In this document: positions 1 through 64,000 of the stretch, piece after piece | Numbering within the stretch: position 1 is the stretch's first letter | Layout: each line of letters opens with the position of its first letter | NCBI GenBank assembly: GCA_035235625.1 | Contig: CP141143.1 | Coordinates: 12,631,092-12,695,091, forward strand | Reading direction: 5' to 3' | Source: Saururus chinensis | Lineage: Eukaryota > Streptophyta > Magnoliopsida > Piperales > Saururaceae | Length of the DNA stretch: 64,000 nucleotides | Notes under the pieces: model-generated | Databases searched by the model: none | The model's input: only the letters and a program-made list of their open reading frames with translations | What the model was told of the DNA's origin: nothing | Position numbers and translations under genes: made by a program

Positions 1-1626
1 ATATCCCTTTTGTCTACGCTACAACAATGTGAAGTTGTGGGTCTTTCTATGCATACTTCATTACTTTATATTATATATAACTCAAATGTCTCCAGCTCTC
101 TACGGCCTGAAAATAAAAGTAACAAATGGTGAAATATAAATTAAAGTCCTACAAAATCTAGCTATCTTATATCAAATTGTCTAGTAAAGAGAAAGATGTT
201 GTTCGTGACCAACTACATAAACATTATAAATAAGATTTCAATGAAACTGGGTGAAGAGGATACTAGATAACAAACATGCTACAAGGTTTTACTTCCAATT
301 TTCCTTTTCATTTTTACACTATACAAATTATATTTTACTACATTCATTATGAATTCGGGTCACCATATTTTGAATACAGACAGAGGAATAAATGAACTTC
401 TAAATACTTAATTGTTTTAGTTTATTAAAACAAAAGTTGTAATGGCAAGAACAAATAAATATATAAGGTAAGGAAACTGCTTTGACAATCATATGAAGAT
501 GGTGAAAGTCAATTGGTCAAGAAGTATTACTAGACCTAAACCAAGCGAGCAATTTCTTCCTCTTATAGCTTCTAATAACAAGAATGATCAATGCAACACA
601 TACTTCAATTGATAGATGGTTAGAGATTGAAGGAGTTACCAATTCTTGCATAAACACACTTTTGTCTTGATCAAATCACCCCTTCTCCTCTAAAAACCTT
701 GTGATATTCTCCTCAGCTTGATAGTAAACCAGATTCCATTACTCTGTCTCAGGTAGAAAGTGTAGGTCAAACTTGTTCTGTATTAATTATCCTAATTCAT
801 GTTATCATTCTCATAGTAAATAATGAATGGAAAAAAAGAGTTCTTGAAGTAGTTGAAGATGGGCCAAATCATTTGCTTTATTTTCTTGTTTTGTTTGTTA
901 CATCATACAAGTGTTGTTGCTTCTAATATTAATATGATTGTAAAATTATTATTAACAAGCTAAAAGGAAGTTTATGAAAATAGACCCAAGAAGTCAATAA
1001 TTGTTCTCCCATTAAAGAAACCGCCAGTTGTTTGATGGAAGAAGGTTTCTCCATAGGATAACTTTTATTTTGCCCCTATTTACATTTTCCATATATCTTA
1101 TTCACTTTTTTGAAGTCCTTCAAATCTGCTAAGTTATACATAAGAGAACCATTCACTAAAAGCTATCAACATTCACATTCATAAAACAAATGTCAATGAA
1201 GTAATAGTAAAACACATTAATGAGAGAAAAAAAAGAGCAACACACATTATCGTGGTCTTGATAACTAAAGAATAGGTTACACCATTAGCCTTTAGTATTT
1301 CTATGTTCTTCAAATCCTGGAAGTTTGTTTTAAAACTCAATTTTCTAGTTCAAATGTCTTATGTGGGAGGAAAAGATGAGTGAATATCATAGTTGATGAT
1401 ATATAGAACATTATTTTAAAAAAAATGAACTATTCTGATTAGCAATTACATCCATGTAAAAAAAATTATAATTTGTGGTAAAATCTGAACATCCTTAGAA
1501 CTGCAAGAAGAAACACAACTAAGGGAATAGTTTTGGTATAAAGGATTCATAAGTTAGATTTTCATGAACAAGGTCAGAACATATTGCCATGACCTAAAAA
1601 AATATTGGGTCATTTACTAGAGAGTT
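1..1626. other. Intergenic A+T-rich DNA, nothing recognised
   Basis: No open frame of convincing length and no recognisable domain on either strand. The stretch is A+T-rich with short homopolymer runs, as in plant intergenic DNA. Diverged transposon debris could be present but I see no ends or coding remains. Confidence 0.5.
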
Positions 1627-2190
1627 ACCTCTTTCTAATACTATAGTTGTCAGTTGCACACTTTCAGTTAACCCTTCTTACCACCATTTTAATCAATAGA
1701 TATTGCCTTCTTGACTTTGTAGTAAGTCCAATAATTTGCTTCATTTCTTTCACCTTAACTTGCCTCACACCCCCATTAGTGCATCCACAAAGAAAAAATA
1801 TATGTACCTAAAAATTACCTCTTTGTAGCACTACCAATTGTTAGTTATACACGTTCAGTTAAACCTTCTAACCTCCTTTTTCCAACAAATATATTGTCCT
1901 TCATGACTTTGATAGTAGCCCAATAATTTGCTTTATTTCTTTCATCTAAGCATACTTCACACCCCAACATATAATTGTATCCACAAAGAAAAATACATGT
2001 CTCGGGTAATTACCTCTTTTGAACCCTAGCAGTTGTTAGTTATACAATTTCAATTAACTCTTCCAATTTTTCATTTTTTTCACTAGAGATGTTGGCCTTA
2101 TTGACATTGATAGCACACCCAATATTGTGCTTCATTTCTTTTGTCTAAATATGCTTCACACCCCCACTATATTTGTGCCTCCACAAGGGA
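1627..2190. repeat. Tandem repeat, three diverged copies of about 190 bp
   Basis: Three successive segments start with ACCTCTTT at about 1627, 1817 and 2012. Each then runs through the same landmarks: a GTTAGTTATAC-like stretch, a CTTGACTTTG-like stretch, a TTTGCTTCATTTCTTTC-like stretch, a TCACACCCC stretch and a CCACAAAGAAAAA-like end. The copies differ at many positions, so the array is not recent. No coding content is seen. A three-copy local array fits duplication by unequal exchange better than a centromere-type satellite. Confidence 0.7.
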
Positions 2191-5016
2191 AAATAAACAA
2201 TCCTCCTTATCCTACCTCACCATTGTTCTGGCCACCCTTCATTGCACGACAACCCATGCCTTGTCTTCAAGAGATAGGGCACCATTCTTGAGGCTCTTAG
2301 ACATCCACCATTTGCCAACTTAGCAACCCATATTCGTCTTCCTCTTCAAACGTTCTTGTTGAACTCATCAAGGTTCTTAACTTTGAGGGGAGAGTAAGCC
2401 AGAGGAGGGGTGAGAGATGAGCATATGAGGGAGGAGGAGACAAGGGATGAAACTTATCCAGGAGAGGAATCCCATGGGCGGCATCTGTGGCTAGAGAGTA
2501 CACTCGAGGAGGAAAACCATCAGGATAGACTCATTTCGAACGAAAATTTTCACCTTTATAACATTGGAGGGGCATTTTTGGCATTTCTTATGTGTGTGGC
2601 TCAGATGAACCTGCCCATGCCTATTTTTACAAAATCCGATTTCCTTGCTTATTTTTGTATCTCGGCCAAAAGTCAAGCCTATTTTTGGAAAAATTTCGGC
2701 AGGATAGGCCTACCCCCATCCCACATCATTGTAGCACTTGATGCTTATAAATGATACTATTCTTGCTTACTTTCTTGAACATAAGAGCCCTCATTATTTT
2801 TCACATATTATCCCAATTTAAATAAATTTACATCTTTTTCTCCAACTTCAACGATGAAAGTGACAACTTTGGCGGCCCTACCTCCACCCTCTCTCTTTTT
2901 TCTTCTTCTTCCTCCTTCTTTGCAGCCGGCGGTGTAGCAAAAAAAGGGCGGCTATAGCCGATCCTTCCAAGAAAGCTACAACTTTTGTTGTGACCACCAT
3001 TCTTTTAGCCCGTGTCATCGAGTATGGAGGAGGAGGAGGAAGGGAATAAAAAATAAGGAGGAAGGCAGAACCTAGGGAAGTTGAGGCCAGGTTGGTGGCA
3101 TTGTGACGTGGGGTGGGTCTAGAGTATGTACCCCTATGCCAATGCCAAAACTAGAAGAAAAGGGATGGAAAGGTAGATTATGGTCGAGTAGGGAAGAAGA
3201 AAATGCATATGTTGTGGGGGAAATATGAGAAAATTTAAAACTTATTTATGGGGTAAATAAGAAATGGGATACTAAGGGGATTATTGGGGTACATATAGAC
3301 ATGTTAAAAAAATGGAAAGGATATGTGTTTTCTCACCACATCTTTTTTATCACCCCAACCCACACTGCAAATCCTCTACATTTTCTCTGTTTTTTTTTAG
3401 AAAATTTTAATTTAGACCCAACGGTGACCCCTATTACCCAATGGATCGTGACATATAAGATTGTACCACCTAATATAGTCACACTTCTTTTCTTGAATGA
3501 CATGTTATTTCTAAAAAAATCTTACAATACCCCATTTTATCTCTCTTCTTCTTCCTTATAATCACCATCTCCACCACCGTGCTACCACCTTTCTGCCACC
3601 ACCATCGTTCTATCACCACTGCTAAGTTACGACGAGTGGTGCACAATATAAATTTACTATAGTCTATATAATAAATTTACAATGTAGTAAATCTTGGCTA
3701 ACAATTTCTCTTGCCTCTACCACCAGTACAATCATACTAAGAAAGGAATATAATAAATATATATTATAAATAACATAATATAATTTTACTGTGTGGTTCA
3801 CCACCTCCTTCAGCCACCTATGGTGGCCAAACCTATCCTCCTATTGGTTGTGGCGGTAGCAACAATGATCAAATTTAGCCCCTAGTTGGCTGCGGCTATG
3901 GCTGCATTACCATGGTCACTGGTGGTCGTTGTTGGCTATGGCATCCATCGCACCATGACCTCAAGCCCACAGCTAGATCTTCTGTTTGCAGCCATAGTTG
4001 GTGGTGGCCAAAAGGTGGGTAGGTAGAAAACCTAACATGGGGGTCGAGCGGGAAAGTGTCACAAAGGTGGTAGAATGTTCATTGAAGGGGCGGATCTGGC
4101 CAGCTACCCATGGCTTATGGAAACAGACTCTTAGCCAAGCACCAGATGGGCAATGACAAGGGAGGTAATTGAGTTTGCAATAAATGGATAATTTGTTGAA
4201 ATTTTAAGTAAGGTTAGGACCCTTTTTGTCAAAAAATAAACCCTAAACAGTTGGTAGGTCATTAAACACGGCATTAAATGCTTATTGGGTCTTATTTGTT
4301 GGAAATGGGGCTTATTGGGAAGATCCCCCTTTTTTCTCTTGCCTCTTGCAGTGTTCTGAATTAACAATCATCTTCTTTCGTGGCTTCAATGACAAGCCGG
4401 GGATCACAAATTTCATCGTTCAGTTGTTGAGTTTAGATTAGGGCAGAGACATGCATGTGTCGACAACGGGAAGTGAAGAAAAATAGGTTTCACTAATAAA
4501 GAGTGTAAAGAATAAAATTTTCAACTCTTTGGGGTGAGGTAATAAGTGGGGTAGGCTCAAATCATAACAAAAGAGGGATCACAATTCGTACCCTAAAATA
4601 AAATAATTAGATGTGGGATTACGCTTTCCTCTTTTGAAGTTGCCAGGAGCCGTTTTCTCTTCTCACCATATATCTATTTCCCTCTTCTCCTTTTCAATAG
4701 TGTGTTTTCTTTACTCCTTGCGCGTCATAGGATAATTCATGTATTTTTTGGAGGAAAGCTTGAATAGGTCTGCAAAAGAATCTGTTACAGTTCAGTTAAA
4801 GCTCTTAAGTCCTAATTATCTTCTTAACCAATCTAAAATTAGTTAATTTTTTTACTGTTTTATTAACCAATATAAGTTTAATTATTTATATCTGCTCCTT
4901 TAATTGATAAATTATATTATGTAATAGAGAATATTAATATTTAATTAACCATCTTATCTAAACGAAGAGAATACTAAGAATCTAAACAAACTATTCTTTT
5001 ATAAATATTAATAATC
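2191..5016. other. Intergenic DNA without recognised genes
   Basis: Several short open frames occur (for example 2410-2754 plus and 3301-3561 plus) but none has a recognisable domain or codon pattern. CCACCA and GGTGG-rich stretches occur around 3560-4020, and A+T-rich stretches around 4800-5016. Nothing here supports a gene call. Confidence 0.45.
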
Positions 5017-5753
5017 TAAGGCCCTATTAGGGGTTGTAGAAAAACAAGTCGGAAAATAAGTTTTCCTAGAAAATAACTTTGTACCTTGTTAGGGGTTTTA
5101 GAAAATTTTAAAATAAAAAATTTTATTTTTCCGACCCCAGGAAAAGGGTGGAAATGTGGGATTTATTTCCCGACCCCCCAACCCTTTGGAAACCATTTTT
5201 TCGAGCATCGGGTTTCTTCTCCGCTTTGCCTCTCGTCCTCTCTTGCTTCTCGGTTTCAGCTGCCTTCGGCCCTCAGGGCTCCATCCTGATCTTCTTTGAC
5301 TCCGACGTAGGCTAAGGAGCTTATTCCCGGCTCCAGTCATCTTTGCGCTTCAAGCCCCCTACACCCACACTTCCACCGGAACGAACCATTCTCCTCAGCT
5401 TTTTGCCCGTTTCCAGCCGTCTTCTCAAGCCGTTCATCAATCTTGCGGCCACTGCCTCAGATACTTCAGAGGTCTGTTATCGTTTCCTTTTATTCTCACG
5501 ATCTCAATGGGTTGCCCCATTTTTTGTCTTCGACTCTGACGTAGGCTAGGAGCTGGAGTTGAGACTGTTATTGCTTAGGGCCCGTTTGGTTTTGCTTAGA
5601 ACTGTTAGATTTTATTTAGATGTTGCCTTATTAGTATTACTTATTACGCCAAAACGAGCTCTGTGTGATGTCTACTGTATTTTAGTGTTATTAACCATGA
5701 AGTTCTACTTTTGTTAGTTCTATGGTTCACTGAAGGTTCCTTACCTTTTTCAG

Positions 5754-5927
5754 ATAAAATTCCATATGTTGATTATGGGGATTGTGTGGTATTTAACAAT
5801 GAGAAGGGTGGAGTTATAGAAAGTCTTAAAGAAGATGGCGTTATTGATTTAGATTCAAAAATTGCAACCCACTCTTTCCGAGATTGGATTTCCGGTGGTC
5901 AGTTCCTGGCTTGTCCGAAGTCCAAGG
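5754..5927 (+). pseudogene. Exon-like open segment, unknown protein fragment
   Basis: An open frame is preceded by a polypyrimidine tract and AG (CTTTTTCAG) and followed by a GTATCT donor. It encodes about 58 residues beginning IPYVDYGDCVVF and ending FLACPKSK. The mixed residue composition looks like real protein rather than chance A+T-rich translation. I do not recognise the family. Upstream, 5200-5475 is a G+C-richer, T/C-rich leader-like stretch ending in a possible donor near 5470. It is probably an exon of a host gene carried inside the transposon-like unit, or an exon of a chimeric transcript with the BRCA1 piece downstream. No start codon can be assigned. Confidence 0.35.
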
Positions 5928-6102
5928 TATCTTCTGTAAAAAAAAATTCCCCGTCTTTGTGTTTTCGTAGAAGCATCTTCATGTATTTCTAAAATTTCAA
6001 CTGTGTTATTAGAACAATTGATGCAAATGTTGTTTACATGCAAATGTTGCAGCAATTTTCTGAAGGCAGAATGGGAGTTCGTAATAATATTAAATAGATT
6101 CA

Positions 6103-6154
6103 GATTGTTTGATAGAATACAACTGCCTGTGAAATTGTATTCTATCAAACAATC
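6103..6154. repeat. Perfect 20-bp inverted repeat with 12-nt loop
   Basis: The left arm at 6103-6122 (GATTGTTTGATAGAATACAA) is the exact reverse complement of 6135-6154, with a 12-base spacer. The stem would fold as a short hairpin in either strand. It lies in intron-like DNA of the BRCA1-carrying element. It may be the remnant of a very small transposon or a local inverted duplication. Confidence 0.8.
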
Positions 6155-6240
6155 CCACACCAGATAGTTTAATTTCAATCTCATGCCGGTATTGGTAAAA
6201 ACTATATAAGGTTGTTTAAAGTTAGTTTATCTTAGCCCTG

Positions 6241-6860
6241 AAGACAGAGGATTTCTTATCCAGTTGTATCCTAAAGCAGAAATTTCAGTTAAATGAATTA
6301 GTGGAACAAGCTAAGTAAATAAACCTTACAATCATAAAACAACAAGTTGCAGCAAATGCTATAGGGATGGCCACAGAGGTGATTTTGTCAAATGGTCCCT
6401 TCAAATAAGTGTGCTTAGACATGTTCTGGAAATATTTTTGCCTTTGAAGAAGCTTCTCTCTAGGGTAGAAAGGTGGTTCCGCCTCTGTCATCCTGCATCA
6501 AAAGAAAAAATTCAATTCATGTGTTTAAAAATTTCAGTCCTCTTATTTGATAACGTCCCCTTTTGCAGCATCGAGTTATCTATTGTTGAAGACAAAGCAA
6601 TAATCAAAACAAAGTCAAATAATACTACTACACTTAACCAAGAAAGGTTGATCTGTAAATTAAAATTAAGACATAACTATGACAATAACATAAAATAGAG
6701 TGCGAGTGCTAGCATCATATGGCACTTAACGTGTGATAAGCATGAAGGCAATAAGAATAGATAATATGCATCGTATGGGATAGTGTTGCCCGGTGCCATG
6801 ACCCATGAGCTATATCCAGAGGATTAATAAGACAGAGGATTTCTTATCCAGTTGTATCCT
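6241..6860. repeat. Pair of identical 32-bp direct repeats 588 bp apart
   Basis: Positions 6241-6272 and 6829-6860 are identical over 32 bases (core GACAGAGGATTTCTTATCCA). No coding sequence is recognised between them; open frames there are short. A local duplication or a repeat-flanked insertion would both explain this. At 32 bp the repeats are too long for a standard transposon target duplication. Confidence 0.75.
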
Positions 6861-8524
6861 CTAATAGTACTTGATACTTAGCGGTGATTAATTCACTAAT
6901 TGTATTATCTTATTTCTCCTTAAATGCAAGTTAGACTTCTTCTTTTTACTAAATTATACCTTCATTGAGTGCCTTTAAGAGTACCTTTTCTTGCATTAGA
7001 TAGTTTGCTAAATTTATGTCAGAGATACATGTGTATCGTCATCACCACATTCCAGTTACAGAGTTTAAGTATTATGTCACATTATATTTTAAGTATTCCA
7101 GGCTGTCCATGTTGCATGCACAAGGCTATGCATTGTAAGTAAAAATCATGAATGCCTTCCATGTTCGCTGCACTTGATATTCCTCAAGGCCTGTATACCT
7201 TATTAGCATTACAGTGCAGGACTTTTTCTAAGTGAATTAATGATCTTGCCTTATCGGTCCATATGCAAAACTCATTCATTCATTAGCGTAAGATGGGGTT
7301 GAATAAATTTGTGAGGCATGTATTTCCATGGTCACAGAATGAAGAAAATTGAATTGATTATGCCGTAGACGAAATAGCATAAATTTTTAAAACTGTAAGC
7401 TTGATAAGAGTATAAATTTTGTATTCCAAATTTTTTTGTGTTTTTTCATTAATATGGGCCAAAAGGATTATTAATAGGTAAAGTTAGCCACTGAAGCTCC
7501 AGTCGTCAGATCATGGTATATATGAGAAAGCTGTGGCTCTGGGCCTCTGGCTATACAAGCTAATAATATGCAAGTTGAATATATAATAATAGTTGATGGC
7601 CTTCTATACTGAATTTATGATGTACCTATATTCAACTGAAAAAGAACTTGGCCTGCATTTGTCCAAGATGAACTCCATTACTATATTATATAATTGGTTT
7701 TGGTTTCTACTTAGAATTAGAAGCAGCACTAGACATTTATTGTCGGATTGGGATGCCTTGTGTTTTTGCAATGCCGAAATGTGTTAAGTTGAAATTTGAA
7801 AATAAAGATGGATTTAAGATGATGTAGAAGTTTCTTAGTTTCAGAATATAGAGCAGACGAGAGATTCATAGGGATCAGAACAGAGGTAAATCAAGGGCAT
7901 TAAGGTTGAATAGATGAGAACTATAAAACAAAAAATCAAGTAAGAGGAAAAGGATCAAGAGATAAGAAGAATAAACAGCTAAACTCAGAGCTTCTAAGGC
8001 TTCCAGTGTCTTGGTGGAGAGTTTTGCCTTCTTGGAGTTGATTGCCCATTATTGGCTACTACTAGTTGTTCAAAACTGGAAAAAACTACCAACTGAGGAG
8101 TCTGTCTTTTAGTCTTGGGGTTTTACATAAGGTAATTGCTTCTAAAATTGTCCATCAAAGTAACTTTGAGGAGCCAGGTTATTACATTTTAATAAAAAAA
8201 ATTCATACTCCAGCTTCTCAGCTTAGCACTTTGTTTTTCCTAGGGAAGTGGTCAATTGTGCTTGTAGCTGGAGTGGTGATTGAGCTCGGGCTGGCTTAAC
8301 TGCAGTGAATTTAGTCTGTTTACAGTTTGCCTTTATCCCAGCTATATTTGGCATTCATAATTTCCATAGTTTATAGGTTTGAACCTGTATCACATGACTG
8401 TTTTCTTAAAGCATTTACTAGGGTGCGATTCTTGAGCCATGAGTTATTCAGGAGAATGAGCCGGAATGCAGAACATCTTTCAAATGTAAAATGTGATTTA
8501 TTTCTTGGTTCTTTTCTTATGCAG

Positions 8525-8860
8525 GCACCTAAGCTATTCAGTGGGATAAATTTCTTTTTCAGTGGCCAATTTGAGTCCTCCTACAGAGGATACCTTGAGG
8601 AGCTTATAGCTGTTGCTGGGGGAATTATTCTATCTAACAGGGAGGAAATTTGTCCAACTGAATCAGTTTATGCAATTATCATCATCATTTATAGCCTTGA
8701 ACCCCCGGAGACATGCCAACAGGAAGAGATACCTTCTATCATAGAGAACAGGCTTGCAGAAGCAGAAGCTCTAGCTGCTGGAACCAGTGCTCGGGTTGCA
8801 GGTCATACTTGGCTTCTGGACTCAATAACTGCTTGCAAGCTATTACCAGTGATCTCCTGA
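8525..8860 (+). pseudogene. BRCA1: BRCA1 C-terminal exon (second BRCT repeat), detached fragment
   Basis: A splice acceptor (TTATGCAG, ending 8524) opens a frame of 111 codons that ends at a TGA. The product begins APKLFSGINFFFSGQF and contains YRGYLEELIAVAGG, EAEALAAGTSARVAGHTWLL and ends CKLLPVIS. This matches, from memory, the second BRCT repeat and carboxyl end of plant BRCA1, where the family has KLFEGLKFYF, GHTWVLESI and LHPVIG at the same places. BRCT repeats of BRCA1 bind phosphoserine peptides in DNA repair. The RING finger, extended PHD finger and first BRCT repeat are not found anywhere in the window, so this is not a whole gene. The fragment has no internal stop, so it is young, used as an exon of something else, or simply short. 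It lies inside the TAA-flanked element, suggesting capture. Confidence 0.75.
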
Positions 8861-9463
8861 GGAGCAGAGAAATTCCAACCTTTCCTATGTTGTAAGTTTA
8901 AGTTGGTTAATTTATTCTTTCCGTACGAAGTTGGGTGAAAGTAGATGACCTACTGTTGTATTTGGCTGTTTATGTATCATTTGGATATTTATGAGGCCAT
9001 CATTTTCATGGTTAACGATGCTTACGGTGTATGAATTAATAAGCCATTGTAGTCTTCGACTTTCTTCCGAGTCTTCTTTTTAGGATGCTCAATTTGTGGG
9101 AATGCGCTGTTAGGTCTTCGATTCATTTGTTTCGAACTGCACATGACTGGCGGAGAGTGGTCCTCAATTCTCTGTGGAATTTGGAAGTTGGACTCGTGGA
9201 AATTTGAGTTTCCTATCAAATACTATCAGTGGGAACATAATCAAGAAAGAGGCCAAAAGTGGGTGGACTGTAGTGGCCAGCGGATATAATAACTCATTTC
9301 ATCCACTGTTAGGGGATTTTGATCACTGTTTGACCATATAACTGGTGCAGTAAGGCCATTTATTTCATCTAGCTTATATTTAATTCTAAAAGTTTTGCTT
9401 TACATTTCTCTTGATGCAGTCCATTGAAAATATTTGCTACAGTAAGGCCAGATGTGTATGTAA

Positions 9464-9565
9464 GTTAAAAGCGGTGCATTTATAGTTTGGTTTTTAGTCA
9501 AATTTTGGCCAAATGTTAAAAGCGGTGCATTTATAGTTTGGTTTTTAGTCAAATTTTGGCCAGAT
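9464..9565. repeat. Near-identical 51-bp tandem duplication
   Basis: A 51-bp segment starting GTTAAAAGCGGTGC at 9464 is repeated directly from 9515 with almost no difference. The near identity indicates a recent slippage or unequal-exchange event. It lies between the BRCA1 exon and the next exon-like frame of the transposon-like unit. Confidence 0.85.
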
Positions 9566-9759
9566 GTGTGTGTAAGTTCAATTTTGCTCAAGGATGTAAG
9601 GATGGATATCATGTTATCACATATTGCCTTAAATCTACTGTGGCAGCAAAGAAAGATTAGCTTGTTTTGAGTGTGGCTTCTGGGAACTTACTCCACCATA
9701 TTTATTTTCTCTAACCTATTACTAATGTTGGGTTGTTGTTGTGTATCTTTCTTTTGCAG

Positions 9760-9941
9760 AAAAACATGGGAAAGTTGTGTGCCCAGTTGTTCGAGATGAG
9801 AATGGAAGCATTGGAGATGCTTATGATCCAAGACACATAATCCGTATTTGTGCCACAAGCTGCTCAACCTTACAACAGTTTTTAAAGAAATGCTACACTA
9901 AAACAAGAAAAAATAGAAAGAGACTCAACAAAGTTAAATAG
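9760..9941 (+). pseudogene. Exon-like open segment, unknown protein fragment
   Basis: A classic acceptor (TTTCTTTTGCAG, ending 9759) opens a frame of about 60 codons with a TAG stop at 9939-9941. The product contains HGKVVCPVVRDENGSIGDAY, DPRHIIRICATSCSTLQQF and a basic tail rich in K and R. The first part looks like genuine conserved protein; the basic tail is A-rich and may be non-homologous read-on. I do not recognise the family. It is not part of known plant BRCA1 as far as I can recall, so the element may carry pieces of more than one gene. Confidence 0.35.
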
Positions 9942-10149
9942 GGATATGTCACATGCAAAGCACGCACATGGACATGCCAGAATGCCTCTACATTTTACCT
10001 ATCACAGTTGCAACATATTGAAGAACATATTGATATATACCTGCTTCAAAGGGGATTTTAAATTGTAATTGAGATACGATTGTATTGATATAATAAGAAA
10101 TTATAAATGTAATTTTTGTTTCTATTTAGCGTACCATTTTTTTATTTTT

Positions 10150-10510
10150 CGTTCATTAACGATGCTCGCATGAGCGTCCCTAATGGTTCCTATATTAGCG
10201 ACGCTCATATGCGTCGCTAATAATCCAATTAGCGACGCTCCTTTAGCATCGCTATTATTTACTTTTACATTCATTGAATAGTGACGCTTTGTAAGCGTCT
10301 CTAATAATCATATTAGCGACACTTATAAAACGTCGCTAATAGTTGATGCTTTATTCTTAAATAGTGACGCTTGCAAAGTGTCACTAATATAATTATTAGC
10401 GACACTTTGTATGAGTGTCGCTAATGTATATCTTTAATCAAAATGTCGCTAATAATTATTATTAGCGACACAAATAAAATAGCTACTAGTTTTTATTATT
10501 AGTGATAAAA
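10150..10510. repeat. Array of about eight short palindromes with TTAGCGACGC arms
   Basis: From about 10155 to 10510 the sequence is a run of imperfect inverted repeats. Each has an arm like ATTAGCGACGCT, a short A+T-rich loop and an arm like AGCGTCGCTAAT, recurring every 40-47 bp (centres near 10168, 10207, 10242, 10291, 10327, 10374, 10411). Such palindromic TTAGCGACG repeats are known from the subterminal regions of plant CACTA (En/Spm) transposons, where transposase binds. A possible decayed CACTA end (TTTTTTTATCTAGTA) lies near 10611-10625. No partner end or transposase is clear, so this may be one end of a CACTA element caught in the larger unit. Confidence 0.65.
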
Positions 10511-10797
10511 TTAAAACCGTTGCTAATACTTTAAAAAAAGGATAAATAAAAGGGTTACTTCATTAAAAAAATATGTAAAAGGACATAAATATGGTATTCT
10601 CTATTAACAGAGTTTTTTTATCTAGTAATTTTTTTAAAATATATATTAAAAATTTTCCTGAAAATTTTTTTAAATAAACCCCTAACCATGGAAATATCAA
10701 TTTCTATGACAATTTATTTTCATAAAAATATAATTTTCCTAAGAAATTGCTTTTCCTAGAAATTTTTTTTTTTTCCAAAACCCCTAACAGGCCCTAA

Positions 10798-11959
10798 ACA
10801 AAATAGGTAGCCTCATCATATGTCCCCGGTTCTGATCCAACAACTCTCACTTGTAGTAGAAAGCCGGAAAATGCTCTACCTACAGGTTGTAATCCACGGG
10901 ATAGCCCACGGGCTGTTAATCTAACCACTTGTGATCGTGTTTGGAAAAAAAGGCACCAGAGATTAATGATAGTAGGGGTTCATCTCATGGATGAACGATG
11001 ATTTTCTTATACCAGAATTTGTTCAATAAAACTTTACAACCGCTATTGATTGAACATAGAAAAATAGACCTCCTATTGTCGTATAAGACCTACTTTTCTT
11101 CGTTAGCTGACACCTTGGATGAATAACATACGTGTAATAGCATTATTTTAGAAATGAAAGGGCCGGATGCTCTACCTTGGATGGCTCACATGCACACAAT
11201 TGGAGAAACGCTAACTGGACTCTGCTATAGAATTCAATATACAAAATGAAATCAGCAAAATTTTGCATCTTCTTACAAGCCCCAATTATCTAATAGGCAT
11301 AAAATATTAAGATCTAAATAAATCCTTCGTATACTCTTGTACGTTGAACAATTTAATTAAACAATTAATTTGTCAACAACAGCTCTTCCATAACCATTTC
11401 ACTCTCTTGAAGCAATTTTTTACCCCAATCTCCAGCTGGTTAACAACAAATCGTCCATAATATAACGAAATGCCTCAGGTAGGGAAGTTAATTGGTTACC
11501 GATTTACACCCTTTAACTTTCTATTCAATTTGCATTAATTACCTACAGACATGTCCTCCTAGGGGTGCGAGTTTCAACAATCCCATTGGCATTGGTAGGA
11601 GTTGGCAGAATTAATAAGAGGATTAGTCAAAATGATCATTTGATTCACTTGAGCAAAGTGACGACCACAGGGTTTTGAATCACATTAGCATTAGAATGAG
11701 GAAGATTCGGATCCCTATGTCATCTATGTTTCCGCTGAGTAATTTTTGACAAGGAGGATACTTCAATATCTCATTCTTTCCCTAAACCTTTCTCTTATAC
11801 AATGATGGAAGTACTTCTACATTGTAGATAATTAATAGAAGCATGTCAAGCGGCTACAAAAGAAATTTACTCACAATTGATTGAATACAAAACTGTGTGG
11901 ATTATGATGTCAGTAAATACTAAATAAGTAGAAAAAATTTCAGTACCTCTACTGAACCC
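10798..11959. other. Intergenic DNA downstream of the helicase gene
   Basis: No gene is recognised. It should contain the 3' untranslated region of the minus-strand helicase gene next to 11960. The rest is A+T-rich with no repeat structure that I can see. Confidence 0.45.
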
Positions 11960-14900
11960 TTAATTCTGAGCCTTCTTCCTACGTTTGTGATATTCAGCTC
12001 CTCCACCCTTCCTTTTCTTTCCACCTTTAGATACATTTTGCCCCGGCTGATAGATACCACATTGTTGAATCAGGATAAAAGATGAAAGTGCTTAATAAAC
12101 ACTGGTGAATTGGACATCAGGGGAAAAAAACAAATAAACCGACCTCAGCAGAGAAAGTCTTGAGTGGATCTTTACTTCTGCCAAATCTCCTCTTCTGTCC
12201 ACGGTGGATAGGACCAGTTTTCCCCATAGCTGCTCTAGCAAGCTTTACTATCCTGCTTGCCTCCTTGGTTGTAGGGTCCACAAGGTAATCAGGTACAGTT
12301 CGCAGATGGCCTGGGGGAGGCTTCTTACTCAGTACCTTGTCATGCTTCAGCAACTCTGTCCAATCACCAGCAAAGACGAAAAGATATTACGAACTTGCAG
12401 TGGCTACTACTTCAAATGCATGTAAGTTAATAACTCACCCAAGTCCTTTGGATTATCCTGAAAATGAGCTCTCAACCTGGACATAACAATTTAAACATGA
12501 GAATTTATCTGTAATGCATATATAGGACCGAGAACAATATTCCCAAATACTCAGTAGTCAAGACTCAAACCAAACTGCAGAATAACCTTTTTTCTTTAAA
12601 TTCAAATTGAACTTACTTCTGAGAGTTAAGAATTTCATTCCTCAGGTCTTGTGCTCGAGATTCCTTTATAGCAATCTTCGTTACACTTTTTTGAATATCC
12701 TGAGAAGTTGCCACTTTCATCAACGACAAATAGAGTTTTTCATTAACAGCTAATAGAAAAACATGAAAAAACAAGAAAAAATTTAAACCTGCAAAAACAA
12801 TGAGCTGATGTAACTATAAGCAGTGAACTAAGATTTCAAGAAAAATTATATTAAAAAAAAACAAAGATTTCAAGAGAAAAGAAGAAAACATTCAAGGAAA
12901 AACACTTTCAAAACCAGTAGCAGCATCTATTCTTGTAGCAAGCCAAGATTTGGTAAACAGTAGAATGAGTGTTATGTTCTGCAGTAGTTAGACAATTAGA
13001 TAGGCAGTTATAGTAATGTGCATGTAGGTAGTTATGTTAGTGTGCACGTTGCTTTGTTTTTAATTAGTTATTAGTCAATTTCAGGCTATGTAGTTAGTTA
13101 GTTTTTTCTATGTAGCCTGATGGCCTAGGTTAGCCTTAAACAGGCTTTATCGTTGTAATCAGGAGATTAATGAAGAATTAGCCCTTTCCCCTCCTTCTCT
13201 CTGTCGATCTCTCTCCCGACTTAATCTCTAATTCCAGGATCGCACTTGCAAACTACAAGTACGTCCCCCACCCCTTCCTCCTCAATTCCTTTCCCTCAAT
13301 CTTCAGTTTTTCCCTCTTCCGCGTCTCTCCTTCACCATCAAAACAGGTACATAACAATGAGCAGCGTGAGGTAAATATATTTATTTTAACTTGCATGCAT
13401 ACATCCATTGTGCTAAAAAATTAATGCTCATGACTTGCTTAAAAAATCTACAGGAAAATTTTTTATTCAACCTTGTATTCCTCCATTCAACATGCAAAAG
13501 TAAATGGCTCACCAGGCATGCAGAACTTCTACTAGTTAATCAATAAAAGTATTACTGAATTTGGAAGCTTCCAAAAATTCCATTTGCATGCACTGATCTA
13601 TAAATGACTGACACGGTAATCATAATCAGAATATAGACGCACCTTTTCCTAACAATTTGAGGTCAGCGACATGAATCTTGCACCTCCACTCATGCATGCA
13701 TTGTGCTAACTCTTTTGTTAGAGAGAACATAATCGTATCCTTCCTTATTAACTCCATCCAAGTTTTCTTAGGTCTCTCTCTCCCCCTTTTAGTCTCTTCC
13801 ACTTGCATCCCCTCCAACCTTCTTACCAAGGCCTCCTTTAAGCATGCTCATACCAACACAGCCTACTCCCTAAGCTTCTCCCCCAAAGGGTGTTACCCCT
13901 AAATTCTCACGAATATACTCATATCTAATCCTATCCCTCCTATTTATGCCACACATTCACTTTAACATCCTTATTTCAGCTATATTTAGTTTATTCCTTC
14001 TTATGGGCCCAACACTCTACTCCATAGTGTATCTCAGGTCTAACTATTGTCCTCTAGAATTTAACTTCAAGCCTATTTGGGACTCGTCTATCACACAACA
14101 CCCTTGATGCAGCTCTCCACTTTGCTCACCCTGCATTAATCCTAATATCATCCCCTTTGTGTAGAGTGGATCCTAAATAGCGGAATTGCTTATATCTTGG
14201 CACTTCTTGCCCATATATTTCAACTAAGGGGACACCTACAATTCAACCTTCCCTAAAGATGAACTCCATATACTCCTTAGTTCTACTTAATCATAAAGCC
14301 TTTTATTCTAAGGCTTCCCTCCACATTTCTAACTTAGCATTTAATCCCACCTTAATCTCATCAACTAAATTTACATCATAAAAAAAGAGTGACTAACAGG
14401 ATATACTATGTTAGTAGAAAATTGCTATATGGCAAGTTCTGACAAATGAGAAGAGTGCCAACTCCACAAGAACAATATTAACAATACAGAAAATTTTCCA
14501 ATCTAGTAGATGCTAGATGGTGACATCTTTTACCTCAGCTCTATATCGTAATGATTCTACAGCACTTTTGGTGAGCAAAGGATACGGAGCAATATAATTT
14601 GATGATTGCTCACTGTCGGCACCTCTGAACAAAGATTTAATTTCTTCAAATATTTCCATCTCATCAGGTGAGACCTGTTCATAAAGTTACAGATCCATCA
14701 TCAAATAGAAAAATAATGAAATTATTGTATCTTAAACTACATTTACATTAACTATATCACTGCTACAAACACATTCTGAGATAACAGTCTCATATATATA
14801 GATTTCCTACTTAGGTCGTATGAGTTATTAAACACAATTGCACCACAAAAACTAACCAGAGAAATAGATGCACCAGCATTATGACCTCTTCCTGTGCGTC

Positions 14901-17900
14901 CAATTCGATGGACATATCCTTCAGTACTTTGAGGCATTTCAAAGTTTACCACCTGTCACCAACTTTTTAACTGGTAAAACAAAATAACTAAAACAGAATT
15001 TTATATTTCGCAGTAATGTCACATGATCTTGCTTTAATAAATTTGGAGCATGTCTTTAATTATTGGAAGTGCGCAAGTCCAATGTGGGCTCTGGCGTGGG
15101 GCCCATGCATGGGACAGCACATTGATGTAAGCATTGATTGTGTCTGAAATCATAAAGAATCTTAAGCAATATTTACACCATGTTCTTGTTTACTAATATA
15201 AGCAAAAAAACTAAGGAAAATCTAATGAAGTTGGCACACCCCCTAACTCCCCCCCCCCCAAAAAAAAAAAAATGAGTGTCACAGGATGGCAGAGATGCTG
15301 GGGCTGAAAATTTGCATAGTTGACATAAGGTAATTGGCAGCATGCAGTAAACTAGACACACAGTATATGTAATCAACATTCAAATGTTCATTTCAAAGTA
15401 GACAATAAAGTTGCCGGAAATTTCTGATTTCCATCATAGTAATCAGTACGTTTATCTAAGATGAAATGTTTTCTTCCTATCTTGACTTGTAATATCATAC
15501 CTTTCACGTAATTACTCCAAGATAAATATCACAATTCTATTATGTTTTCTCACTTTCCATTGAAAGAGGATCAGGAAAAAGGCAGCACAGGAGAAAATGA
15601 CTTTAAAACATGTCATTGCATGTACAAACGTGCACTGAAGCTATAACTAATGACAATATAACACCATATATCAAGTTAAAAAGTCCTAATGTATAGACCC
15701 CTTCTCATTGCAAAAAAATCGATCACAGAACAATTATAATGGGTAATATCACTGGGGAAATTGGACTGAGTCATCAACCTACCGTGTAGACATGTTTAAA
15801 GTCAATTCCTCTTACTACTCCAAATTCAGAATCTGGTTTTTGCTTTGCATGTTTTCCAGATCTCTTTGATCTGACACCCCTTTCACTATCTGTCTGTTCC
15901 TTGTCTTTCAGTTGACTACAATCTGTCGCTATTAGGTAATCAAAGAGACCAGCATTGAACTCCTGATCAAAAGTAACAAACACACGAAGCTATTAAACTC
16001 TTGAACTCAGCTAAGCTCAATTGAAATTAAAATAATAAAAAAATGCCAATCAGTCTAATAGGAATAAAAAAAATGAAAGAAGTGTAATTGCATTGAAAAG
16101 AACATACTTGAAGAATATGAAGACGTGAGTTTTGAGGCAATTCAGCATTTAGAACAGCTGACCTGATTCCAAACTGCCAAAAAGCAAGTTCCACAGTTAT
16201 TGATAAAAAGGAAACACCTTTCAGACATAATGAATAGAAAAATTAAAACTAGCATGAAGTCCATTTTTGAATAAACGCCATACACTTTTAGATTATCGTC
16301 ACACACTGATAAAAAATGTCCATCTTCAAAGTATTAAAGATTGGAGACAAATCCAAAATGTTTCTGAATTGTTATTACTCGAGAGCTTTGACTTCCAACA
16401 ATTAAACTACTAAACAAAGTGCAACTGGGATGTTAATAAATCAGAATTAAAAAGGAAAAGTTCTAAAAAAATGAAGAATAACTTGATGCATAAGTCCATA
16501 ATCAATCATAGTGTCCCCACAAAACAAAAAGATAAACATGGTAAGGATGAACAGAAACGAGACAACATACGATAGAAAAGACTGAAAGGGAACAATTACA
16601 CTGAAGGGAGTTGCATACCTTTTCTAGGAATAGCTTTAATCTATAGGCCATATCAATTGTATTTACAAATATAAGAACTTTTTTTTGAACAACTTCTAGC
16701 TTCAAAAGAGCCAACACGTGAAGCAATTTATCATGAGCACTACATGAAATCTGCAAGAGAACACAATAACTTTGTCATGTTAAGGTTTGTTCTATGGAAT
16801 TCATGACACAGAGAAAATTTCCAACAATTTCTTATAGCATTCATGAATTAAAAAATATCAACACATTTTTTGACCAATATATAATTCATACCCAAAATTG
16901 TTGAACACTTTCTGGTATGATCTCATTCTTCACAGTTTCTGTTTCTGGTAGCGTTAGGATGTATGGATTGTGTAGCACAAGCTTCTTCAACTTCTCCACA
17001 TCAGAGCTGCCAGAGATTACACTTCAAGTAAGTCATTTGACATAAGGGTTTCAGGTGTAAGCCTGTCCTACAATGTGTAGAACAAAGCATAAAAATATCA
17101 GAAACGAAACGAAAAGAACGTCACCTGGATGCTTTATTTAGATTTAGGTTGTCCAGCAAATGGTATAGTACACATTTTTTTGAAACAGAACAACGTTTTA
17201 ACACAGCTCATATAACCATAATTATTCACTTCAGAAGAAGAAAAATGCATGGTCAAATCCAAAGACAATAATTAATCAAAATTATTTCATTATAGTTTCT
17301 TTATTTCTCTTTCTGCACTCATAAACTACATCCTACTTATTTTTTAATGATTGACAAGTTTGTCCATAAGGTGTTTAAAAGAAATATCATTAAGGTTTCA
17401 ATATTGGAACCTTACTTGCTAAGCCCTTTAACGATTAAAACTATACAACAATTAATCCTCCTGTTGCAACATACACAGAGATGCCCAAAATATAAAGCAT
17501 ATTACTTGGCTCAATGCCCATAAATTGCAAAGAATATATATTAAAAAAAAAGATTCCCTACTTGAGGATATGTAAACACACCTCAAGGTAGCAGACATAA
17601 GAAGACACTGACAACGTCGGGAAACATGAGGGACTAGTGCTTTCAAGTCATCTTCGTACCCATAAGATAGAAGCAAATCTGCCTATGGAAAAAATATTAA
17701 GCGCTTCAATAAAAAATGCAATAAACAATTAATGCTGGTTACACTACAAACAAACTGATCCAAAAATCATATAAATATGGACAGTACATTATAGTAAATA
17801 GCCAATATGTTAAAAATTATAGTAAAAACTTGTAAAAAATAACAAACTCCCTATGAGAGTCTTCCTTATTACAGCATAATGCTAACAAACAAGTAATCAC

Positions 17901-19149
17901 CACTAATTCAACTGAACACTGTTATAAATACAAAAGGAGAGGACCCACGTATTTAAAAGAGTGTGCACCTCGTCCAAAACTAAGATAGAAAGAGAATCCT
18001 GGATGGATATTGATTGGAGCAGATTTTTTGACAAGCAAATTGAAATACACGCAGGCGTTGACACCAAGATATCAGGTGGTCCCGCCAGTGCAGCTCTCTG
18101 CATATACAAAAAATTCATACCCAGGTCAGGCCAAGTCAATAATTTATAAACCGGTTCTATATTACTCCTGAATAGATAAAATAAAACCAACTACGCAAGG
18201 CCCAATTGCATAAGAACCTACCATGTCAGACATGGGCATGCCACTTGTTAATTGTACAACTTTCAACTGAACCCGACATAGTTCATGTAGGGATATAACC
18301 TCCGAGTATACCTGCAAAATATATTCAAGGGTCAAAACATTTAAGAAATGAGAGCTATGAGAACTTAAATAACTCGGAGTCAACCACACAAAAAAATTCA
18401 TTTTCAGTGTCAAAACAAACAAAACAAAGCGCAAGATGGATATAGAAACACAGCAATGCTGCAGTCAAAAACTTGCCATACCTGCTGGCAAAGTTCCCGA
18501 GTAGGCACAAGTATTAAAGCACTAGGGGCAGCTTTCTTCGAACCATCATCAGAAAAAAGCTTATGAAGCAACGGGAGGAGGTAGGCATAAGTTTTCCCGG
18601 AACCAGTCTTTGCTCGGGCAACAACATCCTTACCTTCCTATACAACGTCATCAAAACATTACAAAGGAAATTATAGAAGTTGACCGCAACTCCAATCTAG
18701 ATAACCTTATAAAAAGAACTGTCATTTGGCTCAGATCATAAACAACTGCTATAGACCAAAACAGAGCTTACATTCAGCTAACAGCAATCATATAAGATTT
18801 CATTCTGTGAAAGATTTTATAACCCCAGCAACGTGCGCATACATAACTCAGTCCTGACTCCTACTGACAAACATGCAGTTAATTCTCCCCATCTCTAAAG
18901 CCCGGAACTTTAAGTGCATAAACAGAAATAAAATCACTACCCGCACGAAATTTGAATAATAAGGATTCATTCAATAGGAACAATTACCAGAATCAACGGT
19001 ATAGCCGAACTCTGAATGAGGGTTGGCTTATTGATGTTTTTCTTCGTCAGAGCACGAACAAGGCGCGGGTCCAAACCAAGTCCCTCAAAGCTTTCATCAC
19101 CCTCTTCCTCCTCCCCATTTGAAATCTTCCTATCTTCGGTATCCGACAT
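11960..19149 (-). CDS. RH16: DEAD-box ATP-dependent RNA helicase, RH16-like
   Basis: Fifteen coding exons give 595 residues (Arabidopsis RH16 is about 626). Exons from the start: 19149-18988, 18637-18482, 18311-18222, 18097-17969, 17682-17582, 17006-16892, 16750-16619, 16173-16108, 15962-15783, 14952-14857, 14674-14534, 12699-12617, 12476-12439, 12355-12144, 12046-11960. Motifs are complete: Q motif (22-46), AKTGSGKT (63-70), PTREL, DEAD (178-181, split by an intron), SAT (209-211), RGID (about 368-371), HRIGRTGR (392-399). The tail is basic, ending [10 protein letters not shown]. It is orthologous in pattern to yeast Dbp9, a nucleolar helicase for 60S subunit assembly. The ATG at 19149 (MSDTEDRK) is chosen because upstream in-frame codons lack an ATG. 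The 1.8-kb intron 11 holds a solo LTR and a LINE piece. All junctions keep frame, so the gene looks intact. Confidence 0.95.
12970..13356 (+). mobile_element. Solo LTR, 387 bp, with ATGAG target duplication
   Basis: The segment starts TGTTATGT and ends ACATAACA, the short inverted ends of an LTR. It is flanked by ATGAG at 12965-12969 and again at 13357-13361, an exact five-base target duplication. There is no internal retrotransposon sequence, so it is a solo LTR left by recombination between two LTRs. The TGTTA...TAACA type and small size suggest Ty1/Copia. It lies in intron 11 of the helicase gene, on the strand opposite to the gene. Confidence 0.9.
13626..14395 (-). mobile_element. LINE ORF2 3' fragment (RTE-like), broken
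   Basis: Read on the minus strand, this shows the carboxyl part of a plant LINE reverse transcriptase across several frames: pieces like [32 protein letters not shown], then [15 protein letters not shown] and ending [17 protein letters not shown]. The order matches the end of RTE-type plant LINE ORF2 (thumb region, then the RGRGRPKKTW and IHVADP motifs). Many stops and frame changes show it is dead. It is 5'-truncated, as usual for LINEs, and sits in intron 11 of the helicase gene in the same direction as the gene. Confidence 0.8.
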
Positions 19150-19464
19150 TTCCAATGACCTCAAATGTCCCCGCTTTTTAATTTTCGCCGGATTTCGGCG
19201 GTGTTTCCCGGCCAAGTGCGGCCTGGCTCGGAGCGTCGGGGTTTAGGGTTCTTCTTTACCAATAAATAACATCGCGAAATACGCTACCGTATTCATCTGG
19301 ACCGGACCGGACTAGATTGGAATGTAATATATATAAGAAAATCGGCTCCTATTTTGAGCCGGAAATATGAACCGGTCGAAGGCGAGTCGGAATTCAAGCC
19401 CAGCCGCCGTCGCCATCGGAATTAAAGCTCGAGTGAGTGTGAGTTGGGGGGAGAGGGGGAGGAG
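19150..19464. promoter_or_regulatory. Shared upstream region of two head-to-head genes
   Basis: Only 315 bp separate the start codons of the RH16-like gene (minus) and the KH gene (plus), so both promoters and both 5' leaders must fit here. A TATA-like stretch TATATATAA at 19328-19336 faces the KH gene about 130 bp before its ATG. On the helicase side, the minus strand carries AACCCTAA (19243-19250), the core of the telo box found in promoters of plant ribosome-biogenesis and translation genes. A bidirectional promoter is inferred; transcription starts are not visible. Confidence 0.6.
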
Positions 19465-22400
19465 ATGGATCCCTCCTCCTTGAAGCGGTCGCTGGATCAG
19501 CCGTCGGATGCCCACCACCGCCACGAGTCCAACGGCCCGGCGTCCTCGAGCTCGAAGCGCCGGCCCCACCCTTCTATGATCAGGCCCCCTCCGCCGCCCC
19601 TCAAGCTCTCCCCGGGCGAGATCCTCTTCCGGGTACTCTGTCCCGCCGACAAGACCGGCGCCGTCATCGGAAAGGGCGGCTCCATCATCCGCCAGTTCCG
19701 CCAGTCCACCGGCGCCAAAATCCGCATCGACGACGCAGTCCATGCCTCTGACGAGCGTGTCATCCTCATTGTCGCCGAAGCCGCCGCTGCCTCGGGCAAA
19801 AGGACCAGGGATCACCCGCTGGAGCCTGAAGGGGAGGCCAACGCCAGGTCGGGTGCCAAAAAGGAGGACGAATTAGAGAATGCGGTGGCGTTGGAGGACG
19901 AAGATTTGGTTTTGGCGTCGCCGGCGCAGCAGGCGCTGGTGAAAGTGTTTGAGAGGTTAGTGAAGGCGGATGAGGAGAGGATGATGGGGGGAAGTGCTGC
20001 GGATGGCGAGGAAGTCGGTGACGAGAAGGCGGGGTCAGCTGCCAATGTAGGTCTGGGTTCAGCGCAGGGATTGGTGGTTTGTCGACTTTTGGTTCCTAGC
20101 AATCAGGTCGGTTGTGTGCTCGGGAAAGGTGGGAAGATTGTGGAGAGAATAAGGCAAGAGACGGGGGCACAAATTCGAATTCTCGACAAAGAGCAGCTGC
20201 CCATTTGTGCTGCCGCTGGGGACGAATTAATTCAGGTAGGAGGATCCTCCACTTTAGCGAGGTTCATTAATAACATTTCTAGATTATTCTCAAGTTCTTA
20301 ACCAACGTTTAATTCACATATACGAGAGCTTCCTTCTTTAAGCGTCTGTCACGAGACTATAATGAAGAAAGATTGAGCTTACATATTATGTGTCGTCGGT
20401 GGTTTATTGTGTAAAAAAGGAGGATATTTTAGACCAATTAACATATATATATCGATTATAGGCAAGCTAACAAACGGAGGGGCAAGGAAAATAATATCTA
20501 ATCGCCAAATGATAAGATTGAGTATAAGGTTGGGAGGAGGAGGAGGAGAAAAGAAAGAGCATTTCTATGAGGAAACTTACTCTAGAGAGATCAAACTCTA
20601 GGTTCGGAACTGTATCCCCTTTCTATGTAGACTACATGATTTTTGAAACTTTGTGGAACTAGCTCAAGTGTACCTGTATTTTGTAAAAGCTCTCAAAGCT
20701 GATATATTGCAGCTGTTTTGTTATTTCACTGTGATTAAAATGCATCACCCTGATTGAAATAAAACTTGTTTTCTCTGATTCTCTGACTGGTATTACTAAA
20801 TTTTTTACCTTAAGTGTATGTGGGTGGAAAGTGCTAATTTTTTGTTGAGTTGAGGGCATCGCCTTATGAGATATAGAATATACTGGGACTTTCTAGTAGG
20901 ATGACTGTTAGGACATTGTATTGGACTACAACCTGAGGTGAGAAAATACGACGCGTAAAATGAAGTGTTGGATGATACTTTTTTTTTCTGAAAATGACTA
21001 AATTATAGGACATTATGTAACTACAAAATTTTCCTGTTCATAACCACCTGGGTATGGTTAATTTTGAAATTACTGGCACGCAAATGAAACCAAATTGTAG
21101 GAAAGTAGTGTGATAATTTGTTCAATAAGAAAAAAGGGAAAAAGCTTGAGTAAGGAAAGATATGAGAACATAGCTACAAAGCCATGCCTTTGCCAAAAGG
21201 ATATTCTACTTAATTATAGTTTGCAAAACCGACTTCACATTCTTTGATTTGTGAGAGAGAGAGAGAGTGTGTACGTGTGTGCATGCGTATGTGTGAGTAG
21301 AGCAACCAAAGAGTTACTTGAATTAGGATAAATCTGTTTTCTTATTTGTGATGGTTGAGAATGACCTTGACCTCACGAGTTCAATCAGGATTATGACCAG
21401 CAGGTCGAGTACTGCCGCAATTCTGGATTCCATGGAGCAACTCTGGTGTTTGGGCATGTCAGATGACAAGTGGAACAATTGTAAGGATTTTCAGTTGCAA
21501 TGGTGACTGCATCTCCAAGTCAGGATTTTTGCAATACGTAGCATGTTTTATCCTAACATATTCACAAAAATAGTATTTTTTCCCTTCAGATATTGACAAT
21601 AATTTACTCATTCTTTTTGTGCAGTCTCAGACCTGTATAGGAACTTGATTAGCAGGTTTGCAATGACAGATTTAGACAGTAAGCTGCTTTAATACGTGCT
21701 ATATCTCTCAATTTTTCTTGTATTGAGAGAAAAAATAATAAACCCCACCCCTCACTATGAGGTTTGCAAGTGTGACCTGGCAGAGCTTGTATTTTTTATA
21801 AGGCACCAATAAGCAAAATTTTTGTTAACCTAATAATCACGGTACTATATGGTGAAATTTTAATCACTATACTGGTCTACGTTCCTGATTTGAGTACATC
21901 TTTTTAGATAAAATGTTTATCAGTTTCATATACAAATGTATCCCACTATTTTTGTACTATTTTCCTGTATCAATTTTCTATCCTGGTTTTCATATTTTTT
22001 TCAAATGTAATTACGGCTGGATAATTCTAGAAGATGGCTGAGGCAGCGCAATCGATAGAAAAAAAGATAAAAAGGAAGATGTTAAGACTGCAAGGGTTGT
22101 ATATGTATGGTTAATTTGTAAAGATCTTGGAGTATCTAAATTAATCTTGATTGGTTTGATATTTCTCCTTAAACAGCACTTTTGATGTGGATTACTAATT
22201 ACAGAATGTGCATACTAAGTATTATAGGGCTCATTTATATGTATTTATATTTGTATTTAAAGCACTGACTTATGACCATTTTTATATTAGAATATGAAGG
22301 TAGGCAGTCAATGCACTTAACTATTTTTAATTTTTTTTTTTCTTTATATGACCTTTGTAGCAGAACTTCATAGTAAGCATGCCGCCTTTATTGACATGCT

Positions 22401-25400
22401 TGAAAGCCATAAAGTTAGACAGAAAACTGATTCAAAATTCTTTCTGTAATTATCCCTATACCATTTCTTGAGGAAAAGTTTTATTGCAAAGTGTTGCATA
22501 CTCTAAAATTTTGGTACCTGTGTTGCACGTGCTACATCTCATGTATGTTAAAGCACTATATATCTATTACTTAAAAAGCTCTATCTAATTTCTGGCATTG
22601 GTCTGCAAGATTACTGGTACTGTGTCATGCGTGAGAAAAGCACTCTTGTCTGTCTCAAGTTGTCTCCAAGAAAATCCAAAATCCGATGCAGCAATTTTTT
22701 TTTCTCCAAAACCACCTGGGCCAGTACTTCGCAGTGGACACAGTCTCCCTGCCCAGTTGGATACCTTTCCTCACAGAGGATATACACCTGGTCATGCATC
22801 TGATCATCATCAAAGGAGCTATTCATCAATACCTGGGCCTGAAAGTTTGGCAACAGGCTACAGGAAGATTCTGGAAGAAGAGATTGTGTTCAGATTGTTA
22901 TGCTCAAGTGATAAAGTTGGTAGTTTGATAGGTAAAGGAGGGGGTATTATACGGGCTTTGCAAGCTGAAAGTGGTGCGTCTATAAAGATTTTAGAGTCAG
23001 TGCCTGATTCAGAAGAGCAAGTTGTTTTGATCATTGCATTGGAGGTATAAAATCGGCCCCTTTTGCCAAATTATGTACTGAAAGATAAAAATGCATGTTG
23101 TTGTAATATTCCTTTAATTTCCAGTCTTATTTTGAAATTTATTTGTCCTTTCTAGAATTCGGAATTGAGGCATTCTCCTGCACAAGATGCAGTTATGCGA
23201 GTCCATTCAAAAATCATAGAGATGACACCTGATATAGGTGCTTCTGTTTCTGCAAGACTTCTTGTACCTGCACAGCAAATTGGTTGTCTGCTGGGTAAAG
23301 GAGGTTCCATTATTGCTGAAATGAGAAGAGCAACTGGCGCTAGTATTCGAATTTTTCTGAAAAACCAAATTCCTAAATGTGCTTCACCTAATGATGAAGT
23401 TGTGCAGGTAAGAACTCTCTTTTTCTCTCTGTTTGCATCCTTAATGGAAAAGGTTATTTGCATAGATATATTTGCTTAATGCTACTTAGTGTTTTATTAT
23501 GCATTCTTTGAATTTTACTCACTGTTTTGCTTTGAATAGAACAAAATGTGTGTTAATAGGAATGCCTGTGTCTAAATGAAAACATTCTTTCACGTCATGT
23601 TAGACTTGGAGGACCTCGATATAACATCGGAAGCAAAGATAACAACTTGTTGATTCTAATTTGTAAATCTTCAACCAACACCTTTTGAATACTTGAGATG
23701 CTTAGAGTTTTATTATGCATTCTTTGAATTTTACTCACTGTTTTGCTTAGAATAGAACAGAATGTGTGTTGATAGGAATGCCCGTGTTCAAATGAAACAT
23801 TCTTCCATGTCATGTTAGATTTGGAGGTCCTCAATATATCATCTGAAGCAAAGATAACAACTTGTAGATTCTAATTCTTAGATCTTCGACCAACATCTTT
23901 TAAAAACTTGAGATACTAAACAATGTAAGTTTTAGATTCTAATTCTTAAATCTTCGACCAATGTCTTTTGAATACTTGAGATACTAAACAATGTAAAATC
24001 TTATAACTCAGAATAAAAGAAATAAAGTCATGGGTCTTATAAAGTAATGATTCATAATTAAACGCGTATTCACTTTTGTCTCATAATCATAATCAAGTAG
24101 CACCTTTTCCCAACAATTTGGGGTCGGCGACATGGAACTTACGCCTCTATTGAAGCCTATTTTGTGCCAACTCTTTTTGTAAGAGATAGCATAGTCATAT
24201 ACTTTATTATGAGTTTCATCCAGGTTCTCTTAGGCCTCCCTCTCCCTCTTTTGACATTATTTACGTTAAACTCTTCCAACCTTCTTACCGGGGCATCGAT
24301 TGGTCATCTTTGTACTTGTCCGTACCAATGCAACCTACACTCCCTGAGCTTCTCCGGTAAGGAATTCCCGCATGCTCTAATGAGGGCTGTGTTGATGGGC
24401 CTATTCAAGGGGAAATGAAATACAATTTTGTTTTATAAGTTTGCACTGTGGTGAACTAGTTATGTCAGAAATTTGGAAGAATACCAACCTGTCTTCTGAT
24501 TAAGACCTTGTGGGGAAATCATTTACTGTTTATGTGCGTGATAATGATGGTCACTTTTGTTATGTTATAAAAAAGAAGGTAGATATGATATAAAGTTAAT
24601 GATATAATCTCTCTTTCCTCATATGCTTTCAATTAACATTTAAGTTCTCCTATGTGTCTCTCCATAATAACCAGAATGTTTTTATGGTCTTCTTTTCTAT
24701 TGAGGTTATGTTTATTGATAATGCCATCAGTGTGCAAGCCTTGGACATTGTGTCTTGTTTTGGCAGGTTCATGGTAATTTACCTTCGGTCCAAGATGCTT
24801 TATTTCACATCACAAGCAGGCTTAGGGAAACCATTCTTCCAAAGAAACCACCAATCGGGGGTTCAGGGGCGTTCTTGTCAATGGGATCTGATATTCCTCC
24901 TATGTTCAGATCTAGACATGAACCATCCTCTCCTGGGCATCTTGCTGTTTCAGTTGGACACCTTCAGAGATCCCACTCCTTGGATCACCAAGCTGCGCCA
25001 TCTCACAGCATGGACCCGATTGGACTCTCAACTGTGGAAAGGGGTCCCTATTCTTATGGATGTGAAAGACCTGGATATGGTCCTCCGTATGATCGACCAT
25101 CTTCCCCTAAACCCTGGGCTCCCCCAGTAATTACTTGTTCGTGGCTAGTTTGTTTTTACTGTTAGGGTCTGTTATGTGGTCATGTGAATGTCATTATTAT
25201 GTGCAGGCACCTTCCAAGGGGAACCATAGAGGTATTGCGGACAGTATTTCAGGCTTGACTGCTCAAACTGGGACCACTGTGAGGTATTATTTTTCTCAGA
25301 ATCAACAGTTAGCAGTCTGTCTTGGTAAAAACAAAAAACAAAAGAAAATAGATTGAAAAGGAACAGCCAACTCCTAGCAACTTCAATGTTTTTTAAAATT

Positions 25401-25787
25401 TTACTCAAGAGAGTTAAACTGTGTACTTACAGTCAGGTAGCAGTGATTACTAGCACATCTGTGGAAGTTATTGTTCCTCAGCAGTTGTTAGGGTTCATCT
25501 ATGGAGAGAAGGGTGGAAATTTGAATCAGATCAGACAGGTAGATGAACCTAAGGTTGTTGATTAAATAAGCGAGAAGAAATCACTTTTCATTTCCCTGGT
25601 GCCCACTAATTTGTTATGTGTTTGTCTCAACTGTTTATGTCAGATATCTGGTGCCAAGGTTATAATTCACGATCCAAAGCCTGGTGCAACTGAGGGGGTT
25701 GTTTTTATATCAGGAACCCCAGATCAGACTCATGCCGCTCAAAGTCTTCTTCATGCATTTGTACTATGTGAACAAACAACCCCCTGA
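19465..25787 (+). CDS. KH domain RNA-binding protein with five KH repeats (HEN4 / At4g18375-like)
   Basis: Seven coding exons (19465-20235, 22610-23044, 23156-23407, 24767-25126, 25207-25283, 25433-25538, 25644-25787) give 714 residues. The protein has an S/P-rich start and five KH domains near residues 52-106, 203-280, 347-410, 433-505 and 640-708. The first four carry GKGG in the GxxG loop (AVIGKGGSII, CVLGKGGKIV, SLIGKGGGII, CLLGKGGSII); the last has FIYGEKGGNL. A proline/serine-rich linker precedes KH5. This layout is that of the plant PCBP-like family with HEN4, RCF3/SHI1 and At4g18375, nuclear proteins acting in pre-mRNA processing. I cannot tell which paralogue it is. The acceptor of exon 2 is AAG rather than CAG. 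All exon joins keep frame. Introns 1 and 3 are long and hold repeats. Confidence 0.93.
21254..21300. repeat. GA/GT microsatellite
   Basis: A GAGAGAGAGAGA run passes into a degenerate GT-rich run (GTGTGTACGTGTGTGCATG...). It lies in intron 1 of the KH gene and is a likely length-variable marker. Confidence 0.75.
23491..24005. repeat. Tandem duplication, 216-bp unit, two copies plus a partial third
   Basis: A segment starting GTTTTATTATGCATTCTTTG at 23491 recurs at 23707, giving a 216-bp period with scattered differences. From about 23930 the last part of the unit (TAGATTCTAATTCTTA... to CTAAACAATGTAA) is repeated again. It lies in intron 3 of the KH gene and has no coding content. Confidence 0.8.
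24095..24400 (-). mobile_element. LINE ORF2 3' fragment (RTE-like), second copy
   Basis: The minus strand shows KRGRGRPKRTWMKLI and, across a frame change, a diverged IHVADPKLLGKG-like end. This is the same LINE tail as at 13626-14395. It is shorter and diverged. It lies in intron 3 of the KH gene, opposite to that gene's direction. Both copies share the family's 3' end, as expected for 5'-truncated LINE insertions. Confidence 0.75.
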
Positions 25788-26432
25788 TTATCTCATCCTC
25801 TTTATGCGGGTAGATATCTCCATCTGCTTAACTCTTAAATTTATTTGCTTGAAGTCAGCAAGAACTCATAGCAAGCAACCTCTTCGCATAACAAGTAGAC
25901 ATGCGGCGGAAGGTGATCTTAAATTTTGCACTTGATTCATTCACTAATTACCAACTCACTGACTGCATTACGTGGAAGCAAAATTATCCTTAAAGAAGAG
26001 GTCAAAACTTCCTTCCCTAATTTGACTCCATAATTGAGTGGTAGTTATTTTTATCCTTAAATAGAATGCCTACTGTAGCAGTAGCATGAATTAATCAGAT
26101 AGTCCAATCCGCCATTTTGTCTGACTGATTTTTGTTATTTTTGTTTGGAGGTATAATATCATTATGCAACTAAGCAGTATGTTGTAATAAAATATGATAG
26201 AATTCATTAACCTCCTTTTTATCTTGTGCTGCCACTGAAGATATTGTGGTTATGTGCACCAACTTCCCCTGTACTTTCGAACACATATGTGCACTTTGTA
26301 CCTTTTCTATGTACTGAGTTATTACCCAACTTCAGGAAATTTGACAGGAAAGCAGTCTTTTTTCTTGATTTTTGATAATTTCAATGCATATGATAAAAAA
26401 AAGGGAAGTGGACATTCGTGTTTTTTTTTTAC

Positions 26433-26660
26433 AGCAAGGGAAGTGAACAATCTTGTACAAAGCACTTGTGGTTGCTTCTGTCTACCTCTAGTGCATGGAA
26501 ATAATTTTTTGTAATGGATACCAGCGCTGTGGTGTACATTCTTGACAGTAAGGGAAGTGTACAATCATGTTATAGAGCAGTTGCTGTTGCTTCAGTCTGC
26601 TTCTGAGTGCATGGAGCCAATTTTTTATGATGAATGCTAGCAATGTAGTGTTCGCTCCTT
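26433..26660. repeat. Tandem duplication of about 115 bp
   Basis: Two adjacent segments begin ACAGCAAGGGAAGTGAACAA (26433) and ACAGTAAGGGAAGTGTACAA (about 26548). They share TTGCTTC, TGCATGGA and AATTTTTT landmarks with many substitutions. This is an old local duplication about 650 bp past the KH stop codon. Confidence 0.65.
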
Positions 26661-27949
26661 TTTTTGAACTTCAGATTCATCTTTATTTAAAGACACGCGA
26701 AACAATATAATTATATGTTGGACCAATATAAGGATGCAAACACGGAAAAGGCCTGTACATCAAGCTTCTGTTTAAAGCTTAGACCTTAGCATGCTCGGAT
26801 CCTTTTTTGCCATATTTTTTTCTAGATAATTTTGAATATGTGCTGGGCCATGTTGCGAGTTGTTGGATCTAAATCCTATGGCTTGTGTGTTTAGGGGGCG
26901 GGCATGATATAAAAAACCTACGGGCATTGCACAATGAAGATTATGCAGCCCCAAGGTGCCTGGTGGGGGGTGGGGGGTTATATAAATGGGACACTATTAG
27001 CTGTTGTATGGCAATATATTTGAAGGTGAAGAAAATGACATTTTGTTGTAAATTAAATAAGCCATTAATACACTTCAGAATTCCGGATTTGTGAACTATT
27101 TGTGTAGAAAGGTCCCCTTATGAGTTTTTTTTATAAATGAACTTTATGACCTTTTTTTAACACATTTAGATTTTGAGGTTATTTGTTTAGAATTTGTAGG
27201 AAAATGATTAATGTGAGTTACCAAAATTATTTACCAATATTTATTGAAAAATTAATTTAATGTGAAGTATCACCTCCAAACAAGATTAAAGAGCAAGTGA
27301 GCACAAATGGACCACGGATGAAGGGAAAAGTTGTTATCAAATGATACCTAAGAGATAACCCATATAAATGTGACCCTATTAAGAGACAATGGACAATAAA
27401 AAAAATTAAAATAAAACATTATGTCAAATGTTCAAAATCAGCTTCAAGCTTACAATGTTTCAAAACAAACTTTTAAGTTTACAAAATTTTTTGAAGGCAA
27501 CACTTATTTTACTAAGAGTCCTATTTATAGGTGTGATAGTGTGAACTTTTGCATTGCATATAACTCGGGAGGCAAATTAGTTTATGCCCCCTTCTATATT
27601 TTTCAATTCGATGACTCATGATGCCCAAGCTTACGCAGACATATGAGTTTGGGCTCATACAAAAATTTTCCTTTTACTATGATATAACTTTAAAGAGGTA
27701 ATTACTATTTATAGACAAAATGATTTTATTATCCACAGTCATTAATGTGGAATTGGTTTGTATTACTTAGTGCAACACCCTTTTTATGGAACGGTTTGCC
27801 AACCACTTTTTTGGTGAAAAAAAATTATTTCATGTCATTTGTCAGGGAAAGCCAATTGGATTTACTTAGTGAAGGAAAGCCTAAATGTGTAGAAATGTGA
27901 CTAATGTCATTTTATAATACCTTTACTAAAGAAAGCATTTTTAATACTC

Positions 27950-28160
27950 CAACAATGAGCTTGGCGTAAGGAACATATAGAAGTCTTTTATCTATGAGAT
28001 TAATAGTGCACACATTAGCATATATTAGTGTCAGTACCACTAGAATTAATGTGCATTAGCGAGTGCATCATTGATCTCAAGCATCAAAGGTTTCCAAACA
28101 CTCCTTACACTTTCTCATTGTTTAAGTAGAGCATGAAAAACTCTTCCCTTACAAAGGTAT
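27950..28160. repeat. Dispersed repeat, related in inverse orientation to 52700-52880
   Basis: This stretch shares with the reverse complement of 52700-52880 an ordered series of words: AGCTTGGCGTAAGGAACAT-like, TTTTATCTATGAGATTAA-like, CACATTAG, AAAGGTT and finally GTAGAGCATGAAAAACTC. Homology is clear but diverged. No ends or coding capacity are visible, so this is an unclassified repeat family. Confidence 0.55.
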
Positions 28161-28560
28161 TACTCGGGCCACAAAGACAACAAAAGTGTTGAAGCATGTA
28201 GATGTGGTGAATCATGCATTTGCAGGGCAATGTCCTCATCGGGAGATTTCCTTACAAAGTCATCATCAAGGAGGAAATGAACGGGTTCAAATAAGTTGTG
28301 CACTCTTAATGTAGTTGATGGGAATGCCTAATTAATAATGCACTCCCACTTATTGTGGTAGGAGTGCCCAATCAATGCCCAACTGTGGTTGGTAGTGCAT
28401 ACCCATGTAAGTATTTTTCATACTCCCTGCCCATTGTGAGTTGAGCGTAAGGAATACATGTGAAATGTTTATTTTCAAAATTAATGGCGTACACACAATC
28501 CCAACTGATCAGAATCTATTTCCCACTAAGCTGCAATTAGGGTGGGAGTGCGCACCCAAT

Positions 28561-29150
28561 CTGCATCTGAAATGATAAGGGTGTGAGTTGTGAATTGCGA
28601 TGGTGCTTAGGGCTGCATCTCGGGTTGGGTTAGGTTGGGTTTTGTATGACCCAACACGAGATAGGAGCCAAGTTTTTTAGAGCCAAGTTGACCCGAGATA
28701 GAAATTGAAATTCTTGGACCCGACTCTACCTGAATACCCGAGAATTGAAATAGGAACCGAGATTCTATTTTTAGTTGGATCGGTTTTAATAATTCAAATT
28801 AATTTGATATTATATTAAATTAATTTTATCTATAAAAAATTATATAACCAAAGTTAAATATAATTTTATAAATTAATTAGGAGCTTAGGTCGGTTCGATC
28901 GATTCTTGAGTTTTCGTATGCTAAACTTAACCTGATTTAAGATTCACCTCGGTATTTTTTTTGTGAACCCGACCCGACCCAAGGTAATATCGGGTCGGTT
29001 CTTCTGGATTAATTTGGGTCGGAATTTTCAATGCAGCCGTATCTGAGGTGGGTCGTTTCTCGTTGGAACTCCCACCATAATCTGAATCCGAAATGATTAG
29101 GGTGTGACTTCTGAATTGCGACCGTGAGCTAGGTCGTTTCTCGTTGGAAC
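28561..29150. repeat. 81-bp tandem duplication in the phosphatase promoter, one copy interrupted
   Basis: Copy A runs 28561-28609 and resumes at 29040-29081. Copy B runs 29082-29131 and is followed by GGTCGTTTCTCGTTGGAAC (29132), which also occurs in copy A at 29051. With the 28611-29038 element removed, the period is about 81 bp. Copy B therefore shows roughly what copy A looked like before insertion. Confidence 0.7.
28611..29038. mobile_element. Candidate MITE with GGCTGCAT inverted ends
   Basis: The left end GGCTGCAT (28611-28618) is the exact inverse of ATGCAGCC (29031-29038). Inside, both arms are rich in GGGTCGGGT/GACCCGACCC-like words, and the centre is A+T-rich. The element is about 428 bp and non-coding. 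It interrupts copy A of the adjacent duplication, which supports insertion. One more symmetric base pair and a TA on each side could be a TA target duplication, but the superfamily is uncertain. It lies about 260 bp before the phosphatase start codon. Confidence 0.55.
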
Positions 29151-29295
29151 GCTCGCTTCCTCCCCACACTCCCCGCGCCAACCCGCAGATGTGAATGAAT
29201 TGGCTGCCGAGTCCTGAAACAAGTCGTGACTCGTGAGCTGCTGGTAGTAAACGCAGGCGATCCACACCATTCCTCCTTTGTAGCAAAGGGATTGG

Positions 29296-32200
29296 ATGTC
29301 TGGACGATGGCATCTGCCTCTCCAGCTCCTACTCTACCTCCTCTCCATCGCCACTTCTCTCTTTCTTCTCCAGTCCCTCTTCTCCAGGCTCCTCCTAGGG
29401 CACGCAACCGTGAGAGTGAAGAAGGCTGCCGACCTCCCTCTTCGCTTCCGCTACGACGGCACTTTCAAGATCCTTCAGGTGATTGATTTGTTTTACTTTA
29501 ATGGCCTTTCGGGATTTTGTTGGCTCTTCTTCGGATTTGTGAAATGCTTTGTTTGACCCGTAAGTTGCTGTGCAGATTGCGGATATGCACTACGGGAATG
29601 GAGTTTTGAGCAGATGCAGAGACGTTCTGCCGTCTGAATTTCGTTACTGCTCCGATCTCAACACGACTCGGTTCGTCAGAAAGTTGATTGACGCGGAAAA
29701 GCCTGATTTCGTCGCTTTTACAGGTTTGTCTTTCTGATGTGCATGTTTTTTGGGTGATCATTATGGTGCATTTGACTTTCTCCCAGTAACAAAAAGATGA
29801 AATGGTTGTCTTCTCGGAGCTCCGTATTTGATTTTTCGCTGTTGCAAGTCTGTGTCTCCTACCATGTGATGTTTTCCTTGTTCAATGTTGTCTGTTGACA
29901 TGCTTTTCACTGTGAATCGCCTTATGTACTGTTAATCTAGAGGTAAAATGTATTCAATCTTTCGGTTCATAGTAAAGTTGAGTTTAATAAGTTAAAATGT
30001 GATGTGCTCCATGTTTGACCATGGTATGAGCTCGGGCCTAGTTTGGTCTAACGTGTCGCGGTCCGGGTGAGACGGTACGGGCTATAGGGTCAAAGGGTGG
30101 TGGGGGTGGTCGCGCCGACTCTACATGTGCCCTCATTACACATAATTTGAATGGGACCCGTATATGTTATATATGTACACTAGACATACATCTAAGTGTA
30201 TATTTATATTTTATGAGGCCCAGATGTACGAATTAGGTATCGAGGGTAGAACCCGTGGTTAGCGAGGGGTCGACCCTGTCGCGGACTTAGCCGTGTGCAG
30301 GGGGTCCAGGCCTCCAAGGGCTCTGTGGGTATAGAGCCTGCTCCCATTGTGATTGAACCTCTATTATAAACCGGAAGGAATTATACAATGAAGCCCATTT
30401 AATCTCAGCCCATTTGTGGCCCGCCTAAATAAGGAAGGTAGGAGGATATTTAAAGAGAGAAAGAGAGGAGGTAGAGCACTCTAGAGTGGCTGAACCACTA
30501 GAAGTGTGGCGGGAGGAGGTTGGCACACCAATAAAAATCCAATCTTTAATAATCTACACCAAACGCATGCAATATTTAACGTCAATTAGCAATAAACATG
30601 CAACTCAAACAATCAATCAAAGAGAAACATAATATATAGGAGAGATGACAGACTGACCTAGGCGATCCAGCCCTTTCATGTCCTCCACAAATCAGATCTT
30701 GCATTCTAAACACAAGATCTAGAGAAGGGGATTAGAGTTTACCTTTCTAATGTGATGATCTCTCTCAAACCAATGGAAATTTAGATGAGGAGATTTACAT
30801 AGAATAACCTAAGGGTTATGTGATTCCTGGACAGGAACACAAGGTGTACAAACTCATAAAATCATTGGATGACATAAAATAGTCTCTCAGGCAGTGGTAC
30901 TTTATTTTTCACAAGGTGATTAGTGAGTATGGGTTCATAGCGAACGAACACGATCATTGTGTCTATACCTTCTGGGACGGAGTAAGGTATATGATGTTGT
31001 CATTATATGTAAATGACATACTTTTGATGGGGAATGACCTTAGTATGATAGTCAGTTTAAAGGAATGACTCAAAACCCAATTTGAGATGAAAGACATGGG
31101 TGATGTATCCTACATCCTTAGGATGAAAATTAATAGAGATAGAAAGGCTAAGAAGCTTAGTATATCTCAAGAGTCATACATAAAAAGCGTTCTCAAACGC
31201 TTCAATGTCATTTGTTAGAAAATTATTTAATCCCCTATTTACAAGGGTACTCTGTTGTCTAAGGGTATGGCTCATCGGACAGAGGAAGACCGACTCCGGA
31301 TAGAGTCAATAACATATGTGCAGCTTAATGTATGTCATGACCTGTATTCGACCTGATTTGAGTTTTGTGGTAAGCTTGTTAAGCCGTTACCATGCAGACC
31401 CTGGTCTTCAGTACTGGCAAGCGGTGAAGAGGGTATTTCGGTACCTATTAGGGTCTAAGAGTCTAAAACTCATATCAGGCGAAAAATATATCATTGGCTA
31501 AATATAGTGATTCGGACTATGCGGAGGATCCAGATGATAAAAAATCCACTACTAGATATGTCTTCATGTTTGGAGGTGGTGTTATATTGTGGGCAAGTAA
31601 GGAACATAAGAGTGTTTCTAAGTCTACAATAGAAGCTGAGTTTTATACATACAGTATTACAGCTTCCTAGGAAGTATGAATTAAGGAGTTTCTAGCAAGA
31701 ATGGGGCTAGAAGACTGGACTTATGCTCCTGTCCAGATGTATTGTTATAATTTGGCTACAGTGTCGACACTTAAAAATGGGGAGATGAGTGTCAGGGGTA
31801 AGCACATTGAGGTGGGAATTACTACTACATTTCCGACATGCTACAGAGGGGAAAGGTGACTGTGAGTCATCTTTCAACTACTGAGATGTTGGCAGATTCG
31901 TTCACTAAGGCCTAAGTACGCTCATAGCATTGGTCTTCGACAGGACTAGCGCAAGTCGTTGTTGGACCATATGAGCCCTTCACCAATTGTGGGGGATGTT
32001 GGACTATGGTATAGGCTCGGGCTAGGATTGGTCCAACGTGTCGCGGTCTAGGTGAACCGGTATGGGCCACAGGGTCCAAGGGTGGTGGGGGCGGTTGCGC
32101 CGACCCCACATGTACCTTCGTTACACATAATTCGAGTGGGACACGCATGTCACACACGTACACTAGACATATATCTAGGTATGCATTTACACATTGTGGG

Positions 32201-35200
32201 GCCCAAACGCAAGAATTAAGTGTCGAGAGTAGTACTCGTGGGTAGCGAGGGGTCGACCCTATCGCGGGCTTGTTCATGTGCATGGGGTCCAGGCCTCTGC
32301 CGGCTCTGAGAGACAGAGTCCGCTCCCATTGTGATTGAACCTCTATTATAAACCGGAAGGAATTATGCAATCAAGCCCATTTAATCTCAGCCCATTTTTG
32401 GCCCGCCTAAATAAGAAAGGTAGGAGGATATTTAAAGAGAAAGAGAGGAGGTAGACCTAATGCACAAGTGCTAGCCGCCCCTCCCTCTCCTCCTCTCTCC
32501 CAATTTTTTGCCCCCTTCTCTCTTTGGTTGGTGCAGCCTGCACCTTGCTGCTGGCCGCCCTCCATCCTCCTCTCTCTTGATCAATTTTGGCGGGTTGTTC
32601 AAGGGAGAAACTCTCCTTCTCTGTTGAGACGTGGAGGCTGAAGAAGGGCTGAAGTAAAGGGGCGCCTTTGCTGAGAATTCCTTCACTCCAAGAGGTGGTT
32701 TAAGAGGGATTATCACATTAGAAAGGTAAACTCTAATCCCCTTCTCTAGATCTTGTGTTTGGCGTGCAAGATTTAATTTGTGAAGGACGTGCAAGGGCTG
32801 GATCGCCTAGGTCAATCTGTCATCTCTCCTGTATATTATGTTTCTCTTTGATTGATTGTTTGAGTTGCATGTTTATTGTTAATTGATGTTAGATATTTCA
32901 TGCGTTTGGTGTAGATTATTAAAGATTGGATTTTTATTGGTGCGTCATCCTCCTCCTACCACGCTTCCGTTGGTTCGGGTGAGCCAGTACGGGCTACAGG
33001 GTCCAAAGGTGGTGGGGGCAATCGCGCCAACCCCACATGTGCCCTCGTTACACATAATTCGAATGGGACCTGCATATGTCATACACGTACACTAGACATA
33101 CATTTAGGTGTGCATTTACACATTGTGGGGCCAGACGCACGAATTAGATGTCGAGGGTGGGACCTGTGGTTAGCGAGGGTCAACCCTATCGCGGGCTTAG
33201 CCGTGTGCAGGGGGTCCAGGCCTCCACGGGCTCTATGGGTACAGAGCCCGCTCCCGTTGTGTTAGACCCTCTAGTGAAACCGGAAGGATGTAATCAGCTT
33301 GACCCATTTGAATCAGCCCACTTACTAAAGCCCATAAAAAATAGCCAAATAATGACCCGCATTTATATTGAAGGTAAGGGGAGTAATTAAGGGAGAGAAT
33401 AAGAAAGAATATTCTCTCTTATTGTATATGATGGTTCCCCCCCCCCCCCCCCCTCGCCCCCCCCCATCTTTTGTAGATCTTGGATTTTCAATTGGCTTCT
33501 CCTCTCTTCCAATCCAAGCCAGCTCCCTTCTCTCCCTTGGTGCAGCATGCTCTTTCATTGGGAGAAGTTGTTGGCTGCCCCTCCTCTCCCCTCTCTAAGG
33601 TGCTCTAGGCGGGCTGAAAGGAAGGAGGACACTCCTCTCTATTGCTAGGTCGTTTTGGAGCTTGAGCGGGCTGATTCATTGCTGAGTTTCATCAATCCAA
33701 GTAAGGTGTTAAGGGATCTGCACATTAGAAAGGTAAACTCTAATCCCCTCCTCTAGATCTTATGTTTGGTGTGTAGGATATAATTTGTGGAGGACGTGTA
33801 AGGGCTGAATTACCCAGGTCAGTCTGCCATCTCTCTTATATATTATATTTCTCTTTAATTGATTGAATGAGATGATGTTTATTGCTAATTGATATTAGAT
33901 ATTGCATGCGTTTGGTGTAGATTGTTAATAATTGAATTTTTATTTGTGCGCCAACCCCCTCCCCACCCCCTCCTACCACACTTCCACTGATCCGGCCACT
34001 CTACACTCTGCCTAGTGCCAACTTATTTACAGTTTGTAATATTTAAGCCTGTACATTTTCATTTACACTTGTTACTCTTCTTCCTTGTATTCATTGGGAT
34101 TCAGACCTCCACCTGCAGTGTTACCATAATAGATCCGGCCTTTCAATTGATGCATTAGATGCGTCAACGATTAGCATTTATGTATTAAGTGGAGTTGAGG
34201 TATCTTTTGGCTGGTGTAAAGATGATTAATGTCAAAGGCCTGCCCCGCCCCTAGCGGTTTTTGGTTGGAAATGGCTAGCAAAGTTTCTAGCATAAAATGA
34301 TGCATCTAATGCTTTGTCACATATCTAACCAGTTCTAATTCATCCCTATTTCTGAGTACATACACTAAAAGATTTGTTTGTTCTTTGGGTCGTCTAATAG
34401 GAGATAATATATTTGGGTCGAGTACATCTGATGCTGCTGAGTCATTGATTGGTGCATTTGCTCCCGTCATAGCATCCAAACTTCCTTGGGCTGCAGTTTT
34501 GGGCAACCATGACCAGGAATCTACCATGACTCGAGAAGAACTAATGTCTTTTCTTTCTCTTATGGATTATTCAATATCTCAGATAAATCCGCATGATGGG
34601 AACCTCGAGGGCTACGTCAAAGTTGCTGATATAGATGGATTTGGAAATTATAATGTGAAAGTACATGGTGCCTCAGGTTCAAAAATGGCTAATAACAGCG
34701 TCCTAAATTTCTACTTTCTTGACAGTGGAGATAGAACGACTATAGATGGTATTCGAAGTTATGGGTGGATCAAGGAGTCTCAACTTCGTTGGCTCCGCAT
34801 TGTATCTAAAGGATTTCAGGTACACTTATTTTTTTTAAATATTCTTTGCCTACTGCAAAAACCATATTTTCCTACTTTCAATGTGTGTCTTGATGTCTTC
34901 CAACGTTGGCGTAGATCCTTGGGCTATTTCGTCAATGCAAGGTACCAAGAAGACTAAATATTGAGACATACAATGAAGGAGCTCTAACTGCATTTATGCT
35001 TGTGTTATTCAGGATGCACGTGCACCAGCACTGACATTCTTTCATATCCCAATTCCAGAGGTTCGGCAACTCTGGTACAAGCCAATTGTGGGTATATTTC
35101 AGGAGGCAGTCGCTTGCCCTTCTTATAACTCGGGTGTTCTTCCAACCCTCGTCTCCATGGGGGATGTGAAGGGTGTGTTTCTAGGCCACGATCATTTGAA

Positions 35201-35426
35201 TGACTTCTGTGGGCAGCTGGAGGGTATTTGGTTTTGTTATGGAGGTGGAGTCGGTTACCACGGTTATGGGAAAGTTGGCTGGCATAGAAGAGCGAGGATC
35301 ATTATGGCTGAACTTGAGAAGGGAGATACAAGTTGGTTGGGTGTTGAGAGGATAAAATCGTGGAAACGTCTGGATGACGAGAATCTCACCAAAATAGATG
35401 AGCAAATGCTATGGGAAAAACACTAA
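29296..35426 (+). CDS. PAP28: Purple acid phosphatase, PAP28-like metallophosphoesterase
   Basis: Four coding exons (29296-29478, 29576-29723, 34401-34819, 35013-35426) give 387 residues; Arabidopsis PAP28 is about 397. A hydrophobic segment at about residues 6-33 (LPLQLLLYLL...) is a signal peptide or anchor, so the enzyme enters the secretory path. Metal-site motifs are present in order: ADMHYG (63-68), TGDN (110-113), GNHDQE (145-150), FFHIP (259-263), GHDH (308-311). The tail KIDEQMLWEKH matches PAP28 (KIDEQVLWE). The PAP28/29/16 group differs from classical purple acid phosphatases and is often called probably inactive, so its substrate is unknown. All joins keep frame, so it looks intact, but intron 2 is 4.7 kb and filled with a rearranged Copia fossil. 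Confidence 0.93.
30011..34015 (+). mobile_element. Copia LTR retrotransposon fossil, rearranged, in phosphatase intron 2
   Basis: Related LTR segments begin near 30011, 31995 and 32970, each with TGTGG/GGGCCC-like words, a CTCCCATTGTGATTGAACC-like stretch and a long 3' part. Between the first and second lie remains of Copia reverse transcriptase and RNase H (about 30860-31920), followed by a purine-rich stretch and the LTR at 31995. Part of the first LTR is followed by an inverted copy of an LTR tail (about 30480-30760). The third copy is partial. The element is broken in many places, lacks a visible gag, protease and integrase, and looks moderately old because the LTR copies differ often. 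It lies in the sense direction of the host gene. Confidence 0.85.
33434..33466. repeat. Poly-C tract
   Basis: A long run of C interrupted once by TCG lies inside the third LTR copy. It is prone to slippage and sequencing error. Confidence 0.8.
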
Positions 35427-35998
35427 TATCGCTGGCAGTAATTGTAATTCAAAGTGCTTAATTGCCTATGCTGCGCATCTCCTTTCGTGGTGGTGTCACT
35501 TACGGGGAATTTTTTGAAACGGAAGTATTGATTCACGATGAGAATTTAAGTTGGTAATGAAATATTTTAGAATAAATTTGGATGTTAGAGTTAAATTTAT
35601 TTTTAAAACTTTAAATTAATATCATTTTTTTCTAAATTTAAATATGCATATTTTTAGTATTGTTGTGTTTGTATTAACGAGTTCTATTAAATTACACATA
35701 GATAGGTAATTTTAAACTTTTAAAATAAACTTTACTTATATAACACATTTCTTAAAGTTTAAATTGATCCAAGGAATAACAATTGAAAAATAATAAAAAT
35801 TTTAATTCTAAATTGAGGGTTGTGATTCTAGCCTATTCTTGCTAAAAGTAGCATGAAATTAATTTTTAATTAAAATTTTTATTATTTTTGGTAAAATTGG
35901 GGTGGAATAGATGGAATGTTACTCAATTTTTACACCTAAATTGTAGCATTTAGGATTTTTAAGGTAATATTTTGAATTTTTTTGGCTTTTTTTTTTAT
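35427..35998. other. A+T-rich spacer after the phosphatase gene
   Basis: It holds the 3' untranslated region and then TTTAAA-rich DNA resembling the A+T-rich repeats at 45490 and 51785 in composition. No gene is seen. Confidence 0.4.
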
Positions 35999-38636
35999 GT
36001 TATTTTAGAATTAATTGATAAAGATTAGCATAGTTAGGGTTATTTAATTATTAAGAGCTTAAATTGGGTAGGGTCACCTAGGGGGGACTACTTAGGGGTG
36101 ACTTGGCGTAAGGGTAATTGGCATCACGTACCACTACCTTCTCCATATAAAACAAGGCTTCTCCCCTCTTCTTATTTAAACCCACCTTAAAAGAACCCTA
36201 GCCTCTATCTCCTTCTTCATAAGTTGTGAGAAAACCATTAAGGTTGAGGGCTTGGAGGTTCTAGTGGCTGGATAAGAGGGTTCATCGCCAAAAAAAGAGG
36301 TGAGGAGGAAGAGCTTGCACAAAGACACCGTCAGGAAATGTAGGATCCTTGTTTATAAACTCTGTTGTGGAAATATGTTTAGGTTTTGGCTTAAAAGTAG
36401 TACGCCATTAAAAACTTCTTGGATGAACTGTGAGAGAATGGATTGTGCACTTCGATTTCTCATGCGGAGCGACGTGATGGGTGTGTTTCTTCTTATTTCG
36501 TCGATGCATGCTAAACTGTTACATAAGTGTATATCTTAGAGTTAGTTCTATAATGACTAAACGTTCCCTCTGGCGAATGTCAATGGAGTCATTCCGTTGC
36601 AATGCGGCCATATCGTCAGGGCACTGTTAACGACGGGAAGACTCTTTACGGACGCCGGAGTTAAAAGAAATATGTTAGGAAGGTTCGAGTTCGGCTACGG
36701 TCGGGGAGGAACATCTTCGGCCAAAAACCGTCTGCGGCCGAAATTCCATGACTCTGGTTTAATCTTCCCGCCACCAGAGCCAAAGGATAAGGACGTCCGG
36801 TGACTGCTGCAGGCATAAATCAACATCGAGGGAGGATTGAATCAGGAACCGATGGAGGTCCGGCATCCTTGGGACTGCCGGATGGATCAAAGAACAGAGC
36901 ATAGGAAACTCTGTTTCTTTTTCTGTCAGGGCATGGGAGACAATGGAGGCAGCAGGGCAGCTTACCCTGGGTCTCCGGTATGAGTTTTCTAGGAATACCC
37001 AGGGATGACGGAGAGAACTATCGGCGGTCCTCAGGTCGCAACCTTCTCCTCGCTAGGCACCTTGGTGAGGAGGCAGCAGAACTCCAACTTTGAGGAGCGA
37101 ATGGTTGAGCATGTTGAAAGCTTGTGGGAAGGCAGAAATTTTTCGGCAAACAACTTGCCGGCCTCACCTCTTGCTCTGGTTTGTGTGGAGAAGCTGCGGT
37201 TTTGGAAATTTTCGGGAGGAAGATGATGCACTGGCCGACCCGCATTAGCTACAGGTCTGGCCAGGTTTTTAGATCTGAGCCGGCCCGGTTTAGACCGAAT
37301 TTGGGCCAGTTTAAGTCTAAACTACCCTCCTTTTAATTTTTTTAAGTAATTTATAATTATTAAAATCATAAATAATCAGATATAGCCTTACCGGGGGCAT
37401 GAGGGGTTTTAATTGACTAATACTACCCTCTTTAATATTTTAAAGATACTAATTTACCTTCAGGGGGTGATTATGGGTTAATTAACGGTGTGAGAACGTA
37501 TTCATTCATTTGAGCAAATGTGTGACCGAAATAAATTATTTTGGACTGTGCTTGTTTTATGTGAAACCTTAAGTTATAGAGTCTTAGGTTCTTTAGAATT
37601 TTATATGAAAAGTCTCCAAAGACTTATTTTTCCCACAGTTGGGGAATAGTGGAGATTACGATACGTTTCTCCATCGCCACGATGATTTGGGTATTTACCA
37701 AAGGGTCTTTACCGCGGGTTTCCCGCAGGTCTTCTCATGACCATATTGTAAAGACTCTCATTTCTAAACTGGTTTTTGTTTCATTTTAATCGTCGGTTAT
37801 TACGGGGTATAACTCATTTTTTTATTAATTCGATGTTTCAAAAATAAATGGTGTTTCTGATAGTTTTAATCAAAATTAATTTTACAATTATTTGTTTTAA
37901 GAGGTTTTGAGTCAAATCTGAATTTTTGGAATTTTTTTAATTTTCACTAATTTTTTAAAAATTAAGGTTTGGCGGGACCCCCTGTGGGCCTCTGTTTGGA
38001 TGGGAAAGGGAGGTTAGGTTTAATTCCCCAATTAGGCCCGGATTAGAATGTGTTTAAGGTAAGGCTCTTTTAATTAAGCATTAAACCCTATATTTCCTTT
38101 TAATCCTTTATAGATCTACCATTTTCCCTTTGTTTTGATTCGTTTTTAAACATCAAAACTACTGATTTGCATCTCTTCTTCAAACCCTAGATTTCAAAAT
38201 TCGATTTTTATGTTCAACAAGTCCTAGATTTAAGTTTTTAATTAGGGTTTTCTATGTTAAATCGGTTTTAATGGAGTTTAATTTAAATTCTATGTATTTG
38301 TAAGGTTTTCAAGAAGGGTGACCATTAAATCCAAGCCTAATCAAGGGATAAGGTAATGGACTTTCAAATTTTCAGTTTTCTTATGGTAAAGCTCTTGATT
38401 TCATAGTTTATTTTGAGTGGATTTACTTAATTTGTGTTTTAATGATATGATTAGTAAATGGTAATTTTTAATCCCAATTTTATAGGGTTTTATCTTGTTA
38501 TGATGTGGATTATCTTTCTAAAAATTATGGTGAGATTTTATTTATATTTAGGTTGTTAAATGGTAATTTTAAATTTTATCAATGTAGTTTCGGTTTGAAG
38601 ATTTGAAATGGAGAAGAAGGTTGATCTGCCTTGTTG

Positions 38637-38805
38637 GCATTCAAACGGCCCTTTTGGGCGTTCGAATGGCAAGACTGTAAGTTCAACTGATTTTCCACTT
38701 AGCCGATCGAATGGCCTAACTGGGGGTTCGAACGGCCACACTGTCAGTTCGACAGATTTCACATTTAGCTGATCGAACGGCCCTACTGGGCGTTCGAATG
38801 GCTAC
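38637..38805. repeat. Tandem repeat of about 65 bp with TTCGAACGGCC words
   Basis: Two full copies and one partial carry paired words such as GATCGAACGGCC and GGGCGTTCGAATGGC, then GTAAGTTCGACTGATTT-like spacers and an ACATTTAGC end. The paired words are close to inverse complements (TTCGAA core), so each unit could form a small hairpin. Confidence 0.7.
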
Positions 38806-40140
38806 ACAGCAAATTTTGTAATATTTGCATGATGTTTATTTCAGTAATTCTACTTTGATATATCATTTTCATGTGTATGTAGAGTGTTTTGAGTTATAGT
38901 ATGCTACTGGAAGGGTATACCATTGAGGTTATGAAGTTGTGGTATATATTAGTGTTATGTAGGATGGCTTGAGATTGGTTATATAATGTTAGAATTACCA
39001 TCTTGAAGTTATGAATAGTTGATTCTCTATAGTTAAGTACATTTTTAGTAAAGCTACAACATAATAGTGGGCTGATATGTCATATTAGGATGTGGTTAAT
39101 TGTTGTGTGAATATTAGTGAATATCATAGCTTAAGGATGAAGTGAATGATCTTATATGTGTTTAGCTTGTGGTTAAGCTTTGATTTGAGTTATGATTTTA
39201 ATTATTCTTCATTTATAATTTTTCGCTGGAATTCATGAATTAGATGTTACTACACATGTATACGGTGATGGTTAGTGAATTATAAGCATGTTGATGTGCA
39301 TTGAAAGAAATGTTTTTACTATGTACATACACATGTAGGATTTAATGATGATGATGAACATTGATATTATGATTATGAATGATACATGAGAGGTTGATGA
39401 GAGCACTTAGCATGAATTAGGATTCATGTATGCCTTGTCCACGTATGTAGCATGTTGCATGCATCATTAAAAATGAATTTCAATTAATGTTTTATCGAGA
39501 TTAATCAAATTTGACCAATTGGATGCAATGTAGTAAAATTACGTGCCGAATTGATCGGTCGTGGCTTAATTAAAACTTGATTGGTTCGAAAAGATACGTT
39601 TTGATTTGAATTCCTTTGTGGAACATGTGCACTCCCTGGGTTGAGTCTAATTAAATGAAAATTATATGGGGACGAGTTGTGTACTTGTCTTGCGATTTGA
39701 TATTATTATTGTTTTTTAGACCCTGAGAATTTAATATAACATGCTCTGTGCATCGGCTACCATATGTTATAGGGTTTTCTGTGTAGAAACTCGGGTTCTT
39801 CCTCATCGTAGGAGATGTCTTAAGACGAACACCCCTGCTATAGGTTCTCTTCATGAGAATGTGACATCTTTTGCTAGGATCATCCGAGGCGAGCATTCTT
39901 TAGGGATTGACAATCCCGAACTTCTTAAATTCTTGTGTAGAATTTTGATTATGACACGCCTTCGTGGTCTCGTCTATGTTCCCGTCTTTGTGATACTATT
40001 TATGATTACTCCTTGATGGAGACATTCTTGATTTATGTTGATGCAAGTATATGATGTATGCTATGCATGTTTGTGTAACATGTAATTTGACACGTTTGTC
40101 GTGTAAGAATGGATGAGATATATTATACATACGTGATTTG

Positions 40141-40310
40141 AAGAAGTGTGGTTGAGACACTATATGCAAGTTTGTGTGTTATGAATGCATGATTAGAAAG
40201 TGTGGTTGAGACACTATATGTAGGTTTATGCGTTATGAATGCATGATCAGAAAGTGTGATTTGGATACTATGTGCAGGTTTATGTATTATAAATGTGTGA
40301 TCAGTAAATA
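40141..40310. repeat. Tandem repeat, 54-bp unit, three copies
   Basis: AGTGTGGTTGAGACACTATA-like units start at 40145, 40199 and 40253. Each ends with TTATGAATGCATGATC-like sequence. The third copy is more diverged. Confidence 0.85.
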
Positions 40311-41720
40311 ATACATCTTGTTAATCTTTGCTTTGACTAGTTATGTTATTATGCCGTTGTGTTTCTAATGATGATAGTTATATTAAAAATCACTGCTGAG
40401 TTTGTTAAACTCGCCCCTCTTTATTGTGTTTTGCTTTGGGGCTGCGTGGCATGACACGCAGATTGACAGGATCTCCTCTTTGAAGAAAGGTTGGAGATGA
40501 CTTAGGAGTGATCGTGGAGACACCTTGTGTAGCTTGTTTCTTTGTTTATACTTTTATATTTAGAACCTATGTGTATGGTTCTTTTTTTTATTTATGTTAT
40601 GTTATAAAATTGTGTTGTTTAAGACCTATCTTGGAGCCTAGGATGGGCTATGGTTAAATTAAGTATGTGGGTTTGAGACTTTTGTCTATCTTGAGTTAAT
40701 GTAACTTTCTTTCTTTTTTACTTATTTACTCTTGCTTAAAGTGGTGTGCATACCCCGTAGTTTTGTTAGATTGCCCGTGAATAGGGCATAAGTCTTCCGC
40801 TAAATTGTATCTTAATTTTCTTTGTCGCCCTCGTGCACTTAACCGACCCTTGTACCAGGTTTGGCTCGGGTCGGGCAATGCTGGGGCATAACACATATAG
40901 TGCGTACGAAAAACGGAGTCACATGAGCATCATGAAAAGTTTGTATTTCTTGTCAATCTATGTCTATGAGAACAGTTAGGATTCATTCCTCCATACTCGT
41001 AGCAGGCTATTGAAAACCCTGAAGGTTTAGGTCAAGCTGCTGGTAAGCAATCTACTCCAAGGTTAGAGTATGATATTAAGAGTTGTTGTAGAGATTAAGT
41101 TTTGCATCAATTTTAATTACTGGTGGTTTAGTCTCTGTTATTGAAGCTTTTAACACTGTGAGAATGAGTTAAGAGCTTGGTTATAACAAAAGCTAGATAA
41201 TATTAGAATAAAATTTCAGTGGCTTATGAATAATAATTAAAAACCTAAGCTTAGTCCCTTGATGGGTTTTATAAACTTGTTTGAGTATAAGTTGGTATAC
41301 TCATGTATCTTTGTGATGCAAGTACCTCAAAGGAGGAATAGCAGAGTAGCTGAATTCGTGGAGCGAGAACTCACTACTTCATAGTAGGATTTACTTTATT
41401 TTAGTACATTATAATAAGGCACGAGAGTTGTCATTACGTATTTTATTTGTTATTCTCTATTAGTTATCAGATTTTACACATGGACGAGACCTGACTCTTT
41501 ATTTGATAAATTTTATCGACTATTATAATTATTTATGGTTTAATATTATCAATATGTTGAAAAATAGCCGTTACAGATTGGGGTTTATTTTAGTCGATGG
41601 TTTGCATGATTTAACTTGAAGAAGAAAAAAATTTATTACTCGAATTTTTTGTTGTATTTAATTTAAAAATATTATTTAAAAAACCCCGATCGTGACATAA
41701 ATAACCCCTTGATATATAAC

Positions 41721-41850
41721 AATGGGCTTTTTGGGTGTTGGGTCTCTCCGTGGATAATGGTGGTAGCCCTTTGATATATGGAGTTTGTTATGCTCCAATG
41801 GGCATTTTGGGTGTTGGGTCTCTCCGTGGATAATGGTGGTCTTCTCCTAT
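41721..41850. repeat. Tandem duplication, 76-bp period
   Basis: AATGGGCTTTTTGGGTGTTG at 41721 recurs at 41797 with the following GGTCTCTCCGTGGATAATGG identical. There are about 1.7 copies. Confidence 0.85.
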
Positions 41851-44800
41851 CGGGATGAATTCACCATGGCTGCAGGTGCATGCGACTGTTCTACTCATAT
41901 CCTGTGATTAAGAACCTCCCATTTAGACAAAGGGATTTTGCATGATAACGCCATCTCTTTTCTTTCCCTTCTTTACCCGGTTCGAGCATCGACGGCCTCC
42001 CAGAAGAAGCCATTGTAGATATATAATCATTTTTAGTCGGCCTTTGACCGACCAGTTGCAGATCAAGCGGTGTTTGTCGTCATGGCCTGCTGTTTTGGTG
42101 GTTGCGCTTCATTTGCTCCTATTGTCTCATAAGCTCGTCTCCCTGTTCGCGCTCTTAGGCATGCGACTTGATCATGATTCATGGGCTACTACTTGTCTTA
42201 TGGAGTGACTGGGAAAGCAGCGCTTGTTAAAAAAGTAACTCTTTTTTCTTTGAAGAGCTGGAAAAGTGGCTTTATAAAGTCGATGTTAAAGCCACTTTGC
42301 AGCCTCTTCTAAACAAGTGTTTTTTGTTGTGCTTGGCTTCGTGCACCCTTTACCTTGTAGCGGCCTTTTGTGAACTCATGTCTAGGTAATAAATAACCTA
42401 TAGTCTCTAGGGCCTCAAAGTTCTGAAAGGAAAAAATCAAAGTGCTTGCACCTTCCTGCTTGATTACTGGTTTTGGCTTCCCTTTATTCCATGTCGTTGA
42501 ATTACCCGTTGCTAAGCTTTTTCTTGAGCTGAGCTGAAGCCTGTACGGAGGAAGTTCATGTCGACTGAAGCCTGTACGGAGGTATCAGTTACTTTTTGTA
42601 CAATTCTAATGAACTTACTTGTGGAAAGAGATGATTACTTGTTGCCTATATGCAGTTTGTTTCGAGAATGGGCGATGGGCTCCTGATTTTGGCGTCTTGC
42701 GGCTTCAGAAGTCAGTCATCGTGAGTGTCATTTTCTTGGTAGTGGCCAGAAACGAGTGATTTTGCTCATCATCGGGACCACGGATCCGCCACTCGCCATT
42801 TCACCTCTGCGAATAAATGATACTCTTTTGTTTCACTTTTGACGGTTAATTGGTGTCTGCGTGTTTTCCCCATCCAACATCGTGTGCAAAGTACAAAACC
42901 AAACCACACTATTCTGAGAGCTGACCCCAAGTTTCAGGTCGATCGTTTCACACAGACAATACTTACAAAAGATCACGCCCAAGGAAGACTTATTGTCATT
43001 CATTTGATCTTAATCAAATTGGATTATAGGTCGTCGTCATCTTAACTAGAAGAGTACGACCTGCCTTCCCTGACATCGACTGGTTCATTGACCTGTAGAA
43101 GATTAATACTTACAGGCAGCAGTCGTCTTCCAGCAGACGCGAGGCGATTTGGGCGATTTCTGGCAATAGTCGTGGAAGAGCACCGCGCTTTAGATGGACA
43201 ACGACTTGGCAGTGTGGCCGGCCACCGGCCTTGGATTGGCCGGACTGTCTTTCCTCATTGTCTACTCTTAGCCATTCCTCTCCCCTCTCCCGATCTCGCG
43301 CCTTGTCTTCCCTCCCTTCTATTATTGGACCTTCTGCATGACTTCGACTTCCCTCCAGTTTCATTGTTTCTTCCCCAGTTTCACATCCTCGTCACCTACT
43401 TTTATCAAATCTTACATCCCTGGTTTCTGTTCCACTACCTAACCCCTCCATGGCTAAAACTCCTTCTTCGTCCCCCTTAAGTTCACACTATAATACCTCA
43501 ACTTTATGTGGATCTACTTAGGTGTGTTCGATGCTGCCCCTACCAATCTTCCAACACTGAACATCCGGCAGCGAAGTTGATGGCTTTCTTGTGTTGGTCG
43601 TCTTTTATAGTCGTGGGCGTGCTTTGGTCTATCTTTCCATTGTCCCCGAGTAGAGGCCCTTGTTGTCTTTAAGACTACATACCCCATATTCCTTTTTGAA
43701 GTATGGGTAATGGTCCAAGGCGATGGTGGTTTCTTATTTTCATTCTGTAGGGGTTATGCGCCATCACTAGCGTTCGTCTCTCCCCTCGGCATTGGATTAC
43801 AGGTTTTGTTATCATGGTCTTGTTATTTTTAGTAACTTAATAATCGTTGTGAGAAAAAACTCATAGAGAGTTGATTAAATCAAATATGTATGCTCTCTCC
43901 TTAAGGTATAATTGACTTTCCCTAGTAGTGCTTTACTAAGTGCTTAAAAATCCTTCTATGACAAATTAACGTTATAGAATTGCTCTCATAGACGACAATA
44001 ATAAAATTTAATAAAAAATTATCCTAAAAAATATTTTTGTTAATATTTTATAAGAAATCTTGTTGTCTATTAATGGACCTATTTTGGGGTTAGAGATAAT
44101 TATACTCATTTTAGGTTTAGAAAAAATTAAATAAATTTATCCAAAAAATAATTATATTGTTAACCCAACCTAACTTAACCTGATTTGGCTGGCTGCGTGT
44201 GTGAATCGAACCAAACTAAATCGAGTTGATCAATGGCGGTGTATGCATGTGAGTTAGCCCACCTAGGTGCTTAGGTCTAATATGGATTTTCCCCACAAAA
44301 GTGGGGTGGCCAAATAGCCTAACTTGAAATGTCAAACTTATACCTTATATATTGACACTATTTTCTAGGCAATGTGAGATTATTCAAAACCTTTAACCAA
44401 TTCATATGTGTGATTCTTATTCACTTGAAAGTGGTTTTGGGCTCTTAATACTTAAATAGGCTTAGCCTATATACCCACTTTCTAACAATTGATCCTAACA
44501 CAATTCTTTCGATTTTTTGGCACAAATAGCACATTGTTGAGAGCGGGTTCTTTGCCTGAAGCCATTTTGAGTATTACCTTTCTGCTACCTTCAACTTTGG
44601 CAATAAAAGAATTACCCATGAAAAGTTGTTCATCATTTTTCACCGGTTAATAAATAAAAAATATTTTTCAATTTGAGAACAGAGTGTGATGAGTGGCCCC
44701 ACTTTCTAGTTTAAAAAAATTATAGCCTTTATCTTTTTCTTGATTTTCTTTTCCTTTTGTGATTTAGTTCATTTTAGCAAGTTAAGTTTGTTTTAGTTTA

Positions 44801-45489
44801 TTCTTTACCTTAATTCCTCTTAGTTAAATTATTTATTATTTTTATATGTCGTTAACTAGATTATGGTTTACTTGAATTAGATTTAAATTAGTTTTTCGAT
44901 TTCAAGTATATGGGGGATTGACCTTGTTTTGTAAATTATACTTTGGTATGATTTGTGTGTTTGCAAGTAAATAATTAAAATTTAACAACAAATATTATAT
45001 TACAAAAAAAATTGTGAATTTGTAAGAAAATATGTTGAAAATTCTTGGGTGTTACAGGGTGTTTGTTATTGTTTTGCTATAGTTTGAATAGATGTATCAT
45101 GTTGTTATGTATTTGTTTTATAGTTGACTATCTGCAGTTGTATATCTTTAGTGTGCTCAACTTGCACTTGTTTGTTTTCTAGTATGTTCTCTTTACCAAA
45201 AAGAAATTGAATCAGGCCTCTGCCTTGAAGATAAAGACATGGGCTTGTGAGAAACTATGAATGTGGCCTCGTGAGTTAGCACTCATGGCATTGGAACTCC
45301 CAAGTCATGACTTGTAGCCATTTTGACGTGTACGAAACATATCATTGATACTTACTTATATCCATGGTGATCAATATTTAGGAATTGTTTATATGTAAAT
45401 TTCATGTAAGATTTTATCAACGTTATTCCAATTCCGGTCTGAATTATCGAAATTATGTTTAAGTATAAAAGGTATGCAAAATTAAAATT

Positions 45490-45920
45490 TTTGCTTAGAA
45501 GTTAATTATAGGCCGTTTCTATTTAGAATTGGCCGGAATTACCAAATCACCTCGTGAGGTAATTCCATCCATTCCGGCTCTTAGCCTCCCGTTTTGGAAT
45601 TAAAAATTTTGTTATTTTTTAATTATTATTATTTATATTAATTTAAGCCTTGAGAAAATTGTTGTATAGGTAGGCTATTTTTTAAAAGTTTAAAATTGCC
45701 TACTTAGAATCTTGTTTGATAGGATTTAAATTTAAGAATGTAAGAAAAACGTCGACGAGTTCTGAAGAAAATATTATATTAATTTTAAATTTTAAAAATA
45801 AATTTGACACAATATATAAATTTATTTTAATTTCTTTTATTACCAAACTTAATTTTTATTATGCAATAAATTATTAAAATTAATTCTAAAATATTATACT
45901 TCCGTTTTCCCCCTTTAGAT
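45490..45920. repeat. A+T-rich dispersed repeat, upstream copy
   Basis: Landmarks CGGAATTACCAAATCAC, TTTAAAAGTTTAAAATTGCC, ATAGGATTTAAATTTAAGAA and TTATTAAAATTAATTCTAAA match, in the same order and direction, those at 51785-52200. This is an unclassified non-coding repeat of roughly 400 bp. Confidence 0.55.
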
Positions 45921-46562
45921 ATATCAATACTACCTAGGTAACGAGAGTACTCGTCGATTTGTTTTCGAAGGTCGAAACCATCCTTTAAAATAGGAAAAAC
46001 CCTTTTCACCTGTCCGATCCCGAGATCCTCATCCCCAAAGTCTTCATCGGGTCTCCTGCCGCCGATGTGTAGCGATTGGAGATCTAGGGTTCCTAATTTT
46101 TCCCAATAGATCTTTCGCCCGATTTTTATTGTTTCTTAGATCTCTGGTTCCGATCTCCCTAATCCGCTCCACGGAAAGCGTCCATCGTCCGGCTTCTCCC
46201 ATCATCTGCAGGGGACCCCATCGCCTCAGATCAAAAAGTTCCACACCGTCCCCCGCCTAAAAGAGAAAAAATCCATCCTTTCCTAGCCTCTTTGATCCGA
46301 TTGGTCATCCTTTTCCACTGAGCTTGCTGTTTTTGTCATTTAAATTACGCTTCTTTCTGATCATCCTTGCTCTATAACTTGGTTAGAGTTGCAGCTGAAA
46401 TTACTCAGTTGAATTGTCTGTAGCTTTGCTCCTTACTCTTCTTGTTCCACTCGTTCTGGTCAATGAGTTGGGGCTTCTGCGGTTGGTTGTGTCTCGGTGA
46501 CAGCTAAGTTGGAGTGGAGAGAGCGAGGGAGAGGTTTTGGGCAGTAGAGAGAAGAGGAAGGA

Positions 46563-49500
46563 ATGGGAGACGAGCAAGCCGTGGATGTGAAGGTGCAAGC
46601 AGTGCAGGAGGTCAGTCAGCAGAGTCCTGCTGTCAATTACAGAATTCAGCAACTACCTGAGCATGTGAACATCCAACATGTCCAGCTCCTGGCGGCGGCT
46701 CCGGCCGTGGGTCTTCCGGGCCAAATTGACGAAATGCAGACCGGGGACTTGCAGCATGTGGCTGTGCCCCTCCAGGTGCCTCTTATTCATGTGGTGGACG
46801 CGCAGCCCATCCAGGTGCATTACATGCAGGACCGTGAGCATGTGATGGAGGAGGGAGGGCAGGATGATGGCAGCGGCGACGGGCGGGAGGATACAGAGGG
46901 GGAGCCGGGGATGGTTGATTCCTCCTCTTTGTTGGACCACCATCGAATTTCGGGGAACCAGCTGACCCTGTCTTTCCAGGGGGAAGTCTATGTCTTTGAC
47001 TCGGTTGCGCCTGAAAAGGTAATCTGCAGTCATTCTTCGTTTGCTTTGGTTGTTTTCTATTCGAACGTTTAAACGGTCTGGCCAATGTGCAACTACCTGC
47101 CTACTCGACGTTGATTAACTGCGAGCAAATTGATGGAATTATATATTTTAGAAAACGTTCTGTCCCTGCCAAGTTGGATTTTATTATCATACTGGAGTTA
47201 CTTTGGCATAACCTTTATACCGATGATGGGCAATTGGTGGCAAAGGAACTCTAGGAAAGATTTACTATAGGCACTTTGTTCATCTGAAATTTATTTTTCT
47301 GATTAATATCATCTCATAATATAAATTAGTTCATGATGACCAATTTGCTTCTTGCTATTTTTTCGCTTTGATGCTACTGAAAATAATGGGATACTACTGC
47401 CAGCTGAAGTGGTGGTTCTTGCATATCGTTAAATGGTTTTCTGTTAAACCTTTTCTTTATTGACTAATATTCGTGTGGCTTGATTGACATTTATGTATTA
47501 AGTATATCAAACTGATGGCGGAGGTAAGCCATAAATAATCACCGGGCATCTCCTAAGTGAACAATTTCTTTAACAATGTAGTTCTATGGGCTATACCAAA
47601 GTGTATCTATAACTAGAGATGAAAAATATGACTTTTAGCAAGAAAGTTAGTGTAGACCAATGATTAAGTCAAACAATGGAAGATCAGTTCTTATGCACCC
47701 TCAGGAGGTGCGTGTAAGGCATGGGGGTTAGGGTTTTCTGCCCTTATCCTGCTCCTCTCACTACAACCCAGCCTCTGCCCCATGCTCCGCTTCACTCTGC
47801 CCCCGTCTCCTGTCCATCGAGGAACCTTTGCAAAACATTTTTGGGGTGGGCGGATTGGGGTTTTGTGCCCCCGGCTCGGTCCTTACTATGCTTTGCCCTG
47901 GGATCAGGAACAGTAACCTTTGGCAGGTTATTTTTTTCCTATATAGGCAAAATTCTTTGAAAAAAAGCTTGTGCATTTCACTGCCTCAGCTAGTTTGGCA
48001 ACTTGCAGACTATTTTTTTGACTGCGACCATGTATGCTTTTGATCAAGTCTGAAATATTCTCTTTTGACCATAGGATATGTGTTTGCTTCTTTAAGAAAA
48101 GCTAGTGCAAGAATTTTGTTAAAGAAAATCATAGAGGAGAACCCAGGATCTTTTCAAAGTGAGTATCAACCAAAAGAAAATAATTAAAGGTCTAAATGCT
48201 TTTGACTAGTTAATGTTAGGGAACTGATTGTTCAGTTGGACCATCCAAGTTGAGCACATGTGTGAATTATAGTCCTAGTCTGACACATTGATAATGAGCA
48301 GTAGACTTGATTGGTGTTATTCAAAATTGGACTCTGGCACTCTGTGGCCTATTTGCATTCTCAATGTGATTGGAGCGAACTATTGTCTTGCTTTTGTAAA
48401 ATCTCCTTCATTGCATCACTTTATGCATGCTACTTTGCTTGAGAATATCTTGCTTTGCAGGTACAAGCAGTACTTTTACTTCTGGGTGGCCGTGAAATAC
48501 CTGCTAGCTTGGCTTCTCTGTCAACGCAGCAAAGCAATAGGGTATCTTAACTTGTCGTTTCAGTTTTTCTGCAAAATTATTTACAAAATATGGAATCTGT
48601 TTTATCAATTTTTGTACCGTCTACTGATTGAAGTATATAACCAGGCTGTAGGAGCTGATATGCCTCAGCGCATGACAATGCCTCAGAGACTTATTTCATT
48701 GCTTAGATTTCGTGAGAAAAGAAAAGAACGGAACTTTGATAAGAAAATCCGTTATAGTGTTCGTAAGGAGGTGGCTCTCAGGTATGATATGTGTTACATA
48801 TTATGACATGTAATTTGTTTTAGCCTTTTAATGCAGTGTTGCATTCATTCACCAGTCTGGAGAGTTGAATCATTATTTACTCACCATGTTTTTAATCTTT
48901 GGATTATGCGTAATAAATTTTTTTGGTTTTAATGATCTTTAAGATCGAATTTGTTCTGCATGAGGCTTTGGCAGTCCATGAGGTTTGGATAAGTTGAATT
49001 CAAAATGGAAGGTAGTATTAGAATATGAATTAATTGTAATACCTTATTTTCTAAACCATGTCGGGGTTGTGGATATGCTGTACAATTTCTTATTTTAAAG
49101 ACTAGGAAACAGTTAATTTTTAACAAATCGGTTGGAGATTGGAACTACTAAGAACTTTCTTTTTTTCGGTTGATGACATGATGGATTTGGTACTTTTACA
49201 TTTTCATGTGGTTTTGTCTCGAGTTACTTAATACTTACCTGAGAAATTCGTCTTATTTACCTTATTGTTTGTTTGATTAAGCTTGGGATACAAAATGATT
49301 GTCTAAATGACACTAGTACACAACAGAAAAACTTAGTGATGTCCTATTCAAGTTTTATTATGTAAATTTTTTTGATGGAGAATGTATTCTGAAGAGATAT
49401 AGTTTCTGGCCAAAGCCTCACACCTAGAAGATGGCGGTGACCTTTAGTGTTCATACGAATACTGAAAGCTGGTACTTGTGGGACACATCTCAAGTCATGC

Positions 49501-51303
49501 ATTGTAGTCCTTTCGAGTATGATTTACATTGAGTTGGTTACAATCATTCTGGAAATATTGGACTTCTGTGCCATAGTTTTGTACCATTAAAAAATGAATT
49601 GGGTTATATTATCTTCGTTTACAATTTAATATCAGTATTCTATTTTTTGTTAAGGATGCAACGGCACAAGGGTCAGTTCACATCGGCAAAACCAGTTGCT
49701 GCAGAAGAACCAACATCATCTGCGTCTGGATGGGAGGTGCCTTCTAACGGCTGGGGCTCAGAGAATAATGGATCTCAGGCTCCACGGATCCCTCTCGAAG
49801 CTGTGTAAGTAACCAATATATAAATATTATTCAACAGAAAGCGTTGGCCCATGTGTTCTATGCTTTAGAAGTTTGGCTAATGACGTCAATAATTTGTTTT
49901 AGGCATTGTCGTCACTGTGGTACTAGTGAGAAGTCCACACCCATGATGAGGCGTGGACCTGCAGGACCAAGGACTCTCTGCAATGCATGTGGACTTATGT
50001 GGGCTAATAAGGTAGACATATCATCATTCCCATGATGATTATAGCTCATAAGTGTTGTTGAGGTTTTCCTGATCACCCTTCTGTCAAAGAGTAAAATAGG
50101 TTAAGTTTCAAAATATCAAACACAGATTTGGTAAAGCCAATGGTTTTCATTGTCCAGATCATTCAGGTTTTTACAATGCAACTATTTTGATTGACCGTGG
50201 CGGTCAAAGGTGTGAGGTGTGAGTCGGCTGGCCCATTGAATTGGGGGGGGGGGGACCCTTTACCGAATCACCTTTCTGCCTTCTTATTTTTTCCATTTTG
50301 CTGAGCGTCATCACCTTTAAGGTTGTTGCCACCTCCCGACCTACTCTATTGCAAGGACTCATCTCACTGGCAGCTGGCCACCGACAACCACCAATGCCCA
50401 GCCACTCTAAATAGTCATCTTTAATCTTTATCAGAAAACTTAGAACTCAGAGCAGCATCTTATTATCCTCACTAGTTGGCTGCCACTAAGCTCATCATCT
50501 CCTCCACATGGCCTCTGTTTTTCTCTTTCATCTCCAGAACTATCATCCCTTATTTTCCCCTCACATGTGTGTCCAGCCTCGCTCATTGTTTCCCTTTGCC
50601 ATATAAATGATGTAACTATTATCACATACTAGGTGAATTTTCTGGCCACAAAAATGGTTTGAACCGTATTTTTTTGGTGACTACTATCTGGCCATGAAGT
50701 TATCTCTAGTTTATAGGGGTCAGGAAAAATTAGACATGTTTATAGATCACTAAAATCATGCAGCAATGTTCTCTTTTTGACGTGTCCTGAGGTTACTTAT
50801 TCAAAAAGTCCTCCCTGTTTGCAAAAGTTTATCTGCCCGCTTCTTTTTTGGGAAATTTTGACTATACATATGAGACGATGCTTTTTGCTAAGTTAATGTA
50901 AAGAAAATTGTAGGATTTTTTACTTCTGTCAAATAATGAATTTTTGATCTGCAGGGAACATTGAGGGACCTTTCCAAGAGCACACCTTTGCTACCAAACC
51001 CTCCTATAAATCCCAACATGGGGGTAAGGTGTCTTAATTATTGTCAGTTGTCGGTTTCTTTTCTTTAATTTCATCAAGATTAATCATGTTTCCTTTATTC
51101 AGGGTTTTTATTTAAGTGGATATCATTTTGCAAAAAACAATAATCAAAATTATTCAAGAACTATTCTTTTTTCTCTTGTCAAAATGTCTTTTACGCAGAA
51201 CGAAGTTGTAGAAAACAACTCTCAAGGAGAAATGGACAATGCAGTGCTAGGTATTGTGGCTACAGATGGAAATGGCCATGAACAGTCACAAACGTCATCA
51301 TGA
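46563..51303 (+). CDS. GATA factor with TIFY and CCT domains (ZML / GATA24-GATA28-like)
   Basis: Seven coding exons (46563-47018, 48461-48541, 48645-48781, 49655-49804, 49903-50011, 50955-51023, 51199-51303) give 368 residues. The TIFY motif is TLSFQG (135-140), the variant of the ZML group, and runs across the first junction. A CCT domain spans about 192-233 ([20 protein letters not shown]). The zinc finger is C277-x2-C280-x20-C301-x2-C304, the 20-residue loop form of this class. The start is rich in Q, V and H, with an acidic stretch at about 95-120. ZML proteins are nuclear transcription regulators, linked in Arabidopsis to light-stress responses. It is somewhat longer than Arabidopsis GATA24/28 (about 300), mainly at the start. 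All junctions keep frame, so it looks intact. Confidence 0.95.
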
Positions 51304-51784
51304 CATTTCTATGCGTACTGCCTTTTTTTAAAAGAAAATTAGGAAGAGCGAGTTATATGGCCTAATTATTCCCATCACATTTTTCTTGTATTTTTTTATG
51401 TGAATTTTTCCCATATATACATGTAGAGTGGATTGTGAAAGTTTTATATTCAATTATCTGGTGTTGTTTCCTTTTGAATGGTTTATTAGAATTACTCTTA
51501 TACATATGGATTGATATGTGAGGTGTAATTTATCTTTTTAGATGCAGCCAAATCGTTTTTGTGTCGGCCAAGATCAGTGAAAGTTTAGGTAATTTCCTTT
51601 TATCTTGATGACATATTAATGGAATGCACTATTGTAAATTAGATTTTTTGCAGGTTTGTATTGTCAATTTTCTTTTGATTGTTACCCGCGAGGAAATTAA
51701 CCTCACATGTTGGGATTATTTGGTTTCTGAATTTGTGAAACATTTAAGTAATTTTGCCTTAATTTTGTTTGGAATAATTAGAAT

Positions 51785-52200
51785 CATGGATGGGTGCTAA
51801 AGGTGGGTGGAATTTTCAAAAGTTGATTTCAAGTCATTGTTACTCGGAATCGACCAGAATTATCACATCACTCAACTTAGCCCACCATTTTAGAATAAAA
51901 AAATTTGTATTATTCATCAATTTGAGTCTTAAGAAGTGTCATATAAATGAGATTTATTTTAAAAGTTTAAAATTATTTACCCACATAGGATATTGTTTTA
52001 TAGGGCTTAAATTTTATGAACATATGAGTATTAAGAATATGCATATCCAAGTTCAGGGAGAGTTATATAAATTTAAAATTTTAAAAATATGTTTTAAGAG
52101 ACATTTAAATTTATTTTATTTTTTTTATAATCAAGTGTAATTCTCATTGGGGGTAAATTATTAAAATTAATTTTTAAAAATTTTATATTTGTTTCTAAAA
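51785..52200. repeat. A+T-rich dispersed repeat, downstream copy
   Basis: It shares with 45490-45920, in the same order, CGGAATCGACCAGAATTATC, TTTAAAAGTTTAAAATTATT, ATAGGGCTTAAATTTTATGA and TTATTAAAATTAATTTTTAA-type sequence. The two copies flank the GATA gene in direct orientation. Confidence 0.55.
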
Positions 52201-52699
52201 TATTTAACACTCAAACAACTCCTTTATTTATTGATATTAAGTTAATTTTTTTACTAACCTTGCCCCCTTATTAAAATGGTCATGGACACATACCACTATG
52301 ATTTCCCACTGATCTCCCCAATCCCTCACTCCCTCTTGATGATGGGCCTACATCATCAACAAGTGAGCACATTGAGCAAAGGCTACCATCTATATATGTC
52401 ATCACTTATTATGAAAGGTCATTAAAAGAGGAGTTGCCCAGTCCCATATGATGGCCATTAGATTATCTTTTTCAGCTCCTTCCATCTAGTGTGTCGGGAA
52501 AGCTTTCACCCCACCTAGTAGTTAGCGGCCTTTCACCAAACTCCGCAGCCCCCTTTGAAGGGCATCTAGCACTGAGAAGAGCTGCCCAGAGCAAATTTTC
52601 CTTAAAAAAAATAATTTTAGTGGATCGGCTGGATGCGTCAATCCATGTTGCTCTCTGAGTAGCAAATATTTATGTTGATAGACATGTACAAATAAGCTT

Positions 52700-52880
52700 T
52701 ATAAATGAGGAGTTTTTCATGCTCTACTTTGTTAATAAGCCTAGTATAAAGAAGAACCTTTAATATTTGAGGTTGACACCACATACGATAAAATATGCAC
52801 TAATGTGTTTGTCGTTGATTTCATAGACAAAAGGCTCTCATGTATTCTTTATGCTAGGCTTATTATTAAAGTAGAACATT
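52700..52880. repeat. Dispersed repeat with an 18-bp inverted repeat
   Basis: AATAAGCCTAGTATAAAG at 52734-52751 pairs with 52847-52864 with a single mismatch, around a 95-bp centre. The whole stretch is an inverted relative of 27950-28160. It may be a small MITE-like unit, but the flanks show no clear target duplication. Confidence 0.6.
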
Positions 52881-55507
52881 AAAAATAAACTTTCCCTTCT
52901 TAATAAGGACTTCGATTCCTTACCACTATTTTTAGAATAAAAACAAGAAAACAAAACAAGATAATCACAAGATCAATCGAATAATCCGATGGTAAGGTCT
53001 AGTCCCAAGTTTTCAGTTGTCATGACGGAGGCATCGGGTCTCATGAGCTATGACAAGCCCGTCTATATATTTCCCCACTTTTGCATTACGACAAGAGATG
53101 GCCTTGTTGGTGGGCCTTCTCGTCTTTCTTCAAACTAAAATCTGGGCTTTGAATCATCATGACGCCTTCAAAAGCCCATATTTATATTGTCGCCAGAAAT
53201 TTATTTGTTAGTCAGAACAGATAACAGCCATATAATCATGTCAATCGACATGATATGACTCATCAAAATTGATGCTCATTAGATATGGTGCAGCACGGAC
53301 TGCTTACAAATTGTTAGCAGAACTGCAGATGCATATTTCTATCTAATCACTAGCAAGGAATTGGGAGAAGATGTCAGAGAGAGGGCCCCCAATCCTCATG
53401 GTAGATAGATGTTGGGTAAATGAGACAGTTGATGCTCGTGAGATATGTCCTTTCACGTGTGAAGTGTGAACCTCTCTCTCTCTCTACTCTTTGATGGTGA
53501 CATTGTCCATTTCTTCACAGCTTGGTGAGGGAGAAGAATCTAATCCCAAGATTTGTGAAGAAAAAGGGAGATGGGAAAACTCACACTGCCTCAGACATTC
53601 CTTCAAACCTACTAGAAAAGGTTGCACCCAAGACAAAAGGCAGTCCACCTCTCCGCAATGATGGCCATGAGAGGCATACAAATAATGTCTTGCTCAATTC
53701 CCATGCAAAAAAGATAAAAACAAAAGGAGCCCATATTCTCTTGGTCATAGGGACCCCATTAAAGAGAAAAAGGCGAGACGAAAAAGTGCTCCCCCTTGAA
53801 TGAAGTGATGGGCTTTGTACAGACAGTGAGAATCCATGCTCGGAGCTTCAAAAGCAGCGCCCCAAAGGGGGCAAAGGGCCTGTCAGCTTGACGGGCATGC
53901 GCTGTCCTAACTGGGTCCCCATCAGTACCTCCTTTTAGGCCTCTCTGGCTGTACAAGTCTTTTTCTTTTTGGCCTTTCCTTCTTATCCTGTATTCTTGTT
54001 TCCCAACTCAAACCCATCATAACGTAAATAAATTCTCGTGTTTCTCAGCTCTCTCGCCTCATGTGCTGGGAATTAATGTTTGATCTCTCTTTCAAGGGAG
54101 AGCGCATCCCATGATTCATTCCTCTTTTGTTGCAGTTCTTTGCAATCCCATTGTGCAGAGAGCCAAGATATACCCCGGACACTAGCGTATATGTGATACG
54201 AAGTTTGCTTCCGGATATGGTTCCAACTCCCCATGAAAAAAATAATATTAGTTTAGCACCTCGAACAAAGACACATGATCAATCTAACATACTTTACGCC
54301 GGAAGAAAGATTTATGTGTTCTCTTGATCAGAAGAACTATTAGGCTTTTCCCTGCCTATTTTATTTCAGCCGTTGGACCTAGAAAGAATTTTACTTACGT
54401 GTGCTAATATTGAAGACTGAAAACTTCTATCTATCTATGCCCATTTGGCCATTTACTTTCTCAACTTTTCTACTCATACGGAAAACTTTGAATGCATATT
54501 TCTATTGGTGTTGCAATACCTCCTAGTATAGTGTTCATGAGTTTGTGCATTGCTCAATGTGATAAACCATTTGTTAGAGGTAATAAGAAGGAACTGTCTG
54601 CTTTTAGTACTTTTCATCGCCAGCATATTTTCATCACTAAGAATGAGCAACTTCTGTTAATACGTTTGTTTTCAAAGAAACGCCTCTCCCAAGTTGCAGA
54701 AAACTAAGATAAGGTCCACGAAAATTTGCAGAAGCCAACGCAAAAATTTCACATGCCATGTCACTTCATAACAGGTTAGAAAGATTCTTATTTTTTTGCT
54801 GAAACAAGTGATAAAGATGTGACCTATGCATGTACCATATTCTGATTCTTTCCTCTCTTGTTTTTATATGTGAAGTTCACGAAAGAGATATTGATTGCTG
54901 TATTATGACTCACCTTCCCATTGTCTTCCACCTGGGGTTGTAGCCTTTGATCAAGGAGCATTTGGTTTTGTTTATAGTATGATTTTAGTGAGAGCCTACT
55001 CTATTCCAAGACCAACCTAGGACAAGAGTGTCTGGCTCCCTTTCCCTTTTATCTGATGGCAACCTTCTAAAAAGGTGGCACTGCCATATCTTTGCAGGTC
55101 TCTTTGGATTGCCTTTGCCTATCCATTATCACCCAACTTTATTCATTCATTGTTCAAACATAACAGAATCTTTGCCCTGGCCTTCCCTTTTTCACCATCG
55201 CAAGGAAGGAATGGGAATGAGGAATGATTCCCCATTCCTCTAAAGGCTCGCTCGTCCTTCGCAGTCAAATATTCATCATCACTAAACCATTGCATGTACA
55301 ACTATATGTACGTATACACCTAGCGTATGCATATAGTTGATGGCTACTTTATGTACATGCCGAATATAACATCTATCATCCGTAATTTTATTAGTACATG
55401 CTGAAACTCTGTTAACTAGAACTAGAAGATACAATACGCGAATATATACAACCCAACATATCTTGATTAACTGCTTTTCCCGGAAATGTAGGAGTGTTAT
55501 GAAACCA

Positions 55508-55903
55508 TTAGCAAGATAATTCGTCAAGAGCATATATTTCCCAACTGATCCGCTGGTTGATTATTATATGTTTCCTCGATCCTTGCAATGTAGATATATA
55601 GGTCGTTATCTTTTTCAAAATATATAGCACTAATAAATCATGGAACTTCATCATTGTTTCGATTAGAAATGAAATGAATAATAGTATTAGAATCAACCTG
55701 GATAACCACTTATGTATATGTAAATAATGAGCAAGTTCAAGTCCAAAAAAACATGCATAAGCTTCAGCAATATTGGAAGTCCCGAAAGGAAGTTTCATTG
55801 AGATCGGCCACTCACATTGAAAGGCACCATCAAAATTCAAACAAAACCAGACATTCGGAGGAGGTACCCACCTTAGAAAATTTTCAGATTTGAGACAATT
55901 CAT
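55508..55903 (-). pseudogene. RNase H-like fragment, probably LINE-derived
   Basis: The minus-strand frame contains RWVPPPNVWFCLNFDGAF and then NIAEAYACFFGLELAHYLHI, the pattern of plant RNase H-like (RVT_3) domains: a WxPPPxGxxKLNxDGA start and an AExxAxxxGLxxA helix. The late part, in another frame, has an NQPADQLGNI-like piece matching the usual GN..AD.LA end. The usual central GG-containing segment is missing and the frame shifts, so it is a dead copy. Such domains come from plant LINEs or from stand-alone relatives. Confidence 0.65.
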
Positions 55904-57651
55904 ATGTCCATAATTGTCATACTTAAGTTGCCCAATATGTAAGTGCTAAAAAATAGATCTAAATCTGTGACGGATCTCCAGAATAGAGGTTGGGCTATGT
56001 TCAAAAATTATCTTAACCACAAAACAGAAGTGGACATGTTTTTGTTCTTATCGTGAATACATTGATTTTTATCTATTTTACTAAACTGATTAAGACATTG
56101 AGCTTATGTCTTCTCCATCAACAACTTCTCCTATCATTCATCAGCAAATAATTTTCAGATTTGAATCTGCCTGTTGCTTTGCATGAGCCATGTGGCCATG
56201 TAGATGAAATTACTTAAAAATGGTCGTTTAGTATATAACTTTAATTTGAAAAACCTAAAATAGAAGTTTGGCATTATACATAAAGACTTCTTTTCTTTTT
56301 AGCAAGTTTATATCAGCTACTTTAGGTGGAGTATATTAATATTCGACTATAATATTAGATGTGTGACTCCTGTTAGTATGCGCGTGGTTTGGAGCATTCG
56401 ATAGGGCATGTGTAATGCACACGGATCTTCAATCCAACAACATATGCTACTAAAGATGCAAGTGAGTTTAGTTCACCCGCCCACCTTCTTGAGTAACTTG
56501 CATCATCAAATCACAATCTGATGGCTTGTGATGTACTTTAATGCACCTACAACCAAAAGTGTCAATCACAAACTAACTTTTTTATAGATATGGTTTTTTT
56601 ATCATCATATTAAAATTTTTTATTTGTATTTTAAAATTTAAAGGAATGATATGAACACAAAGGTAAAATTGTCTTAAAATAACTAAAATTTGATGAAGGT
56701 TTAATAATAGAGTTGTATGTAATGTTTTCAATAGGTGATGGGTTTATGTGTAATTTTTACGTAGGTCAAGGAGTTCGTGCAATTTACTCTAAAATAATAT
56801 AGATCAATAGCTGAACTATAACTAAGAGACAAGCCATATTTGGCCCAGATATACTTCAGGCTTGAAATTTGGCTTGCACCTAGATTATGCGGGTTCTTGG
56901 TATGCGTGTGACTCTCCAAGGCATCAAGTTCAAGCCTCAAAGTTTGAACTCGGCTTTGCATCAAGAGTTGTTCATGTACAATGAGAAAGCTGCTGCTATT
57001 GGGCAGCACGGCTTGAGCTGGCCAGCTTACTATTAAATTAGCACTGCACATCTTCTTCTATTGCAAAAAGAAAAATGTCAAATTGGTGGTACATTTGAAA
57101 GGAAACATATTCTTTAAAGTACAAAAGGTTCTTTTGGGGATCCGGAAAACGAGTGACTGCAATCATGACTTATGTCATCGTTTTGCATGCATATAAAGAA
57201 AGCAGAGACCTTTTCTGCTTTTGCTTTTCTTTTACATTTCTTTGCTTTTCCCCATCTTTTGCTTTTAAACGCCGGTAGGACCCCTTCTGGTCGGGGGCAC
57301 AGCAGACTCCTTCTGTGTCCCTAGTCCTTGATATTCAGCGATAAAACCAGTCTCCGAAGCAAAGGAGAAGAGATAAACTAGTATGCTCGGTATTAAAGCA
57401 GAAAAGTTGCACTTCAGTACGTAGAGATGGGCTGCCAAATACCCACAATTCTTTTGACTGGATCAACATTGACTGTGCCATTATCATGAATTCTGTGCTT
57501 CTCTTCTCAATGAAGTTTGTTCATTTGATTCTAGCTAGGATCTGTGGTTGTGCTCGTGAAACTGTCGTGCATGTATAATACAAAGGGTGAAACCTATCTT
57601 CTTGTACAAAATTACCAAGTCGGAACTCTACTTTGCTAACTGTTTTTAGGA

Positions 57652-59249
57652 ATTGATCAAAATAGCACAATAATATATGGTAATACATAAAACATTTTAA
57701 ATTTTTAAGTACTACACAAATAACTTTATGCACATATAATATCTAAAATATTTATTTTCTTATTTTTTTCCTTTTAACCTCACTGAGTTATTGTTTATCA
57801 TTTCTACCACCTCCAGCTTCGGCTCTACCAATGGCTCCACCATTGGTTGCGCTACCTCTACCACTGTCACCTTCTCTTTTTCCCCTCTTTTGCCACCTCC
57901 TATTATTCTTTTTCCCTTCTCTCATCCTCTTTCTCTTCCTTTTCCTCGTCTCCTCCTCCTCTTCCTCTTCCTCCCTCCTTCCTCTCCTCCTCCTCTTTGC
58001 CATAATTTAACAAAACCAGTTATAAATTAGCCTGTTCAGTGATTAAAATTTTAATTTTTTTTATCTACAAACTTAAATCTTTAAAAATAAACCCATTAAC
58101 ATATCAAACTACTTAAAACCAAGATGAGTTTTATTTGTACTTAGTTACGAGCTTTATCTAATGTTAACCCAAACCTTGTACTAACAGTTGACAGTTGACA
58201 ATCAGATTTGCTGCAATATATAAAGAGGAATATTACAAGTGACTATATTTCTCTAAGTATATACAATGAACTATCTTAACAAACTACATAGATAAAGTGA
58301 AAAATAAAGTAAATTTTAGACATGCAACTGTCGGTTGTCTTGACTATCAACTGTTAGTTGTCGAATGTCCTGACTGTCGATTGTCATAGTGTCTAAGGCC
58401 GGACACTACATTCTTCTCAAGTGCCCACAATGAGAATATTCTTCTTCGGTGCCGATAATCTTTTATTGATGAATGGCACGCAATCAACAATCATAACATT
58501 TTATAGCCAATAATAGCATATCTAAATTTTTTTATATTTTTTATTTATGTATTTTGTTAATAAAGTTCATTGTAAATACTTAGAGAGACATTGTCACTCG
58601 TAATGCTATCTTATATCTCCTTTATTGTAACAAATCTGATTGTCAATTGTTGGCTATCAGTATGAGGTTTAGGTTGGCATTAGAGAAAGCTTATAATCAA
58701 GTATAAATAAAATTCACTCTTTGTTTTGAGTAGTTTAACATGTTTATGAGTTCATTTTGAAAGATTTAAGCTTGTAGATAAAAAAATCAAAATTTTAATC
58801 ACTCCACAGGCTAGTTCATAACCGGTCTTGTTAGATTTCGGCAAGGAGGAAGAGGAAGTGGGGAGGGGGAAGAGATAGGAGGAGAGGAGAGAGAGCGATG
58901 AGAGGAGGAAGGAAGTGGAGGAGAAGGAGAAGGAGAAGGAGGAGGATGAAAAAGAAGAAGAGGATGTAGCGGAAGAGTGGAGGAAAATAAGGTGATGGTG
59001 GCGAAGAAGAAGAAGACGACGAAATTGGTGGTAGAGGCGGCGTAACCGGTGGAGTTTATGGTAGAGGTGGTGAAAATGAGAAACAATGACTTGATAAAGT
59101 TAAAAGGAATGAAATGAGAAAATTAATATTTTAGATATTTTACGTCATATGTATGGAGATTTACATGTACATAGGGTTATTTTGTATATTACTTAAAATT
59201 TAGATACATATTTTGTAATACGATATATTATAAGGCCATTTTGATCAAT
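57652..59249. repeat. 1.6-kb inverted repeat (arms about 620 and 690 bp, spacer about 290 bp)
   Basis: The left arm 57652-58272 is the diverged reverse complement of the right arm 58564-59249. Landmarks from outside in: ATTGATCAAAAT / ATTTTGATCAAT, a TAAAATATTTA stretch, CCTTTTAACCTCA, CACCACCTC, a long CT/GA-rich tract, CAGATTTG and CAATGAACT. The GA/CT tract gives frames with runs of E, K and R (57788-58003 minus) that are not real proteins. The spacer has repeated CTGTCGGTTGTC-like words. It resembles a foldback or MULE-like non-autonomous element; a transcript across it would form a long hairpin RNA. Confidence 0.75.
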
Positions 59250-61559
59250 TTTTTTAATTTAAATACTCTATTTTACTTTTAGAATATTTAACTTTTTTAA
59301 GCAAAATATCTTGAACATTAACTTAGTGGTTTTGCAATGTGCAAGGGCTGCTTATATGCAATTAAAGGATCATATCAATGAAAATTTGTAAATTCATATA
59401 TACTTAAAATGAGCATTAGCAGCATTTAGTTTTCTCTACTGTCATATTTAGATGTCTAAAAATAAGTTTGAGTTTTGGCTTAAGAATAGCAGGAAAAAAA
59501 TATTGACAACAAGAATCATGGAACTATCGCTGAGAATGGGCAATCGGACGCAACAGCCAAAATGGCAGCCAACTTGAATTCTTTGTCGTCTTTGGTTTGT
59601 CTTGTTCGAGTAGGAATACTTCTGGGGGCCTCCGCTTCCTCCGCCATTTCCCCCGCTGCCAGAGGCAAGACCAGCCTGAGTCCGACCATATCCATCCATC
59701 GTTCCCAGCAGCTCATTATTTGATTTGAACGCCTTTCACTTCAAAGTACCATATCTGCATCCCATCCTCCTGGAACAATCCTGCTGTCTCTCTTATTTTT
59801 CTTCCTTATTCCCCTACCAGCTCATTATTATTAAATTGCCTCAAACTGACCAGTTCGCTCAGATATTCTTCCCATGCATGCCCATGCAGTCAGTTCCCCA
59901 AGTAATATGGATTTTTGCTAATTTCCTAATGTAGTCTTAAAAAAACGTCTTGCTCCTGGTTGCAATTGAAGTGATCATTATTAAGTCCGAGTTAGGCCCT
60001 GAAGTATATATAATCATTGGAATTACTTGTCATGTTGTTGATACTGAGTTTTTCAAAGTCTGAACTTAAATGAGAGAGGGGGAAACTTGCTTGGGATGAA
60101 TGAAGTATCATGAAAGCCATACTTGAATTTTTGTCAATGTACATGAAATTTTGAAAGTTGTGTTCATAAATAAAAAGGAGAAATTATTGGAGCTCTTTAG
60201 CCTTTTCGTACTTTTGGACTTCTTTCACGCAGTCCCTTGTTATCCATTTGCTTTATGTTTCTGATTTCTTTCACACAGTCCTTTGACATCATTGCGCTTT
60301 GGTTAATTAAAAGAGGCGGATTTCACTTTTCTTCTCTCAAATCGCCTGAAAGTTTAAAGCCAACATTCAACATTGTCTCCAACAGAGTTAAGTGGTAAAA
60401 AGGTTGCATTAATGTCTCATTTAATGCATGTCTGCACAGGAAAATACCTTTCTTGTAAGATGAGCAAGCCACTCTGATCATTCCTGCCTTTCAGATGTAA
60501 ATCCTGCATTTTAACGCATCCCAGTTGCTTTTCTTTCTTTCATTCTTTCTTTCTTTCTTTTTTCTCTTCAAACCTTTTCGCTTTTCGAATCGGCATCATA
60601 TTCCACTCATTTCATGCTTCTAATCATGGAAATGACAAAGTTTTATATTAGGGAAGTTCAAAAAATTAAAAACAACCCGCTGATGCTTTTATCTCCAGCT
60701 AAGCTACTTGTAGATCTCTAGCTTCCAGTTTGAACTTAGAACTTTGAATGTGCTTTTATGAATGACTCGTAATTCACTTTTTACATTACAGCTGCCGATC
60801 TGCCTATAGATGCATAATATGATTGTACGTATGTGATGCTGTTTTAGATTCAGATTTACTGTGCAGGCTATGGTAAATATAACGGCCAAAAGGCCATCTA
60901 GAAATTGGGTCCATACAGAATTTTGCAAGCCGAGCCACCTCAACAAGAATCTTTGTTTGCACTAATTCGTTTTTCCCGTTTGTTTTTATTCTTTTTGATG
61001 AGTCAAATATTTCATCCATTCATAATCAAAAGAAAGATTATGCCAAAGAAATTTATATTGGATGTGTACTGGGTCTTCATTTTACAAACTTGAACTTCGA
61101 AGAGTGTCTGAAATGGCTTAACAAGTCTCTATTGAAATGACCGCTTCAAAGCTTTGATATTGTTGTAGGAATTGCACTACAAGGGGTTGTGCTTCAAGGT
61201 ATGAATCATTCTCGTAAAAATAATATTTTTCCCCACCAAAATTCATGACTTTGGTGTGTAACGAAGGACTCCACAAATTTGTTCTCAAGATATAATGAAG
61301 TATTTCTTCTTTATCTACAAATTATACTTTTGAAGACAAATCTTTTATCACCTTTAAGAACTTAAAATAATTTTTTAACTTTTATTCTACATGATAGATA
61401 CAACAAGGTCTTTTTGATGAAATCAAGTGTTTGTTCGAGAGAGAAATCAAAAGTACACACTTTCTGATTGAAAATTGCATATTTGAAGACTTGGGACAAA
61501 TTTTCCTTTGAAAAGAAGAAACCTTTCATTAAAAAACTGAAAATAACTTCAAAATGTTG
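59250..61559. other. Intergenic region, one unassigned open frame
   Basis: A minus-strand ATG frame at 59448-59699 begins MDGYGRTQAGLASGSGG and continues to a hydrophobic end. It has a glycine/serine-rich start like some small plant proteins but I do not recognise it, and no splice sites decide its extent. A TTTC microsatellite lies at 60533-60563. Nothing else stands out. Confidence 0.4.
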
Positions 61560-64000
61560 AATTTAACTGTTATAGTGATCAATCGCCATGAGGGTCAGTC
61601 AATCGCTCAAAATGGTTGTAATTCAATTGTTATGCTTTCTATCCAAATCGATCGATAAAATGAGTGTTAAATCATTCACATGACCTGATCGATTGCCTCT
61701 TAGTATGATCAATCACTCTAATAAAGTTTTAAAATTTTAAACAATCCCCCACTATTTTCAAAATTCTACAATACCCCACTATTTTGAAAACATAAAAACA
61801 TGTCCAAAATTGATGCATAAATGAAGGTGTTTAATAACTTGAACCTCTACCTAGTGTTTAATACTTATCAAAGTTAGCCGGATAGCATAGTAGAGAAATG
61901 TCCTTGAACTAGCTATCTATGTTGATCAATTGCGCTTGTATCACACATCAAGTTGTTAGTTCCTTTAAGTTGTAATAATGTATCTAACACTATTTTGGCC
62001 TTGTGTCTATATCTTGATTTTATAAGTGGTCTAGAGATAAGACCTAGTATCATAAGAAGTGGCCTCACTTCTACACTTATATAGACAAACTTATCGAAGG
62101 TATCCCAACAACTTTAATACCCTAACAACATTGTTGTAAGTTTATTAAAAGCACAAATCTCAACCTTCTTTTTATACATTACATGTATTATGCACTTTAC
62201 CTTGGGATGACTTAATATTTCTTTAAGTGTACTTATAATGTACTTTACTCTTTGAACTTGAGAACTCGAATCTTTTTAAGTGACAAACTATTTTCCCACC
62301 AAGAGTGAGAATATTTAAAGAGGCTCCAATCCCATCCCAAGCTTCTCAGTTGATATTTGCAACACTATATTCCTTGCAAGTCCTTTTATAAAAGGATCTG
62401 ACAAGTTTTGACTTGATTTCATATAGTCCACATTTATCACTCTATATGAGAGTATACTCTGTGACATAACTATGTCTTAGTTCAATATGTCTAGACTTTT
62501 CAATATATACCTTACTATACACCCGTACTAGTGTGGACTCACTATCACATTGTATAAAAATTGGTGTCATTGGCTTTGGCCAAATAGGAATTTTTAACTT
62601 TAAATTCCTTAATTATTCAGTTTCTTTGTTACTAGCATGTAATGCTACAAACTCAAATGTCATAGTAGAATTTGTTATAATTGTTTATTTTTCAGATCCC
62701 CAAGAAACAACTCATCCACTAAAAGTGAATACTCATTTACTCGTTGATGAATAATCATCATGGTCATCCAATTAGCATCCAAAAGTCCTTCTAATATGGT
62801 AGGATATTCACTATAGAAAATTACATAGTTCATTGTTTCTTTGAAGTTTATTAATACTCAATTTATAACTTGTCAATATAGATAACTAGGATTACTAGTA
62901 TATCTACTTAGTTTGCTAAACTGTGAAATAATATTTGGTCTTTAGCATGTCATAACATATATCAAACTAACAATTACCCTTGCATATTGCAATTGAAAAA
63001 TACATCTACCTGTATTAGGATAAAGCCTCGTATTTGAGTCAAAATGTGTACTTATATGTGCATAATTAAAATGATCAAACTTATCTAGTATTTTCTCTAA
63101 GTAGTGACTTTGAGAAAACACTAGACCATTATCTGGTTTTATAATCCTTATTCCTAAAATAACATCGACAATACCCATATCTTTCATTTCAAAGTTTGAT
63201 GACAAAAAACATTTAGTATCATAGACGATGGTGTCATCATCTACATTTTCATATGTCACAAATAATTTCTTGTCTTTGCACACATGTCAAAGTTGAACGC
63301 AAATCAATTCACCAAGAAATATCATCATTGAAGTTATCACAACAATTAAAATATATTTTTCCTTGGTGTCTTGTGCATATTTCTTCTTTAAATAGAATCA
63401 ACTTTCAGCTTTGTAATGTCTCACTTCTTGCAATAGAAGCACAAACTCTTTTTTTTTTCTTATTTTGGCCGACATTGTTAATTAGAGTCCTCCTCTTTTG
63501 AGTATTTTATTCACCCTTGCTAAAAATTCTTAAAGATTTGTCCTTCCTCCTAACATGCACATTAGAATTATTTTACTTTTCTTTGTCCTCATGGACTCTT
63601 GTTCTTTCCTCAAACCTGAGGTGAGAGGCTAATTGTTCATCATTTTTGTGTGCTTAAAACTTTTCTTAAAGTATTTCCATGAAGAATGTAACTTCTCTAT
63701 TATGGCCGAGACCACAATAGATTCACCCATCTCTATTTTCTTAAGTTTAAATTAATTGAGTTTGAAGCTCATGAAATTGTTCAATAACAAGCTTATTATC
63801 TACCATTTTGAAATTAAGAAATTTACCAACTAGAAATTTCTTACTTGTAGCATCGTCCGCAAGATATTTTACTTCAAGTTGGTCCTATAGAGCTTTGGCA
63901 AATTCAATAGATTGGTAGATATCAAATAGGGCAATCAGACATAGCATTGAGAATATGACCCTTGTATAAATAATCATCTTACTCCCATTCGGCACGCTTA
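61560..64000 (-). mobile_element. Copia LTR retrotransposon fossil, cut by window edge
   Basis: On the minus strand, gag-like sequence lies at about 63260-64000 and Copia reverse transcriptase/RNase H sequence at about 62330-63290. Typical words are FEMKDMG, ILGIRI and FSQSHYLEKIL. Protease and integrase are not seen between them, so the internal part is incomplete. LTR-like sequence with CGATCGAT-type words lies at about 61560-62300. The element has numerous breaks and looks old. Its 5' part lies beyond 64000. Confidence 0.75.

Follow-up and report, generated by a model that had tools for sequence, protein, structure and literature searches.

The 5.8-kb unit at positions 5020-10794 of the window, the 64,000-nucleotide stretch of Saururus chinensis contig CP141143.1 that was analysed, lies at C4:12.636-12.642 Mb and is very probably a non-autonomous 'Pack-type' PIF/Harbinger DNA transposon that acquired pieces of host genes through template-switching repair and was later multiplied and trimmed. 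The inverted ends with TAA on both sides described in the initial annotation were found at the positions given there (Table 1): the left TAA is followed by GGCCCTATTAGGGGTTGTAG, the right TAA is preceded by CCCCTAACAGGCCC, and 23 of the terminal 29 bases match after one end is reverse-complemented, the left end departing from the family form GGGCCTGTTAGGGG at two bases. A chance origin of these ends can be ruled out because all or part of the end region 5015-5330 recurs at a minimum of 40 scored places (41 rows) in the 516-Mb host genome, a count that is a lower bound since only 40 of 155 candidates were scored. At several of these recurrences TTA or TAA adjoins GGGCCTGTTAGGGG, and one or other triplet stands at the single readable end of L050, L054, L057, L062 and L065. 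L051 is flanked by ATA on both sides, that is, by neither TAA nor TTA; examination of the ends of L052 disclosed no clear target duplication, and no terminus was recognised at the ends of L056. When empty sites were sought in the host genome, the joined flanks of three insertions matched only themselves.

Table 1. Features of the element and its flanks (window positions).
Feature	Position	Strand	Remarks
Target-site duplication TAA, left	5017-5019		Identical to 10795-10797
Left terminal inverted repeat (GGCCCTATTAGGGG...)	5020-5048	+	Family form GGGCCTGTTAGGGG; end region recurrent in genome
PIF 5' subterminal region	5020-5554	+	Common to transposase-bearing L055 and L057; 5527-5554 similar to 5293-5320 (family D11, 20/22 bases)
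Captured metaxin-type piece (intron and first part of exon 2)	5555-5913	+	Donor-type gene L060
Exon-like frame: metaxin exon 2 piece and element sequence	5754-5926	+	Ends at possible 5' splice site AAG/GTATCT
PIF internal sequence	5914-6272	+	5914-5966 common to L055; 5914-6136 and 6146-6272 common to L062
32-base acceptor duplication, left copy, bracketing COX7a piece	6241-6272	+	Single copy in L062, L063, L064
Captured COX7a-type piece	6273-6816	-	Donor-type gene L061
12-base filler CAGAGGATTAAT	6817-6828	+	Bases 1-9 the same as in the acceptor
32-base acceptor duplication, right copy	6829-6860	+	32/32
PIF-lineage internal sequence	6861-7587	+	About 7256-7587 found in this family only
Captured 3' part of BRCA1/BARD1-type gene (part of last intron, last exon, downstream flank)	7588-9320	+	Donor-type gene L053
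Last exon, second BRCT domain	8525-8860	+	Acceptor TATGCAG/GCACCT retained; stop 8858-8860
PIF-lineage 3' sequence	9329-9606	+	Common to L056 and, from 9348, L058
Piece taken to be of a CACTA-type transposon	about 9607-10535	+	Exon-like frame 9762-9938; TTAGCGACGC subterminal repeats
Right terminal inverted repeat with adjoining PIF 3' subterminal region	10536-10794	+	Common to L055 (86%)
Target-site duplication TAA, right	10795-10797		Read from sequence

The assignment to the PIF/Harbinger superfamily, also proposed initially, is borne out by the TAA and TTA duplications and by ends held in common with L055, a 6775-bp element with perfect 14-base ends, GGGCCTGTTAGGGG at both of them and TTA on either side, which matches the window at 5016-5966 (92.9%) and 10536-10808 (86.3%). 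A search for the end sequences elsewhere in the genome thus leads to a transposase-bearing relative. L055 carries a DDE_Tnp_4 frame (62.1 bits; first piece 7.3e-7) and a second frame matching At2g29880_C (2.5e-8), which we take to be related to PIF ORF1; in L055 and in L057, the two examined, the transposase frame is interrupted by stops. That the window unit itself lacks a transposase, as had been stated, agrees with its absence from 150 scored DDE_Tnp_4 matches (408 candidates) and with a comparison in which four pieces of the L055 transposase and second frame found the control L057 and gave a best E of 0.41 against the unit. Among the other left-end loci, L020-L041, which make up 22 of the 30 in the series L012-L041, were screened through a listing of open frames that covered the 40 longest. 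A source for about 7256-7587 was sought in the genome, and nothing was found outside this PIF family.

The initial annotation mentioned unrelated exon-like frames within the unit; these are present, and are in fact a metaxin-type exon piece, a minus-strand COX7a-type exon and the CACTA piece. The metaxin-type piece derives from a gene of the type of L060 (C4:12.347 Mb, minus strand), to which it is 94.0% identical by BLAST (345 of 359 ungapped columns); its Pfam GST_N_4 match (0.0017) lies under the cut-off of that family. The piece is missing at the corresponding site of L062, the one element read for it. Leading into it, 5527-5554 equals L062 459-486 at 27 of 28 bases and is similar to 5293-5320, although within the window an indel limits the ungapped alignment of this segment with the preceding 507 bases to 21/28 (shuffles up to 19/28). 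The last piece of the mosaic, 9607-10535, has a relative, L059, that continues to TTGTTATAGTG; both are presumably CACTA sequences, judging by features of that family.

The COX7a-type piece, with its coding frame at 6288-6497 on the minus strand, is nearly identical to its donor-type gene L061 (C5:47.469 Mb), at 99.3% across 6265-6816 and in 542 of 544 columns, and the COX7a domain is recognised in both with E=2.8e-10. The duplication that flanks the piece is perfect over its 32 bases, against a best of 21/32 among 60 shuffles, and the site is unloaded in all three loci read for it (L062, L063 and L064).

With respect to the largest piece, which had been called the C-terminal exon of a BRCA1 gene, the BRCT exon is confirmed by Pfam BRCT_2 (29.4 bits, cut-off 27.3; E=1e-6) and is open, but its donor can be assigned only as BRCA1/BARD1-type. 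The donor-type gene L053 on C6 (34.689-34.691 Mb), of which 3461-5196 correspond to the captured piece at 94.9%, has zf-HC5HC2H (7.2e-11), BRCT (2e-5) and BRCT_2 (1.6e-7) domains, and such a combination of a PHD-like zinc finger with tandem BRCT domains is a property of both plant paralogues, BRCA1 and BARD1. In 18 kb upstream of the donor no RING exon was detected (with a RING query, and by pattern within the 9 kb closest to it). Compared with solved structures, the donor and its C7 paralogue behave alike, the first BRCT being closer to BRCA1 and the second to BARD1, and an NCBIfam search with five pieces returned no matches. Aligning the exon with the host gene, the check suggested at the outset, established that what was copied from the donor, on a different contig, includes intron sequence as well as the exon; a retrocopy is rejected on this ground.

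The BRCA1/BARD1-type cargo occurs at seven places, the six besides the window, which hold parts of it, lying on C1, C7 (two), C4, C9 and C2. The C1 copy, L051, is a 3568-bp element with complete ends and matching 3-base flanks. At 26+24 columns the copies present all share a state different from that of the donor, and 16+17 columns vary among the copies. Because of these 50 differences between the donor and all copies, the alignments fit a single capture that would have been trimmed later; the same shared differences lead us to reject separate capture events for the C2 element and the window lineage. An unloaded state for this piece was not found. At the 5' junction of L056, TTGTCTC is common to element and donor, and TAGGTTTGTCTC occurs twice in the element; the 5' part of the window element looks to have been joined to the BRCA1/BARD1-type piece at 7588 by later recombination.

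It is likely that the element was moved by the transposase of its kin, to which it would have offered its terminal inverted repeats, with TAA or TTA duplicated on insertion. Breaks within the element would then have been repaired by copying unrelated loci, with template switching, and the microhomology and short templated duplications at the junctions are as expected of such repair. The unloaded sites probably represent the earlier state. The most likely order of captures is metaxin-type, then BRCA1/BARD1-type, then COX7a-type, and the CACTA piece would also have been added; the loaded element would later have risen in copy number by transposition, with internal deletions trimming the copies differently.

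It could be argued that the host DNA was gained when two adjacent PIF insertions were mobilised together, by local hopping and fusion, without template-switching repair. Such fusion has been proposed for Pack-TYPE elements including maize Pack-PIF (PMC8903248), and the donor L053 agrees with the PIF end (CTGTTAGGGGATTTT) at 13/15 bases in 5182-5196, exactly where the captured piece stops on the right. This match, however, is weak evidence because another, equally good at 13/15, lies at L053 391. We regard fusion as unlikely, given that the three donor-type genes are unrelated and lie on C4, C5 and C6, that none of the junctions read showed recognisable internal inverted ends, that these junctions display templated duplications and microhomology, and that BLAST of the element and window against L053, L060 and L061 returned the captured pieces only. 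An assembly artefact that fused unrelated pieces might be suspected in an element drawn from five or more sources, but is very improbable, as identical junction strings recur elsewhere: among 11 loci scanned, the right metaxin junction was found in six, the left and right COX7a junctions in three and two, and the left and right BRCA1-type junctions in two and four, and L050 and L052 carry four additional bases beside the left COX7a junction. Decay of a BRCA1-type gene at the window site, with the repeats unrelated to it, would account for the open exon there and its good acceptor. The likelihood of such decay is negligible, however, and it is excluded because the donor-type gene, with its zinc-finger, BRCT and BRCT exons, resides on C6 and near-identical pieces occur at the seven places on five contigs, mostly with the same element ends. 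The evidence therefore sides with gene capture, as the initial annotation had held.

The possibility that the cargo has been put to use was also considered. In-frame splicing might join the metaxin-type and BRCT exons to encode a chimeric BRCT protein, or small RNAs from the cargo might act against host genes; consistent with this are the splice-like signals AAG/GTATCT and TATGCAG/GCACCT and the open, in-phase frames in all four elements containing the two exons. A start exon, however, was not recognised, and although the BRCT exon is open in 4/4 copies, the differences among these copies comprise eight that change an amino acid and none that is silent, where 24% of possible changes would be silent (chance of 0/8 about 0.11). 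Thus there is no sign of selection on the BRCT exon, and use of the cargo appears improbable. A broader conjecture, equally improbable, would make the PIF/Harbinger family a serial exon shuffler by template-switching repair, which may have built and multiplied an in-frame pair (58 metaxin-type and 111 BRCT residues) whose transcripts would encode a chimeric BRCT protein or yield small RNAs acting on the BRCA1/BARD1-type repair gene.

Whether plant DNA transposons acquire gene fragments through the fusion of adjacent insertions or through template switching in repair is still debated. As a single genome here contains the donor-type genes, junctions bearing short templated duplications and, for two of the pieces, both loaded and unloaded elements, the capture steps can be read base by base, and in a superfamily for which capture is less often described. 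The case also shows that annotated exons of a repair gene, when near-identical, can be the cargo of a transposon. PIF elements with captured gene pieces are already known from grapevine and maize, and what is noteworthy here is the intermediates and the multi-gene cargo. The initial annotation was fair in remarking that such capture is described less often for PIF elements, yet reports exist for grapevine (2008; PMC2528002) and, in a 2022 survey, for maize and rice (PMC8903248). Similar to the element described here, Pifvine-3 (Benjak et al. 2008; PMC2528002) has copied host exons and introns in long 5' regions, several copies and 3-base duplications. In contrast, its 5' cargo lies in a family with transposase and ORF1, whereas the window copy is without transposase and has three named gene types, a CACTA piece and unloaded sites in the same genome. 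The Zm-Pack-PIF clusters of the 2022 survey (PMC8903248) are likewise non-autonomous, with gene pieces added stepwise, unloaded relatives and mostly TTA/TAA duplications. The maize example, however, averages 402-535 bp, with pieces of 163 and 58 bp, against 5.8 kb and pieces of 0.36-1.7 kb here, and is explained by fusion of neighbouring insertions, whereas the window junctions point to template switching. Gap filling in animal Pack-TIR elements, or FoSTeST, also resembles the present case in breakpoint microhomology, an unloaded earlier state and later multiplication by transposition (PMC8277862, 2021). It was, however, shown for animals, the authors deeming its application to plant Pack-MULEs worth exploring, and the word Harbinger is absent from the main text (PMC8277862). 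Turmoil-1 of C. elegans is a further candidate, which probably belongs to the Harbinger class. Like the window element, it is reported to unite captured coding sequences, two in number, in one element, but these lie in its inverted repeats and the host is an animal (PMC2572040).

The stretch that the initial annotation described as a TAA-flanked, PIF/Harbinger-like unit with matching inverted ends, which had captured the C-terminal exon of a BRCA1 gene and held no transposase, is a PIF/Harbinger element without a transposase of its own. The two ends agree at 23/29 terminal bases; both are shared with the transposase-bearing element L055, and the left one with L057 as well. In the genome searched (516,460,831 bases in 11 contigs, the window being C4:12631092-12695091), probably a plant's to judge from genes and introns, the left 316 bases of the unit were matched, whole or in part, at at least 40 places (41 rows; best 40 of 155 candidates). 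The end form GGGCCTGTTAGGGG, with TTA adjoining, occurs in L050, L054, L055, L057 and L065, and a near form with TAA in L062. Counting against this reading are the left end in the window, two bases off the family form, and the duplication at the loaded copy L051, which is ATA. Reading the ends of L052 revealed no clear target duplication, the C2 element (L056) has no termini that could be recognised, and joining the flanks of L051, of L055 and of the window copy gave sequences that matched only themselves in a search for empty sites that skipped common words. The copy at C7:13.650-13.655 Mb (L050 2463-6719) carries an in-place inversion of its interior, between window ~5469 and the right terminus (10794); one of the breakpoints coincides exactly with the right end of the element, as might be left by aberrant transposition.

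The Harbinger transposase family PF13359 gave no match within the unit among the best 150 of 408 genome candidates, and four pieces of the L055 transposase and second frame found nothing there (best E 0.41); the same pieces do match L057. The element L055 is 6775 bases long, has TTA on each side and ends that match perfectly over 14 bases. It carries a DDE_Tnp_4 frame, interrupted by one stop, as well as a second frame in which an At2g29880_C domain was recognised, and 3.4 kb of this coding part is also present in L057. Stops in both transposase frames examined, those of L055 and L057, likewise count against the reading of the unit. Among the matches listed, seven transposase matches lie 2-8 kb downstream of left-end matches on the same strand. 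A minus-strand frame at L055 2425-2661, which we take to be UBA-like, resembles a host protein without a Pfam match and is possibly a further captured piece; a frame presumably of RING-type zinc finger pattern lies at L038 2577-2987, near a further left-end copy of this family.

Features of the unit, their counterparts and the places holding donor sequence
Feature	Window position	Counterpart or place	Agreement or basis
Unit	5020-10794	between TAA copies	sequence reading
Target-site TAA copies	5017-5019 and 10795-10797	flank unit
Metaxin-type piece	5555-5913	L060 (C4)	94.0%; 345/359 ungapped columns
COX7a-type piece	6265-6816	L061 (C5)	99.3%
BRCA1/BARD1-type piece	7588-9320	L053 3461-5196 (C6)	94.9%
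CACTA-like piece, part matched elsewhere	~9600-10055	at least 11 places beyond the seven loaded ones	overlapping matches
Left part shared with L055	5016-5966	L055 (C11)	92.9%
Right part shared with L055	10536-10808	L055 (C11)	86.3%
Left part shared with L057	5013-5914	L057 (C4:14.44 Mb)	93.5%
Donor (L053) sequence		window; C7:13.65 Mb; C1:58.01 Mb; C7:4.01 Mb; C4:30.98 Mb; C9:36.82 Mb; C2:31.43 Mb

The BRCT exon of the initial annotation is indeed part of the cargo, which is richer than the unrelated exon-like frames thought to accompany it. L053 is a donor-type host gene, since it has, besides the last BRCT exon (1.6e-7), frames for another BRCT (2e-5) and for a PHD-like zinc finger (7.2e-11). 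In addition to the complete last exon, the captured piece takes in sequence of the intron before it and of the flank downstream, and copying was therefore from DNA. Donor sequence is present at at least seven other places (best 40 of 2284 candidates), four of which retain the last exon, while the C4:30.98 Mb and C9:36.82 Mb copies are remnants only; L056 carries donor 2135-4300, which starts upstream of the window piece and overlaps it. Across 7588-8424 and 8525-9320 (8425-8524 being left out), the donor differs from every copy present at 26 and 24 columns respectively, and 16 and 17 vary among copies. These sequences fit a single capture, covering at least donor 2135-5196, that would have been trimmed later. 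No unloaded state of this piece was found. The sixth protein match (C7:14.897 Mb, 42%) is a paralogous gene with frames like those of the donor. Either of the two may be the BRCA1 or the BARD1 gene: compared with solved chains, each has a first BRCT closer to BRCA1 and a second closer to BARD1. Upstream of the donor gene, at L066 6158-7601 (C6:34.6827-34.6841 Mb), its last-intron region is present a second time, in diverged pieces (76-86%).

The L060 gene, which encodes GST_N_4 (1.8e-10) and matches Tom37 weakly (0.0092), is presumably metaxin-type; the window piece alone scored 0.0017 against GST_N_4, under the cut-off. A COX7a domain (2.8e-10) is encoded on the minus strand by both the window piece and L061. 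One place matching the CACTA-like piece, L059, continues as far as TTGTTATAGTG and has subterminal repeats of the TTAGCGACGC type, and we take it from these family features to be a CACTA element. Window 7256-7587 matches other copies of the same PIF family only.

The junctions bear on how the cargo was acquired. The COX7a site is unloaded in 3/3 loci read (L062, L063 and L064), each with one copy of a stretch that in the window occurs twice, identical at 32/32 bases (best of 60 shuffles, 21/32), on either side of the piece; the coordinates of two more C2 places fit the unloaded state. A 12-base filler on its right opens with CAGAGGATT, also found in the acceptor, and four extra bases stand beside its left junction in L050 and L052. 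The metaxin-type insert is absent from the matching site of L062, where 459-486, the counterpart of window 5293-5320, is 27/28 like window 5527-5554, which enters the donor at GGAG; within the window the two stretches match ungapped at just 21/28 (shuffles up to 19) because an indel separates them. At the left junction of L056, TTGTCTC is common to element and donor, and the element stretch TAGGTTTGTCTC occurs twice. As read from sequence, such duplications and microhomology would be the expected marks of break repair with template switching. They fit less well with two neighbouring elements having been mobilised jointly; paired internal ends should then have been left, and none was recognised at the junctions. 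Assembly error as the source of the mosaic is spoken against by the recurrence of junction strings among 11 loci scanned (metaxin right in 6, COX7a left in 3 and right in 2, BRCA1-type left in 2 and right in 4). Exactly where the captured piece ends on the right, at L053 5182-5196, CTGTTAGGGGATTTT agrees with the PIF end at 13/15, and another match of 13/15 occurs at L053 391; the former may be chance or a trace of the capture process.

The metaxin-type piece would have been the first capture, since it is found in the transposase-bearing L055 and L057 as well and is the piece in which copies differ most. The COX7a-type piece would have come last, since its donor still agrees at 542/544. Donor divergence alone (2.2-4.5% for the metaxin-type and 3-4% for the BRCA1/BARD1-type piece) would not place the former before the latter. 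Given that these divergences overlap and that donor rates may differ, the order metaxin-type, BRCA1/BARD1-type, COX7a-type is one that we infer.

The BRCT exon is open, as first observed, in 4/4 copies and the donor. The eight differences among its four copies all change an amino acid and none is silent, against a silent share of 24% among possible changes, and constraint is not evident. In the metaxin-type exon piece, seven elements show eight changing and three silent differences, L057 being left out because its match is incomplete. In 4/4 elements with both exons, the metaxin-type piece is followed by a possible 5' splice site, which is kept, in phase, along with the putative BRCT acceptor. 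Long open frames at window 19426-20301 and 34310-34957 look like host genes, presumably KH-domain and purple acid phosphatase-like, and the element thus sits in a gene-bearing region.

Both the observation and the interpretation of the initial annotation stand. No report of BRCA1 cargo in a plant transposon was present among the literature matches listed, and PIF transposons were not found named in excerpts from a 2026 gene-capture review (PMC13317346). A single paper was found under the names Pack-PIF or Pack-Harbinger. In excerpts of earlier work, gap filling and FoSTeST are put forward for Pack-TIRs of animals, plants being mentioned as an open case (PMC8277862), grapevine PIF elements are described with copied host sequence (PMC2528002), and a survey of Pack-PIFs, PIF elements with gene cargo, in maize and rice is accompanied by a fusion model (PMC8903248). 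The unit belongs to this known Pack-PIF kind, with a richer cargo than earlier noted and informative intermediates.
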